Positions 1 to 64,000 of a stretch of 64,000 nt of DNA are shown piece by piece. The position numbers were made by a program, and so were the translations under genes. Position 1 is the stretch's first letter, and the number at the start of each line of letters is the position of its first letter. Location: the NCBI GenBank assembly GCA_001875255.1, contig MJAN01000013.1, positions 1 to 64,000 on the forward strand. Direction: 5' to 3'. Source of the DNA: Candidatus Sabulitectum silens. GTDB lineage: Bacteria > Fermentibacterota > Fermentibacteria > Fermentibacterales > JCC-6. Below the pieces are notes generated by a model. That model saw only the letters and a list, made by a program, of their open reading frames with translations. It did no database searches and was not told the origin of the DNA.

Positions 1-2
1 AT

Positions 3-1048
3 GATTCCTCAGGTGCTGAGATTTGGACCAGGATCTATGACTGGTCGGACTCCGCAGATGAGTACGCTCGCTCAGTATGTCAAACTCCGGATGGCGGGTA
101 CGGAATATGCGGATTCATTGATCCCCCTGAAGGCATGGATATTGCCTGGATCCTCCGCACTGACTCCCAGGGAGACACTCTCTGGACCAGGGAGTGGGGA
201 TATACCAGCTGGGCTACAGCTGTAGAGATCCTCTACCTTGATAACGGACTCACTGTTTTCGCTCAAGGGAACACACCTTCAACGCCAGGCGGACCTCATC
301 TGCTCAGATATGACATGGATGGGAACCTTCTCTGGGAAACTGACTTCCCTGACTGGCCAGCCTATAGTGCCCAGGCCATGTGTGAGGCCTCAGACGGCGG
401 GTTGCTGCTGATGGACAACTACTGGCCCAGAATCGTGCATACCTCGTATACCGGGGAACCTGAATGGTGGTTCTGGCCGCCGGGGGGAAACCAGCCCTAC
501 AGTTCCTCTCTAAGCACAACCATGGATGGGGGAATACTCTACAGCGGCGACATAAGGGGTGAACCTGACTCCAGGGGCGTATGCGGTGTGATAGCCAGAT
601 TCGACTCACACGGGGAAGATCTGTGGCACGACTTCATCTATGATCATTCCTGCGATGCTATTTACTCGGCAACCCAGTTATCCCAGGGAGGATACATTGC
701 TGCAGGGCGTTCATACATTTCCGGATCAGGTTATCGGGCTTCCTGATCAAGTACGCCCCTGAGCTTGGTATCGGTGAAGATCCCTCCTCATTGTCCCTGG
801 AGCTTTCCCCCAACCCATGCAGTTCAGTGCTGTCGGTGAACTTTACCCTTCCCGAAGAGGGCAATGTTTCCCTAATGGTGTTCGACCTCGGGGGCAGGCT
901 TGTCTCCACCGTTGCCCATGGTGAGTTCCCTGCGGGAAGCAGTACGGTGCAGTGGTCCGTTCCCGGGGAGCTTTCCTCGGGATGCTATCTTGTGCAGTAC
1001 AGTTGTGATTCGGGTTCAGTTACGGAGTCGGTGGTTCTGATCCAATAG
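3..1048 (+). CDS. Exported protein with C-terminal sorting (FlgD/T9SS-like) domain, 5' end outside window
   Basis: The frame is open from the left edge, so the start is missing. The body is rich in short glycine, aspartate and tryptophan repeats such as 'DGGYGICG', 'DGGLLLMD' and 'DGGILYSGD', as in delta-60/PQQ-like beta-propeller proteins. The last ~85 residues are a typical C-terminal sorting or FlgD-like Ig domain ('LSPNPCSS', 'VFDLGGRLV', 'GCYLVQY'), known from FCB-group secreted proteins. One frameshift lies near 730: reading passes from the frame ending at 746 into the frame holding 'GFLIKYAPE' and ends with TAG at 1046-1048. I infer a secreted or surface protein of unknown target. The shift is probably an assembly error, because the domain downstream is intact. 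Confidence 0.75.
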
Positions 1049-1052
1049 GTGT

Positions 1053-1129
<77 letters not shown>

Positions 1130-1170
1130 ACAAGAAGAGATGTTAAGGGGACATGCTTCCATGTCCCCCC

Positions 1171-1246
1171 TGGTACGCCCCCCGGGACTCGAACCCGGAA
1201 CCCACGGATTAAGAGTCCGTTGCTCTGCCAATTGAGCCAGGGACGC
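1171..1246 (-). tRNA. tRNA-Lys (anticodon CTT)
   Basis: On the minus strand the acceptor GCGTCCC pairs with GGGGCGT (two wobble pairs), then discriminator A and CCA. The anticodon loop is CTCTTAA, so the anticodon is CTT (codon AAG). The T-loop is TTCGAGTC. It lies 41 bases upstream of tRNA-Arg in the same transcript direction. Confidence 0.95.
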
Positions 1247-1250
1247 GTTG

Positions 1251-1327
1251 TGGGGTGGGAGACCGGGCTCGAACCGGCGACCACCTGAGCCACAGTCAGG
1301 GGCTCTGCCAACTGAACTACTCCCACC
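1251..1327 (-). tRNA. tRNA-His (anticodon GTG)
   Basis: On the minus strand the acceptor GTGGGAG pairs with CTCCCAC and is followed by C73 and CCA. An extra G at -1 opposite C73 is the histidine identity element. The anticodon loop CTGTGGC gives GTG. It is the first gene of the three-tRNA cluster, only four bases from tRNA-Lys. Confidence 0.95.
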
Positions 1328-1424
1328 ACTGAGGTGCCCCAATTCTAAATACGCCGTCTTTGTTCGTCAACCTTCCCCTGGCCAGTCTTGACGAAGGGAG
1401 TGCCTTGGAGTAAGTAACACTATC

Positions 1425-1876
1425 ATGAAATGTCCAAGATGCGCCAACAGCAACGACAGGGTGATAGACTCCCGATCGGTGAAGGAAGGCCGGGCTACCC
1501 GGCGAAGGCGGGAGTGCAACGAATGCGGCTATCGCTTCACCACCTACGAGTACATTGAAACAAGCTATCCCACGGTGAAGAAGAAGAACGGTCAGCGTGA
1601 GCCCTTCGACCCGGCCAAACTGGAGAAGGGCATAGCCCGCTCATGCGAGAAGCGCCCGGTTTCCATGGACCAGATCAAGGAGATCGTAGAGCAGACGATT
1701 GCCAGGATCACCGAAGAATACCCCGATGAAGTGGACGCGGGTTTCATCGGCGAGTGCGTCATGGAGTTCCTCCAGCATGTGGATCAGGTGGCCTATGTGA
1801 GGTTCGCCAGCGTTTACAGACAGTTCAGGGATGTTCCCAGTTCCGGGAGGAACTCGACAAGCTTCTCAAGGGCTGA
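1425..1876 (+). CDS. nrdR: Transcriptional repressor NrdR
   Basis: NrdR is a zinc-ribbon/ATP-cone repressor of ribonucleotide reductase genes. The N-terminus holds the zinc ribbon CPRC...CNECGYRFTT (residues 3-38), with the basic 'RATRRRREC' stretch. The ATP-cone follows from about residue 49 ('VKKKNGQREPFD'). The assembled frame runs on to 1985, but a base is missing in the CCC at 1836-1838. Restoring it gives the normal end (YRQFRDV, then QFREELDKLLKG) with TGA at 1874-1876 and 150 residues, the usual family length. No ribonucleotide reductase gene is in the window, so its targets lie elsewhere. Confidence 0.93.
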
Positions 1877-1894
1877 ACGGACAGCTCCTTTTTT
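1869..1894 (+). terminator. Intrinsic terminator of nrdR
   Basis: GGGCTG (1870-1875) and CAGCTCC (1882-1888) form a short stem with one bulged T, followed by six T residues (1889-1894). The hairpin overlaps the corrected nrdR stop codon, which supports that stop over the longer uncorrected frame. Confidence 0.6.
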
Positions 1895-1954
1895 GTATAT
1901 TCAGCGAATCCAGGTTCATTATGGGGTTCCGGTTTTCCAACCGTGGCGTCATTA

Positions 1955-1983
1955 TTGTTTAAGTGAATGTATTGCAATAAGAT
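1955..1983 (+). promoter_or_regulatory. Possible sigma-70-type promoter of the rnf operon
   Basis: TTGTTT (1955-1960), a 17-base spacer and TAAGAT (1978-1983) lie 27 bases before rnfC. The region follows the nrdR terminator and is AT-rich compared with its surroundings. This is a motif match by eye only. Confidence 0.35.
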
Positions 1984-2009
1984 AATGTTAACACAAACAC
2001 TGGAGGAAC

Positions 2010-3322
2010 ATGAGCAAGGTAAGAAGCTTTGCCGGCGGAACCCACCCTCCCGGGAACAAGGAGCTGGCCAGCGGTGCTGCCGTGGTGACCATTCCCGCCC
2101 CCGAGGTGGTAACCGTTCCTCTCTGTCAGCATCTTGGAGCTCCGTCGAAACCGGTGGTGAAACCCGGCGACGAAGTGAAAAAAAGGTTCTGTCATCGGAG
2201 AGCAGAACGGTTTCATAAGCCTTCCGACCCATTCACCTGTGAACGGCAAGGTACTCAGGGTCGAGAGCGTTCCAATGCCCCACATGCGCAGCGGTCCCGC
2301 GGTGGTTATCAGGACCGGTTCCGAGGATGGTCCCGGGGTTTATGAACCCATTGAGAACTGGAACGACGCGGAGCCGTCGCTGCTCATCCAGCGGATCCGG
2401 GACGCAGGGGTGTGCGGAATGGGTGGAGCCTCATTCCCCACCTATGTCAAACTGTCACCCCCCGAAGGGGTGAAGATCGACCATCTGATAATTAACGGTG
2501 TTGAATGCGAGCCCTATCTCACCGCCGATCACCGACTGATGATGGAGCGGCCCGACGACCTCATCGCCGGTATGAAAATGATCGCACATGTACTCGGCGT
2601 GAAGGAGCCCAGCATAGGTATCGAGGTCAACAAGCCCGATGCCATAGAGCTGCTCTCCGGAAGGGGTGTCAGGGTCATTCCTCTGAAGGTTCAGTATCCC
2701 AGGGCGCCGAGAAACAGCTGATCGACGCGGTGACCGGCCGGGAGGTACCCGCCGGAGGTCTGCCCCTTAATGTGGGGTGGTGGTGCAGAACGTGGGGACC
2801 TGTGCGGCGGTGGCCGACGCGGTTCTTCGGGGAATGCCTTCCATACGGAGAATTACAACTGTTTCCGGCCGGGGAGTGGCGTCTCCCGGTAACTTCGATG
2901 TCTGCGTCGGGACCCCGGTGGCGAACCTCATTGCCGCCGCGGGGGGTTATACCGATGCGGTCCAGAGGCTGATCGGTGGTGGCCCCATGATGGGAATGGC
3001 GCTGTTCACCGATTCCGTTCCTGTTACCAAGGGCACCAGCGGAATACTTGCCCTTACACCTGAAGAGGTCCGGGATACCTCCGAGGGGCCCTGTATCAGG
3101 TGCGGCAAATGTGTGGACGCCTGCCCCCTCAGGCTGGTTCCCAGCATCATAGGGAACGCTTCTGAATACGAGATGTGGGAAGAGGCGGAGAAGGCCGGTG
3201 CCCTGAACTGCATGGCCTGTGGAACCTGCAGCTATGTATGCCCCGCTGGCAGGTACCTGGTCCATCGTATCAAACGGGCGCAGAACGAGATTCGCGCCCT
3301 CAAGCGTGCGAGGGAGGCATAA
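2010..3322 (+). CDS. rnfC: Rnf complex subunit RnfC (NADH-side subunit)
   Basis: RnfC is the peripheral subunit of the ion-pumping ferredoxin:NAD oxidoreductase that binds NAD(H) and flavin. ATG at 2010 follows GGAGG (2002-2006). The N-terminus shows 'GGTHPPGNKELASG', then the glycine-rich 'CGMGGASFPTYVKL' and 'GVECEPYLTADHRLM'. Two ferredoxin motifs close the protein (CIRCGKCVDACP, CMACGTCSYVCP). Three frameshifts split it: an extra A in the run 2178-2184, a lost C at 2698-2700 and a lost G at 2774-2777. Corrected length is about 437 residues, normal for the family. It is the first gene of rnfCDGEAB, and its stop overlaps the rnfD start. Confidence 0.92.
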
Positions 3323-4404
3323 TGGCTGAGAAAAGAACATTCGATGTAGCCGTCTCACCGCATGTTGGCTCTTCACAGACCACGAAAAGGGTCATGTGGG
3401 ATGTGGTGATAGCCCTTATTCCAGCCCTTATCGCGGCATTCTGGTTCTTCGGCCCCAGGGCGCTCATGCTTGTTGCCGTCAGTGTGCTTGCCGCAGTGGC
3501 CACCGAGTGGCTCTGCCTGAAGTTCATGAAGAGGCCGGTTAACTTCGCCTTCGACGGCAGTGCAGTGGTAACCGGAATACTCCTGGCGTACAATGTGCCG
3601 CCGGGGGTCCCATGGTGGATCCCCGTTCTGGGCAGCGCCTTTGCCATCGCAGTGGCCAAGCAGGCCTTCGGCGGTCTTGGGCACAACATCGTGAATCCGG
3701 CTCTGCTGGGCAGGGCTTTTCTGGTGGCAAGCTTTCCCGTTCTCATGACCGCCGGGTGGATAGCTCCCATGGAATGGAAGGACGGCCAGCGGATCGATGT
3801 TCAGGCATCCGGCGTTGCAACCGCCGAACTCAGCCGCTTCGGAGAGCTGGACGCCTTTACCGGCGCCACTCCACTGAATGTGCTGAAACAGACCTTTGAC
3901 TGGGAGGAAGATCCCGGCAGGGCAACCGAGGTAAGGTCAATGCTCTATTCAAGGAATACCCTGAGGAATCTCTTCATGGGAAGAATAGGGGGCTGCATAG
4001 GGGAGACCAGCGCGATCATGCTCCTTCTCGGCGCTCTGTATCTGATCCTCAGGGGCGTTCTAGAGCTGAGGACTGCCAATAAGCTACCTGGGATCGGTGG
4101 CCCTCTTCGCCTGGCTTTTCGGCGGCCAGGGGTGGTTCCAGGGCAATCCCCTTTTCCACCTTTTCGCCGGGGGGTCATTCTGGGCGGATTCTTCATGGTA
4201 ACCGACATGGTTACCACACCTGTCACGAAGCGGGGAAGGGTCATCTTCGGCGTGGGAGCCGGGCTTCTCACCATGGTCATCCGCCGGTGGGGCGGATACC
4301 CCGAGGGCTGCAGCTATTCCATTCTGCTCATGAACCTGGCTACCCCCCTTATCGACAGATACACAAGGCCGGCATCATTCGGGGAGGTGAAGAAGAATGG
4401 GTGA
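3322..4404 (+). CDS. rnfD: Rnf complex subunit RnfD (membrane, covalent FMN)
   Basis: RnfD is an integral membrane subunit that carries a covalently bound FMN. The start is ATG at 3322, overlapping the rnfC stop (TAATG). Several membrane helices are visible, with the conserved 'GGLGHNIVNPALLGR' and 'FTGATPL', where Thr183 is the expected flavin attachment site. The frame looks intact at 360 residues, but two compensating shifts are hidden in it. Between about 4078 and 4170 the family-like sequence ('SYLGSVALFAWLFGG') is in another frame, and the printed frame gives an unlikely arginine/proline-rich stretch. The second shift is at the G-run 4169-4174. So about 30 residues of the literal translation are wrong. 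Confidence 0.92.
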   Translation: MAEKRTFDVAVSPHVGSSQTTKRVMWDVVIALIPALIAAFWFFGPRALMLVAVSVLAAVATEWLCLKFMKRPVNFAFDGSAVVTGILLAYNVPPGVPWWIPVLGSAFAIAVAKQAFGGLGHNIVNPALLGRAFLVASFPVLMTAGWIAPMEWKDGQRIDVQASGVATAELSRFGELDAFTGATPLNVLKQTFDWEEDPGRATEVRSMLYSRNTLRNLFMGRIGGCIGETSAIMLLLGALYLILRGVLELRTANKLPGIGGPLRLAFRRPGVVPGQSPFPPFRRGVILGGFFMVTDMVTTPVTKRGRVIFGVGAGLLTMVIRRWGGYPEGCSYSILLMNLATPLIDRYTRPASFGEVKKNG

Positions 4405-4999
4405 GATATTCAAGCTCGGTTTCATTCTAATGTTCATAGCGGTGATAGCCGCGGCTTCTCTTGGATATGTGAACTCCATTACCGAACCCATAATCGCCGC
4501 CCAGAAGGAACAGGCAAAGCTTGATGCCATGATAGACGTGGCAACCAGCCTGGCCACCGGCGTGCTCACCTTCGACAGCCTTTCCGTACCTGAACTGGCG
4601 AACCCCTACGCCGGGGTTGATGAAACCCTTGCCGTGGTTTCAGTATCCGATTCCACAGGAAACCGGCTGGGCTACATCTTCGTGGCCTACGGCAGGGGAT
4701 ACTCCAGTACCATACAGACAATGGTGGCGGTGGATCCCGAGGGTATCGTCACCGGCACATCCATACTCTTTCAGCAGGAGACACCGGGTCTCGGGGCCAA
4801 TGTGGCCAGCCCGGAGAAGTTCCTCTATCAATTTGCCGGCAATGATGCAGGCTCGCTGCTCCTTTCAAAGGACGGCGGCACGCTGGACGCCATAACGGGA
4901 AGCACCATTACGTCCCGGGCGGTAACCGATTCGGTTCGGGAAGGGCTTCAGGCCCTGGCCGATGCCGGCCTCATTCCCGGGGAAGGAGGTGCACTGTGA
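4397..4999 (+). CDS. rnfG: Rnf complex subunit RnfG (periplasmic-side flavoprotein)
   Basis: RnfG is a single-span membrane-anchored flavoprotein of the Rnf complex. It has 200 residues, with an N-terminal membrane helix (residues 5-25, 'LGFILMFIAVIAAASLGYV') and an FMN-binding domain. The motif 'ETPGLGANV' and the attachment motif 'TGSTITS' (Thr172 as the expected FMN-bound residue, compare SGATxTS) are both present. The gene overlaps the rnfD end by eight bases and is unbroken. Its position between D and E matches the rnfCDGEAB order of Thermotoga and acetogenic clostridia. Confidence 0.93.
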   Translation: MGEIFKLGFILMFIAVIAAASLGYVNSITEPIIAAQKEQAKLDAMIDVATSLATGVLTFDSLSVPELANPYAGVDETLAVVSVSDSTGNRLGYIFVAYGRGYSSTIQTMVAVDPEGIVTGTSILFQQETPGLGANVASPEKFLYQFAGNDAGSLLLSKDGGTLDAITGSTITSRAVTDSVREGLQALADAGLIPGEGGAL

Positions 5000-5604
5000 G
5001 CGCCATGGGTGAGCTGACGAAGGGTTTCTTCAGGGAGAACCCGGTCTTTAAACAGGCACTTGGAATGTGTCCCTTCCTGGCCGTTACAAGCAGTGTCGAG
5101 AACGCTCTCGGAATGGGAGCCGCCGCCACATTCGTACTTGTGGCGTCCAACTTCCTTGTCTCTCTTTTCAGGAAGGCAATACCGGCGAAGGTTCGAATTC
5201 CCGCCTACATAGTGATAATTGCCACCTTCGTGACCCTTGTGGACCTTCTCATGAACGCCTATCTGCCCTCCCTTCACCAGAGCCTGGGGATCTTCATTCC
5301 CCTGATAGTGGTGAACTGCATCATACTCGGACGGGCCGAGGGTTTCGCCAACAAGAACAGTGTTTCCCATTCGATCCTCGATGGCATCGGAATGGGCATA
5401 GGCTTCACCATAGCAATGGTGATAATGGCAACCTTCAGGGAAATACTCGGGAACGGAAGCTGGCTGAATGTCAACCTCCTTGGGAAAGCCTACGAGAACC
5501 AGCCCCTCCTCATCGCCATCCTGGCTCCAGGGGCCTTCATTCTCATGGGTTTCATACTGGGCTTTTTCAACATAATGGAAAAGCGTAAGGGAGGTGCGAA
5601 ATGA
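4996..5604 (+). CDS. rnfE: Rnf complex subunit RnfE
   Basis: RnfE is a six-helix membrane subunit, paired with RnfA in the core of the complex. The sequence 'NPVFKQALGMCPFLAVTSS' near the N-terminus contains the family cysteine that takes part in the intramembrane iron-sulfur site. Hydrophobic helices fill the 202 residues. The start is GTG at 4996, overlapping the rnfG stop, or ATG at 5005 in the same frame. The gene is unbroken and overlaps rnfA by four bases. Confidence 0.92.
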   Translation: MSAMGELTKGFFRENPVFKQALGMCPFLAVTSSVENALGMGAAATFVLVASNFLVSLFRKAIPAKVRIPAYIVIIATFVTLVDLLMNAYLPSLHQSLGIFIPLIVVNCIILGRAEGFANKNSVSHSILDGIGMGIGFTIAMVIMATFREILGNGSWLNVNLLGKAYENQPLLIAILAPGAFILMGFILGFFNIMEKRKGGAK

Positions 5605-6244
5605 CACCGGCGATCCTCTTATCTGTGATAGCCGCGGCCCCTGAAGGGGGCGAACCCTCCTTCAGCGTGGCCAGAATGATGGCAATAATCATATCGGCGA
5701 TATTCGTGAACAACTTCGTTCTCATGAGATTCCTGGGAATATGCCCATTCCTGGGCGTGTCGAAGCAGCTGGACAGCGCGGTGGGCATGGGGGCTGCGGT
5801 TATCTTCGTGATGGTCCTTGCCTCCCTCGGTTCATATCTGGTTTACCACAATGTGCTGGTGGTCCATGAAATGGTATACCTGAGGACCATTTCATTCATC
5901 ATCATCATTGCCGGGCTGGTGCAGCTGGTGGAAATGATCCTCCAGAAGTTCAGCCCCGCCCTTTACGATGCACTGGGTATCTACCTGCCACTGATAACCA
6001 CCAACTGCGCCATCCTCGGCGTTGCGGTGATTAACATCGAAGAGAAGTTCAGTCTGGGCTACGCCCTGATCCACTCGGTTGCCGCGGGGATAGGCTTTAC
6101 CCTTGCGCTGGTGCTAATGGCGGGTCTCGGGAGAGAATGGAAACATCCAATGTTCCCGAATCCCTCAGGGGGCTGCCAATCGCTTTCCTCATCGCCGGGG
6201 CCATGTCAATAGCCTTCCTCGGCTTCGCCGGGCTTGGGGGTTAG
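5601..6244 (+). CDS. rnfA: Rnf complex subunit RnfA
   Basis: RnfA is the second six-helix core membrane subunit, homologous to RnfE with inverted topology. 'VNNFVLMRFLGICPFLGVS' is the family signature with its membrane cysteine. A base is missing at the GGG near 6129-6131. Read through that point, the protein continues 'RMETSNVPESLRGLPIAF' and ends with TAG at 6242-6244, about 214 codons in all. The literal frame instead stops at 6212 with an unrelated tail. It lies three bases before rnfB. Confidence 0.92.
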
Positions 6245-6247
6245 AAT

Positions 6248-7296
6248 ATGTCAATACTCATAGCACAGACGGCACTGATACTCACCGCCCAGTCACCTGA
6301 AATCGCTTCGGCGGTTGCGGGTCCGGCGATCGTAATGGGTTCCATCGGTCTCATTCTGGGCCTGGGGCTTGCCTTTGCCGCCAAGAAGTTCGCCGTTGAG
6401 AAGGATCCCAGGGTTGAAGCCATAGAGAATGTCCTCCCCGGCGCCAACTGCGGAGGGTGCGGCTTTCCGGGCTGTGCCGCCTTCGCCATTGCCGTGGTGG
6501 AGGGCCGGGCACCTGTCAGCGGCTGCACGGCGGCAAGCGGTTCCGTAAACTCCGAGATCGCCAGTATTATGGGGGCGGAGGTCACTGAGAAGGAAAAGGA
6601 AACAGCGGTGGTTCTCTGCAACGGAGGCAAATCCGCCGTTAACGCCTTCGACTACCATGGCCCTGAAAGCTGCAAGTCCGCCATGCTCCTGATGGGTGGT
6701 CAGAAGGCCTGCACCTACGGCTGCCTCGGTTTCGCCGACTGCGTTTCAGTCTGCCCCTTCGACGCCATGGAAATGGGGGAGAACGGCATTCCCCTCATTG
6801 ATACGGAAAAATGCGTGGCCTGCGGGAAGTGCGTGGAGGAATGCCCGAGGAACATCATCACCCTCTGGCCGGATAACCGGAAGGTGATCGTGTCCTGCTC
6901 CAGCCGGGACAAGGGCGGCATCGCCAGGAAGGCATGCTCAGTTGCCTGCATCGGCTGCGGCAAATGTGAAAAGGTGTGCCCGTTGACGCCATCGTTGTCG
7001 AGGATTACCTGGCCAGGATCAACCCGGAGAAGTGCATAAACTGCGGTCTCTGCGCCACGGAATGCCCCACCGGGGCCATACTCGACGGCATTCCGGTTCG
7101 GCCAAAGGCATACATCGACACCTCATGCATCGGCTGCACCCTCTGCACCCGTGTCTGTCCCACCGACGCCATAGAGGGGAACCTCAAGGAAAAGCACGAG
7201 GTCATCCCGGAGAAATGCATCGGATGCGGTCAGTGCGTGGAGAAGTGTCCCAAGAAATCAATAAGGATGATGGGCGGGGTCCTTTCCCAGCAGTGA
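6248..7296 (+). CDS. rnfB: Rnf complex subunit RnfB (multi-cluster ferredoxin-type subunit)
   Basis: RnfB accepts electrons from ferredoxin. It has a short N-terminal membrane helix (residues 25-45), a four-cysteine cluster domain ('NCGGCGFPGC'), and then a long ferredoxin-like part. I count six CxxC-type cluster motifs after residue ~150: CTYGCLGFADC, CVACGKC, CIGCGKC, CINCGLC, CIGCTLC and CIGCGQC. A lost G near 6982 ('CP' then 'VDAI') breaks the frame between the third and fourth. Corrected length is about 349 residues, longer than the short proteobacterial RnfB and like the clostridial or Thermotoga type. It is the last gene of the operon. Confidence 0.93.
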
Positions 7297-7300
7297 TACC

Positions 7301-7321
7301 AGGGGCGCCCCGGGCGCCCCT
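7301..7321. terminator. Hairpin between convergent rnfB and the minus-strand membrane gene
   Basis: AGGGGCGCCC and GGGCGCCCCT form a perfect ten-base-pair GC-rich stem around a single central base. It lies five bases after the rnfB stop and five before the stop of the facing gene, so it can serve both strands. There is no clear T-tract. Confidence 0.6.
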
Positions 7322-7325
7322 CCAA

Positions 7326-8141
7326 CTATTGTTCTTCTTCTTTGCCGGGGTAATCAGGGTAGTGTTCCTTCAGGCAGTCCGGGCACAGGGCATGGGAGAA
7401 CCTGGCGTCGGTTCGGTTGTGTATGTACTGGTCAACCGCCTGCCAGTAGCCTTCGTCATCCCTGATCTTTTTGCAGTGCAGGCAGATGGGAAGAATTCCC
7501 TGAAGTGTCTTGATCTCCCTGATGGAGTTGTTCAGCTTTTCTATGGCCAGGTCCTTTTCTGAACTGGATTCCTGAAGCCTTTTATGGATGGTGTGACGAA
7601 GCACCTCTATGACCACCGAGAGGCTTGTGAGAACCAGATATACAGCGATTATCCGTACCTGAAAATTGAAGGGGTACTCACCGGTTACCAAGGGGTGCCC
7701 CTGAAGGGCGAAGAGCACCATTACCCCTGCCAGGAGCAGGAGGCTGGCCATTAAGCCCTTTCCTGTTCCCATCAGGAAAACCGCCACCCCGGGAAATATG
7801 AGTATCCAGAGAATGCCAGTGTTGTTGATCCCGCCCTGGGCGGTGAGCAGCAGGAAAAAGACACAGAGCACCACCACGGCGAACCTCACAGGTTTGCCCA
7901 GGTCGTCGGCCCTGCGGGTGTAAACGAATAGAACCCCCTGTATGGCAAAAAGCAGGAAATCGATCATTCCCAGGAAGGTGTTGCCCTCAATGAAGGCCAC
8001 TGTTCCCAGCATACCCGTGAAGAAGATCCCGGGAACCATCAGTGAGTTCAGTATGAGGACCTTTCGGAGTTCGTCGATATCTCCGGTTCTCTTCCTGCCC
8101 CCGGCGGCAATGTTCCAGAGAAGCTTCTTTATGTTCATCAC
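7326..8141 (-). CDS. Membrane sensor-like protein with C-terminal CxxCKKIRDD motif
   Basis: The protein has 271 residues. Residues 30-185 hold about six hydrophobic helices (for example 'GILWILIFPGVAVFLMG', 'IIAVYLVLTSLSVVIEV'). A probable coiled coil follows ('SSSEKDLAIEKLNNSIREIKTL'), then 'LPICLHCKKIRDDEGYW' and a second cysteine pair 'CPDC'. This tail (CxxCKKIRDDxGYW...FSHxxCPxC) is often seen at the end of bacterial sensor, PAS and response-regulator proteins and may bind a metal. There is no kinase or cyclase domain, so it is a stand-alone version. It faces rnfB and diverges from selA. Function unknown. Confidence 0.75.
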   Translation of the reverse strand: MMNIKKLLWNIAAGGRKRTGDIDELRKVLILNSLMVPGIFFTGMLGTVAFIEGNTFLGMIDFLLFAIQGVLFVYTRRADDLGKPVRFAVVVLCVFFLLLTAQGGINNTGILWILIFPGVAVFLMGTGKGLMASLLLLAGVMVLFALQGHPLVTGEYPFNFQVRIIAVYLVLTSLSVVIEVLRHTIHKRLQESSSEKDLAIEKLNNSIREIKTLQGILPICLHCKKIRDDEGYWQAVDQYIHNRTDARFSHALCPDCLKEHYPDYPGKEEEQ

Positions 8142-8282
8142 CCTTTCCCGTCCTGCCGGTTACTATTATAAACATACCCCGATAGAGCGTCCTCCGTTCC
8201 TTTGCACTTGCCCTGTTACAGCCTTCGTTCTATTCTTCACCTGTTGTAAGGGAATAACAAACTTTTCTTGTTTGGAGACGAT

Positions 8283-9662
8283 ATGGGAATGGAAGTATTA
8301 AGGGACCTGCCCGCGGTTCATGAAATAATCCCGGAAATAGAGGGCAGGCTCTCCCGGCTGAATCCCTCCCAGGTGAAAGAGGCTGCCAGAAGGGGTGTCC
8401 TCTGGGCAAGGGAACTGGTTTTGAACGGGGAAGACCTTCCGGATACTGCTGCAATCGTTGAGAGGGCCGTGGAGATAGGGCTTTTCCTGGCAAGGCCCTC
8501 AATGGAGTCGGTGATCAATGCCACCGGGGTGGTCCTGCACACCGCCCTGGGCAGGGCAAGCCTTCCCCCGGCGGCGGTGGAGGCGGTGCACCGGGTGGCC
8601 TCGGGCTATTCCGTGCTGCAGTGGAACAGGGAAACCGGCCGCAGGGCAACCGAGACGAGCATGTGGAGGCACTGGTGAAGGCACTCACCGGCGCCGAGGC
8701 GGCCACCGTTGCGAACAACAATGCCGGGGCAACCCTTCTGGTGCTTTCCGCAATGGCGGCGGGCCGGGAGGTCATCGTTTCCAGGGGGCAGCTGGTGGAG
8801 ATAGGCGGAGCATTCAGGATCCCCGATGTGATGAAGCAGAGCAACTGCGTCATGGTAGAGGTGGGCTGTACCAACAGAACCCACCTGAAGGACTACAGGA
8901 ACGCCATAACCGATAACACCGCGGCGATCCTCAGGGTACACCCCTCCAACTATCGAATAAAGGGTTTCACCGGAGAGGTGGAACTGGAGGAACTGGTGGC
9001 ATTGGGGCGGGAGCACGGTATACCGGTGATAGACGACCTCGGCGCCGGCAGTCTGGTCCCCTGGACCGTTTCGGGATCCCGGCGGAGCCCACCATCGTTC
9101 AGAGCATCGAAACCGGTGCCGATGTGGTCACCTGCTCCGGAGACAAGCTGATAGGCGGCCCCAGTCCGGTATCATACTTGGAAGGGAGAAGTATCTCTCC
9201 ATCATAAGGAAACACCCCCTTGCAAGGGCCCTTCGAGTGGGCAAGCTTACCATAGCCGCCCTTGAGGCCTCCCTAAGGGTGTTTCTCGAGGGCGCCGACT
9301 ACATTGCCTCCCATCACCCGGTTTACCGCTCCTTCTCCGTTCCGGCAGGCGAGCTCGCCGACAGGGCTGAAAGGATCGCCGAAACCCTTTCCCTTCCCCC
9401 TGGATGTTCCGCCTCGGTTGAAAGCATGAGCGGATATGTGGGTAGCGGAAGCCTTCCGGACTTTTCCATTCCCTCCGCCGGTCTTTCCCTTGCCTGTCCC
9501 GACCCGGAGTCACTGGCCCGGGCCCTGCGCCTTTCTTCCCCGGCGGTGGCTTCCAGGGTGGAGGACCGCCGCCTGAAGCTCGACCTCCGTGGGGTTCCCG
9601 GGGAGTTTGATGCTGTTCTGTCCGGGCTTATCACCGAAAGGGCAGGTGAGCTTTGGGGCTGA
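8283..9662 (+). CDS. selA: L-seryl-tRNA(Sec) selenium transferase SelA
   Basis: SelA is a PLP enzyme that converts seryl-tRNA(Sec) to selenocysteyl-tRNA(Sec) using selenophosphate. I start it at ATG 8283, with GGAG about six bases upstream. Motifs: '[15 protein letters not shown]', '[11 protein letters not shown]', '[10 protein letters not shown]', and the PLP lysine in '[10 protein letters not shown]' (near residue 288). The frame is broken three times, each by a lost base in a short run: GGG at 8644-8646, CCCC at 9058-9061 and CCCC at 9159-9162. Corrected length is about 460 residues, normal for the family. It overlaps selB by about ten bases. Confidence 0.93.
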
Positions 9663-11532
9663 TCATTGGAACCGCCGGGCACATCGACCACGGCAAGAGC
9701 ACCCTCATGCTGGCCCTCACCGGCAAGGACCCCGACCGTCTGAAGGAAGAGAAGGCAAGGGGAATTACCATTGAACTGGGCTATGTTTTCATGAAGGGAG
9801 ATAACCATCGATCCATCTCCTTCATTGATGTTCCCGGCCACGAGAAATTCGTCAGGACCATGGTTGCCGGGGTCTCCACGGTGGACTGCTTCCTTCTGGT
9901 GGTTTCCGCCGACGAGGGGGTCATGCCCCAGACAAGGGAGCACCTGGACATTCTGAGGCTTCTTGAGGTCAACAGGGGAATAGTGGCCCTGGCGAAGTGC
10001 GACCTCGTGGACGAAGACCTCATCGAACTGGCACAGGAGGAGGTCAGGGAAGCCCTCACCGGAACCCCCGCCGAGGACGCTCCCATCATAAGGTTTCCGC
10101 GAAAACCGGTTACGGTCTGGATCAGCTGAAGGAAGCCCTCTACGAGATGGCCGATTCCATCTCGCTGAAAAGCTCCGAGGGCCGGTTCAGGATGCCGGTT
10201 GACAGGATATTCACACTGAAGGGTTTCGGGACCATCATCTGCGGAACCGGTCTCTCAGGGGTTGTTCGTACCGGTGACACCCTTGAGATACAGCCCGTTG
10301 GAAAGCAGTTCAGGCTCCGTGAGCTGGGTGTGAACGAAAACCGGAATGCTCCGGAGGGCTTTGCCGGAGACAGGATCGCACTGAACCTCACCGGGCTTCG
10401 AAAGGAGGATGTTCACCGGGGAAGCGTGGCGGGTGAACCGGGCTTTTTGAAGACCCCGACCAGTCTGGACACCACATGCACCATGCTTCCGGGTAATGTG
10501 GACCTCATCCACAGACAGAGGGTCCGTTTCCATGTGGGCACCGCCGAGGTAATGGCCCGGGCCATACCGGTGGAGGGTAAGCCGCTCCTCAGGGGTGAAA
10601 CCGGCTACGTTCACTTTCAGCTTGAGCACCCGGTGGTGGCAATGCCCGGAGACAGGTTCGTCATCAGAAGGTATTCCCCGGTGACCACCATAGGCGGCGG
10701 TGTAATACTCGACGCCGACACAAGAAAGGTCAGGGCCAGGTTCAGGGAAACAAGGCTGGAACACCTCGACCTTCTCTCCCACGGCGACCTTGAGGACATT
10801 CTCTTTGAAACCATGGAGGACCGGCAGGGGAACTACATCGAGATACCGGGCTTCCTTGCCTCCACAGGTGTGGAGCCATCGGAACTCAGGACCGCGGTGA
10901 ATTCCCTTGTTGAACAGGGAAGGGCGGTTGCCTCCGGTGAAGGAAAATCTGAGAAGCTGATCCTCACCGCTGCGGTTCAGGATCTGGAAAGGAAGATACT
11001 GGGCAGTATTGCCACGGTGCACAGGAACGTTCCCCTTAGCCCCGGGCTGCCAGCCGCCAGGCTGGCAAGGCAGCTTCCAGGGGAAACACCGGTCTGGGCC
11101 ATTCGCTTCTGCCTCGCTGACCTTGAGGAAAGGGGTGAGGTAAACAGAAGGGGAGAGTTCCTTGCCCTTAGCGACTTTCCCGGTGAACTCCAGGGTGAGA
11201 CCGAAGCCCTTGCCAGGCGAATAGTCACCGATGTGGAAAAGGCCGGTTTCCAGGGTTACGGTTCCCCGGAGGAGGCCAGGCGCCGGGAGGATATCGAGGG
11301 TCTTGTTCACCGGGGGATCCTGCTCAGGCTCTCCGGGGAACTGGTAACCACCCCGGGAATGCTTATCCGGGCCGGAGAAATGGCAAGGAAGGCCTTCCAG
11401 GATCGGGGATTCCGACCGGGGGAACTCCGGGAGGTGCTGGGTGTTTCCAGAAAGTTCACCATGATGTGGGCGGAACTGATGGACCTGAAGGAGCTGACCA
11501 GGCGGGAGGGCGACCTGCGACACCTTCTGTAG
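9653..11532 (+). CDS. selB: Selenocysteine-specific elongation factor SelB
   Basis: SelB is the GTPase that delivers Sec-tRNA(Sec) to UGA codons carrying a SECIS element. The G1 motif '[12 protein letters not shown]' is at the N-terminus, followed by 'RGITIELGY' (G2), 'DVPGHEKF' (G3) and 'AKCDLVDE' (G4). The C-terminal part holds the winged-helix repeats that bind SECIS RNA. The likely start is TTG at 9653, preceded by AGGTGAG inside selA. A lost A near 10089 breaks the frame ('[11 protein letters not shown]' restored). Corrected length is about 626 residues. selC (tRNA-Sec), selD and any selenoprotein gene are not seen in the window. Confidence 0.93.
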
Positions 11533-11656
11533 CTGCTATTATCCCCGCTCTTACTTTACAGAAGCGTCATTTTTTGATATTCTCATGCCTTCGCAGAGCT
11601 TGTACGGCTGGCAGGACACAGTCTTCACTACTCCCCATGTACAGAGGAGATACCGA

Positions 11657-12964
11657 ATGAAAATAGCAGTGGTCGGAAGCGGATACGTCGGTCTCGTGGC
11701 GGCGGCATGCCTGGCGGAAATGGGTAACACCGTTATTTCCGTGGACAAGGACGAGAAGAAGATAGCCGGGCTGGAGAAGGGTATCCTTCCGATATACGAA
11801 CCCGGTCTGGATGTTCTTATAGAACGGAATGTAAAGGAAAAACGACTTTTCTTCTCCACTGACACCGGTGGAGCGGTGAGGAAGAGCGGCATAATATTCA
11901 TCGCCGTGGGCACACCCCCCGACGAAGACGGCAGCGCCGACCTCCAGCATGTCCTGGCCGTGGCTGCGGACATAGGCAAGGCCATGGATGGCCCCAGGAT
12001 AGTGATTAACAAGAGCACCGTTCCCGTTGGCACCGCCGAGCTGGTAAGGGATGAGGTCAGGAAATACACCGAGTTCAGGGTGGATGTTGTGAGCAACCCC
12101 GAGTTCCTTAAGGAGGGGGCCGCCATCGACGACTTCATGAAGCCCGACAGGGTCGTGGTGGGAACCTGCAGTGAAGAGGTGGCCGATGTGATGAGGGAAC
12201 TCTACCGTCCCTTCGTACGGACCAACAATCCCATCTACATAATGAGCAACAGATCCGCCGAACTCACCAAGTACGTGGCGAACAGCCTCCTTGCAACGAA
12301 GATCAGCTTCATGAACGAGATAGCCAATCTCTGCGATGTGGTGGGGGCCGATGTTCAGGATATCCGAAGGGGTATCGGAAGCGACAGGAGGATAGGGCCC
12401 CATTTCATCTTTCCCGGTGTGGGCTATGGAGGCAGCTGTTTTCCCAAGGATGTGAACGCCCTCAGGCGCACCTCAGACCAGTATGGCTACCACCTCGACA
12501 TCCTCGAGGCGGTAACCTCGGTGAATGCCGAACAGAAGCGGCTGCTGGGGAAAAAGATAGCATCCGAGTTCGGCGAGGACCTTTCCGGAAAGACCTTCTG
12601 CCTGTGGGGTTTGTCCTTCAAGCCCAACACCGATGACATGCGGGAAGCGCCCTCCCTGGTGATAATAAGGGACCTCCTTGACAGGGGTGCCGTTGTGAAG
12701 GCCTATGACCCCGAGGCCATGGATTACGCAAAAAGCATACTGGGGGACTCTATCGAGTTCTGCGATTCGGGATATGATGCCCTGGAGGGCGCAGACGCTC
12801 TGCTTCTCGTCACCGAATGGACCGAGTTCAGGGAACCTGATTTCGAGCGGATGGGTGAAGCCCTTAAGCGCAGGGTGATCTTCGACGGCCGCAACATATG
12901 GAACCCCAAAACCCTCAGGAAGATGGGGTTCACCTACCACGGGATAGGAAGAGGCGAGAAATGA
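11657..12964 (+). CDS. ugd: UDP-glucose 6-dehydrogenase
   Basis: This enzyme oxidises UDP-glucose to UDP-glucuronate with NAD, feeding exopolysaccharide synthesis. ATG at 11657 has GAGGAG eight bases upstream. The Rossmann motif 'VVGSGYVGLVAA' is at the N-terminus. The catalytic cysteine is Cys261 in 'GYGGSCFPKD', and 'LWGLSFKPNTDDMREAPS' belongs to the C-terminal domain. At 435 residues it is unbroken. Substrate choice (UDP-glucose rather than another sugar) is inferred from family resemblance. Its stop overlaps the next dehydrogenase start (ATGA). Confidence 0.9.
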   Translation: MKIAVVGSGYVGLVAAACLAEMGNTVISVDKDEKKIAGLEKGILPIYEPGLDVLIERNVKEKRLFFSTDTGGAVRKSGIIFIAVGTPPDEDGSADLQHVLAVAADIGKAMDGPRIVINKSTVPVGTAELVRDEVRKYTEFRVDVVSNPEFLKEGAAIDDFMKPDRVVVGTCSEEVADVMRELYRPFVRTNNPIYIMSNRSAELTKYVANSLLATKISFMNEIANLCDVVGADVQDIRRGIGSDRRIGPHFIFPGVGYGGSCFPKDVNALRRTSDQYGYHLDILEAVTSVNAEQKRLLGKKIASEFGEDLSGKTFCLWGLSFKPNTDDMREAPSLVIIRDLLDRGAVVKAYDPEAMDYAKSILGDSIEFCDSGYDALEGADALLLVTEWTEFREPDFERMGEALKRRVIFDGRNIWNPKTLRKMGFTYHGIGRGEK

Positions 12965-14279
12965 GCGCCTTCACCGAAAGGATGGCCGGCAGGGAGAAAC
13001 CGGTTATCGGCGTGATAGGCCTTGGTTATGTGGGCCTTCCCCTGGCCATGGAATTCGCTCTGGGGGGATGCCCTGTTCTTGGTGTGGATGTGGACCCGAC
13101 GAAACCGGAGCTCCTTGAAAAGAGAAAAAGTTATCTGAAGCACTTCCCCGATTCCAGGATCACCCAGGCCATGGATACCGGCAGGCTGAAGGCCACCACC
13201 GATTTTTCCGTCCTCACCGGTGCCGATGCCATAATTATCGCCGTCCCTACACCCCTGGGACTGAGCCGTCAGCCGGACCTCAGCTATGTCATCAACTCAT
13301 GCAGGGAGATAACCAGATACCTTCAACAGGGTCAGGTGGTGATACTTGAGTCCACCACCTATCCCGGCACCACCAGGGAGGAGATGCTTCCTGTCCTTGA
13401 AGAGAGCGGAATGAAGGCGGGAACCGATTTTCACCTGGCATTCTCCCCGGAAAGGGAGGACCCCGGCAACGAGAAATACGCCACCCGCACCATCCCGAAG
13501 CTCGTTGGCGGCCTAACACCGGACTGCACCGAGGCCAGCGTTGCGATTTACTCCTTCGCCATAGACAACATAGTCCCAGTGAGTTCTCCCGAGGTCGCGG
13601 AAATGGCCAAGATAATGGAGAACACATACAGAGCGGTTAACATCGCCCTGGTGAACGAGTTGAAGGTGCTGGCCCAGGGAATGGGAATAGACATATGGGA
13701 GGTGATAAACGCCGCCGCAACGAAACCATTCGGCTTCACCCCCTTCTATCCCGGCCCGGGCCTCGGCGGACACTGCATACCCATCGACCCCTTCTATCTC
13801 ACCTGGAAGGCCCACCAGTTCGAGATGCCCACCAAGTTCATCGAACTGGCCGGAGAGATCAACACCTCAATGCCCGAGTATGTGGTGGAGCGTATCGGGG
13901 AAGCCCTGAACAGCGCAAGGAAATCCGTTAATGGAAGCAGGATCCTCATACTGGGAATGGCCTACAAGCCCAACATCGACGATTACCGGGAGACCCCATC
14001 CCTCAAGGTAATGAAGAAACTCCTTGAAAGGGGCGCCGATGTTTACTACAACGACCCTACATCCCATCAATACCCCCCACCACCAGGCAGACCGACCTTC
14101 AGCCAAGGTCGGTGGAGCTAACCTCCGAGACCCTTTCGGGGTATGACTGCGCCGTTGTCATAACCAACCACGACTGCTATGATTATCAATGGATAGTGGA
14201 AAACAGCAATATTGTGGTTGACACCAGGAACGCCTGTGTCGGTGTTTCCACGGGGAAGGAAAAGGTGTTCAAGGCGTGA
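12961..14279 (+). CDS. Nucleotide-sugar dehydrogenase (WbpA/WecC-like)
   Basis: A second NAD-dependent sugar-nucleotide dehydrogenase, probably acting on UDP-N-acetylglucosamine or UDP-N-acetylmannosamine. Visible are 'VIGLGYVGLPLA', 'PTPLGLSRQPDLSYV', 'FSPEREDPGN' and the catalytic Cys272 in 'GPGLGGHCIPIDPFYL'. The last two motifs are characteristic of this subfamily rather than of UDP-glucose dehydrogenase. A lost C in CCC at 14055-14057 shifts the frame. Corrected, it continues 'AVVITNHDCYDYQWI' and ends with TGA at 14277-14279 (about 440 residues). It belongs to a capsule or exopolysaccharide operon with the genes on both sides. Confidence 0.88.
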
Positions 14280-14698
14280 GTTTGCCCTCTGTGGTGCTGA
14301 TCGTCATTGCCCTGTCGGCCTTCGCCGCCGGGGACTACGCGGTGACCGGCATCGATTCCGATGAAATTACCATGCCGGTGAATGTCTGGGGGCAGGTGAG
14401 GAATCCGGGGCTTCACTACATCCCCTGGGACTCCGACCTCCGTGGTGCCCTTTCCGCCGCTGGAGGTCCCCTGGCAGACGCGGATCTCTCCTCGATCCGA
14501 ATTATCTCCACCGGTCTGGAGATCGATTACGATCTCTCCGAATACCTCCGTGGCGAAGGCGGCCCCCTGCCGGAAATGGAACCCAACGCAACGGTCTATG
14601 TAAGGGTTTCCAGCTATGAGTGGTGGAAGGATGTGGTGGATTTCACCTACAAGATACTTATCATGGCAAACGTGATCTGGGTAATGAGCCGCACATGA
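14276..14698 (+). CDS. Polysaccharide-export SLBB-domain protein
   Basis: This is a 140-residue protein with a signal peptide (residues 1-18) and one SLBB-type repeat: 'VNVWGQVRNPGLHYIPWDSDL' split around residues 39-58, followed by 'LSAAGGPLADADLSSIRII'. A hydrophobic segment closes it ('ILIMANVIWVMS'). SLBB proteins act in polysaccharide export through the outer membrane, but the large Wza-type domain is missing, so this is a reduced form. The start is GTG at 14276, overlapping the previous stop. The stop overlaps the next ATG (ATGA). Confidence 0.75.
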   Translation: MSLPSVVLIVIALSAFAAGDYAVTGIDSDEITMPVNVWGQVRNPGLHYIPWDSDLRGALSAAGGPLADADLSSIRIISTGLEIDYDLSEYLRGEGGPLPEMEPNATVYVRVSSYEWWKDVVDFTYKILIMANVIWVMSRT

Positions 14699-16894
14699 AC
14701 CCGAACACCCCAGGCGGTTATCCGGACAGCTTCGACCCCAGGGAAGAAGAGTCCATCGATCTCAGTTACTATCTCTGGATGCTCCGCCGGGGCAAATGGA
14801 TAATTCTTGCCTTCGTTCTTGCCGGTCTTCTGGCGGCGGGATACGTCAACCGGACCACCACACCAGTCTACAGCTCCAGCTCAACCTTCATCTACGCCAG
14901 CGACAACAGCATGGCCAGGACCCTGGACATGCCCGGCACCTCCTGGTTCCAGATGGACGCCATAAGGAACGACCAGATCCATCTCATAAACAGCCGGGCA
15001 ATGGCTGAGCAGGTTGCCGATTCCGTTCTTCATTCCCCCGACTCCGACAGCCTCATCTCTATACTGTTCAGCGGAAATGTTCCGGAAAGGCAGTACATAA
15101 GGAACGGCATAGTGGGAATTGCCCAGGGCAGGGTCTCCGTAAGCTGGATCAAGGACACCGACTTTTTCGTTCTCACGGGAACAGGTTACAGCCCCGAGGC
15201 CTCGGCGGTGATAACCAACCTGGTGCTCCATGTCTACTACCGTTGGAACCAGCGTCAGGCCCGTGGAGAGAACAGGGAGGTAAGGCTTTTCCTGGAAGAG
15301 CAGCTTGAGCAGATGGCGGCACAGCTGGAGTACTCCGAGGAAGCCCTTCTTGATTTCAAGGAGAGCAACGATATCACCGATATAGACACCGAGACCCGGA
15401 ATCTCATCAACGATCTGGCCAGCTTTGAGACCCAGATGCGGACCGCCGCCACCAACGCCGAGGCCGCAAGGGTAAGGCGGGACCATCTCGCCACCCTCCT
15501 GGCGCCCAGAGGGACCGCATCGCCTTTGACATGATCAACGCCAACAGCGAATACATCAGAAGCATTCAGAGCGACCTGGCAGGCTACGAGGGTGCAAGGG
15601 CCGCCCTTCTCTCCCAGGGCGCCTCTCCAGATTCCGATCCCGTGGCAGCCATTGAACAGCGCATCGCCACCAGACAGGAAGAACTTGCTGCCGCCATCGC
15701 CGCCCTTCCCGGGATGGACTACCCCGGGGATCCGGAAAGGGGAGTGGAGAATCTCGTCACCGCAATGGCCTCCGCCGAGGGTGAGTACAGGTCAAGTCTC
15801 GCCAGGGAACGAGCCCTTTCCAGTATCGTCCAGGAGCTGTCCGAAGGTCTTTCCCGACTTCCCCAGCATCAGTACGAGCTGGTTTCCCTTGAGAGGAACA
15901 GACAGGTCAATGAAAACATCTACATACTTCTGAGAACCCGGTTCGAAGAGGTCCGCATAGCTGAGGTTGGCCAGATGGGCAATGTCACCATAGTCGACAC
16001 CGCCCTGCCCGGGGGCATGATAAGACCCACAACAAGACGCAACCTCATCATGGGAATACTCGTGGGCCTGGCGGCGGGTATCGGCCTGGTTTTCCTCCTG
16101 AACCAGATGGACAGCACCGTTCGAAGCCCTGAGCATCTGGAAAAATTCGGCATTCCCCTTATCGGGGTGATCCCCAGATTCCAGGTGAGAACAGACAGGG
16201 GCAGCATAGTCCTTTCCATAATAGAGAACCCGAAATCCCCAACTCCGAGGCGATCAGAGATCTGAGGACGAGTCTCTCATTCACCAGGCCGGACCAGCCC
16301 ATGAAAACCATACTGGTAACCAGTTCCGGTCCCCAGGAGGGAAAATCCAGCATCTCCGCCAACCTTGCCGTCGCCGAAGCCCAGGCGGGCAGGAGTGTCA
16401 TTCTACTGGACTGCGACCTCAGGCGGCCCATGGTGAACAAGATCTTCGGATTCCAGAGAAAACCGGGTTTTTCCGAACTGGTGGCCGGGAAGGCCGAGCT
16501 TGCGGAGGTTGTGAGAAAAACGGGAATAGATGGCCTTTCAGCTGTATGCAGCGGCCACATACCCCACAATCCCTCGGAGATAATCGAGGCGGCCATTCGA
16601 AGGAACCTCTTTCAGATCCTTTCAGAGCAGTGCGACCTCCTCATAATAGACAGCCCCCCGGCGGCGGTGGTCACCGACGCGGTATCCATAGCCCCCAATG
16701 TTGACACCGTGATACTTGTCAGCCGCTGCGGAAGGGTTCAGCAGAAGGTGGTTCAGGGTGTGTGGCAGAAACTGCAGCGTTCCGGAGCTCATCTTGCCGG
16801 AGCGGTGATCAATGATTTCGATCCCGTTCGTACCTATACCTCCTACACATATTACTCATACCGTTACAAGTATTACTACGACGACAAAACATAA
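14695..16894 (+). CDS. Wzz/BY-kinase fusion: polysaccharide co-polymerase with tyrosine autokinase
   Basis: The N-terminal Wzz-type domain has two membrane helices (around residues 33-52, and 'LIMGILVGLAAGIGLVFLL' late) with coiled coil between. The C-terminal cytoplasmic kinase has Walker A 'SSGPQEGKSSISAN', Walker A' 'VILLDCDLRRP' and Walker B 'LLIIDSPP'. It ends in a tyrosine cluster with ten tyrosines in the last ~20 residues, the usual autophosphorylation tail. Two lost bases split the assembled gene, near 15503-15507 and at CCCC 16237-16240. Corrected length is about 733 residues. Such proteins control exopolysaccharide chain length and export. It is the last gene of the operon. Confidence 0.88.
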
Positions 16895-16930
16895 TGTAAA
16901 CCATTGACATAAAACATAATAGAGTATCCG

Positions 16931-16965
16931 TACAGGGCCTGTTCCGGGCCCTGCTTCTTGTTGCG
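16931..16965 (+). terminator. Terminator of the exopolysaccharide operon
   Basis: CAGGGCC and GGCCCTG form a stem around TGTTCCG, followed by a T-rich stretch (CTTCTTGTTG). It lies about 35 bases after the kinase stop and just before the mraZ control region. Confidence 0.6.
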
Positions 16966-16977
16966 AAAAAATGATAG

Positions 16978-17022
16978 TGGGATGAAATGGGGAGTAGTGG
17001 GTTGACAGTGGGATAAAGTGGG
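16978..17022 (+). promoter_or_regulatory. Five-box MraZ operator
   Basis: TGGG occurs at 16978, 16988, 16998, 17009 and 17019, a spacing of 10, 10, 11 and 10 bases, about one helical turn. MraZ is known to bind direct TGGG repeats with ten-base spacing upstream of its own operon. The array begins 73 bases before the mraZ ATG and overlaps the probable -35 box, which fits autorepression. Most described operators have three or four boxes. Confidence 0.8.
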
Positions 17023-17029
17023 TTAATGA
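17002..17029 (+). promoter_or_regulatory. Promoter of the dcw cluster
   Basis: TTGACA (17002-17007) is a consensus -35 box, and TAATGA (17024-17029) lies 16 bases further as the -10. TGGG boxes 3 and 4 flank the -35 and box 5 sits in the spacer. The mraZ ribosome site GGAAGGGG (17037-17044) follows. Confidence 0.6.
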
Positions 17030-17050
17030 TAGCTGCGGAAGGGGAACAGT

Positions 17051-17488
17051 ATGGCGGCTTTCATCGGCACACACATTCACACTCTGGATGACAAGTGGAG
17101 AGTCAGCGTTCCAGCCCAGTTCAGAAGGCAGCTTACAGCGGAAGACCTGTATCTGAACGTGGGTATGGAGGGTTGTCTGGTTCTTTATCCCGCCCAGAGG
17201 TGGCAGGAACTGGAAGAGAAACTACTCTCGCTGTCCCGCAGCAGCAAAACCACCCGTTATCTCTACAGAAGCCTTGCCCAGAACCTGAAGGCCGTCAGTG
17301 TTGATTCCCAGGGACGAATCTCAATTCCCGCTGAACTGGCAAATAAAGCGGGTATAACAGGCGAGGTTTTGTTCCTTGGTCAGTTCGACACTATGGAGCT
17401 CTGGCAGCCGGAGAGATACAACGAGTACATCAACAGCTCAGAGCTTTCATGTGAGGATATCGCCGAGGATCTTGATCTGCCTCTGTAG
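17051..17488 (+). CDS. mraZ: Transcriptional regulator MraZ
   Basis: MraZ is the AbrB-fold regulator that heads the dcw cluster. It has 145 residues with two SpoVT/AbrB-like repeats: 'HTLDDKWRVSVPAQFR' near the N-terminus and 'VDSQGRISIPAEL' at about residue 85. ATG at 17051 follows GGAAGGGG. The gene is unbroken. It probably represses its own operon through the five TGGG boxes just upstream. It is followed nine bases later by rsmH. Confidence 0.95.
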   Translation: MAAFIGTHIHTLDDKWRVSVPAQFRRQLTAEDLYLNVGMEGCLVLYPAQRWQELEEKLLSLSRSSKTTRYLYRSLAQNLKAVSVDSQGRISIPAELANKAGITGEVLFLGQFDTMELWQPERYNEYINSSELSCEDIAEDLDLPL

Positions 17489-17496
17489 GGAGCGCT

Positions 17497-18348
17497 TTGA
17501 CGGAACCTGGTCACAAACCGGTAATGCCCCGGGAGATAGTAGAGTATCTCAGGGGGCTTCCGCCGGTACGGTAGTGGACGGCACCTCCGGAGGCGGGGGA
17601 CACACGGCACTTCTTTCCAGTGCATTTCCGGAATCACCGGTGCTGGCCTTTGAAAGGGACCCCCAGGCGGCGGATGCACTCCGGGAAAGGTTCAAAGGTT
17701 CAAATGTAAGGGTATTCACCGGGAGCTATACAGGCATTCCCCCGGTGATGGAGGAACATGGTTTTCCCATGGCCTCCGCCGCTCTTTTCGACCTCGGACT
17801 GAGCTCCATGCAGCTTGATGATCCGGAAAGGGGCTTTTCCCACAGGACCGATGGCCCCCTGGACATGCGCTTTGACACATCCCTGGGAGAGCCGGTCTCC
17901 GCCCTTCTCAAGAAACTCACCGAGAAACAGATAGCCGACATCATCTACAGGTTCGGCGAAGAGGGCAGGTCCAGGGTGATCGCCAGGGAGATAAAGAAAA
18001 CAGGGGGCCGGTCACCACAGGCGAGCTTGCAGCCGCGGTGAAGACCGCCGTCCGGGGCAACCCGGTCAAACCCCTTTCCAGGGTCTTTCAGGCATTTCGC
18101 ATCCATGTGAACAGGGAACTGGAGCATCTCGAAACCCTCCTTGGTGATATGCATCTGTGGACCGCTCCAGGGTGCAGGATAGCTGTGCTCACATTCCATT
18201 CACTGGAAGACAGGATGATAAAGCTTCACTTCAGGGACGATCCACGTTTCACCCAGTTCGACCCGCCCTGGCTGCTGCCGTCCAGGGAGGAAAAAGGGAG
18301 AACGGAAGGGCGCGAAGCGCCAGGCTCAGACTGGGGGTGAGGCTGTGA
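17497..18348 (+). CDS. rsmH: 16S rRNA (cytosine-N4) methyltransferase RsmH
   Basis: RsmH (MraW) methylates C1402 of 16S rRNA with S-adenosylmethionine. I infer a TTG start at 17497 with AGGGAG upstream, giving 'EPGHKPVMPREIVEYL'. Then come 'VVDGTSGGGGHT' (SAM binding), 'LFDLGLSSMQLDDPERGFS', 'SRVFQAFRIHVNREL' and 'LTFHSLEDRMIK'. Three frameshifts break it: a lost G near 17565, one in GGGGG at 18003-18007 and a lost A at 18291-18295. The true C-terminus 'RSARLRLGVRL' ends with TGA at 18346-18348. Corrected length is about 284 residues. Confidence 0.93.
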
Positions 18349-18620
18349 CCCGCTACTGGAAGCGCTTCGCACTGATTCTTGCAATCGGAGTAATGTTCGT
18401 CTTCATAGCCCAGCTCGTTACAAGGAATTTCTATGTGGCCGCATCGGTGGAATACACCGTGGAATCCGCCAGGCAGGACAGCCTCCAGAGAACCAGACAG
18501 GCCCTCATTAGCCGTATAGCCGCCCTTGAATCGCCCCCCAGGCTCCGGGAGGCAGGCGGGCATCTCGGGCTTGCGCCGCTTCCCCTTGAAAACTTCATGC
18601 TCCTGGAGGCGGTGAGATGA
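18345..18620 (+). CDS. ftsL: Cell division protein FtsL (by position and form)
   Basis: This is a 91-residue bitopic protein with a short cytoplasmic start, one membrane helix (residues 7-24) and a predicted coiled coil. FtsL links FtsB and FtsQ and helps activate FtsW-FtsI. The sequence itself is poorly conserved, so the call rests on size, topology and position between rsmH and ftsI. The start is GTG at 18345, overlapping the rsmH stop. Its stop overlaps the ftsI start (ATGA). Confidence 0.75.
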   Translation: MTRYWKRFALILAIGVMFVFIAQLVTRNFYVAASVEYTVESARQDSLQRTRQALISRIAALESPPRLREAGGHLGLAPLPLENFMLLEAVR

Positions 18621-20323
18621 GGGAGAATGTTACCTGCCTCGACAGGGTCTCCGCCAGGATCGGTCTGCTCATGGTGGTCTCCTGCGTGTTCCTCCTGCTC
18701 ATTACCGCCAAGCTTGCCGGCATTCAGATAATGCACCACCGGGAGTACCGCACCAGGGCTGACCGCCACCAGACCATAAGGGTCCAGGTTCAGGCCAGAA
18801 GGGGGGAGATCACCGACAGGAACGGCTACCTTCTGGCGGGGAATCTCACCGAGGCTTCCTTCTCGGTCTACTGGCCAATGGTTCCCCCTGAGAAGGTATC
18901 AGAAGTGGATTCCTTCGCCCTCATGCTAGGTGATTACCTCACAGCCCCCTTCCCCTTGAACCCGCCGGTGGAAATCAGATTATCGCCGGGAATGTCCCCT
19001 GGGAGTTCGCCGCCGGGGTTATCGGTTCCATGTCCCGGTATGTGGACTGCGTTTTCGTTACCAGCAGGATGTATCCCATGGGGCCTTCCATGGCGCCGGT
19101 GATAGGCACCCATAACGATAACTGCTCCCAGGGTCTGGAATACCAGATGGAGGACATCCTCCAGGGCACCGATGGTGAAAGCTTCTATCAGGCCAGCGCC
19201 TGGAGCCGTTTTACATCCATCGATAACGAGGCCGAGAACATTCCTCCGATCCACGGGCGGGACCTGCAGCTCACCATCGACGCCAGATACCAGGAGATCG
19301 CCCAGCGTGAACTTGAAGCGGCGGTGGAATACTCCGGGTCTGAATGGGCCGCGGCGGTGCTCCTCGACCCGGCCACGGGGGATGTTCTCGCAATGGCCAG
19401 CTATCCCGTCTTCAACGAAGACGGCTCCCTGGCCAGGAATCACTGTGTACAGAGCACCCACGAACCGGGCTCGGTATTCAAAACGATCACCCTGGCCGCC
19501 GGGCTGGACGGGGGATACGCCGTCCTTGCGGATTCATTCGACTGCAGGCAGAACTATGTTGAGCTGTTCGGCCACCGCATACACGAAAGCCATCCCATAG
19601 GCGAATTCCTGGACCTCACCGGAGTTATTTCCCATTCAAGCAATGTGGGCACCATCCAGCTCGCCGACAGGATACCGGATTCGGAATTCTATGAGTACTG
19701 CCGGGCCTTCGGCCTGGGAGAGAAAACCAGGGTGGACTTCCCCGGGGAGCAGGGGGCGTCCTTCCCGAACCCTCACGGTGGTCCGGCCTTTCAAGGGCAA
19801 ACCTTGCCATCGGGCAGGAGGTTTCCGTTACCCCCCTTCAGATTGCCATGGCCTACGGTGCCATAGCCAACGGCGGAGTACTCAGAAGACCCCGTCTGGT
19901 GAGGGCGGTCCTTGAAGAGGGGGTGTTCAGACCCCTGGCACAGTCACCGTCCAGAAGGGTGGTTTCCCGGGAACCGCCGCTGCGGTGAGAAGGGTGCTTC
20001 AGGATGTGGTGGAGAACGGAACGGGTTCCTCCGCGGCGATCCCCGGTGTAACCGTCGCCGGAAAGACAGGCACCGCCGAGAGGCTTGTGCAGGATGGATA
20101 TCTCAGCGGCTTCGCCGGAATGGTCCCGGCGGACTCCCCCAGGCTGGTTGCCGTTGTGGTTTTTGACCAGCCGGATATGGAGTACCGGTGGGGCAGCGCC
20201 CTGGCGGCCCCGGTCTTTCAGAGGATAGTGGCGGGAGTTATGGCCACATCCCCGGAGATCGCCCTTGGAGCGCCACTTTCCTGTGATGACATGCTGGCCG
20301 ACGGGGGTGAACCATGGGAATGA
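18617..20323 (+). CDS. ftsI: Septal peptidoglycan transpeptidase FtsI (PBP3)
   Basis: FtsI cross-links septal peptidoglycan. An N-terminal membrane helix (residues 16-38) is followed by 'RRGEITDRNGYLLA' (the class B PBP dimerisation region). The transpeptidase motifs are SxxK in 'HEPGSVFKT', SxN in 'SHSSNVGT' and KTG in 'AGKTGTAER'. Three shifts split the gene: near 18976, a lost C in CCC at 19770-19772, and near 19972. The middle piece carries 'ANLAIGQEVSVTPLQIA', the expected family sequence. Corrected length is about 569 residues. Confidence 0.93.
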
Positions 20324-21780
20324 ATCTCAAAGAAATACTCAAAAACACCGCCGTTAGCGTTCCAGAGAACCTGGCCGGCCTTCAGATCACCGACATAACA
20401 AACGATTCCCGGCGGGTTTCCCCCGGGGGGCTTTTCGTGGCGATAAAGGGGTTCTCATCCGATGGTCACACCTACATTCAAAGGGCACTGGAAGCCGGTG
20501 CCCGGGCGGTGGTTACCGAAAGGCCGGTGAGCATTCCTGAGGTGCACGGAATCCTTGTCAATCCCTCCGGCAACAACAGGGAACTCCTTGCCAGGGTGTC
20601 AGCCGAGTTCTTCCACAACCCCTGGATGGAGCTGAGAACGGCGGGAATAACAGGGACCAACGGCAAGACAAGCACAGCCCACATGCTGAGGTGGATCCTT
20701 GAAAAGAACGGAACCGGTACTGGAATAATGGGCACGGTTGGCCATGTGGCCGGGGGAAGGCCCATGGAAGCATCGGTAACCACTCCGGACTCCCTGGAAG
20801 TGGCCCGCTATATGAGAATAATGGCCGACGGAGGCGACGAGGCCTGCGTGATGGAGGTATCAAGCCACGCACTGGCCCTGAACCGGGTGAGCAGCGTACG
20901 GTTCGACATAGCCCTTTTCACGAACATTTCCCAGGATCATCTGGACTTTCACAGGGACATGAATGAGTACCTGGAAACGAAGAAGAAGCTGTTCCTCCTT
21001 CTAAAGGACCGTGGAAGTGCCATCGTGGGGTCATACGCCCCGGGCTGGCCTGACATACCAGGCGCCATCACCTTCGGAGAAAGACCGGAAGACACCTTCC
21101 GCATCAGCCGGGCGAAAACCGATATACGCGGCTCCACCTTTACACTGAATACGCCGGGCAGCACCATAGAAGTAATTATCCCGGCACCTGGACGGTTCAA
21201 TGTCTACAATGCCGCCGGCGCCGTGGCCGCCGGTGTCACCCTCGGGTTGTCCCCTGAAAAATGCGCTGAGGCCCTTGAGTCCTTCCAGGGTGTACCCGGA
21301 AGGATGGAAGCCGTGAGCCTGGGCCAGGATTTCCTTGTGGCCGTTGATTATGCCCACACCCCGGATGCCCTCGAAAGTGTTCTATCCCAGGGACGTAGCA
21401 TAGCCGGGGGAAGGCTCATTGCCGTTTTCGGATGCGGCGGGGACAGGGATTCAAGCAAAAGGCCGATCATGGGAGGTATCGCCGCCAGGGAGGCGGATGT
21501 GGTGATCGTAACCAGCGACAACCCCCGGACCGAAGACCCGAAAAGCATCATCCAGGACATTCTTCGAGGAATCCCGCCGGGAACCTCGATAGAGGTGGAG
21601 CCCGACAGAAAAAGGGCCATCCACAGGGCCGTTGAAGCCGCTTCACCGGGGGATGTGGTGATCATAGCCGGCAAGGGCCATGAAGACTATCAGATACTGG
21701 GCCAAAAAAAGATACATTTCGATGACAGGGAGCATGCGGCCGAGGCACTGAAAGAAAGGGGTTTCAATTGCGTTCACTGA
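20314..21780 (+). CDS. murE: UDP-MurNAc-tripeptide synthetase MurE
   Basis: MurE adds the third residue of the peptidoglycan stem peptide. The 488 residues are intact. The ATP site 'GITGTNGKTS' is at residues 112-120, the carbamylated lysine lies in 'YLETKKKLF', and the specificity motif is 'TSDNPRTEDP'. DNPR is the signature of enzymes that add meso-diaminopimelate rather than lysine, so the wall is expected to be DAP-type. The start at 20314 overlaps the end of ftsI, and a second in-frame ATG is at 20320. It overlaps murF by 13 bases. Confidence 0.95.
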   Translation: MGMNLKEILKNTAVSVPENLAGLQITDITNDSRRVSPGGLFVAIKGFSSDGHTYIQRALEAGARAVVTERPVSIPEVHGILVNPSGNNRELLARVSAEFFHNPWMELRTAGITGTNGKTSTAHMLRWILEKNGTGTGIMGTVGHVAGGRPMEASVTTPDSLEVARYMRIMADGGDEACVMEVSSHALALNRVSSVRFDIALFTNISQDHLDFHRDMNEYLETKKKLFLLLKDRGSAIVGSYAPGWPDIPGAITFGERPEDTFRISRAKTDIRGSTFTLNTPGSTIEVIIPAPGRFNVYNAAGAVAAGVTLGLSPEKCAEALESFQGVPGRMEAVSLGQDFLVAVDYAHTPDALESVLSQGRSIAGGRLIAVFGCGGDRDSSKRPIMGGIAAREADVVIVTSDNPRTEDPKSIIQDILRGIPPGTSIEVEPDRKRAIHRAVEAASPGDVVIIAGKGHEDYQILGQKKIHFDDREHAAEALKERGFNCVH

Positions 21781-23061
21781 TAGGTCTGGCGGCAAGGCTT
21801 GGATGTCCCGCCCCTGAGGAATACCTTTTCGATCAGGCCATCATAGATTCCAGGAAAGCGGGAAGGGGCACCCTCTTCTTTGCCCTGCCTGGAAGGAACA
21901 CCGACGGCCACCGCTATGTGGCCGATGTTCTTGGTGCAGGGGGCGCCGCCGTGGTCTCCAGGGACGGTTTTACAGGGCCCATACTGGAGGTGGACAGCGT
22001 TGAGGAGGCTCTGCTGGAGGCGGGCTCCTGGGCCAGGGATACCATGCGTTATCCCGTGGTTGGAATAACCGGTTCCAGCGGCAAGACAACCACCAGAAGA
22101 ATGGTGGCCGCCGCACTGTCCTGTCATTATCAGGTGGGTGAGACCCCGGGAAATCTGAACAACCACCTGGGTCTTCCCCTTACACTGCTCAACACCGGGA
22201 AGGATACGGAATTCCTGGTCCTGGAAATGGGAATGAACCATCCCGGTGAACTGCTGAGGCTGGGCTGGGCCGCCAGGCATAACCACTGCCTTATTACCAA
22301 CATAGGCAGGGCGCACATAGAGTTTTTCGGATCCCGTGACGAGATAGCCGCCGCTAAGTCCGAACTTATCCAGACCACGGAAAAGGGCGGCATAGCCGTT
22401 ATTCCCTCCGGGGAGGACATACTCTACCGGGCGGCGGAGGAGCGGGAGCTGGAGATAATCATCACGGGCCGGGGGGGATTGCTGGCTGGACCAGGGCAGG
22501 GCCATGCCATGGAACATAGACCTTTTCCTGGGTTACCCGGGCAGGCATAACCTTAACAACGCCTTGGTAGCCATGGCCTTCGCCCAGCGGATGGGTGTGG
22601 ATCCCATGGACGCCGCCGATGCAATAGCGGACCTGAAGCCTTCACCCGGCAGGGGACAGATACTCAACATAGACGGTATTACGGTGATCGACGAAAGCTA
22701 CAACGCCAATCCTGAATCAACCTCCGCCTGTCTTCACAGTGTGGCCTCGGGATTCAGCCCCCCCAGGATCGCCCTCCTGGGCGATATGCTGGAACTGGGC
22801 CGGGATTCACTTGAATGCCACATGGAGGCCCTTTCCACCGCCGAGGAGCTGGGCTATTCCAGACTGATCCTCGTGGGCGGCTGTTATCGGGAGGCCGCCG
22901 GACAGATGAGATCAGAGGGATACATAAACTGCGAGAACGCCGAAGAAGCCCTGGAGGCCCTACGTGAGGTAGCCATCCCGGGATGCTCGGTACTTGTGAA
23001 GGGAAGCAATTCCATGGGTCTTTCAAGGGTAGTGGACGGACTGAAGAAGGAGGGTTTCTGA
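21768..23061 (+). CDS. murF: UDP-MurNAc-tripeptide:D-Ala-D-Ala ligase MurF
   Basis: MurF completes the UDP-MurNAc-pentapeptide. The start appears to be TTG at 21768, inside the end of murE. ATP-binding 'GITGSSGKTTTRRMV' is near residue 100, then 'ETPGNLNNHLGLPLTLL', 'EMGMNHPGEL' and 'VIDESYNANPESTSA'. One frameshift lies in the seven-G run at 22471-22477. The second half begins 'DCWLDQGRAMPWNIDL'. Corrected length is about 431 residues. The stop overlaps the mraY ATG by one base. Confidence 0.93.
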
Positions 23062-24224
23062 TGCTTTTCTGGCTGCTTTATCCCCTTCGAGAGGCCACAA
23101 CCTTTTTCAACCTCTTCGGCTACATAACCTTCAGGGCCGCCGGCGCCACCCTTACCGCCATGCTGGTGAGCTTCATTTTCGGAGGAAGGATAATCAGCTT
23201 CCTCAGGAGCAGGCAGATTGGCCAGGAAGTCAGGAACGACGGCCCCTCCACCCACCTGAAGAAACAGGGAACTCCCACCATGGGAGGTCTGATCATCCTT
23301 CTTTCCATCCTTTTTCCTGTCCTTCTCTGGGGCAGGCTGGACAGCACCGCCATTCTGGTGGTTCTCACCTCCACGGTCTGGATGGGTCTCATAGGCCTTC
23401 TTGACGACTATCTCAAGGTGGTGAAGCATTCCTCGAAGGGTCTCGTTGGAAGGTACAAGCTGGCAGGTCAGATCGCCCTGGGGATCATAGTGGGAATATG
23501 GCTTTTCAATACTCCACCCCAGCCATCCTCCGAGGGCGTTCCCCTCAGTTACACCCCCTCGGTGCGGATAGTGGACCTTGAGAGCGGGGACCAGGAGATC
23601 ACCATCCTTTCCTCCGAGACCACGGTTCCCTTCTTTAAGAGCCTCAGGCTGGATCTGGGAGTTTTCTACATCCTTCTTGTGATACTGGTGATCACAGGCA
23701 CCTCCAACGCGGTGAACCTCACCGACGGACTGGACGGCCTGGCAACCGGTGTAAGCCTGATCTCCATACTGGCCTTCGGCGCACTTGCCTATTTCCTGGG
23801 CCACGCCAACTTCGCATCCTATCTCCAGTTCTCCCATCTGCCCGGTGTGGGAGAGGTATTCGTTTTCGCAGGTGCGGCGGTGGGGGCCTGCCTGGGGTTC
23901 CTCTGGTACAATGCCACACCGGCGGAGGTATTCATGGGGGATACCGGATCACTGGCCCTTGGAGGGGCCATAGGCTCCATGGCGGTGGTTACCAGGAACG
24001 AGCTTCTTCTTGCCCTTGTGGGAGGAGTGTTCGTGGCGGAAGCCTCAGCGTGATGATACAGGTGTCCCATTTCAAAAGGACCGGCAGAAGGGTCTTCAGG
24101 ATGGCTCCGATCCATCATCATTTCGAACTCCTGGGCTGGGCAGAGAGCAAGGTGGTGGTCCGCTTCTGGATCATTGCGGCGATACTTGCCCTCCTTGGCC
24201 TGAGCACCTTCAAGATAAGGTAGG
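23061..24224 (+). CDS. mraY: Phospho-MurNAc-pentapeptide transferase MraY
   Basis: MraY makes lipid I on the inner membrane from UDP-MurNAc-pentapeptide and undecaprenyl phosphate. About ten hydrophobic helices are visible. Family motifs are '[13 protein letters not shown]', 'GLLDDYLKV', '[13 protein letters not shown]', '[14 protein letters not shown]' and '[13 protein letters not shown]'. A lost C near 24043 breaks the frame just before the last motif, and the corrected end is TAG at 24222-24224 (about 388 residues). The residue 165-195 loop ('[18 protein letters not shown]') is longer than in E. coli. It lies three bases before murD. Confidence 0.93.
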
Positions 24225-24227
24225 AAA

Positions 24228-25576
24228 ATGAAGAATATCCCGTCGGGAAAGGGAAGAAGGGCAGGGGTGGCCGGAATGGGCAGGAGCGGCGCCGCCGCTG
24301 CCAGGCTTCTGGCCCTCCGGGGATATTCTGTCACGGGTTTCGACGGGTCCCCTGAAGCGGTGAAGCCTCCACATGTGACCAGCCTTTTCACCGGCGATCC
24401 CTCCCCCGGGGAAATGAAGGGTCTTTCCATGCTGGTCATGAGCCCGGGCATCCCTCCGGTCTCTCCGGTCACCGACGCGGCAAACCGTGCGGGAGTCCCC
24501 TGGTGGGGGAAATCGAACTTGCCTTTGCCGCTACCGAAGCGGACATTCTGGGTGTAACCGGCTCCAACGGCAAGACCACCACCGTCGAGTGGCTGGGGCA
24601 TCTTCTGAGGGGTACCGAAGAATATTCCGGCGCCGTGGTGGCAGGAAACATGGGATATGCCCTGTGCGACGCGGTGGTGGACCACCCTGAAGCATCGGTG
24701 TTCGCCGTTGAGCTGAGCAGCTATCAGCTGGAATCCGCCGTTGATCTCAGGGTCCGCTCCGCGGCATTTCTGAACCTCACGCCGGATCACCTTGCCAGGC
24801 ACGGAACAATGAAGAACTACGGCGACGCCAAGGCAAGGATATTCATGAACCAGCGCCCGGAGGATACCGCGGTACTGAACCTCGACGACCCGCTCCTCGT
24901 CCCCTACAGAAAGGCTCCGCGGGGTAGAGTGCTTTACTTCTCCCTCCTTGAAGGGGTCTCTGCCGGTGCCTGGCTGGATGGATCCGGAATCCTTCGCTAC
25001 AGGGACGGCTCCCGGGAAACTGCTGTTATAAAGGGCGAACAACTTTCACTTCCCGGCAGACACAATGTTGCAAATGCCCTTGCGGTGATCTGCATGGGGG
25101 CTTCCCTGGGGATCGATCCAGCCGGCATGTCCGACCTGCTCGCCTCCTTCCGGGGGGTACCCCACAGGCTGGAAGAGCTGGGAACGATAAACGGGGCAAG
25201 TTGGGTGAACGACTCGAAATCGACTAACATCGACTCCCTCAGGGTTGCCCTGGAGAGCTTTCACGGCGATGTGATACTTCTCGCCGGCGGCCTGGCCAAG
25301 AACAGTGATTACTCGGTCCTTTCAGAACTGATAAGGGAGAGGGTGAAGCTTCTTGTCCTCTTTGGAGCCGACGGCGGTTCCCTGGGGGAACAGTGGGCTG
25401 GAACGGTGCCTTCGGTGGTGACCGACGATCTTGAGGAGGCCGCTGAGATAGCCTTCAGGGATTCCGCGCCGGGAGACACCGTCCTTCTCTCACCGGGCTG
25501 CGCCAGCTTCGACCGATACAGGAATTTCGAAGAGCGCGGCGAGCACTTCAGAAGGATAACCGGGAGGTTTTCATGA
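24228..25576 (+). CDS. murD: UDP-MurNAc-L-alanine:D-glutamate ligase MurD
   Basis: MurD adds D-glutamate to UDP-MurNAc-L-alanine. The N-terminal Rossmann part is 'VAGMGRSGAAAARLL', the ATP site is 'GVTGSNGKTTTVEWL', and 'NLTPDHLARH' and 'WVNDSKSTN' are family motifs. A base is lost at CCCC 24497-24500, which cuts the assembled gene in two ('VPVVGEIELAFA' restored). Corrected length is about 449 residues, normal for the family. The stop overlaps the ftsW start (ATGA). Confidence 0.93.
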
Positions 25577-26678
25577 ACGCCGGTGCTCTGAGGGCAAGGA
25601 ACACGCTCCTGATAACTACTTCGGTGATTCTGGTGGTGGGAATACTCGCCGTTGGCTCAGCAAGCTCATTCTATTCAATGCTGGAGACCGGTTCGCATAC
25701 CACCTATCTCAGGGATCACCTGGTCAGGGTAGCCATAGGACTGGCGGCGGCCTTCATTGCCTCCAGGGCGCCCTGGCCCTGATAAGGAAAGCCGCCCTTC
25801 CGATCTATGTCCTCAGTTTCCTGGCGGTTGTTGCCACACTGGTCCTTGCCGAAACCAGGTTCGCCCCGGAGATCAACGGTTCCGTCCGTTGGCTGAATCT
25901 CGGTATCAGGGTGCTTCCGGCGGACTTCCTCAGGTTCGGATTCGTTCTTCTTGCGGCATTGCTCATCTCCCGGACAACGGTGGACATACGCAGTTTCCCA
26001 GGGGTGCTCCTCATCGCCTCCCTTGCCCTCGTTCCCAGCATTTTCACCATGCTTCAGCCGGACCTGTCCGGCACCGCCTTTACCGTAATGGTAATGATGG
26101 CGGTTCTCTTCGTGGGCGGGGCGAGGTTCACCCACATACTGCTCTTGGCAGGTATTCTTCTGGTGGTGGGTTTCTCCGCCGTGCTTGTCCGGGACGATTA
26201 CCAGCTGGACAGGATACAGGCGGTATTCAACGGGAACAGCCTTGAACAGGACGACAACTACCAGCCGATCCAGGCCAGGATCACACTTGGAAGCGGCGGG
26301 CCCTTCGGACGGGGCCTGGGACAGAGCAGGCAGAAAAGGGGTTTCCTTCCTGAAGCCCATACGGATTTCATAATGGCGATAATCGGTGAGGAATCCGGCT
26401 TCGCCGGAACCTTTACGATGCTTGTGCTCTTCGGTCTTCTCTTCACGGGACTCCTGCGAATTGCCAGGGCAGCGGGCTCAGCCTTTGAAGCCATAGCCGG
26501 AAGCGGTCTTTCAGCCATACTGATATGCGGTGTAGTCATCCATGCCCTGGTTAACACCGGCATGGTCCCTGTTACCGGAATGCCGCTGCCCCTCATTTCC
26601 TGGGGCGGCACCTCCATGGTGGTCAACCTGATATGCATCGGCACCGTGGCTGGAATGGCGGGGAGGGCGTCCCAATGA
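25573..26678 (+). CDS. ftsW: Septal peptidoglycan polymerase FtsW
   Basis: FtsW is the SEDS-family glycan polymerase that works with FtsI. Multiple membrane helices are present, with 'NGSVRWLNLGIRVLPADFLRFG' split around residues 95-117, 'QPDLSGTAFTVMV' and 'PVTGMPLPLISWGGTSM' (the SEDS C-terminal signature). A lost G near 25770 stops the literal frame at 25782. Corrected length is about 368 residues, on the short side of the family. Neighbour overlaps (ATGA) on both sides show tight translational coupling. Confidence 0.92.
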
Positions 26679-27726
26679 AAAGGCCCAACCTTCTCATAGC
26701 AGGCGGCGGTACCGGGGGACACATCGCACCTGCCATCGCTGTGGGGAATGCTGCAAGTCACTCCTTCAGTGTATCCTACGCCTGCACCCCCAGGCCGGTG
26801 GACCGTATCATGTATTCCGAAGTGGAAGAGACAGTTCATGTTATGGATCCCCCAGGCTGGACAGGGGAATGAAATTCCTCTTTCCCTTTACCGCAGCCGC
26901 TTCCCTCCTAAGAGCCCTGAAACTCCTGAAGAAGAACCGTATTGACGCTGTTCTCGGAACCGGCGGCTATTCATCATTCTTTGCCATACTGGCCGCCTGG
27001 ATACTTAACAAACCCGCCGCCCTTCTGGACACCAACGCCATTCCCGGAAGAAGCAACCGTATAGCCTCCAGATTCTGCCGCGTGGCCTTCACTGGCCTTC
27101 CCGGGGGAGAGCGGGGGCTGCGCTGCCCTTCACATAACACCGGCACCCCGGTCTCAGCCTCACTTGAAAGGCATTCAACAGCAAATGCAAGGAGGGAGTT
27201 GGGGCTGGATGAGGACCGCCCGGTGGTCCTTTTCCTCGGTGGCAGCCAGGGGGCCAGGGCGGTGAACGACCTGGCACTGGAAATGCCCGGTGAAATCACC
27301 GTTCTCCTTCAGTGCGGAAAGACCGACCTGGAAAGGGTCACCGCCCGGGGGAACAGCGGGAATCTCATTATAGAACCCTTCCTGAACGATCTATCACTTT
27401 GGTATTCAGCCGCGGAGCTGGCGGTTGCCAGGGCCGGAGGGCAGACAATTGCGGAACTGTCAGCCTTCGGGCTTCCCGCCGTGCTCATCCCCTATCCATA
27501 CGCGGCTGACGACCATCAGACGGCCAACGCGGCCGTCGCGGAGAGGGCCGGAGCGGCAATCCTCAGTTCACAGGGGGAAACAACCCCCAGTGAGCTGTCC
27601 CGTTTGCTGCTTCGGCTCCTCTCGACCCCGGTTGAACTCGATGGGATGAGAAGGGCAATGGGTTCCCTTTATCCCCCCGACCCGGCGGGACAAATATCCC
27701 GTCACCTGTTGGAGCTGGTATCATGA
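26675..27726 (+). CDS. murG: N-acetylglucosaminyltransferase MurG (lipid II synthesis)
   Basis: MurG transfers GlcNAc from UDP-GlcNAc to lipid I. The N-terminal glycine-rich loop is 'IAGGGTGGHIAPAIAV', then 'VLGTGGYSSFF', 'FLGGSQGARAVN' and the donor-binding 'ARAGGQTIAELSAFGLPAVLIPYP'. The last motif spans roughly residues 250-275. A lost C in the run at 26849-26853 shifts the frame near residue 60. Corrected length is about 350 residues. The stop overlaps murC (ATGA). Confidence 0.93.
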
Positions 27727-29043
27727 ATGTTCATCTGATGGGGATCTGCGGAGCTGGAATGAGCGGCCTTGCCCTCTGGTACAGGAACCTCGGACACACT
27801 GTTACCGGCTGCGACGGAGATCCCTCGGATGAGAAGTCCCTCTCCCTGGAAAAGCACGGGATCATCGTTCAAAGGGGTCACTCACCGGAGCATCTCGATA
27901 ACATACAGAGGCTGGTTTTCTCCGCGGCTGTCCCCGGGGATAATCCGGAGCTCATAGCCGCCGGGGAAAGGGGAATTCCCCTCCTCAGAAGAAGCGAAGC
28001 CCTGGCGGAACTCTCCCTGAACCACACAGTAGTTGCCGTTGCCGGAGCCCATGGGAAAACCACCACCACCTCCATGGCTGGCTGGATAATGCAGGAGTGC
28101 GGCCTTGACCCCACGGTGTTCGTCGGCGGCAACATGAACTGCTGGCAGGGTAACTTCAGACCCGGTGGCAAAATAGCGGTCATAGAGTCCGATGAGTTCG
28201 ACAGAACCTTTCTCAGGCTTACCCCGGCCCACGCGGCGGTTACAAGCTACGCCCTGGAACACCTCGAGTGCTACGGTTCGCCGGAGGCCCTGGAATGGGC
28301 ATTTCAGGCATTCCTGGAGTCGGTCCTGCCCGGTGGAACGGTGATCGTTCCCATGGAGAAACCCGGTCTGGGATACTGGGCGGGAAGGATCGGAAGGAAG
28401 GTGCTCAGGAGCGGCCCTGGAGGCGAGATAGATGCCAGACAGGGTGAATACAAAGGCTGGGGAGAGAAGTTCACACTCTTCGGGTGCAGAGGGTTCCTGC
28501 CCAGCCCCGGAGCCCATAACATAAGGAACGCCCAGGTGGCAATCGCCCTTGCCATGGCCTGCGGAGTCCCCGCCGAAAATGCTGTAAAGGCCCTGGAATC
28601 CTGGCCCGGTGTTTCAAGAAGACTGGAAAAGATAGGTGAACACAATGGAACGGTCTTCGTTAGCGACTATGCCCATCACCCCGACGAGATAGCCGCCGCA
28701 CTGGGTTCATTGAAAATTCCGTGGAAGGCCCCTCACGGTTGTCTTTCAGCCCCACCTCTACTCAAGGACCTCCCTTCTCCACAGGGAGATGGGCATTGCC
28801 CTGCGGATCGCCGACAGGTCATTCGTGCTTCCGATATATCCCGCCCGGGAGGAACCGATCCCCGGTGTTGACCGGGGGCTCGTGGTCAGGGCGGCCAGCC
28901 GGGCCGGGGCGGATTGCCGTGGGCTTTCCCTGGACGGGATCCCGGATATCCTGAAGGGATCCGACGGGGGAGTGACCGTATTCATGGGAGCGGGTTCTGT
29001 GGATGAGTATGCAAGGCAGGCCATAGGAGAGTGCTTCAGATGA
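27723..29043 (+). CDS. murC: UDP-N-acetylmuramate:L-alanine ligase MurC
   Basis: MurC adds the first amino acid of the stem peptide. Motifs are 'MGICGAGMSGLA' at the N-terminus, the ATP site 'VAGAHGKTTTTSM', 'ESDEFDRTFL' and 'VFVSDYAHHPDEI'. A lost A in the run at 28713-28716 shifts the frame near residue 330. The restored sequence reads 'VVFQPHLYSRTSLL', the expected MurC C-terminal motif, and ends with TGA at 29041-29043. Corrected length is about 440 residues. Confidence 0.93.
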
Positions 29044-29713
29044 AAAGCGAATGATCATTCTTTCATCGGTGCTTCTGCTTGTTCTGGTGGGCTATCTTGC
29101 CCTGCGATGGGCGGACAGGAACGGCAGGTTCGACCTTTACACCGCCAGGATAGACAATTCCGGGCCGGTGGATTCCTGTCTGGTGGCCGAAATCCTCGAA
29201 CCATGCTTCGGCAGGTCACTGCTGGAGCTGGACAGGGATTCACTGGAGGGTGAGCTTGCTGGGATTGAAGGCTTGAGGAGCGTTTCGGTCACCTTTTCCT
29301 ATCCCCACACCATCATAGTATCAATGGAGCCGGAAAGGTCCGCAGCAATGATAGAGACCGGCAGCGGCAACTACCCCGTGTCATTCAGCGGAAGCAGGCT
29401 TCCGGAAAGGTGGGCCGACGAATCCCTTCCGGTGCTCACCGTAAATGGAAATCCCTGCCAGGAGTTTCTAACGGCGGGGCTGGACCTCCTTCTGAAAAGG
29501 CGAGTAGAAGAACCTGCCAGAGTTAGTGTTTCCGCCCGGGGCATAGTCGTTCTTGACAATTCAATACCGGTTCTCCTCAACGGCGAAAGAGCCGCGGAGG
29601 GCTGGAATACATGGGAAAGCATAAGGTCATCGGTACCGCCAACGGCGGCCCAGGTCGATCTCCGCTACAGCGGACAGGCCGTCATAAGGCACTCCCGGGG
29701 AGCTGAAGTATGA
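29040..29713 (+). CDS. ftsQ: FtsQ-like cell division protein
   Basis: This is a bitopic protein with one N-terminal membrane helix ('ILSSVLLLVLVGYLAL') followed by an extracytoplasmic POTRA-like part ('LAGIEGLRSVSVTFSYPHTIIVSMEPERSAAMI' across residues 75-108). FtsQ joins FtsB-FtsL to the divisome. An unbroken frame begins at ATG 29051. An ATG at 29040 overlapping the murC stop may be the true start if a base is lost near 29048. Sequence similarity is weak, and the call rests on topology plus position between murC and ftsA. Confidence 0.78.
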
Positions 29714-30954
29714 GTGAGCAGAGAACCATAACAGGAATAGACATAGGCTGTTCAGGGGTGAAATGCGTTACCGCCCTGCAGGATGATCACGGCGGCCTGG
29801 AGATAGTCGGAGCTGGAATGAGTCTGTGTACCGGCCATATCCGTGAGGGAGTGCTGGTAAATGCCTCCATCGCCGGGGACGCCGTGGCAAAGGCCATCGA
29901 AGAAGCGGAGGAAACCTCGGGCCTTGAAATAGAGACCGCCTTCGTGGGAATAACCGGGCTCCATGTCCGTGGTATTCTGGGGTCCTCCACCCTGGTCATA
30001 GGCGACGGCAGGGGAGAAGAGCTTGAAGCAATAACCGGGGAGGACGTAAAACGGGTGGTAGAAGCCGCCGGGAGCATAACCCTTCCATCGGGATGCAGGG
30101 TGCTGGAGCGAACACCCCGGGACTATTCCTTCGAGGGCTTCCACAACCTTCCCGACCCGCCGGTGGGTCTTCGTGCTTCCAGTCTTCAGGCAAGGGTCTA
30201 CACCATCTACGCCGACAGGATAGCAGTTGAGAACCTTGTTTCCGTCATAGAGAACGCCGGGGTTTCCGTTGAGGGGGTCATTCCCTCGGCAATTGCCAGT
30301 GCCGAGGCGGTGCTGAACGACGACGAAAAATCCGCCGGCACCGTGGTGATAGATATGGGAGCCTCAAATACCGACCTGGTGGTCTACCAGGGTGGCGCGC
30401 CGGTTCACATAGCCTCCTTTGCCCTGGGGGGCAACAGAATAACCGCGGACATACAGAGCCTGGGAATATCCTGGGCTGACGCGGAAAAACTGAAGGTGGA
30501 GAATGTCACCGCCCTGAAGACCGCCGCGGAATCGAAGACCATCTCCGTGAGGAAGGTAGGGGGAAGGGGAAGCATATCAGTGGGTCTGCCGATCCTTACC
30601 CAGATCGCATCAGGCAGGGTTGAGGAGATCTTCCGTTACACAGGCGAGGAGATCGCAGCCTCCGGGGCGGGGATGGAAAACCTTACCGGGGGAATAGTCA
30701 TCACCGGCGGAGGAGCCAGGATGAAGGGGATACTCGATGCCGCTTCCGAGATAACCGGGCAGATGGTGGAACCGGGGATCCCCAGGGGTTTCACCTCCGG
30801 CAGCAAACTGGTGAACACACCGGAAATGGCCACCGCAGTGGGGCTGGTGAAGCACGGTTCCATGCTCATGCGAAGGACCGCTGCAGACAGGGAGAACGGT
30901 GACTACAGAAGCATGATTTCCAGGTTCAGGGATTTTTTTAATAAACTCAAGTGA
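29710..30954 (+). CDS. ftsA: Cell division protein FtsA
   Basis: FtsA is the actin-like membrane anchor of FtsZ. The 414 residues are intact. Phosphate-1 'GIDIGCSGVKCV' is at the N-terminus, phosphate-2 'VVIDMGASNTDLVVY' near residue 215 and the adenosine motif 'GGIVITGGGARMKGI' near residue 330. The C-terminus 'MISRFRDFFNKLK' has the amphipathic character expected for membrane binding. The start overlaps the ftsQ stop, and ftsZ follows 11 bases later. Confidence 0.95.
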   Translation: MSEQRTITGIDIGCSGVKCVTALQDDHGGLEIVGAGMSLCTGHIREGVLVNASIAGDAVAKAIEEAEETSGLEIETAFVGITGLHVRGILGSSTLVIGDGRGEELEAITGEDVKRVVEAAGSITLPSGCRVLERTPRDYSFEGFHNLPDPPVGLRASSLQARVYTIYADRIAVENLVSVIENAGVSVEGVIPSAIASAEAVLNDDEKSAGTVVIDMGASNTDLVVYQGGAPVHIASFALGGNRITADIQSLGISWADAEKLKVENVTALKTAAESKTISVRKVGGRGSISVGLPILTQIASGRVEEIFRYTGEEIAASGAGMENLTGGIVITGGGARMKGILDAASEITGQMVEPGIPRGFTSGSKLVNTPEMATAVGLVKHGSMLMRRTAADRENGDYRSMISRFRDFFNKLK

Positions 30955-30965
30955 GGAGTGTAACC

Positions 30966-32110
30966 ATGGCAGCAGTATTCGATTTGAGGGAAGTTGGAGA
31001 GGACCTTAACGGAAACATCCGTATAATGGTCCTCGGGGTTGGCGGCTGCGGATGCAACGCAATCACCAGGATGATAAGGGACCAGATAAAGGGAGTGGAG
31101 TATGTGGCGGTGAATACCGACCACCAGGATTTCAAGGGGTGTCTGGCCACCGAGCAGATACTCATAGGCAGCAGGGTAACAAGGAACCGCGGTACCGGGG
31201 GTAACCAGGAGTTGGGTGAGCAGGCCGCCGAGGAGAGCGTGAACGCCATTGAAGATGTGATAAGCGGGGCGGACATGATCTTCATAACGGCGGGAATGGG
31301 GGGAGGCACCGGCACAGGCGCCGCACCTGTAATAGCCAGACTTGCCAAGGACAACAACATAATCACGGTGGGGGTCGTAACCCTTCCCTTCAGCTACGAG
31401 GGAGCCATCAGGCCAAAAGGGCCGAGGACGGCATCCAGCGCCTCAAGCGGGAGCTGGATACGCTGATAGTGATCCCCAACGACAGGCTGGACAGCGTTGT
31501 GGATGAGGACACCACCTTCGACCAGGCCATGGGAATCGCCAACGGCGTTCTTTCCAACGCGGTGGAGGGTATCAGCAGCATCATATCCTCCCCGGTGAGA
31601 TCAACCTGGATTCGAGGACATCCGCAGGGTGATAGCCAGCGGGCGGCGGGCCATGATGGGCACCGGAGTCGCCGTGGGGGCCGACAGGGCGGAAGAAGCG
31701 GCCAGACAAGCCATAAGCAACGAACTTCTGGACAACATCTCCATTGAGGGAGCCAGGGAGGTCCTTGTGAACATCCATTCCTCCCAGGAACTGAAGTACG
31801 CGGAGTTCAGCAAAGCCCAGAAAATAATCGCCGACGCCGTGGGGGACATGGTGGAGGTTCGCATAGGCCGCAGCGTGGACGAAAAGATGGGTGACGAGAT
31901 AAAGGTAACCGTTATCGCTACCGGGTTTGGTCAGACCGAGGAAAGCGCCCCGGAGGAGCTTCCATCAACAGAGACCAGCAGCCCTTCCCCTTCAGCAACC
32001 AGCGCAGGGGAACGGAGAACCTCAGGCACTCCTTCGCCACCGGCAGCCCCGGAAACATGAGCACAAGTGAAGTGGACATTCCAGCCTTCCTGAAAAGAGA
32101 TATAGATTAA
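30966..32110 (+). CDS. ftsZ: Cell division protein FtsZ
   Basis: FtsZ is the tubulin-like GTPase of the division ring. ATG at 30966 follows GAGGAG. Visible are 'VLGVGGCGCNAI', 'VNTDHQDF', the tubulin signature 'AGMGGGTGTGAAPVIA' and 'IPNDRL' with the catalytic 'DEDTTFDQAMGIANGVL'. Three frameshifts break it: near 31414, a lost G near 31594 and one near 31975. Restoring the last brings in the conserved C-terminal peptide 'DIPAFLKRDID' and TAA at 32108-32110. Without the correction the protein would lack the FtsA-binding tail. Corrected length is about 381 residues. Confidence 0.94.
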
Positions 32111-32137
32111 AGGAATAATGAAATAAACATACTTCTT

Positions 32138-32166
32138 TTGCCGGCGTTAGTCACCTTGAGTATATT
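32138..32166 (+). promoter_or_regulatory. Promoter of the radical SAM gene
   Basis: TTGCCG (32138-32143), exactly 17 bases, then TATATT (32161-32166). It lies in the 91-base gap after ftsZ and 36 bases before the ATG of the next gene. Confidence 0.5.
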
Positions 32167-32201
32167 CCCCTTTAATATCACCATGGGAAACAGGGGTATC
32201 T

Positions 32202-33842
32202 ATGAGCCGTAAATCCGCCAGTGACAAGTATGAAGAGAGGCGCTGCGAACTGCTCGACGCAGAGAGGCGCCTTTCCTATGGAAATTCCGAGGGTGTTTTT
32301 GAAACTCTGGTAGCCTTTCCCAGAGAGTACTCCCAGGCAATGGGACATCTGGCCTTTCACAGGCTTTACAAACAGCTCAGCACATGGCCCGATACAATGT
32401 GCGCCAGGGCCTTTCTGCCGGAGAAGGATGAGTACAACTGGCGGAAAAGGCAGAACAAACCGGTGGATACACTGGACACGGGCAAATCAATAAAGGATTC
32501 CGACCTTCTTGTGTTCCTCATGCCATCGGAAACCGACTGGCTCCCGGCCCTCCAGATGATGGAGCTTTCTGGAATTACCCTGGAAAGCAAAAAGCGCCAG
32601 CACAAGTGGCCCATTCTCCTGGCCACGGGAATGAGCGTTACCGCCAATCCCATACCCATGAGCGGTTTTTTCGACGCCTTCATCATCGGTGAAACGGAAC
32701 CGACCCTGGGACCGGTACTGGACATAATAAAGAGCCTCGGCTCCCGGAGGCGCCCCAAGAGTGAAATTCTTCAGGGCCTGGCCTACCTCCCCGGCCTGTA
32801 TGTCCCGGCGGTCCACGGAAGGGAGCCGAAACAGTCCATAATGCGCCAGTGGGCAAGCTCCGAAAGCGTGGGCGCCCTCACGGACACCATTTCCGCACAT
32901 TCGATAATGCCGGATACGTACATTCTTGAAATTGCCAGGGGCTGCCCCTTCAACTGCCGCTTCTGTATGTCAGGCTACCTCCTGCTCCCATACCGCGAGC
33001 AGAGGGCTGAAGACCTCGAGGAAAAGATAAAGAGAATACCCGAGGGAACCACAGTGGTGTATACGGCATGCACCCCCGGGGGCCACGACGAGCTGAAGGA
33101 GCTCATGCGCCTGGCGAAGTCCAGCAGGCTCACGCCCGGGTCAGTTCCCACATGAGGGAAACACCGGAGCTGGCCGAGGAGCTCCCCACCATAATGGATG
33201 CGGAAACCCTCCTCCTTGTCCCTGAGACCGGCAGCGAAACACTCCGAAGGGTCCTGGGGAAACACCGGGACAATGAAAGCTATTTCGCGGTGGTCAGGAA
33301 CATGCCGAAGGGAATGAAGGCGGTTCAGATAAACCTTCAGCTTGGCTTCCCCTTTGAGAACCAGGATGACAGAAAAGGGAATATCGAGTTCGTTAAGCAG
33401 GTGCAGCACCTCACCGACCTTCCCATCATAGTGAGGGCCGACCAGTTCATTCCCAGGCCCTGGACCGCCTTCCAGTGGTCACCCATGGCACCACTCCGTG
33501 ACACCCGTGAATACCTTGCCCAACTTAAGCAGGAACTCGAGTCCCTGGGTGTTACCCAGATCAGGGGCTTCGACCCAAGGGATACCCACATACAGGCCCT
33601 TCTCATACGGGCAACGCCGCCGTGGGCAAGGCCCTGATGAAAAAGCTCGACGCGTAGGCTGGAACACGGCCTTCGATTTCGCCGGTGTGGACATGAACTC
33701 GGTGTTCGAGCCCTCGGACCAGGCCGCCCAGCTCCCGTGGGAGTTCCTCAACATGGGCTTCGGATACACCAGGCTCGCCAGGGAGTACCAGATGGCCCAG
33801 GCCGCTGAAGACGAGCGCAAGGGAAGACTCACCGAGCAGTAA
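32202..33842 (+). CDS. B12-binding-type radical SAM protein (TIGR03960-like)
   Basis: An N-terminal region of about 230 residues ('AFPREYSQAMGHLAFHRLY', 'SDLLVFLMPSETDW', 'LLATGMSVTANP', 'FFDAFIIGETEP') matches the cobalamin-binding part of the radical SAM group whose fused members are TIGR03960. The cluster motif is 'EIARGCPFNCRFCMSGY' (CxxxCxxC) near residue 250. Two or more shifts split it, near 33137 and 33610-33650. Corrected length is about 546 residues. Members of this group are usually annotated as uncharacterised, often near the tRNA or ribosome genes, so no substrate can be named. Confidence 0.8.
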
Positions 33843-33853
33843 CCTCCGCCGGC

Positions 33854-33888
33854 CAAAAAAACGGGGAGAAAAGCAAGCTTTTCCCCCC
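33854..33888 (-). terminator. Intrinsic terminator of rpmB
   Basis: GGGGAGAAAAGC (33863-33874) and GCTTTTCCCCCC (33877-33888) form a 12-base stem with one mismatch. Read on the minus strand it is followed by seven T residues (complement of 33855-33861), as expected for a terminator of the gene at 33907-34095. It also separates the convergent radical SAM gene. Confidence 0.75.
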
Positions 33889-33906
33889 GGTATCAAACGG
33901 GAATTA

Positions 33907-34095
33907 TCAGCCCTTTACAACTTTGCCGCTCTTGATGCAGGTGGTGCAGGCCTTGATCTTCTTCACCTTGCCGTCGATCATTGCCCTTACACTCTGAAGA
34001 TTGGGCTTGAAAACATGCTTGGACTTCTTGTCGGAGTGGCTTATCCGGTTGCCCACTGAGGGCCCCTTACCACATATATCGCACTTCCAGGACAT
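33907..34095 (-). CDS. rpmB: Ribosomal protein bL28
   Basis: bL28 is a structural protein of the 50S subunit. The 62-residue protein starts '[21 protein letters not shown]' and has the second cysteine pair '[10 protein letters not shown]', the zinc-binding (C+) form. The start was chosen at the conserved MSxxC N-terminus, with AGGAG upstream, because the longer open frame beyond it carries no family sequence. It has its own promoter (34132-34160) and terminator. Confidence 0.95.
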
Positions 34096-34131
34096 TATCG
34101 TCTCCTTTTTGAATTTCACAAGTGAGAGCAA

Positions 34132-34160
34132 CATATACTTCTTTTCACGGGCAAAATCAA
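34132..34160 (-). promoter_or_regulatory. Promoter of rpmB
   Basis: On the minus strand TTGATT (complement of 34155-34160), a 17-base spacer and TATATG (complement of 34132-34137) lie 37 bases before the rpmB ATG. The ssrA gene starts 50 bases away on the other strand, so the gap holds two divergent promoters. A TATATT at 34189-34194 is a likely -10 for ssrA. Confidence 0.5.
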
Positions 34161-34209
34161 GCTGGAACCACATCCCCGGGAAATTGTATATATTGCACAG
34201 GCAATCTGT

Positions 34210-34562
34210 GGGGGCGACAGGTCTCGACGGGTGCGGAAGCGATTCCGTGGGAGCATGCCGAGGTTCCACCGGCCTCGTTAAAAAGGTGGAAATAGAAATA
34301 ACTGCCGCATAAATTGCGACAGCTGCCCAACTAAGGGGCAGCCGTCCCTCCGGGTTGCGTTCCCGGATCCGGAAGGGGCGTCGATCAGGGAACTGGCCGC
34401 CAACCCGTGTTTCCCGGGGGAATCGGTGAGATCAATGGAAACTGGCCCGAAGGCGGATGTCCGCAGCCAACCGGAGGGCGAGAAAAACAAGGCGGACTAA
34501 GCATGTAGCGCCTGCCGAGTCCCCGTGACCGGACGCGGGTTCGAATCCCGCCGCCTCCACCA
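34210..34562 (+). ncRNA. ssrA: Transfer-messenger RNA (tmRNA)
   Basis: tmRNA rescues stalled ribosomes. The 5' end GGGGGCG pairs with CGCCTCC at the 3' end, followed by ACCA (34559-34562). The conserved 5' block (GACAGGTCTCGACGGG), the T-arm GGGTTCGAATCCC and the resume-codon context (ATAACTGCC at 34300-34308) are all present. The length is 353 bases, which is normal. As assembled, the tag frame after the resume codon is GCC GCA TAA, only two residues, so either the tag is misassembled or the true frame is hidden by a base error. No usual ALAA ending is readable in any frame. The 3' end is the insertion point of the element that follows. Confidence 0.92.
34537..34562 (+). other. Probable attachment site (ssrA 3' end)
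   Basis: The T-arm and acceptor 3' half of ssrA is the commonest target of tyrosine integrases of this kind, and the integrase gene ends 14 bases downstream. The chromosomal gene is rebuilt intact by insertion. I did not find a second copy of this 26-base sequence further right in the window, so the far attachment site must lie beyond 64000 or be degraded. Confidence 0.6.
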
Positions 34563-34576
34563 TCCCTCTGCAGCAC

Positions 34577-35817
34577 CTAAGTCGTTGTCAGAGTGGGAGA
34601 TGGCGTCATCGCCATCCCCCTCCTCCTCTGCTTTCTGCACGCATACTGCACACTTTTCTGTGGCACATGTGCTAAGAGACTGTCTACAATTGCATTAAGA
34701 CTGTCCTTTTGTGCACGCGCGTACGTGTTCATGGTTAGTCTCACGTCGGAATGTCTGGCCAGTACCTGGGCCTCTTTTGGGTTCGCTCCAGCCTCCATCA
34801 GCCAGGAAATAAAGCGGTTCCTAAGGGAGTGGAAATCGACTTTGCCTTCACCATGCACGTGCTTCGGTATCCCAGCCTTCTGGAGGTCAATATCAAGTTC
34901 CCTTGATGGGTGGGTCGATACAAAAAGGAGAGGGTTCTCTGGAACGCCTTCCTTCACAGCGTCCACCCTGACGAACCGGTCATCGTATAGCTGTCTTGCT
35001 GCTCCACTGACGCCGTACTCATGCAACCGCAGTGCAAGGTCACCCGGTATTGGCTGATAGCCGGCTTTGCGGTTCTTTGTCCATTCCGCATGAAGCACAA
35101 GCTTCGAGTTCGTCAGGTCAATATCGTCCGTTGTCAGGGAGCGCAGTTCACCAGCACGCAGACCGGTCATGAGGGCTGTTTCGTAAACCAGCCTCCTATG
35201 ATCAGGTGCAATCTCCAGAAGTTTCACAACCTCGTCATTTGTAAGAACACGTCTTACTGAGGTAGGTGCCCCATTAAGTTGATCGAGGTTTTCGAGTGGA
35301 TCTCTATCCAGGTATTCCCTCCTCTTAGCCCATCTGCAGAATGATCTCAGGCATTCCGCATAATTCCTGAGCGTTTTTCCTGAGACAGGCCTTCCAGTGT
35401 TCTCATGTCCGTGCCGCTGAAGGTCCCTAAGGGCTTTCTCCACCTCTGGGAGTATTCCATTCAGATCGCTCAAGCGATCAAGATTCAAGCGCTGTTGCCA
35501 CCAGGCAAGCTTGTTCTTTCGCTCCTTGGCGTGCGTTCTGCCCCATGGTCTTCCGTCTCTACCCCCCTGGCTATTTCCCCAATCAAGGTATTCGTGAGTT
35601 ACCTCCGAGAACTGTCTTTTCCCGGCTCTTGTTGCCTTTGAGGGAGGAGGCACCTGACCCAATCTAATCATTGCATGGTGGTGCTCATGATCTTCGGCAA
35701 TTCGTCTTGTCTCAACCTTCTTCGTTGTGCCGGTGAAGAAGATACGCTTGCCTCGATAGTTTTTATACCATCCTGGTACTTGCCGTTCTCCGCCGGCTTG
35801 TTCCGTACATTCGCCAT
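34577..35817 (-). CDS. Tyrosine recombinase (integrase)
   Basis: This enzyme catalyses site-specific integration and excision. The C-terminal catalytic domain has Arg in 'TGLRAGELRSL', Lys in 'EWTKNRKAGYQP', His-x-x-Arg in 'FHSLRNRF', and His and nucleophile Tyr in 'ARHSDVRLTMNTYA'. The N-terminal SAM-like core-binding domain contains 'KTLRNYAECLRSFCRWAKRR'. The unbroken part starts at 35671, but 'YRGKRIFFTGTTKK' upstream is in another frame, joined by one lost base near 35775, so the likely start is ATG at 35815-35817 (about 414 residues). Its position at the ssrA 3' end on the opposite strand is typical of genomic islands. Confidence 0.9.
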
Positions 35818-35935
35818 AACTACCCTCCGAATACTTCTATTCTGGTCGGACAGGCCATCGTTACGAAAGACCGTTGTGATGACCTGTCCAAGTTAAATAC
35901 ACACCTCTCCTGCTGCAGACAACTAGCTCCGTACG

Positions 35936-36238
35936 CTATTCGTCGTACTGTGCCAGTCTTTGCATCTCAGCTTCATACTTTGCCTGCGCCGTTTCAAGCC
36001 TTGCATTAACATGCTTAGTGATTGCACCTGCGGTCCAACTTGGCTTTGCGAACATCCTTATCGGTTGTGGTAGTTCTCTTCGGGCAACCGCTCTCTTAAT
36101 GGTAGCGGTGCTGCATGAGAATATATCCGCAAGAGCCTTTTCAGTTATCAGTGCATTGTCAGGCAGTTCAGCCAAAGAACTGATTACTATGCCTTCTCTG
36201 CTGGAATGCTGATGCTCATCGCATCTCATCGATGCCAC
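35936..36238 (-). CDS. AlpA/excisionase-like helix-turn-helix protein
   Basis: A 100-residue protein with a MerR/AlpA-type DNA-binding region ('LITEKALADIFSCSTATIKRAV', residues 30-52) and a basic stretch after it ('RRELPQPIRMFAKPSW'). Such proteins act as excisionases or as activators of integrase genes on mobile elements. The position just behind the integrase, in the same direction, supports that. Several ATG codons near the start leave the exact N-terminus open. Confidence 0.65.
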   Translation of the reverse strand: MASMRCDEHQHSSREGIVISSLAELPDNALITEKALADIFSCSTATIKRAVARRELPQPIRMFAKPSWTAGAITKHVNARLETAQAKYEAEMQRLAQYDE

Positions 36239-36408
36239 CCCCTACGACACAATAGGCATTTCTTGATCTATCCCGTCGGAGTCTGGAGCCTTCTATCCAT
36301 GCTGGCAGCAAATCGATGGGGATCTCAGAAAGATGTGCTCCCCAGGAGCAGATTTGATTCCCAACAGCATTGGGCTGTATTTTAGAGTTGCCGGAAGAGT
36401 TAATGCAA

Positions 36409-36921
36409 TCATTCATTTCGGTCACCTTCCGTACACCCTGAACCCGAATCATCCCACAGAATTCCCTCGATTTCTTGCTGTTTGTGCCAAGCAGCCAGCA
36501 GCTCAAAGTCATAGTCTGCGAAGCGTACCTCAATGCCAAGGTCCTGAAGTGCTCTGATAAACCAATAGGCCATTGACGGATTTGCGCTGATTCTGTTGAA
36601 ACCTGTCGTGACGAAGTACTCTGGCTTCTCAGCAATCACGGTGTTAAGGATGTTAGTGAGATGGTGTAGTTCTTCACCGCACATTGATTCAATATCTTCC
36701 TCCAAGAATCTCTTGGGCTTGAATCCATGTCTGCGACAGTAGCTATAGCACTGGGATGACTGGTAGTATGCATCCGGATCCAGTGGGTCTGCGCTCTCCC
36801 TTGAGAAGACAAACGCTCCGGGCTTCTTATCTGGTAACTTCGTCTTGCGGGTTCCTGTACTCGTTCTGGTTTCCATCTGGATATTCCTCCACTGCTCGTC
36901 GGTGCCCAGAGTGCGGCACAT
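36409..36921 (-). CDS. Hypothetical protein, faintly resolvase-like
   Basis: A 170-residue frame starting 'MCRTLGTDEQW'. The segment 'EYFVTTGFNRISANPSMAYWFIRALQDLGIEVRFAD' (spread over residues ~100-136) recalls the '...LDRLSRN...L...G' part of serine recombinase catalytic domains. The catalytic serine motif YxRVS is absent. It may be a degenerate recombinase or an unrelated element protein. Base composition is more AT-rich than in the core genome. Confidence 0.4.
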   Translation of the reverse strand: MCRTLGTDEQWRNIQMETRTSTGTRKTKLPDKKPGAFVFSRESADPLDPDAYYQSSQCYSYCRRHGFKPKRFLEEDIESMCGEELHHLTNILNTVIAEKPEYFVTTGFNRISANPSMAYWFIRALQDLGIEVRFADYDFELLAAWHKQQEIEGILWDDSGSGCTEGDRNE

Positions 36922-37310
36922 TATTGTATCTGATCATTCTATCTCCTTACTTAAATGCCTGTAGGGGTATTTCGCAGGACCTTCCTGATCAATGTCCTTA
37001 CAGGATCACCATTTTCTCAGTGGGTGACTCACCGCCTGGCATTGGTTGCCAAGGTGCGGATGCTTAAATCAATGGAATCACCCCCTCATGAGCTGGATTC
37101 TCATGAGATGCGTTGTAGGAATTGAATCTGGATTGTGAGCTAACCCTTTACAGGGCGTTCCTACAGCGGTATATACAGACATAAGTGTCTCCTTCCTTGG
37201 TTGGACTGGGGTACTGTTTTACTGTCCGCCGGGCTGCAACCCGGCGGATTCTTTCTATCATCCACTTGCATCTACTCCTTGGTAGTATCTTGATGATACT
37301 GGGTATTGCT
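36922..37310. other. Intergenic stretch with one hairpin
   Basis: I see no coding frame here with recognisable content. It is AT-rich at the left and holds the perfect hairpin at 37225-37248 described separately. A short inverted pair CTCATGAG...CTCATGAG (37085 and 37101 area) is also present. Confidence 0.4.
37225..37253. terminator. Strong hairpin, terminator-like
   Basis: TCCGCCGGG (37225-37233) and CCCGGCGGA (37240-37248) form a perfect nine-base-pair stem with loop CTGCAA. On the plus strand it is followed by TTCTTTCT. It lies 63 bases beyond the stop of the minus-strand repressor gene. Confidence 0.55.
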
Positions 37311-37884
37311 TCATTCGTGACCCCCATCTTCGGGTATTTCATCAAATTTGTATGGCACCTGCACCTCATGGAGTTCTAGGTTTTTCCAGTCCTCGATATC
37401 CTGTGTAATAGGACAGATATAGTGCCTGAGCGGGCGAAGTCCATTTTTCGGTTCTTCGTCAAGTTTAAGATTCCCAGTTAGAAACAAAGCGATGTTGTTT
37501 CCGAGCTGCTCTGAGTCTTCAGCGAAGAGTTGAATTCTCTTCCCAATGCGACAGACTGTCTCTTTCTGTTCATCTGATGTCATCATTAACACCGCGATTT
37601 CTAGTATGCTGGCAATACATGCGATGGATAACCTCGTACGTCGTCTTGTTTCTATTTCGTGCACTACCAATGTTGTTAATGGCTCTAAAGGAAGATCAAG
37701 ATGGTGGGCTAAGATTTTCAAATCAGACAGTTTACTCTCAGAATGGATACCCCTTTCCCTACGGGTAATTCTGGTCTGCGGAATTCCAGTCAGTTCACTA
37801 AGCTCATGCTGTGAATGCTTTTTCTTTTATACGAGCATCTTTAAGAATTCGACTCGATCGTAACGTTGATTTGAAACCGCACAT
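37311..37884 (-). CDS. Phage-type HTH (XRE-like) repressor
   Basis: ATG at 37882-37884 has GGAGG seven bases upstream. The N-terminal part 'QHELSELTGIPQTRITRRERG' is a helix-turn-helix of the XRE/Cro-CI type (residues 27-47), continuing 'SDLKILAHHLDLPLEPL'. The C-terminal ~90 residues are acidic and unassigned. One base is lost near 37818, joining 'RIKEKAFT' to the HTH. The divergent position, with plus-strand element genes starting at 38142, is that of an element repressor controlling a divergent operator in 37885-38141. Confidence 0.6.
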
Positions 37885-38141
37885 TGCTAACCTCCTTACT
37901 TGAGTCAAAGATACAGAAAACTGCAAAAAAGGTGTGTCCTGGAACGCTACAACTTGTGTAAGTAATTGCATGACAGCAACATATGGGGGGATGGCTGTCT
38001 CGTCGTATGAAATGCCATTACAAAGCATAAAAGTAGGCTAATTTATGGTATATTAAGTTATAAACATAATGAAGCATCTTAGGTTATCGAGAATCCGAAA
38101 AATGGGGCATTCGCTGCTTTTCCTAATCCCATGGAGGACAT

Positions 38142-38249
38142 ATGGTTATAAACAGCAAAACCATCGAGATCGCAACCACAGTTGTGGGCCTTCTTGCCAC
38201 ATACCTCGTGCGCGAGTTCCTCGAGCAAAGGGCCGATCGACGGTTCTGA
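38142..38249 (+). CDS. 35-residue small membrane peptide
   Basis: ATG at 38142 with GGAGG six bases upstream encodes 35 residues: a polar start, one hydrophobic helix ('IATTVVGLLATYLV') and a charged end ('REFLEQRADRRF'). The good ribosome site and clean topology suggest a real gene. It is the first plus-strand gene opposite the repressor. It could be a small element membrane protein, and a toxin is possible, but nothing specific supports that. Confidence 0.5.
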   Translation: MVINSKTIEIATTVVGLLATYLVREFLEQRADRRF

Positions 38250-38420
38250 CTCCGATAACGAAAGAACATGCCTGAGATGCATCAGTGAGGCCGGAGGCTC
38301 TCTTCAAAGGGGGTTTCCGGCCTCTCCTTCAACGCAGAGCGGTGACTGAGAACATTAAACACTGTGGCCGGGAGGTTCCGAATGGGCTTCCTGGCCACTT
38401 CTCTTAACGGAATGGAGGAA

Positions 38421-39209
38421 ATGATGGATACAGTAACGAAACGAAGCCGTGTCAGGGTAAGTTCGCCTTTCTCGGAGGTAAGAACTTCCCCGGTAAGTGT
38501 GCATGGGAGCCAGGTATCGAACCAGGGCATCGAGATCCGGGATGACCACGGAGACTGGCAGTGTCTTAACATCCACTCCAGCAGCTACAAACTGGTTCCT
38601 AACGCCCTGGTCAACGAGATAGCCGAGGAGATCCTCATCCAGACAGGCCAGCAGTGGACTCCTCAAAGGGAGGTTTGGACAGGCAGGTACTGGGCAAAGC
38701 TCTACAGGTCCAACCTCGACCTGGATGTGCCTGAAGTAGGCGACACGATCAGCCTTGGCATCAGGATCGAGAACAGTTACGACGCAGTTGCCAATTCAGA
38801 ATGGTTCTGATGGGCTTCGTACTGTCCTGCACCAACGGCTTGGTCAGCCCGAAACACTTCTCAAGCTTCTCCATGCGGCACGTAGGTGACGAAGAGTTAA
38901 GTTTCGGGCTTGCCGCGGCGAAGATCAGACAGGGCATGGGAGAGCTGGAGGGAATACTTCCTCTGGTCAACCGTCTGAGCCGCATCCCTCTGACTGTCGA
39001 TCTCATAAGCCAGGTTGCGAACGAGACACCCTGCCGAACCGGGAGTGGGAGAGGTCTGTAAGCTTCTCGGAGGCTCAGAGACGGCCTGGGACTTGTACCA
39101 GGCAGTTACGCATAGATTGAGCCATCATGGTCGCGGCAGAGCCGGTATTCAGAACGAAGAACAGATTGGAGATTACTTCCTCGGGAGGATTGCCAACAGA
39201 GCAGCCTGA
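38421..39209 (+). CDS. DUF932-type phage/plasmid protein
   Basis: ATG at 38421 follows GGAGG. The sequence 'DWQCLNIHSSSYKLVPNALV' and 'LGIRIENSYDG' then 'MGFVLSCTNGLVSPK' are typical of DUF932 (TIGR03299-like) proteins of phages and plasmids, whose function is not settled. Three shifts break it: a lost G near 38780, and two around 39030-39055. Corrected, it runs on through 'GGSETAWDLYQAVTHRLSHH' to TGA at 39207-39209 (about 263 residues). It heads a plus-strand set with radC and an exonuclease. Confidence 0.65.
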
Positions 39210-39294
39210 TCAACCAGGAATTAAAGAATGGGCATGGGTGAAGGTGACATTACTAGTTACCGACATCCATGCCCGTATTTCAAGGGGAGGAAAA

Positions 39295-39795
39295 ATGAGC
39301 CACGAAACAACGCCACAAGACGAGGAGATGTACCTGGTGGCAAGAAAGAAGATCAGATGCATCTCCGTCTGCGAGCATGTTACCCGGAGGCATGGACCGG
39401 TTACCGATTTTGAGGCCGCCAGAGCCCTCTTAAAGCCCTTCTTTGACCAGGAGCCTTATGAAGCTGTCTACTGCATCGCTCTGGACAGCAGCAACCGTTT
39501 CCTGGGCTTTATGAAGCTGGAGGAGGGCACATCGAACAGTGCCAGGGTACACCTGAGGAAAATCTTCGTCTTTCTCTTGTGCGAGACCAACGCCACAGGG
39601 CTGATCCTCGCTCATAACCACCCCGGAGGCAGCACACAGCCCAGCAGGGAGGACATCGCCCTTACAAGAAAGATCCATGAGCACCTGAAGGAGCTTGATG
39701 TCCGTCTCCTTGACCACATCATCTACGCACCTGGAATCTCCGACAGCGAATCCAGCTGGGTTTCGCTCCAGAGCATGGGTCTGGTGCCGGCATGA
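39295..39795 (+). CDS. radC: RadC family JAB-domain protein
   Basis: A 166-residue protein with the JAB/MPN metalloprotease-like core: 'LDSSNRFLGFMKL', the zinc motif 'LAHNHPGGSTQPSREDI' (H-x-H...D) and 'LLDHIIYAPG'. I chose ATG 39295 because GGGGAGG precedes it and the longer frame upstream is non-homologous. It lacks the N-terminal HhH domain of chromosomal RadC, as usual for versions on phages, plasmids and islands. Despite the name, a role in DNA repair is not established. Confidence 0.88.
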   Translation: MSHETTPQDEEMYLVARKKIRCISVCEHVTRRHGPVTDFEAARALLKPFFDQEPYEAVYCIALDSSNRFLGFMKLEEGTSNSARVHLRKIFVFLLCETNATGLILAHNHPGGSTQPSREDIALTRKIHEHLKELDVRLLDHIIYAPGISDSESSWVSLQSMGLVPA

Positions 39796-39986
39796 GAGGC
39801 TACCGCAACTGGAGGCTCCGTCTTGAGCATGAACTGCGGCGACGATTCTGCCTGGACATCGAAGACTGCCTTGATGAGCCGCTGCTGATGGGCTTCTACC
39901 ATGAGGGTGAAGATCCAGGGGCAGTGGCAAACTGGCTCAAGTACAAGAGAGATCTCACCGAATACGAGGGGTGGGAGACACCATGA
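39792..39986 (+). CDS. Small element protein, unknown
   Basis: The 64-residue protein starts at ATG 39792, overlapping the radC stop (ATGA), which indicates translational coupling. It is basic at the start ('YRNWRLRLEHELRRRF') and acidic later ('DIEDCLDEPLLMGFYHEGEDP'), with no cysteine motif or membrane helix. I do not recognise the family. The next gene's strong ribosome site (AAAGGAGGTG at 40012-40021) follows. Confidence 0.6.
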   Translation: MRGYRNWRLRLEHELRRRFCLDIEDCLDEPLLMGFYHEGEDPGAVANWLKYKRDLTEYEGWETP

Positions 39987-40031
39987 GCCGCTACCTTCCC
40001 ATCTCTAACATGAAAGGAGGTGTATCAATCA

Positions 40032-40899
40032 ATGGCACACCGAACACTCGTTCCTCGAATCAAGTCCCCCGGAATGCAGATACGGTTCCAGGACTATGTT
40101 GATTCACCGGGCATTAACTTCTCAACCTTGAAGCGCATGGCCACAAGCCCCTTCACTATCAGCATGCACTCAGGAACCCGCCTTCACAGACACCTGCGAT
40201 GCTCCTGGGAAGGGCTACTCACACAGCGGTTTTCGAGCCGGAGAGATTCCAGCTTGATTATGCCCTGTGGCACGGAGACCGAAGAGGCAAGGCTTACAAG
40301 GAATTCGCCGAGGAAGCTACCCAACAGGGCCGCTCCATTCTTAAGGAAACGGAGCAGGACACAGCCCTTGCCATAAAAACGCCGTTAAGAACACCGCTGA
40401 AGTGGCAAGGCTCCTGGAACAGGGTCATTCAGAAGTTTCTATGTTCTGGAATAACCCGGCCACTGGCCTGGCATGCAAGGGGCGCCTTGACTGGATAGCC
40501 TGTGAAGGGGCCATCCTCGATCTGAAGACAACCTGCAGCATAGACCAGAGGGCATTCGCCCTGAAGGCATGGACCATGGGATACTTCCACCAGGCAGCCA
40601 TGTACCGTGAGGCTTACTCAGTCGCCTCGGGCAAAGGAATCCTCCTTCGAAGCGGCATCATCGCCGTGGAGAAGGATCCTCCCCATGCCTGCCGTCTCTA
40701 CTGGCTTGATGAGGACTCCCTGGAGCAAGCACATGAAGAATACATCGCCTGGCTGGAGAAGGTCAGGGAATGCAGAGAAAACGGCCTCTGGCCTGGTCCT
40801 GAGCCCGTAGAGAGCGAACTGTCTGCTCCTGCGTGGGCGATGTCATCAGGTACAGAAGAGGCCTTGACTTCGAAGGAGTTGATGAAAGTGAAGACCTAA
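40032..40899 (+). CDS. PD-(D/E)XK exonuclease (RecE/YqaJ-like)
   Basis: ATG at 40032, with AGGAGG 13 bases upstream, opens 'AHRTLVPRIKSPGMQIRFQDY'-like sequence (residues 2-22). Further on are 'LGRATHTAVFEPERF' and the catalytic part 'KGRLDWIACEGAILDLKTT' (Asp then Asp-x-Lys), followed by 'GYFHQAAMYREAY', as in phage exonucleases that work with single-strand annealing proteins. Frameshifts lie near 40165 and 40375. Corrected length is about 290 residues. It is followed by a small protein that may be its partner. Confidence 0.72.
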
Positions 40900-41243
40900 A
40901 GCAGGATAACCCGCAGTTCCACGTCGACCTTATGTTCCCCAGCCGTTACCTGAAGGCGGCTGACTTCGAGGGAAAGCCTGTTGCTCTTACAATCTCCGAG
41001 GTCATTCGTGACAAGGTCCAGATGGCCACGGGGCAGAAGGCGGAGAAATACATCCTCAGGTTCAAGGAAACGGACAAGGAGCTGATCCTCAACAAAACCA
41101 ACGCCAAGGGCATCGCCAAGCTGCTCAGGGAGCCTAAGGCGGTGAACTGGGCTGGATCCACCATCGTCCTGAAGCCGACCACCTGCGAAGCCTTCGGGGA
41201 GATCGTGGACTGCATCCGGGTGGAGATGAGGGAGGCTGGGTAA
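40833..41243 (+). CDS. Small protein after the exonuclease, possible recombination partner
   Basis: The open frame of 136 residues starts at GTG 40833, inside the exonuclease gene. The coherent part begins at the ATG 40932 ('MFPSRYLKAADFEGKPVAL'), which may be the true start. The rest ('LRFKETDKELILNKTNAKGI', 'VNWAGSTIVLKPTT') looks like a small beta-rich domain of the kind phages encode beside their recombination nucleases. Single-stranded DNA binding is a guess from context only. Confidence 0.55.
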   Translation: MGDVIRYRRGLDFEGVDESEDLKQDNPQFHVDLMFPSRYLKAADFEGKPVALTISEVIRDKVQMATGQKAEKYILRFKETDKELILNKTNAKGIAKLLREPKAVNWAGSTIVLKPTTCEAFGEIVDCIRVEMREAG

Positions 41244-41431
41244 CGGATTCAAGCTACTATAATTGGGAAAAGGGCTGGTGCAGAACTGCAAGTACCGGCC
41301 CCTCCCAAAATATTGGTCTGTCCCACACACTTGAGAGGTGATACTTGGGTCGATCAATCATTGGGGATTCAGAGGTCTTCTTCATGTCAGCCAACGAGCA
41401 TTCTCTGGCTCCCCAGTTAGCGGTACAAGAA

Positions 41432-41463
41432 GTGCCCCGATACTTCTGAAGGTATCGGAGCAC
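41432..41463. terminator. Hairpin, possible terminator of the recombination operon
   Basis: GTGCCCCGATAC (41432-41443) and GTATCGGAGCAC (41452-41463) form a 12-base stem with one mismatch and an eight-base loop. There is no T-run after it on the plus strand. It lies 190 bases downstream of the last gene of the set. Confidence 0.4.
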
Positions 41464-41747
41464 ATACTAGTACAAGCATCAAATGAAGCTATAAGATAAA
41501 CAAAACAATTACTTGCTCAATACTCAACAGTGTGACACCAAACAGGGTAAATCCGCTGACCGCAAGAAATGCAAATATTAACCAGAAAATGCATTTAACT
41601 AAATAGTACTCAACGTAATGTTTGTTCATTATTCCTCCTTTCTCGAATATTTACTTGATATGGAAACTGCTTGCAGGTTTGGCAGGGATCAAACTCTTTG
41701 GACTTTCCGAAGAGCATACCGAAGTACCTCTATTTATATATATACAA

Positions 41748-42073
41748 ATTATGGCCAGTAAAGTGAACGTACACTTTTTTTGGCGTCTTCTTCAAAGAGC
41801 ATTTTCATATGAGAGTAGAAAATTCCCAGAGCACCATCAGTCGCGAAGCCATTCAGATCCAATCACATACAGGTGCATCAAGTCCATTGGCACATTTACA
41901 GTAAATGTGGTTATGGGGCGGCTGTCACCAAACCTGATGATTCCTGCTAATTCAATTTGAAAACACCTAGGCAGGTACGATCGACAGGCTTGTTCAATCC
42001 TTGGATCTAGGATCTTTTCTCTAAGGCAGCTTACCGCAGGTGTACAAAACCGGACGGTTTCGTCCGGTGTCAA
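41748..42073 (-). CDS. Doubtful small protein
   Basis: The frame from TTG 42073 ('IEQACRSYLPRCFQIELAG', 'FTVNVPMDLMHLYVIGSE') stops at 41837. A neighbouring frame continues coherently ('FATDGALGIFYSHMKMLFEEDAKK') to about 41748, as if one base were lost. Composition and periodicity look protein-like, but there is no family I recognise, and the apparent start overlaps a hairpin. It may be the remnant of a longer gene. Confidence 0.25.
42049..42068. terminator. Perfect eight-base-pair hairpin
   Basis: ACCGGACG (42049-42056), loop GTTT, CGTCCGGT (42061-42068). It lies 86 bases before the serine recombinase and could be a terminator or a recombination-site feature. The minus-strand side is followed by GTTTTG. 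Confidence 0.4.
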
Positions 42074-42153
42074 TGGGCTTAGAAAGCGTCTTTGAGTCGC
42101 GAAAAGAGGTGAGAAGTCATCAAACCAAACATTTCTGAAGGGAGGTGACCATA

Positions 42154-42837
42154 GTGAATGTTGTCGGATACATCCGGGTCAGCACCGATGAACAAGTGCG
42201 AGAGGGTATGAGTCTGGAAGCACAGAGATCGAAGATAAAGGCGTGGGTCCAAGCCATGGAATTTAAGCTTGTTGCGCTTGAGGAAGACGCCGGAATATCC
42301 GGTAAAAGTATAACCGCGAGAGAGGGCCTTAAGAGGGCCTTGGAGCTTGCATGCTCCCAGAAAGCGGCATTGGTCGTCTACAGCCTCTCTCGGCTCTCCA
42401 GGAGCACCAGAGACACCCTAATGGTGGCGGATAAGCTGGACAAGGCGGGAGCAGACCTCGTAAGCCTCTCAGAACGCATAGATACTACCACAGCAGCCGG
42501 GAAAATGGTGTTCAGGATGCTTGCAGTTCTTTGCGAGTTCGAGAGAGATCAGATCTCAGAGAGGACCAGCGCCATTCTTCAGCACAAGAAGTCACTCCTT
42601 GAGGCCTATTCGCCCACGCCTTACGGATTCACCAGACATGGCAAGGCACTCAGACCAGAGCCCGAAGAGCAGAGGGTTATCACGAAAATCAAGCGAATGC
42701 ATCGGCAAGGGAAGAGCCTGCGACGGATCGCACAGCACCTCAATACGAAAAGAATCCCATCAAAGAGAGGCTGCCGATGGCATCCGTCCACCATCAACTA
42801 CATCCTGAACAACGGGCTCCACGCAAGAAAAGGATGA
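42154..42837 (+). CDS. Serine recombinase (resolvase family)
   Basis: A serine recombinase of about 227 residues. The catalytic motif is 'VGYIRVSTDEQ' with the nucleophile serine, then 'EEDAGISGKS', 'LVVYSLSRLSRSTRD' and 'FRMLAVLCEFERDQISERT'. The C-terminal helix-turn-helix includes 'GKSLRRIAQHLNTKRIPSKRG'. The start is GTG 42154, with GGAGGTG seven bases upstream. An earlier GTG at 42145 overlaps the ribosome site and is less likely. It is a small resolvase or invertase type rather than a large phage integrase. A truncated copy lies at 44.4 kb. Confidence 0.9.
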   Translation: MNVVGYIRVSTDEQVREGMSLEAQRSKIKAWVQAMEFKLVALEEDAGISGKSITAREGLKRALELACSQKAALVVYSLSRLSRSTRDTLMVADKLDKAGADLVSLSERIDTTTAAGKMVFRMLAVLCEFERDQISERTSAILQHKKSLLEAYSPTPYGFTRHGKALRPEPEEQRVITKIKRMHRQGKSLRRIAQHLNTKRIPSKRGCRWHPSTINYILNNGLHARKG

Positions 42838-43015
42838 GTCTTAACCGCTACATGGGATAAGGTTACAAGCAGATGTACGTCCATAACCGTCCGGTATTGT
42901 ACTTAAAGTCAAATATGAAGGTGACCCGGGGCTGATGTCAGCCTTGAGTCTGTGAACACGAAAATGGCGCTTCAGAAAGGCCCCATTTAGCATGTAATCA
43001 AGAGAGGAGAGGATA

Positions 43016-43483
43016 ATGCGCATACTGATAGTTGCAGTGCTTCTTGTAAGCCTGTCCAGCTTTGCCGCACCGGTAGGACTGGGCATGGGACTAACTGTTG
43101 TCAACGAGAAACAGTCAGCAGCTGACTATGGATGGACAGGAACCCTTGAAGGTGGAGCTGAACTCCTTGGCATTGACTGGGGAGCAAGGATCATGGGAAC
43201 CATCTACTATCCCCGTTACTCCCATCATCCAGGAATGACTGCTCTTGGCCTTGCTTCAGGCACTGTAATGCTTGAGTCGAACTTCGGTATGGAGTTCGGC
43301 GGAGGAATGCAATACAGGAACGACAAGATCAGAATGGTTGACGATGATGAGTTCGTGCCTGTACTCTATCACGGCTGGAGATTTGACCTTCCAAGCGGCC
43401 ACTCCATCCGTCCCTTCTGTCTGTTTACCCTTAATGAGAGAGAGACGATACAGGCTGGATTCCTTGTAAGCTTCGGTCGTTAG
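43016..43483 (+). CDS. Small exported protein
   Basis: A 155-residue protein with a clear signal peptide ('MRILIVAVLLVSLSSFAAP', cleavage near residue 18) and a glycine-rich mature part with alternating hydrophobic residues ('EFGGGMQYRNDKI', 'AGFLVSFGR'). The C-terminal phenylalanine-rich strand would suit an outer-membrane barrel or a small periplasmic protein. It has the ribosome site GAGGAGAGG and its own terminator. No family recognised. It appears to be cargo between the two recombinase copies. Confidence 0.65.
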   Translation: MRILIVAVLLVSLSSFAAPVGLGMGLTVVNEKQSAADYGWTGTLEGGAELLGIDWGARIMGTIYYPRYSHHPGMTALGLASGTVMLESNFGMEFGGGMQYRNDKIRMVDDDEFVPVLYHGWRFDLPSGHSIRPFCLFTLNERETIQAGFLVSFGR

Positions 43484-43524
43484 TTCGGACTGAAGAGGAT
43501 CCAGCAGTCCTCTCATTGAGGAAG

Positions 43525-43551
43525 TGCCCCCGTCACCACCCGGCGGGGGCA
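43525..43551 (+). terminator. Terminator of the exported-protein gene
   Basis: TGCCCCCG (43525-43532) and CGGGGGCA (43544-43551) form a perfect eight-base stem with an 11-base loop. It lies 42 bases after the stop at 43483. Confidence 0.6.
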
Positions 43552-44360
43552 TGCCTCATGAATGACGATGAATCATACATCCCAGCCGGTCAGCGTCTGA
43601 ACTCATACCATCGGCATCCGGTGATTGCACGCTTGTGTTTTAATGCTGCAAATCTAGTAAATTGAAAGGTGTTCTTGGCAAACCCCGGGGATTCGGAGTC
43701 ATTCTCCGGCATCCCGTAGCTTCAATATCCAATAATGCGACATGACTGCTTTCCAAGTCAGTCCGATTTCGCCCTCAAAAAAAGTTTTCGGCCAGCTCTG
43801 TCCAACCACTCACAGAGAGGCCCCCAACACCAAAAACGCTACAAGTTGATGGCAAGAAACAATATAGCCCAATACAGCCCATCCACAGGCCCAATTTGAG
43901 CCTACGTTTCTGTATCGGATTGTTCCTTCTTGTAGGGTTCTTGGTGTCAGGGGTTGGTGTAAGGCCTGAGTGATACGCTAGGTAATACCTAAGCAAGGGG
44001 AGGCCTTTTTGCCTCCTCGGTAGGACTAGCTGGAGGGGTAAGTGGAGGGGTAAGGGGGGGAGTAAGGTCTATTGCCAAATTCGACTCGAGAGGGTCAATA
44101 AAACATTTCTGAGCTGTTTTTTTACAACCAACTCAAGGCAGTCTCTCGCGAATCGCTTCCGTGTCCAGCCTCGCTGCGTCCATCTCCGTCTCAGTTTCTG
44201 TGGTTTATAGAGTGTCCCGAAGCAGTGGGCACAGGCTGGCTCCGTAACCGGGCTTGATGGAAAAGCTCCTCTTCATCGCTGAGGACATATGGATCTTCGG
44301 CAAGCTCATAAGGAACAGAGTCGACCTCAGAAGGGCCATAGAGTTCAATGTGCCGAGACG
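43552..44360. other. Non-coding stretch between recombinase copies
   Basis: No convincing coding frame is present. It holds the hairpin GGGGAGGC (43997-44004) / GCCTCCTC (44011-44018) with loop CTTTTT, and the tandem repeat that follows. Otherwise I see nothing. Confidence 0.5.
44031..44066 (+). repeat. Three tandem 12-base units
   Basis: TGGAGGGGTAAG at 44031-44042 and 44043-44054 is repeated exactly, followed by a diverged third unit GGGGGGAGTAAG (44055-44066). The direct, G-rich array has no spacer. Its role is unknown. Confidence 0.6.
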
Positions 44361-44570
44361 GCTGTACTGGTTGTCTACAGCCTCTCTAGGCTCTCCAGGA
44401 GCACGAGAGACTCTCTCATTGTGGCAGACAAGCTGCACAAGGCTGGAACTGACCTCTTCAGCCTCTCAGAGCGGATCGACATAATCACCGCTGCCGGCAA
44501 GATGGTTCTCAGGATGTTGGCAGTTCTCAAAGAATGTGAATGCGATCAAATCGGGGTAATGACCATGTCA
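44361..44570 (+). pseudogene. Truncated serine recombinase copy
   Basis: The translation 'VLVVYSLSRLSRSTRDSLIVADKLHKAGTDLFSL' (over residues of the frame) continues to 'AAGKMVLRMLAVLKECECDQI'. It parallels the intact recombinase at 42.36-42.57 kb, with about three quarters of residues identical. The N-terminal catalytic serine segment and the C-terminal DNA-binding domain are missing, and the 5' side is not similar. This is a relic of a second, diverged recombinase rather than a recent duplication. Confidence 0.7.
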
Positions 44571-44747
44571 GCAACAGGCGGGGGCGTGCAAATGAGAGTG
44601 GATCATCGCAACTCGTAGTGGAGTGCCGATTCGGTTCTTCATATAGCATGGGTTCTCCGTGGTGAGTCTAACACCCAGAATCAGCAGCTGGGTAGCTGCA
44701 TACTGTTGTTGTACATATTCTTGCCGAGTATGTAGATTGTAAAACCA

Positions 44748-47700
44748 TCAGCTCCCCCGACTTCGGAAGTAGTCACGAAGCCTGATGTAATGGGCTTTCC
44801 GCGCAATCTCTGGTTCTGCCTGCACTATCTCATCCAAGCACTCTCCTAGCGAGCGTGGAGCCCAAATCCCCTCGGTAATAAATGCATTCAACAACAATAA
44901 ACACTCCGCAGGGAATCGACTGCACAAATGAGATTCTTGAAGTAGATGGATGAGGAAGTCGGAGGATTCAACTGGTCGCAACCAGTCTTGAACCATAGCT
45001 AATGCTTCCGGTAACTTGCCTTGGGCGGCGATAACTAGAAGGGTCAAGGATTCGGCAATCCGCGGAGTGACAAGATTGAGTGATTTGGGCCACACATGTT
45101 GCCAGAATGGCTGAACACGGTTCTCCCAGTATTCCTCACGCTGCTTGCCGGCCCCCTTAAGAGCCTGGGAGAGTGCTTGAGCGGACTCCTCGAGCCCATC
45201 TTGAGGTAGTGCGCCAATCGCTATTCGCAACTCATCCACCGAATATCCTTCAGGAGGATCCAATGCTACATACGTTATAAACGTAGCATACTGATGTCGG
45301 ATAACGCCGAACTCTGCATAATGTTTTGCACATTCCAGAAGCTGTGATTTGAAGGCCATCAGCAAGGGTTGATACAGCCGTGGTGAACAAAGAAATCCTT
45401 CCCAAACCCCCCTCGCTTCGCTTGGATTCTCCCAGGAAAACAGTGGTAGCAGATGTTTCTCAGTCCACTTTTGGTCCACCCGAAAGAAGGCAATTACATG
45501 CGAACCCAGGAGCACACGACCGTGGCGATATCGCTCAACCCGTACATCACACAGTTGTGTAAATAGAGGTTTGATGTCACTTGGTAGCAAGTCATTATCA
45601 TTCAGTTGCCTATGAAAGCACAGATTAATTATCGCACGCGCAATAAGCCCAATTGGATGATTAATTGCCTCAGCGAATGGCTGGTCGCTGATATCATCGT
45701 TGCGCTCCATATCCCTCCCCAACTGGAGTGACAGTGCTAGTACTCGTTGGCACAAGCTCAGCAGGATGTCCTGGTAGTGTTCAATGCTCTTGGATGCAGC
45801 CTCAATCCACCACGCTACGCTGTGGATGGTCTCCAAGATTACCGAATCAGGCATGGTCTGCATTGTAGGTGCAGCGTAGCGCCACATTCGCAGTATACGC
45901 TTCTTATCTCCCCAAATATAGAGGGCATCCCGCCATCGATCAGCAGGCCAAAGGTTTTCCTTTGCTATGTCAGCAAGAGCGAACAAGCAATTCATAGGGT
46001 GCTTTTCGCATGCATTGCGCCACGTATCCTCTTGAAACGGCGTTCGTTCGGGATGTGAATTCTTCAGCCATTGCACCAGTTCGTGTCTTTTTCGAGGGGC
46101 AATGTCGATGTCACGGCTTTCTTCGAAATCGGGATCGCCTGTGCCACTCATCCAGTTTGAGAACTCATCGCTCTCGTTGTCCTCTAGGTGCCATTGCGGG
46201 TGGGAGCTAGATAGCTCTTCCAGCTGGGCTCTTGCCGGGGTGCCCAGTGTGACACCTGAGGCTTTCAGTTTAGCCAGACGTAGCCACACTGCTCGTGAAA
46301 CTATGTTATGCCACATATCTGTTTCAAGATCATCTCGATACATCTCGCGTGGAGGACCCGCCAGGATAGCCGCTTCCAAACGCTCCTTAGACTTCCCTCT
46401 CAATTCGCGCCCCTGCAGTACCAACAGCCGGAACACCTCCCGGCCGGTAGCCACAGACCAGAGCCACCAATAGTTGTCTGCAATCAACCAATCCACCCAT
46501 TGATTGGATGGGATCCATTCACCTTCGCTGGCAGCGAACAGAGCCAATCGTTTAAAAGTAGGATAGGGCCGCTCGAACCATTCCTGTGCAATTCGTATAG
46601 CTCGGGCATGATTTTGGACAGAAACCGCCAGCCAGGAATCGCGCAGTAACTCGATTAAACAAACCCAGTTGTGGATGTCTCGGTTCTGCCAATGTGGTGT
46701 GATTGATGGCAAATCCCAGTAAGAAAGGTCTCTGTGGTCGTCAGCTTCACCTAACTCTCGCAGCAAATCCAGCGCATCGCACAACAGTTGCTCAAAATCC
46801 CCTATCAATTGCGGCAAGATAGACGACAGTTCAGAGTTGGATAATTCCATTAGAGCCGAATGCACGTCATCAGTGGTCAGTACCAAACTGGAATCCACAA
46901 GCTGGCTTACCCGTAGGGGCTCATCAGTATTCTCTTCTTCATTGCCCCAGTAAAATGGTTTACTCAAGACGACCTGGGGTGCGAGCAATTCACGAAGCTC
47001 CAGACGTAGAGTAGCAGTAAGACCCACTAGTTTAACACGCGATATCCAATGATAAAGTTCATAACTACGCCGCGAAGATTTCACTCTTCCGCTGAGTAAT
47101 AATCGCCACAAAACCCTCATCGATGGGCTAGGGATAGCATTGGGCGCTTGTGACCGAATCACCTCCAGTTCGTCATTCTTACCTGCACTTTCCAGTGATG
47201 CAATGTGAGTGAGTTGATGCTCAATGAGACTCGAAAAACGATCATGCAACCGCCCACCATGTTGAACGATCCAAAGAACCAACCTTGGATCATCCAAGTG
47301 GCGCACTAGCCAACGCCCCAGTTGGAACATCACATCATCCCATTGACTGCCAGTAAAACCACCGAAAGCAAGCAACATGAACGGTGCGCGATTATAAGGA
47401 GCTGGTCGGTGAATCAGGCTAAAGCGTAAATTGGCGTCTGTTTCATCGTGGGGGGGAACGCAGAATCGAATAAGATCATCGTGCTGAAAGCGCTCATCTG
47501 CGAAGGACTCTAACAGCCAATCTAGAGACGGTACGGGATTGAAGTTGGCGAAGCACTTAGCCGGCAACCCTGATTTGTCGGACAAAGCCCACAGCATCCG
47601 ACTGACGAAGTCGTCCTGCTGCGTACTACTCGAGGGTCTTGTGAGAGCATGGTTTACAACAATACGTTCCTTGCCTAGTACGCCATCACGGTAAGTGTCT

Positions 47701-48571
47701 GCCCAAGCGTGCAAGGTCTTGTGTAGCTTGGAATGATCGTTACTGCCAGCAGGTATTTCATATAGGATGGGCGTTACACCCTTTGCTTCCCACTCAATGA
47801 CCTTGGACTTCTCTTTCCCGGGTTCGCAATCGCCGAGTGCCCAAGCTTTTGGAGTTACCTCTCCCTGCATCCGATCAGCGGCCAGCGCATCCATCATGTA
47901 GCGGAGAACTTGATCATTTATGCTGTATCCGATGAAGCATACTGTGTATTCTCGGAACAATTCACTAACGAAACGTGCAGCCCAGCGTTCTGTAAGGTAG
48001 GCTAGACCAAAGTCACCACTTGTCATAATGAGTCGATTTAGTGCAGTTATATCTTCTTTACTAGGAAGTAATCCATGTAGAAAACCAGTCCATTCCATCG
48101 GCTGTTCTTCGGAACCGGCAACAGCGGCGCAGAATATGCCTGAAACACTTGGCCAATGCGTTTTGCAGCTGAGTGAAATACCCGGTCGAAGTTTGTGGTA
48201 ACTAGTCGCAAAGCTCCCTCACGACTGAGAGCCAGCCGTAGAATCGCCGAATGTGTTTCAGTGGCACCCTTACGGTACAGTTTGGGCCTCAGCGCTTTTG
48301 CCAGCGCACGCCGGACGGCCAAGCGCTGCCCCGGTAGACGTCTCTCCAGCAGGTCCAGTGTGGCATCGAACTGCCCTAGTTCGAGTGCTTTCCTCTCTAT
48401 GGCTGAAGGGGTCGTTCCATTCAGCTCGTAGATCTTCTTGACCAATCCACAGAAACCTGGAAGGCCAGCAGGGTAGGAAATCCCAGCACCACAGAAAAAC
48501 ACCACACGACCTTCCTCATGCGCCTGCAGAAGCGAGTCGGGGATATCTGGGCCGTCGGTGATGAACTGCAT
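44748..48571 (-). CDS. SIR2-domain defence-associated sirtuin (DSR1-like)
   Basis: A large protein (about 1270 residues after correction). The N-terminal SIR2 domain has 'FFCGAGISYPAGLPGF' (NAD-binding GAGIS at residues 28-32), 'TTNFDRVF' (residues 125-132) and 'FLHG' with the expected catalytic His near residue 160. Then come 'SGDFGLAYLTERWAARFV' and 'CFIGYSINDQVLRYMMDAL'. A very long helical C-terminal region follows, as in sirtuins that deplete NAD upon phage infection (DSR1/DSR2 types). One frameshift near 48075 splits it. It ends a minus-strand run of defence genes. NADase activity is inferred from the family, and the trigger is unknown. Confidence 0.75.
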
Positions 48572-48648
48572 TACTGCTCTTCTCTTTCAAATGTACCCAA
48601 ATGCGAAGCACATTTTCTGTGTCTAACGTTCAGCGTGACGGTCGCGAC

Positions 48649-49626
48649 CTATGGTTGCGTACCGTCCACGCTGTTGTTATGGACTTCTCCTATCTGCAAG
48701 AACTCGAGAAGACGATACACTAAACGTGGGGGGCGGTTCCGGGGGCGCACTGTTCTCATCAGAACCTTAACCATGCAATGCTCTCCAATGGCTGGAGTTC
48801 CACTATGAATGGTCTCAGTGAATTGCTCTGTGGCCTCCTTTGAAGCCGATCCGTAGATTGTATCATCTGGATTATCGATGGGCCGAAGCTCAAAACGACG
48901 ATGTTCAGGTAGAAAGCCCAGAAGCGTCCCTGAGATTTCACCACCCTCTTCATCGATCTGAGTAGCTTCCATTCGAATCCTAGCTCGATGGACAGCTGCT
49001 GCATCCATTGTCATGTCCTTGGTATCGTTAACAATACGCACTGTCGCCTCGCTGGTGTCTAGGTCGATGAAGAAATCACGCAGAGCAGATAAGGACCTGG
49101 GATCAAGATCCTCGGCAACATGTTCGAACACCTCTTCATCAACTGAGCCTGAGGATTCGAGAAGCATAAGTACTTTAGCAGTTAACTCCTTCAGAGCCGT
49201 ATCAAACATTTGTGTTTGATCACTAAGTTCATCAAGGAGAAAACCAAAAGAACCGTGTGTTACCCCTGTTATCATTAGTGTAGTCAGGTCCTTTAGTGGG
49301 ACTCTGCCCCGCTCTCCCAGTCCACCGAGTTCCGCAGATGCATACTGCTTCGATAGAATGTCCTGAAAGTGCTCAAGGGCTCTTCCAGCAAAATTAGCTG
49401 CTATCCCGCGAGACCCAAATACAGGTTTCCCTCCGAAATAGAGAGCAAGACTCGCTTGGTGTATCCTCGCAGAGTGAAGTGCTTCAATTTCTTTCAAGAG
49501 CTCTCTTTTTCTCTGCTCATACTGAATCTGTCCGACTGGATCCTCGATATCATAGGCATCTTCCATAAGCAATGTAAGTGCCGCAAGCTCAGCTTCGAGG
49601 GCTTCAAGTTCCAGCTTACGGTGCAT
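48649..49626 (-). CDS. Unrecognised partner of the DUF6932 protein
   Basis: About 325 residues from ATG 49626, which has GGAGGA six bases upstream (a TTG at 49641 opens the same frame). A helical N-terminus 'MHRKLELEALEAELAALTLL' with a probable coiled coil to residue 50 is followed by an alpha/beta part ('FAGRALEHFQDIL', 'MITGVTHGSFGFLLDEL'). The C-terminal half is beta-rich ('GTLLGFLPEHRRFEL', 'AIGEHCMVKVLMRTVR'). I see no nuclease, protease or membrane signature. It overlaps the upstream DUF6932 gene by 11 bases, so the two are translationally coupled. Function unknown. Confidence 0.7.
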   Translation of the reverse strand: MHRKLELEALEAELAALTLLMEDAYDIEDPVGQIQYEQRKRELLKEIEALHSARIHQASLALYFGGKPVFGSRGIAANFAGRALEHFQDILSKQYASAELGGLGERGRVPLKDLTTLMITGVTHGSFGFLLDELSDQTQMFDTALKELTAKVLMLLESSGSVDEEVFEHVAEDLDPRSLSALRDFFIDLDTSEATVRIVNDTKDMTMDAAAVHRARIRMEATQIDEEGGEISGTLLGFLPEHRRFELRPIDNPDDTIYGSASKEATEQFTETIHSGTPAIGEHCMVKVLMRTVRPRNRPPRLVYRLLEFLQIGEVHNNSVDGTQP

Positions 49627-50194
49627 GGTTGAGTCCTCCAATCATAGAGATAGCCTGGGCATCATCCGCTTGAAGGGGGACCATCAGTAGCCCCTTCCAT
49701 AAGTATGTCATTCTCTGGTGTGAGAACAACCCAAACCAATAGCGAGAGCGAGATACGAGCTGTCGGCTGGGCAAACCAAGATCCTCATAGAATGCATCGC
49801 AGGAATACGTCTGCTTGATTGCATCTCGATCAAAAAGGCTGCTCCTGTTCTGGGCAACGAAATCTTTCCATGATGAGAGGTCGCTACAATGCACAGGTCT
49901 CTCTGCGAAAGTAACAAGATCAATATCGCTTGGTGGCCTAGAGCGATGCTTCTCGCAGTCTTCAAGATAGCTACCATCAATCCACTGAAATCCATCAATA
50001 ATCCCATAGCTTCGCAGTTTCTCTCGATATCTAAGAAGACCGTTGAGGATGCTTACTCTTTCGGGTGATGAGGCAAAACGCTGGACAATCTCAACAAGAG
50101 TGGCTTGATAGGGCGCCATTGCAGCAGATTCCGTGGGTCCTGCATTAGGTAGAAATGGTGGAAGTACACCTGATTGGTTTAGCGATGGTATCAT
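49616..50194 (-). CDS. DUF6932 nucleotidyltransferase-like protein
   Basis: A 192-residue protein starting at ATG 50194, with GGGAG upstream. The N-terminus 'IPSLNQSGVLPPFLP' and the motif 'WIDGSYLEDCEKHRSRPPSDID' (GS...DxD, spread over residues 71-93) match the DUF6932 family. That family resembles nucleotidyltransferases of the MNT or antitoxin kind. The GSY and DID residues would be the catalytic pair. It forms a coupled pair with the next gene, inside the defence block between the restriction system and the sirtuin. Activity is unproven. Confidence 0.7.
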   Translation of the reverse strand: MIPSLNQSGVLPPFLPNAGPTESAAMAPYQATLVEIVQRFASSPERVSILNGLLRYREKLRSYGIIDGFQWIDGSYLEDCEKHRSRPPSDIDLVTFAERPVHCSDLSSWKDFVAQNRSSLFDRDAIKQTYSCDAFYEDLGLPSRQLVSRSRYWFGLFSHQRMTYLWKGLLMVPLQADDAQAISMIGGLNHAP

Positions 50195-50363
50195 GTTTTC
50201 TCCCGATTCACTTGCATGACAATGATTGCGCCGATTCGAGTATTCTTAGTAATTCTGTAAACGAATATATGATTATTGTGCATCATTGCCACGCCAAGAG
50301 AATTACCTGGCAGGTATTCCCATGCCGGTTGCCTTTGAAACCTTCTCTTGTAGCCTTGCACCC

Positions 50364-51078
50364 TCATACAGTCATGAACCTCCCATTCCTCTCCAGCCAC
50401 TCCCTCGCACCGGCGTAGTCGGGTAGGCATGAGGATACCAGGCTCCAGAACTCGCTGGAATGGTTCCTGTGTTTGAGATGGCAAAGCTCATGAACTACGA
50501 CGTACTCAAGTACCGGCTTCGGAGCCATGACGAGGAGCCAGTTGACCCTTATGCTGCCGGTCTTCCCACAGCTTCCCCAACGGGTTTTTAGTGCTGATAC
50601 CGCTGCCGGTCCTGGTGCTACATTCAGAACAGGGGCATAGAGGCTTATTAGAGCCTTACATCGTCTTTCAGTCTAAACCTGAGCCACTTCTCGATGGCGG
50701 CCCTTACATCGTTCTCAGAGGCATTGCAGGGCTTTGTTACGAGGAATCCGTGTCTATATGAGACTGTGACGCGGTTGATGTCTTCTTCTCGTACCCGGAG
50801 TTTCATGTTCCGCCCGTAAAACGGTATCTTGGCTCCGGTCACGAACCGCTCCGGCCAGGAGAAGATGGATCTCTCTTCCAGTGCGACCATGTCTTCGACT
50901 TTGCGGTAATCCACTGCCTCTTCTTTTTGACAAAACTGTCAACTCTGTCTCTGGAAACGTCCTCTGGAGCCACGGCTTCAACCAAATCAGGAGTTACACG
51001 GATGCTCATGCGCTTTGCCCTGGTGCTGTAACGGATGGAGTAAGGGATCTCAGTGGAACCGACGGTGAGTACAGGCAT
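50364..51078 (-). CDS. YgjP/DUF45-type zinc metallopeptidase
   Basis: About 238 residues after correction. The N-terminus 'EIPYSIRYSTRAKRMSIRV' is the DUF45 start. 'TRWGSCGKTGSIRVNWLL' and the zinc motif 'EYVVVHELCHLKHRNHSSEFW' (HExxH type, HELCH) mark the catalytic domain. Shifts near 50912 (lost T) and 50655 (lost G) break the frame, so the catalytic half is not an open frame from any start. It follows hsdR with a one-base overlap (TGATG). DUF45 genes are commonly attached to type I restriction operons, with unknown role. Confidence 0.8.
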
Positions 51079-54000
51079 CAGCTTACCTTCACATAGAATC
51101 GAAGAGCGAACTCCTCCACCTTATGCGGCAGGGGCATGAGCTTTCTTGCATCCTGCAGGCCTGCTTCGTATGCCATTGCTCTTACCTGCTGCCTGAGTTG
51201 TTTCTTGAGCTGAGACTTCATGTGCCAGCCGACAGGGGCTTCATCATCATCGGAGTAGAGTTGGTCGATCTCCTGGGCAAGTTCACGGATCCAGTCCATC
51301 AGGCTCTTCTGATCTCCCTGACCACCGGCGTTGCATTCTTCATCTGGCTGTTCCGTCTCTTCAGCCAGGTACTCCTGCAGCAGACGATACACTCCGTAGG
51401 CCCGTTCATTCATGCCTGAGGCCTTATAGGACTGCTCTTCTTCCCTTACCCCTGCAAGAACGTCATCCAGGCCGCTAAGGGCCTCAGAGGCGTCTATCTG
51501 CCTTGATTCGAGCTGCTTCAGTATCTCCATCACCCTTGCGGAGAATTTGTCGTATCTCAAAGGATTCTCAGCAGTCTTCTCCCGGAGGATCTTCGTAAGC
51601 TCTGAACCCCGTCTGATGGCTGCGGAATTCAGCTCTGCGGGTTCCTCTGCATCTACTGTCTTAGGCTGCAGGTCAGCCAGGGTTCTCAGTTTGATGATGG
51701 AGACCATACCGGATACTTCGAGATAGTCACGGAGCATTTCACGGACCTTTGCGCTGTAGCTCCTGAGGTCGAAATCATCTCCGGGCTCGAACCTGAGCTT
51801 TCCATAGGCCAGGAAGGCGGCAATCCACTTCATGTAAGCCGAGTAGTCAAGAACGAAGGGATCCGGGCTCAGGGCCTCGTATGCCTTCAGGAAGGAGGTT
51901 GCCTTGCCTTTGAAGCTGTACCAGTCGTCTTCACCTTCAAGCAGGGAGAGCATGGAATCCATTTCAGCCTTGATGTTGCCGGTATTCAACCTGACTGCGG
52001 ATGTCAGCCGGGACACTTCAGCGTAGGCCGTGGCCAGTTCTTCCCTCTCTGCCTGTATGTCCACCATGGCATGAGCAATGTCGGGCTCGTGGTATGATGA
52101 GAGGGCTTCCTTCAGGTAGCGGGTAACACCGATGTAGTCCACAATCAGGCCGAAGTCCTTGTGGTCTCCGAATACCCTGTTCGTTCTGGCGATTGCCTGG
52201 AGCAGGTTATGGTCCTTCAGAGGGCTGTCCAGGTACATGGTGTTCTCCACCGGGGCATCGAAGCCTGTCAGGAGCTTGTTGCACACAATGAGGAACTTGA
52301 TGTCTCCATCCGGGTCTTTGAACCTGGAGATGATGTCCTTCTCCTCTTGCCCCTCAGTCTTGTACTTGCCGAGGTCTTCCCTTATCTCGTTAAGCCAGGC
52401 ATCCTCGCTGGGCTTGCCGTCCTCCTGGTTGGTTGAGTAGATGGGGCGCTTAATTCTGCGGCCTTTGCTGCTGCTTCATCGGGTGATGTACCTCTGCGGA
52501 TCATGTCATCAGCTATGGCTTCATCCAGGGCTCTCTTGTAGAGGATGATGGCTTCCCGGTCAATTGCGACAATCTGGGCCTTGTATCCGTCAGGTTCAAC
52601 ATGAGCCTTGTAGTGTGTCCAGATGTCTTCGGCGATGGTCTTGATCCTTTTTGGATGCTTTGCCAGTATGGAGACCGTTACGCTCTTTTCCTTGAGCTCG
52701 TTCAGCCGCTCCTCATCCAGATCGCTGAACCAGTTGTCGAACTGCATGTCCAGGTGTTTTTCGTCAACCTGCCATTCGGTCTTGCGGCTGGTGTAACGAA
52801 CTGGAACGGTTGCCCCGTCCGCAACGGCATCATCAATGGAATACTTGTCCAAGTAGCCTTCTCCATTCGCGCCGAAGTTCTGATAGGTATTCAGGTCATT
52901 CTTCTTCACCGGGGTTCCTGTGAACCCGAAGAACCAGGCATCAGGCAGTGTTGCCCTCAGGTATGCTCCCAGGTCTTTCTCCTGTGTGCGGTGACATTCA
53001 TCCACCAGGACGATCCAGTTGGAGCTGTTCTCCACAGACTTACGGGAGCCGTCGAACTTGAAGATGGTGGATAGCAGGGTTAAGCCCACAGTGCCGGAAT
53101 GGACATAGCTGTGGAGGTCCCGAACAGATTTCATCTGCCTCGGGTTGGGGAGACCGCATGCCTGGAATGTTTTCGCAATCTGGTCGTCCAAGTCAATCCT
53201 GTCCGTTACCACCAGGATGTTAGGGCTTGCCAGGGATGGATCTGAGAGCGTTCTGTGGATCTTGAGCTTCAGGGCGGTGAATACCATGGTGAGGGACTTG
53301 CCGCTGCCCTGTGTGTGCCATATGAGGCCCTGTCGGTGTTTCCCATTCACCACGCGGTCAACTATCTTGTTTACGGCCCTATACTGCTGATACCGGCACA
53401 TCTTCTTTACAGTCTTGCCGGAGCGGGTCTCGAACACGATGAAGTGAGCCAGCATGTCCAGCAGTCGTGATGGCTCCAGCAGGCAGTAGAGGGCGTTATC
53501 CAGAGCAGAAGCGAACTCGGTCTCGTTCCTGGGCCATGGGTCTTTCCAGACACTCCAGAATTCAGATGGAGCTCCCGTGGTTCCGTACAGGGTACGCACA
53601 CCATCTGTGATGACGCTGAAGAGATTGGAGTAGAAGAGTCGGGGAATATCCCTCTCATACTGTTTGATCTGCTCGAAGCCCTGGGAGACCTTGTCTCCGA
53701 CGGCAACGGGGCTCTTGGCTTCAATGACGACTAGAGGAATGCCGTTCACATATACGACCACATCAGGCTTGCGGGAACTCTGGGCCTTAACGAAGAGTTG
53801 GTTGGTCACTGTGAACCGGTTACGCTCTACATTCCGGAAATCAATGAGGTGGATGGTCTGCTTGGTGGATGAGCCGGGAACATGTCTGCTGTAGTTGCCT
53901 CGAAGGAGAGAGAGCCACTGCTGGTTATCCGTCACATTAAGCATGTCCAGGTAGACGGTTCTGGCCGTATCCTCATCAAGGTCATTGATCTCGCAGATGG

Positions 54001-54148
54001 CTGAGATGAACTCATCACGGAGGAGAACCTGGTTCAAGCCGTCACGGGCAAGCTCGTTCCTGCTGGGGTGGAGCCAGGAATAACCCAGTGCTTGAAGACC
54101 TTCGATGCAGGGTTTTTCGGCGAGGGTGTATTCGCAAGGGGTGGACAT
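51078..54148 (-). CDS. hsdR: Type I restriction enzyme subunit HsdR
   Basis: HsdR translocates DNA and cuts at a distance when bound to unmethylated sites with HsdM and HsdS. The nuclease part has 'KPDVVVYVNGIPLVVIEAKS' with Asp129 and Glu143-x-Lys145. The helicase part has Walker A 'QGSGKS' (residues 280-285) and the DECH box (383-386), with 'GFTGTP' further on. One lost A near 52455 splits the assembled gene; restored, it reads 'ELKRPIYSTNQ'. Corrected length is about 1023 residues, normal for the family. The start overlaps the hsdS stop. Confidence 0.95.
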
Positions 54149-55372
54149 CAGACGGCCACCCTTACTTTGCCGGTGAGGAGGTCCTGCATGAGGCCTTTCT
54201 TGAGGATTTGGAGGCTTTCCACTAAGGTTTCGTCAGATTCAATCTTATGATCAACACTGCTGAATACTGCTGCAATTTGCCTCTGCTCATCCAATGGGGA
54301 ATAGGTATTTTTAGCTGCTCCACCTGATAGGCATAAAGATGAATTACTGAGCTCCCCTGCCCAAATCTGGATTTCTGAAGATTAACTACAGGTGAGTTAA
54401 CTACATGACCAAGATAATGATAAGACACTGATGCGGAAGGTCTGAAAAGTATGATGTCTCCACCAGCATAGGCTTCGATGTCACGCAGTAGAGTTGCTGC
54501 CATACCTATTTCCTCGTGTGTTTCGCCTGATCCAGCAAACAGGACATCACCAAGTTGTATTCTGGTGTAGGAGTTTCTACTGGATTCGCTGATGTAAGAT
54601 GTGAATTGCTTGATGAAGGTCCTATGAGTGGTGTACAATTCACCATACCTTACACAAGGGAATCCCATCTCGATGGAATCTTTCTTTGAACCTCCATGGG
54701 ATTTCGATACTTCGCCAATCTCAAAGAGCTTGCATACTTTCCAGGTCTCCGGTATCTCCCCAATCTCAGTCTTCTTAAAACTCGTATGCCCAATCCCCCT
54801 TGTTAGAAGCTCCTGCATGAGCCCCTGCTTGACCTTCCTGGTTTGCTCAATAGTTTCCCCGGTGGCCTGGATGGTTTCGTCCACGCTGGAGAGGATGGCG
54901 GCGATCTTCTTCTGCTCGGGGAGGGGGGGGCAAGAACCTCAAGTCTCTCAAATCTCTTGCGTGGAATGTAAGATATGGTGGTCCCCGTTGATGAACGAAC
55001 TAACTGCTTTGACATCGAAGACATTAGGTAAAACAGGAAGGAACTTGTTGTCATATTGCTGCCCGGTACTAGCCCTATGAAGGTCTGATTTGATACCAGC
55101 TCGTTCAAGGCTATCGCACAAATCCCAGGTGTACAGCTGCATGAGCACAGGACAGTTCCCTTTGGATAAACCTTTAGCTTCATCTCCTTAATAGTCTGTA
55201 GATCTACACACCGCCCAAGTTTCGATTCTGATATGGTGTTACCATCAATATCCTCAATCCGACACCAGGGTGTTTTCCCAGAGAAACGCTTTGGCTTATC
55301 TCTCATTGGAACAATGAATTTGGCAACAAGTCGATCAAGCCGTTGGCGTTTCCACCCCTCAGGAACGGTCAT
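54148..55372 (-). CDS. hsdS: Type I restriction specificity subunit HsdS
   Basis: HsdS recognises the bipartite DNA target through two target-recognition domains. The first domain starts at 'MTVPEGWKRQRLDRLV' and the second at 'GEIPETWKVCKLFEIGE'. Conserved helical linkers ('TRKVKQGLMQELLT') separate them, and a second copy of the linker closes the protein ('LQILKKGLMQDLLT'). Lost bases in the G-run near 54925 and near 54280 split the gene. Corrected length is about 408 residues. Its start overlaps hsdM by 14 bases. Confidence 0.93.
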
Positions 55373-56846
55373 AACCCAACTCCTTCAGGTAGGCTTCCAT
55401 CTTTCCCTCGGCTTCATTCCTTTTTGCCGTCAGCTCCTTGAGCTTCTTGTACTCCTCGGCAACATCAATCTGCTCTTCGGGCTCTGTGGAGTCCACATAC
55501 CTGGCAATGTTAAGGTTCCAGTCGTTACCCTTGATCTCTTCAAGGTCAACAATCCGGGAGAATCGTTCCTCGTCTTCGTAGGCATTGTAGGCCTCAACCA
55601 GCCTGGCAACATTCGCATCGGATAGGCTGTTCTGATTTTTCCCGGGAATCATCTCCTCAGCTCCATGGATGAAGAGCACCTTGCCCTTCCGGCCTGAAGG
55701 CTTATCCCTGTTGATTATGAGGACAGAAGCCGGAATGCCGGTTCCGTAGAAAAGGTTCGGGGCAAGACCGATGATAGCCTCGATCAGGTCATCACCCAGT
55801 ATGCCCTCCCGAATCCTGCCCTCTGCGCCGCCTCGGAACAGAATACCATGAGGAAGAACCACTCCAAGCTTTCCCTGGGGCTTCAGGCTGGCAATCATGT
55901 GCTGTACGAAGGCCAGGTCTCCATAGCTCTTAGGAGGGCACCCATACTTGTCTCTGCTGTATGGATCCCCAGCATCCCATACTTCCTTGCCCCAGCTCTT
56001 AAGGGAGAATGGGGGATTGGCCAGCACCCGGTCAAACCGCTTGATGCTCTTGCTGCCCTCTCTCTGGAGATGTCTTGGGTTCCTGAGCGTGTCTCCCTTC
56101 AACACCTCTGCATCGTCTATCCCATGAAGGAAGAGGTTCATCTTGCAAATGGCCCAGGTATTCAGGTTGATTTCCTGACCGTACAGGCTGACCGATCTGG
56201 GATTGAGTCCCTTCCTCTCCATGTAGTGTATGGATTCCAGGAGCATGCCGCCTGAACCGCAGGTGGGGTCGTAAATGCTCATGTTGTTCTCCGGCTGCAG
56301 GCACTCAACAATGAGACGAACGACCATCTTGGGAGTATAGAACTCTCCACCCTTCTTGCCGGCATCATCTGCGAATTTGGCAATGAGGTATTCGTAAGCA
56401 TTGCCCAGTACATCGGGCTCAACATCACACTTTCTAAGGCGGTGCTTCTCAAAATGCTCCAGGAGAAGCTCCAGGGTGGCATCAGGGAACCGTTCCTTGT
56501 TGTTGAAGTCCACATCCTGGAATATCCCCTGAAGTCGCTGGTTGGCGTCCTCAATGGCGTGGAACGCCGCATTAAGGTATTCCCCGATATTGGTGGTTCG
56601 CTTCCTGACATCGCTCCAGAATGCGCCCTCTGGGATATGGAACCGGTGCTCATCAGGTGAGGCTGCGATCTCCTTGTCGTTGTACTGAGCGAGTCTCTGT
56701 TCATATTCCTCCTCCCAGACGTCACAGATGCGCTTGAAGAAGAGAAGACCGAAGATGTAATGTTTGTAGTCCGAGGAATCTATCTTGCCTCTGAGGATGT
56801 CCGCTGCGCCCCAGAGATGGGATTCGAGCTGCTGGAGTGTTAACAT
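55359..56846 (-). CDS. hsdM: Type I restriction methyltransferase subunit HsdM
   Basis: HsdM is the N6-adenine methyltransferase of the type I complex. At 495 residues it is unbroken. The N-terminal helical domain 'LQQLESHLWGAADILRGKID' is followed by the SAM-binding motif 'DPTCGSGGML' (residues 193-202) and the catalytic 'NPPF' (residues 277-280). 'KKGGEFYTPKMV' precedes them, as usual. It is the first gene of the minus-strand defence run hsdM-hsdS-hsdR-DUF45. Confidence 0.96.
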   Translation of the reverse strand: MLTLQQLESHLWGAADILRGKIDSSDYKHYIFGLLFFKRICDVWEEEYEQRLAQYNDKEIAASPDEHRFHIPEGAFWSDVRKRTTNIGEYLNAAFHAIEDANQRLQGIFQDVDFNNKERFPDATLELLLEHFEKHRLRKCDVEPDVLGNAYEYLIAKFADDAGKKGGEFYTPKMVVRLIVECLQPENNMSIYDPTCGSGGMLLESIHYMERKGLNPRSVSLYGQEINLNTWAICKMNLFLHGIDDAEVLKGDTLRNPRHLQREGSKSIKRFDRVLANPPFSLKSWGKEVWDAGDPYSRDKYGCPPKSYGDLAFVQHMIASLKPQGKLGVVLPHGILFRGGAEGRIREGILGDDLIEAIIGLAPNLFYGTGIPASVLIINRDKPSGRKGKVLFIHGAEEMIPGKNQNSLSDANVARLVEAYNAYEDEERFSRIVDLEEIKGNDWNLNIARYVDSTEPEEQIDVAEEYKKLKELTAKRNEAEGKMEAYLKELGYDRS

Positions 56847-57028
56847 CGGTGCTGCCTGCTTTCGGTAAGGTTGACCCGCTTACAATGAAGAATGAGGATT
56901 GATATAGCAAGAAGGAGGATTGGCGGCCGATATAGAGTTATGCATAGTCATTCATCCAGATTGTGATGACAGCTTTCGAGCAGAGCGAGATCGCACACTA
57001 ATGATAATTGGGAATGAAGTGGAGGTTG

Positions 57029-57966
57029 ATGATGAAAGCAGAAAGACTCATACATCCCTTATTTACCCTATTGCTAACCCTCAGCTGTGGTGATTTGCAC
57101 GAAGATCTGCCAGCTGTAGTTGCAGAGGTTAATCAACCCGTTCCCAGTTTCACTTATGAAATTGTCTCTGAAGACATCTATGATGCTCCTGTAAAGACCC
57201 AGGTCACTCAAAACATTGAGCTAGTTGGTGAGATTTCGCGCGGCGAAATGGAAGGTCTTCTGAATACCCTCTTTCAGAATGTATCGGCGAGTACCGGCTA
57301 TGAATACAGAGATCACCCAGATGCAATTTACATTTTGTTTATTCTCCAGGCGCTCGGGAAGAAAACTGGATAGCCAAACTGATGAAACATGCGGCCTCAT
57401 CTACTCCACTAACTACCATCAGAATAGAAACCGACAACTATGCTGTGATTTCCGAGAATGGTGATGTTACCTTCGTTAACCCGAACGAACCGGTTGTAGA
57501 TGACATACCTGATCAAGTTGAAGAAGTTGCAGATTCCGATGATGCTGAAGCCACAGTAGCTAGATTTGAGTCTGCAAATGGCATCATCTTGGACACGGAG
57601 ACAGGTCTGCAATGGCAGGTTGGTCCAGACATTGATGTGAACTATATCGAAGCATGCTCCTGGGTGAACGGCTTGGGAAGCAATTGGCATATGCCAAATC
57701 TTGATGAACTATCTGAGCTTTACGAATGCGGCATAAGGTGGTCAAGAAATTGGGGGGCTTTCGAAAACAGCGGCTGGTGGGTCTGGGCTGATGATTCAAA
57801 ATCCTTACCGAGTTATTGTCCACATCCATCTGCAGAATGGAGATTTTTCTTTGACTGTGGAGATGAGGATTGTGATTTGCCTCAATCAGAATTGGGGGAG
57901 GAAGAGTTTTTGCTGTATCTGCGCCCTGATTTGCTTCACTTATGTAATACTGAGTGTGCATACTGA
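57029..57966 (+). CDS. DUF1566-like lipoprotein
   Basis: ATG at 57029 (or 57032) follows GGAGG. A signal peptide with a lipobox ends in 'LLTLSCG' (Cys near residue 21), so it is probably a lipoprotein. The C-terminal part 'ILDTETGLQWQV', 'ACSWVNGLGSNWHMPNLDEL' and 'SGWWVWADD' has the DUF1566/FGE-like pattern (TGLxW...WRxPTxxEL). One shift near 57340 joins the two frames ('YILFYSPGAREENW'). The usual C-terminal FRCV-like ending of DUF1566 is missing, so the 3' end may be truncated. It converges on the minus-strand frame below. Confidence 0.6.
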
Positions 57967-58435
57967 TAAATGTTAGTGGATCCATTGCGTTAGCGTTTGT
58001 AAGAATGTTTAAATATTCTTGAACGCTGCTTGATTCCATAGCAGAAAATCCATCATCATATAGTAATAATAAATAATCAGAATCCCACTTTGATATCCTA
58101 ATAGCGTTTGCAACAGCCTCTACAGATGCCATTTGCACACCAATATATTGCATAATCTCGCCCTCTTCCGGCGATAGCTTAATATCGGGCCATTGTAGAA
58201 CATAGTTAGTTGTTGTATCTATAGATAATATACTAATAATAAACATCTCAGATGGAATTCCTTGGTCTATAAGATATTCTTCTACTCGTTCTGCATCTTC
58301 AAGATGTAGAGTCTCAGCTTCAATGCTCCCATATGAATTGAGCGGGTACACTAACAACAAGCCTAATATTGTTGCAGTGCAATGCATATTAAGGTGAAAA
58401 TGTTTGGTCTCACGAATTATCTGCTGTGACTCCAT
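57584..58435 (-). CDS. Possible exported protein, 3' end uncertain
   Basis: The frame has a signal-peptide-like region ('MHCTATILGLLLVYPLNSYGS' spans residues 17-37 of this frame, with an ATG at 58387), followed by coherent sequence ('EDAERVEEYLIDQGIPSEMF', 'DYLLLLYDDGFSAMESSS'). From about 57960 leftwards it overlaps the plus-strand DUF1566 gene, where its composition deteriorates, so the true stop is probably near 57950. AT-rich compared with its neighbours. Family unknown. Confidence 0.4.
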   Translation of the reverse strand: MESQQIIRETKHFHLNMHCTATILGLLLVYPLNSYGSIEAETLHLEDAERVEEYLIDQGIPSEMFIISILSIDTTTNYVLQWPDIKLSPEEGEIMQYIGVQMASVEAVANAIRISKWDSDYLLLLYDDGFSAMESSSVQEYLNILTNANAMDPLTFISMHTQYYISEANQGADTAKTLPPPILIEANHNPHLHSQRKISILQMDVDNNSVRILNHQPRPTSRCFRKPPNFLTTLCRIRKAQIVHQDLAYANCFPSRSPRSMLRYSSHQCLDQPAIADLSPCPR

Positions 58436-58542
58436 GTGCTTCTCAACCTTCCTTTCATATTTGTAGCGGCTGATACAAGATATCACTTATATGGTTAGAC
58501 CCGTCAAGTTGAGCTAATCTGTTCCTTAATTTCATTTCACTC

Positions 58543-59016
58543 AAGGGACCAGCTGGAACGAGTGCCAGGAGTTCATAGACAGGCGAAAAGAGATGGATCC
58601 CTCTCTCACCACAGACAACCAGTGAATCGGAGTGGGAGTATGCCTGCCGGGCAGGCACGACCACCTATTGTAACTGGGGGGATGATTCCAGTGAAACTCA
58701 GATAGGGAACTATGCCTGGTACCGGGGCAACTCCAACAGTTCTACCCACCCTGTAGGCACCAAGCTTCCCAATGACTGGGGCCTTTATGACATGAGCGGC
58801 AATGTTTGGGAGTGGTGCGAGGATGTTTACACCGACAACTATGACAACTGCCCCACCGACGGCAGCGCCTACACTGGTTCAGGCTCCTACCGCATCTTTC
58901 GCGGCGGCTGGTGGAGCGGCAACGCCCGTGACTGCCGGTCAGCCGATCGCGTCAGCGGCAGCCCCGACGTCAGGAGCGGCGGTCTGGGCTTTCGTATCGC
59001 GCGGTCAGTGCGTTAG
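58543..59016 (+). pseudogene. Fragment of a formylglycine-generating-enzyme-like (SUMF1) gene
   Basis: The piece 'TSWNECQEFIDRR' in one frame and 'SESEWEYACRAGTTTY', 'WGLYDMSGNVWEWCEDVY' and 'RIFRGGWW' in the next match the C-terminal half of FGE-sulfatase domains. The N-terminal half is missing, and at least one frameshift lies near 58610. The last stop is at 59014-59016. I call it a relic because no start is present and the upstream sequence belongs to another gene. Confidence 0.75.
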
Positions 59017-59039
59017 TTACCCTTTGCTATTTGTCCCTT

Positions 59040-59180
59040 GTGGATCTGGAGAAGGGCTTTTTGCGTGATGTTTCAAGCGTTGGGCACTTCAGCACCGGGG
59101 ATTTGGAATTGTCTCTCAGGAATGCAGATGATTTCGAGAAAGCGAAAGCACTAATCGTTAAGAGCTATGAAGGGAGCTGA
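59040..59180 (+). pseudogene. C-terminal fragment resembling DUF5655
   Basis: The frame reads 'LEKGFLRDVSSVGHFSTGD' then 'LELSLRNADDFEKAKALI' and ends 'KSYEGS' with TGA at 59178-59180. This matches the closing part of DUF5655 proteins ('...RDVSNIGHxGxGDLE...DIxxAxxLI...SYE'). Only about 45 residues remain, joined directly to the FGE fragment. It is a relic of a gene cut off at its 5' side. Confidence 0.5.
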
Positions 59181-59729
59181 TAGATTGTCGACCGTCCCCG
59201 GAGCCGCTAGAGATAGTTTTAGATTCAATGTGCGTGCTTCCATGGAGTGATAATGTACCTGAGAAAGAGGCTGAATGAACTTCTGACCTTATGGGGCAGG
59301 TTACCTCCTTGGCATAGTAATGTTACAGTTTCTGGCTTTTTCTCTTCTTGACCTGTCAGTTCCGCTTCGGTATTCTACAATCAAGTATCACAATCGATGT
59401 AAACAAGTGAAAATGCGAATCATTGAGCATGGTCCTGAGTGATTCATGAAAGGTGTGAAATCAGGTTTACTTCATTTTTGAAGAATCATAACGGAGGATG
59501 GAGACTTCGGCGAGACTTCAGTGCAACCTAACGCACTCTGAAGGTGATCTCAGAACGGCCCGCTGCCCCACATAGCCCACAATGTCATCGGGCCAATCAG
59601 CCCTTGGACAGTCTCCATCGGAACACCCAGTGATCAAGCTCTTGCAGGCCATTGAGCCTCCCTTCGTTGAAAAGAGGCTGGCCACTCGTTGTACAACTGC
59701 TTGCCCCACTTGTAGCAGGAAGGACCCTC
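59181..59729. other. Gap before the helicase gene
   Basis: No coding frame, RNA gene or repeat that I can support. A weak inverted pair CTTCAGTGC / GCACTCTGAAG lies near 59516-59545. The helicase ribosome site AGGAAGG is at its right end. Confidence 0.4.
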
Positions 59730-62700
59730 ATGTCGCCAGGGACCCTTGAGCTTGCCCGGAAGACTTGGATTGCCTCGCTAATCGATCTTTCCCGGAGAAA
59801 CAACCTCCTCTACTATCGGGAGACGAAACGTGGAACCCTGGACATCAGCCAGATGGCTGTGGAGAAACTTCGTGAAGCCATGTCCGGAAGTGCAGTCGCC
59901 CTAGAAGATATCATACCTCCAGACCTTCTTCCGGATAGCCAGAAGACCCTTAACAGCATTCGCCGTAAAGCCCTCTCCTTCTTCGAGGAAAAAGGGCTCG
60001 ATACGTTGCACTTGGCCTTCGGATTCGCCAGTTGGGGCGTGGATGACTCCGGTCGGCCTCCTGAAGCCGCCGTCTTCCTCGTGCCACTGAAGATCTCCCG
60101 CAAAGGCAGGGGCTGGAAGTACCTGATGATTAGCGCGACTGACGATCCGACCTTCAGCCCCGTTCTTGCCCATGTGATGCGTGAACAGAAGGAAATCCAG
60201 TTGCCTGCTGCGCTTTCCGAGGAGGAGGTCAGCCGGCTGGTTGCCGACCCCTTCGCTTATCTGGAGCACGTCCAAGAGACCCTGTTCAGCAAGACCGATG
60301 TCTCGATCACACAAAAGATTGCAGTCGCGAACTTCCTCTTCCAGAAGATGTCCATGGTGAAGGACATCCGGGACAGCACCGATTCCCAACTGGGAAACAA
60401 CCTTGTTCGAGCTCTTATCGGGCAGGTGGATGCCCGTGTGTCCCTGAAGGGGAAGCGAAAGCCTATCGATTTGGATGAGATAGCACCGGAGGCGGACCAT
60501 TCGGTGATGAGCGCGGATTCCAGCCAGCAGATGGTTATCCAGCGGGCACTTGATGGGGAGAGTGGCGTGGTGCATGGGCCGCCGGGGACCGGTAAAAGCC
60601 AGACGATCACCAACCTTATCTCGGCGATGATCGGCGCGGGGAAACGGGTCCTTTTCGTGGCCGAGAAGCGAGCGGCGCTTGATGTAGTCCTGAAGCGCCT
60701 TCGAGAAGTCGGTCTCGAGAACACTGTACTCGACATCCATGGATCTAGCCTTTCCAAGAAGGACTCTACGAAAGGGTAAAGGCATCCCTAGAGGAAGTTG
60801 AGCGGTCGAGTGCGGTGGAGACCTCCGCACTGATGCGTCGGTACTCGGAATGCCGCACAATCCTGAAGACCCATGCCCATGCGCTAAACAGAAAGCGCGT
60901 TCCTTGGGAGATTAGTCTCTACGATGCCTATGCGAGACATCTGGTACTGGAGCTGGAACGGAAACCCACGATCCGATTTCTTGATGACGTTCTGGACACT
61001 TTGGATCCGGATACCCGCCAGGCCATCCACGCAGATATCGAGACACTCCAAAGGGTAGCCGATCTTTTCCTTGGGCAGTCCAAATCTCCATGGAGAAACA
61101 TGCGGGTGGAATCGCAGGAGGATGCCGCGAAGCTTGGAAAACTAGCACAGACCCTTGCCTACCGGAATCTTCCCCCGGCCGTGGAAGCCACCACAGCGCT
61201 TTATGCTCGGTATGGATTGTCCGCATCAAGAAAGCTGACAGAGCTGGCGGGGTTGCTCGAGTCTGCCGTGGAGATCGTACGGCTCCGCACGTCTCTTCCC
61301 GAAGAGTTCATCGGGAAGGATCTGAAGGGGCTTCTGCATGACCTTTCTCCGATGGGTGCCCGTGGATTAGGGCCGTGGATGGCCCTTATCTTCAATAAAA
61401 GATACCGCGCGGCTAGAGCCCTGCTCAAAAGCCACCTCGCAGTGGGACACTGGCCGATCTAAAGAGAGACCTGAATCGCTTCCAGGCGCTAAAGGAAACC
61501 TGGAGCAAGACCACCAATCAATCGTTGGATGCCGTGATTTCATCAGACCTGAAGGCTCTTGATGCCTGGGATGCAGCATTACAGACCCTTCGTGCTATCG
61601 AAGAAACTGGACGAATCTCCCTCCGGAATTCACCGACGAGCAACTGCTCTCCTACGCACGTTCTCTCGCGAATGATACTGCCGGCCTGGGGCGGCAGCAT
61701 TATCGATGCATGGCCGAAGCGAGCCTGATCGAACGGGGCCTCGGTCCCTTCCTTGAGGAGATCAAGTCTAGGACTCCCTCCCCGGCACTCTGGAAGAAGT
61801 GGTTCGATGCGGTCTTCCTGTCCTCACTGATCAAAAGAGTGGAATTCGAGGACCCTGAGATCGCGATGTTCGATGCCGAGCGGATGAACAAGACGGTAGA
61901 CGACTTCCTGCTGGCAGACAGGAAACGTTTGGTGCTAAACCAGTTTCGGATCCGGCGAACGCAACAGGAGCGCATCATCCAGGCTATGAATCGTCATCCC
62001 GACCAAGAGATGATCGTCAGAGCGGAGGCCCGGAAATCCCGCAGGCAGCTACCAATCCGGCACATCATCCCCAAAGCGACGGACGTGATACTCGAGATGT
62101 TCCCATGTTGGCTGGCAAGCCCTCTCTCTGTCAGCCAGATGATCGATACAAAAACCGCTACTTCGACGCTGTGATCTTCGACGAGGCGAGTCAGGTTCTT
62201 CCGGAGGATGCCGTCCCTTCTCTTATGAGGGCCAACCAGCTCATCGTTGCTGGGGATCCGCATCAGCTTCCACCGACAACGTTCTTCAATAGCGTAGATG
62301 TAACTGAGGAGGAGTACGAGGAGCGGTTCACTAACAGTAATAGCTACGAGAGCCTGCTGGATGTCTCCATGACCTTCCTGGATACTTGGCCGCTCAACTG
62401 GCATTACAGAAGCCGCAACGAATCGCTGATCGCCTTTTCAAACAAAGAGATCTACAGCAACAGTCTTATCACCTTCCCGGCACCCGCGACGGAACCAGCC
62501 GTGGAGCACGTTCTTGTAGCGGACACGACCCTTGCCGGTAGCGAGCGTTCCACCCGCAGTTCCACGGAAGAAGCCAGGGCCGTCGTGAAGCGTGTCATCA
62601 CTCTGGCAAAGACGCATTCAGGGAAATCGGTTGGCGTCATCACAATGGGGCTGGCACACGCCAACAAGATCCAGGGGATTCTCGACCACTGGCTGGAAAC

Positions 62701-63679
62701 CCAAGGCAGGTTCGACCCATTCTTCGATGAGAGCAACGAGGAGAGGTTCTTCATCAAGAACCTGGAGCGGGTGCAAGGGGACGAACGCGACATTATTCTC
62801 CTGTCTGTAGGTTACTGCAAGACCGCCCAGGGTACTCTACCGCTGCGGTTCGGCCCCCTGCTCACGCAGGGTGGGGAGCGTCGGCTGAATGTAGCGGTCA
62901 CGCGTGCCCGGGAGAGGATGATTGTCTTCTCCTCCTTTGATGACCACGAGATCGACCTGTCCAAAACCTCGGCACGAGGGGTAGCTCTACTGAAGGAGTA
63001 CATCACGTACACCAAGCAGGGGAGTCAGAACACGGTGATCGGGCAACCCATGATCCGTGATCCACTCCTGAAGAAGGTCGGTGCGATGTACGATGATGCT
63101 GTCTTTCGCAAGGTTGCCGAAGTGGGGGTGTCCGCGACGAAGATCGATCTCGCTGTGCTGGGCAGCAACTCCGGTGAACCCCAATCCATAGCGATCGAGA
63201 TGGATGGGCCAGGTTACTACACTCTTCCGACCGTCCGGGATCGCGAGGGTATTCGTCCGGCGATGCTCCAAGGTCTGGGATGGGATTACGCAAGGTGCTG
63301 GGCACCTCAGCTCTATCGAGAAGCTGCACCAAAAATAGTTCTCAAGCAGGGAGCACGACCTGCCGAAAGTGAGGAGCAGGGCAGGCCCAAGCAGCAGGCA
63401 CGAGTGGACTGGGAAGCAGATGTCTACCGGAAGAATCTAGAGAAGGTGAACCACAGCGCATTACGCCAGGTGTCGCGCCCCTCCTTCCGTAGGGGGCTTC
63501 CCATCACGGAGTACTCAGATCAGCAGATCATCCAAGTTATCAACTGGCTCAGATCTGACGGCAAACTAAGAACCAAGGAACAGCTCCTTCGGGAGGTGGC
63601 GGAGGAGCTGGGATTCAAACGAATGGGGAAACGAATCCGGGATGCGATCATGCGAGCTTCCCCGCTTGCAGCGAAGTAG
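59730..63679 (+). CDS. DUF4011 helicase-nuclease (SF1 helicase with C-terminal Vsr-like domain)
   Basis: ATG at 59730 with AGGAAGG upstream. The N-terminal DUF4011 domain 'IDLSRRNNLLYYRETKRGTL' (residues 18-37) is followed by the SF1 helicase: Walker A 'GPPGTGKS' (283-290), 'FDEASQVLPEDA' (motif II), 'GDPHQLPPT' (motif III) and 'LNVAVTRARERM' (motif VI). A C-terminal Vsr/DUF559-like nuclease domain ('IDLAVLG', 'AIEMDGPGYY', 'VRDREGIR', 'LGWDYARCW') ends the protein. Lost bases near 60766, 61452, 61625 and 62152 split it. Corrected length is about 1318 residues. This architecture is known among phage-defence genes (DUF4011-helicase-Vsr, Hhe-like). Confidence 0.85.
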
Positions 63680-63818
63680 CTTAGACCTTTGGATGTTGTA
63701 GCAGATGTTATTCAGATGGAATCTGCAGTCCATAATACACGAACCTAACAAATGCGGCAGGAAACTGCTCCCCAGACACCCGAAGGCGGAGGGCCGGTTC
63801 GCATAGCCTCTGTAGGGC

Positions 63819-64000
63819 TCAGAACGGCCTAGGAGGGCTTATCCCATAGTTGACTGCCTTGGGAGCATCCAGGCGTATCCTCTTTTCCTGGGCCTCAATC
63901 TGCTTCTGCTGGTCTGCAGCCAACTGCAGGGCCTCGCCAAGAGTCTGTGGGACCTGGAACTGGTTGGGGACATTCCCGTAGTAGCCCTGCTTCCTTAGAG
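63819..64000 (-). CDS. C-terminus of a phage antirepressor-like protein, cut by window edge
   Basis: On the minus strand from the window edge the frame reads 'KQGYYGNVPNQFQVPQTLGEALQLAADQQ' (over the first ~30 residues), then 'IEAQEKRIRLDAPKAVNYG', and stops with TGA (complement of 63819-63821). 'PxTLxEALxLAADxxxQ' is the helical part found in KilA/antirepressor and Rha-type phage proteins. Only the last ~60 residues are inside the window. It supports that the element continues past the right edge. Confidence 0.55.
   Translation of the reverse strand, partial: LRKQGYYGNVPNQFQVPQTLGEALQLAADQQKQIEAQEKRIRLDAPKAVNYGISPPRPF

Follow-up and report, generated by a model that had tools for sequence, protein, structure and literature searches.

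The current analysis assigns two overlapping genes of Candidatus Sabulitectum silens, located in the 64,000-nucleotide stretch analyzed here (the window), to a near-obligate, mobile two-gene module that pairs a small nucleotidyltransferase (NTase) of the DUF6932 family with a downstream partner protein. Judged by sequence comparison, DUF6932 has three partner classes, with the window partner falling into class 1, and the pair appears to be a divergent class of PDC-M63, an existing but unproven defence candidate, rather than a new kind of system. A defence role is likely. With a probability of about 0.42, we propose that the pair functions as a mobile anti-phage module of the toxin-antitoxin-like or abortive-infection kind, in which the partner would be the effector and the NTase its nucleotidylating regulator. 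The pair consists of the following features:

49616..50194, minus strand: gene 1, DUF6932 minimal NTase, 192 aa, PDC-M63A-like (Pfam, PADLOC, conservation, AlphaFold2)
48649..49626, minus strand: gene 2, partner, 325 aa (translation, AlphaFold2, hhalign to PDC-M63B, phrog_18731)
49616..49626, minus strand: 11-base overlap of both reading frames (open reading frames; presumed coupling)
49635..49639, minus strand: GGAGG within the NTase gene, putative ribosome-binding site of gene 2 (read from the sequence)

The partner frame runs from an ATG at 49626 to a stop at 48649 on the minus strand, which creates the overlap with the NTase gene exactly where a sequence-only reading of this DNA had placed it. 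That reading had also credited the partner with its own ribosome site, which we likewise find as a GGAGG 8 nt 5' of the ATG. Presumably, the NTase and the partner are translationally coupled.

The assignment of gene 1 to DUF6932, initially made from the letters alone, is confirmed by a Pfam match to PF22014 (E 4.4e-30). Furthermore, the PADLOC model PDC-M63A recognizes residues 36-172 at 7.6e-15 over profile positions 26-147 of 152, and the same model matches 81 of 82 aligned NTases. The GS...DxD motif noticed earlier is present as GS-X14-DID, and the predicted catalytic residues comprise G74-S75, D90, D92, and D133. Both D90 and D92 are invariant (82/82 aligned NTases), while the third carboxylate, D133, is an Asp in 79/82. 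The AlphaFold2 model has a pLDDT of 95.8 and yielded no significant match to PDB chains in Foldseek. Additional support for the NTase assignment comes from a class-2 NTase, which matches DNA_pol_B_palm at 9e-6 (over its cut-off) as well as NTP_transf_2 weakly. Gene 1 encodes an enzyme of the Pol-beta type that consists of one domain and retains the full set of three metal-binding carboxylates, and it looks catalytically competent.

The partner had been described as a protein of about 325 residues with a coiled coil, and both points hold, as it is 325 aa long and AlphaFold2 places a helical hairpin at residues 3-52. Structure prediction had been suggested for both proteins, and the models made of each singly are confident (pLDDT 94.3 for the partner). 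The partner model predicts a soluble protein in which the N-terminal hairpin is followed by an alpha/beta core (residues 59-221) with GSRGI and GSFGF motifs and a C-terminal beta barrel (residues 223-312). Within the core, G66, F79, G107, G125, S126, and G128 are invariant; R39, R177, and R218 are conserved arginines of the partner. The window partner has no match among Pfam, NCBIfam, and PADLOC models, and it is matched by phrog_18731 at 8.3e-34. Scanning its sequence revealed neither a HEPN motif nor HExxH nor any membrane segment. Similarly, we found no HTH in class-1 and class-2 partners, no recognizable catalytic site in the partner, and no conserved tyrosine acceptor of the HepT kind in its family. 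Structure comparison with the PDB returned no solved relative and no significant match, the best hits being small OB folds (Rim1, CspA; SSB/OB) that match weakly at the C-terminus (best E 4e-3). Matches of the pair's models to betaine aldehyde dehydrogenase (E about 0.1) were rejected as chance. Among viral models, the partner gave a fold match to DUF6575 (E 2e-13, TM 0.41), which is present in a validated defence system (PMC9519451). Because so few Pseudomonadota carry DUF6575 that no comparison could be made, and because the two DUF6575 loci inspected contain no NTase, this possible fold relative stays a weak lead.

One of the key features of the pair is the constancy with which its genes occur together. 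As a single-sequence query, the window partner returned nothing from genome or viral contigs; tblastn against plasmids recovered four relatives with 30-38% identity, and in all four the gene immediately preceding the partner is of the DUF6932 type and carries no annotation beyond hypothetical. A profile built from the window partner and these four plasmid relatives picked up 80 loci in genomes plus 31 viral ones, and a DUF6932 match lies immediately upstream in 113 of 115 partner loci, including two (L115/L116) in which the NTase is only a short remnant. The latter were considered as a module swap and rejected, since they consist of an NTase and partner fragment inside unrelated sequence. The gap between both genes ranges from -20 to +19 bases in the relatives, with one frame-broken exception. 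Of the two loci without an NTase, one is a contig edge (L055) and the other a solo partner (L038). The reverse search, starting from the NTase, found the partner adjoining in 46/46 newly fetched viral DUF6932 loci, some of which share contigs with the first locus set. As expected from co-inheritance, the NTase and partner distance matrices are correlated over 82 loci (Pearson 0.85). Such constant pairing far exceeds what chance would produce. The sequence-only reading had staked its proposal on frequent co-occurrence and on a partner outside the known housekeeping families, and it survived on both counts.

The three partner classes emerged from a PF22014 search of 399 Pseudomonadota genomes, about 4% of which carry DUF6932. 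The search returned 18 genes in 17 genomes (2 of them already in the earlier locus set), and the partners at these 18 loci comprise 10 of class 1, 3 of class 2, 4 of class 3, and 1 remnant (L178). The three class-2 proteins match PDC-M63B in PADLOC at 1.5e-154, 9e-44, and 9e-61, and an NTase is also present in 23/23 viral class-2 loci. PDC-M63B models produced 0 direct matches to the window partner; two of these models are weakly matched by 14/95 and 5/95 partner relatives (best 4e-5). When 91 class-1 partners were aligned with the three class-2 proteins, hhalign reported a probability of 97% (E 9.3e-11, 291 columns), by which the window partner is a distant homologue of PDC-M63B over its whole length. 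Taken together with the NTase match to PDC-M63A, this points to a divergent branch of a listed two-gene candidate. The earlier statement that the partner matches nothing is therefore not supported, nor is the suggestion of a new pair, as PDC-M63 is already a candidate in PADLOC-DB 2.0 and has been tested once, when the deletion of PDC-M63AB from E. coli NILS69 left the results with ten dsDNA phages unchanged (PMC12409345); this panel included neither temperate lambdoid phages nor ssDNA/RNA phages. The window pair shares its gene order and overlap with PDC-M63, whereas its partner scores zero against all PADLOC models and its NTase is longer, with an N-terminal extension and a GS-X14-DxD motif, in contrast to a GS-to-DxD spacing of about X9 in the class-2 and class-3 NTases inspected. 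Both features set the window pair apart as a separate branch. Within the literature searched, there is no mention of DUF6932 and a single mention of PDC-M63, and as far as these papers show, there is no earlier description of the division into three partner classes, of the PD-lambda-2B connection, or of the genomic address discussed below.

In class-3 partners, helices at the N-terminus precede an Xre HTH domain and an ImmA/IrrE peptidase domain (Pfam HTH_3, Peptidase_M78), and these proteins show no sequence similarity to class 1. Full-length class-3 proteins are confined to those of the 399 genomes that have a class-3 DUF6932 (4/4), whereas ten other genomes with class-3 matches, nearly all of them lacking the N-terminal part, have no DUF6932. 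Presumably, it is the N-terminal helices that dock on the NTase. One class-3 partner (L173) matches PD-Lambda-2_B in PADLOC at 1e-75. PD-lambda-2 is a validated E. coli defence system (Vassallo et al. 2022, PMC9519451), in which PD-lambda-2B is toxic alone and neutralised by the upstream-gene product PD-lambda-2A (PMC9519451). The two systems would share a core of upstream regulator and downstream effector, with the class-3 NTase taking the position of PD-lambda-2A. However, PD-lambda-2A is HigB-like rather than an NTase, PD-lambda-2 has a third gene, and its Xre-ImmA/IrrE second gene is found among the class-3 relatives only, the window partner being unrelated in sequence.

The phage-borne relatives exhibit a distinct genomic address. 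An S24 (CI/LexA-type) repressor is encoded by 24 of 50 phage contigs, and in 19 of these 24 the repressor gene precedes the pair in the same orientation, at a distance of 56-994 bases (13/24 under a 400-base limit, 19/24 at about 1 kb), although some contigs are near copies; at a random position, well under one contig would be expected. The 19 contigs include 12 of class 1 and 7 of class 2, and in these contigs an integrase often follows 5-17 kb downstream of the pair. Phage lambda carries anti-phage genes of its own, rexAB, at the site directly downstream of the CI repressor, which is also the location of bstA, and few promoters are as active in lysogens as that of cI (PMC8585504; also PMC12894663). 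The phage-borne pair often occupies this lysogeny-expressed slot, in common with RexAB and BstA of lambdoid prophages, for which family scans found no relation to the pair. To our knowledge, neither RexAB nor BstA holds an NTase. The rexAB address is limited to phage contigs, as 0/80 class-1 genome loci lie beside a lambda-type CI, and the window copy is likewise found away from a CI-repressor site, in a defence island. Outside of phages, the pair is found in plasmids and islands. One class-2 pair is present in 96 of 5,426 complete E. coli genomes (about 2%), always on the chromosome; in M8, the one strain inspected, it is flanked by a CI-like repressor on one side and kil-gam-bet-exo-int on the other, at tRNA-Arg. 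Its carriage by phages beside a repressor gene suggests that the pair is probably a little-studied defence module and not a housekeeping pair.

Between 36 and 60 kb of the window, the GC content is about 0.50, down from 0.57-0.58, and within the pair it is 0.48, which places the pair in an island containing the following features:

48047..48571, minus strand: Dsr1 N-terminal part, anti-phage sirtuin family (NCBIfam NF041818 1.4e-86, PADLOC Dsr1 1.2e-93)
44748..48098, minus strand: Dsr1 C-terminal part (NF041818 E 0, profile 161-1263)
51078..56846, minus strand: type I restriction-modification genes (Pfam HsdM_N, N6_Mtase, HSDR_N, SWI2_SNF2; breaks from open reading frames)
55359-56846, minus strand: hsdM, intact (Pfam)
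54222-55372, minus strand: hsdS pieces (by position and the sequence-only reading only)
51078-54148, minus strand: hsdR pieces (Pfam; frame breaks from open reading frames)
44289-44618: second resolvase-like fragment
42145-42837: serine recombinase
40402-40899: DUF3799 nuclease
39127-39795: RadC-like gene (by eye)

The run hsdM-hsdS-hsdR-DUF45-[pair]-SIR2 proposed earlier names the right neighbours, of which hsdM is intact. However, hsdS, hsdR, and the DUF45/YgjP-like peptidase gene are frame-broken, and the SIR2 gene is a Dsr1 gene that a single frame shift near 48050-48098 divides in two, outside the pair. Such breaks beside an intact pair reflect either decay of the island or indels in the assembly. 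Of 42 genomes from the phylum to which the window belongs, this one alone has the pair, whose nearest relatives are from Gammaproteobacteria; with a bin contamination of 5.2%, either transfer or a stray contig in the bin would explain this sole occurrence. Immediate neighbours at 75 genome loci include strong matches to type I methylase, DpdF, Avs3a, GajB, PsyrT, RTasHel, PDC-S28, and PDC-S08, for which no enrichment is claimed, and HsdM relatives lie within 10 kb of the pair at 5 of about 80 loci.

The organization of the pair is reminiscent of HEPN/MNT (HepT/MntA, type VII) systems, which similarly join a small GS...DxD NTase to an adjoining partner gene. The HEPN/MNT partner, however, is a HEPN protein with an RX4HXY motif, which is absent in the window partner and present in 1 of 91 aligned partners, whereas the window partner is a predicted alpha/beta protein plus barrel; the NTases also differ in their spacing (X10 vs X14) and Pfam family (PF01909 vs PF22014). 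Type VII membership was rejected, as the partner has neither HEPN motif nor HEPN fold. The previously suggested MNT-type reading is thus retained for its two-gene module and defence contexts, but not as a canonical MNT-HEPN system. We also rejected membership in AbiE type IV/MenA-MenT, as neither protein matches AbiEii in Pfam or PADLOC, and in CBASS, based upon the absence of PADLOC CD-NTase or effector matches and of a membrane segment.

MntA nucleotidylates HepT (PMC7641770), and it is by analogy to MntA-HepT and PD-lambda-2A/2B that we assign regulation to the NTase and the effector role to the partner, this direction of control being a guess. In the proposed anti-phage module, the NTase and partner would form a complex through the hairpin, within which the NTase would hold the partner in an inactive state, most likely through transfer of a nucleotide onto it. 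ATP or another NTP could serve as the donor, and the invariant GS hairpin (S126) is a possible acceptor. Phage infection would relieve this inhibition, whereupon the partner would stop growth or phage replication. Defence is the best-supported role, given the address, the mobility, the neighbours (hsdMSR and Dsr1 in the window), and the PD-lambda-2B link; weighing against the module are the NILS69 deletion without effect and a partner devoid of a recognizable catalytic site, a PDB relative, or a HepT-like tyrosine. Conversely, it is conceivable, if rather unlikely, that the NTase is itself the effector and adds nucleotides to RNA (e.g. tRNA 3' ends) like AbiEii or MenT, with the partner inhibiting it or recruiting RNA. 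The full conservation of the catalytic residues would suit such an enzyme, as would the weakly OB-like barrel (Rim1, CspA; best E 4e-3) and the conserved R39, R177, and R218 of the partner. In AbiE, however, the antitoxin gene comes first and the antitoxin is a wHTH protein, whereas here the NTase gene comes first and classes 1 and 2 lack an HTH. Furthermore, no AbiEii model is matched, and the PD-lambda-2 analogy points the opposite way.

We consider it unlikely that the pair has no anti-phage action and instead serves its mobile element, by maintaining lysogeny, stabilising a plasmid or island, or taking part in phage DNA metabolism. Against this reading, the pair recurs at the rexAB/bstA site in different phages and is also found in defence islands outside phages, and one class-3 partner is related to a validated defence protein. 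In its favour, the pair is carried by prophages, plasmids, and islands, the flanking genes at genome loci are co-oriented only about half the time with many being non-defence genes, and the NILS69 deletion produced no phage phenotype (PMC12409345). Highly improbable is a CBASS-like arrangement, in which the NTase would make a small nucleotide signal upon infection for the partner to sense and act upon. An NTase fold in a defence setting is compatible with signalling, and CdnC, a CD-NTase, is among the best NTase matches in Foldseek (insignificant, E 0.25). CD-NTases have a C-terminal domain, whereas this NTase is a single domain of 150-190 aa lacking it, and no PADLOC CD-NTase model is matched. 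The partner lacks a membrane segment and has neither a nuclease domain nor any other domain known from CBASS effectors, and the gene overlap suggests a fixed complex.

What had been an anonymous candidate in a database is now a well-delimited module: its enzyme can be tested, its partner has a fixed architecture, and its genomic address is telling. Should the NTase indeed control its partner by nucleotidylation, this would widen the mechanism beyond HEPN toxins and explain what many prophages and defence islands carry at these sites. A broader and rather doubtful generalization is that DUF6932 NTases are a new toxin-antitoxin or abortive-infection type, in which one NTase would control OB-barrel or Xre-metalloprotease effectors via an N-terminal helical dock, nucleotidylating a non-HEPN protein, and which temperate phages would use at the rexAB site. 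As relatives occur in about 2% of E. coli and about 4% of the sampled Pseudomonadota, laboratory strains should allow easy tests.

Several further observations were made among the relatives. PDC-M32A is weakly matched by 11/95 partner relatives (best 5.5e-8) and PDC-M05A by 4/82 NTase-family members (best 1.9e-4), which suggests that further candidate systems may share the superfamily. The one clear solo case, L038:9094-10029, is an intact class-1 partner without an NTase, located 3' of an unrelated coiled-coil gene. In L035:9267-10193, the N-terminal half of DUF6932 is opposite in strand to its C-terminal half and the partner, reflecting an inversion inside the gene, a misassembly, or possibly a switch. 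Lastly, L227:3865-4600 and L228/L229:3986-4435 encode class-3-like proteins consisting of the N-terminal helices and Xre HTH only, without the peptidase, and in L227 the helices-Xre gene is immediately preceded by a C-terminal NTase remnant, beside an integrase.
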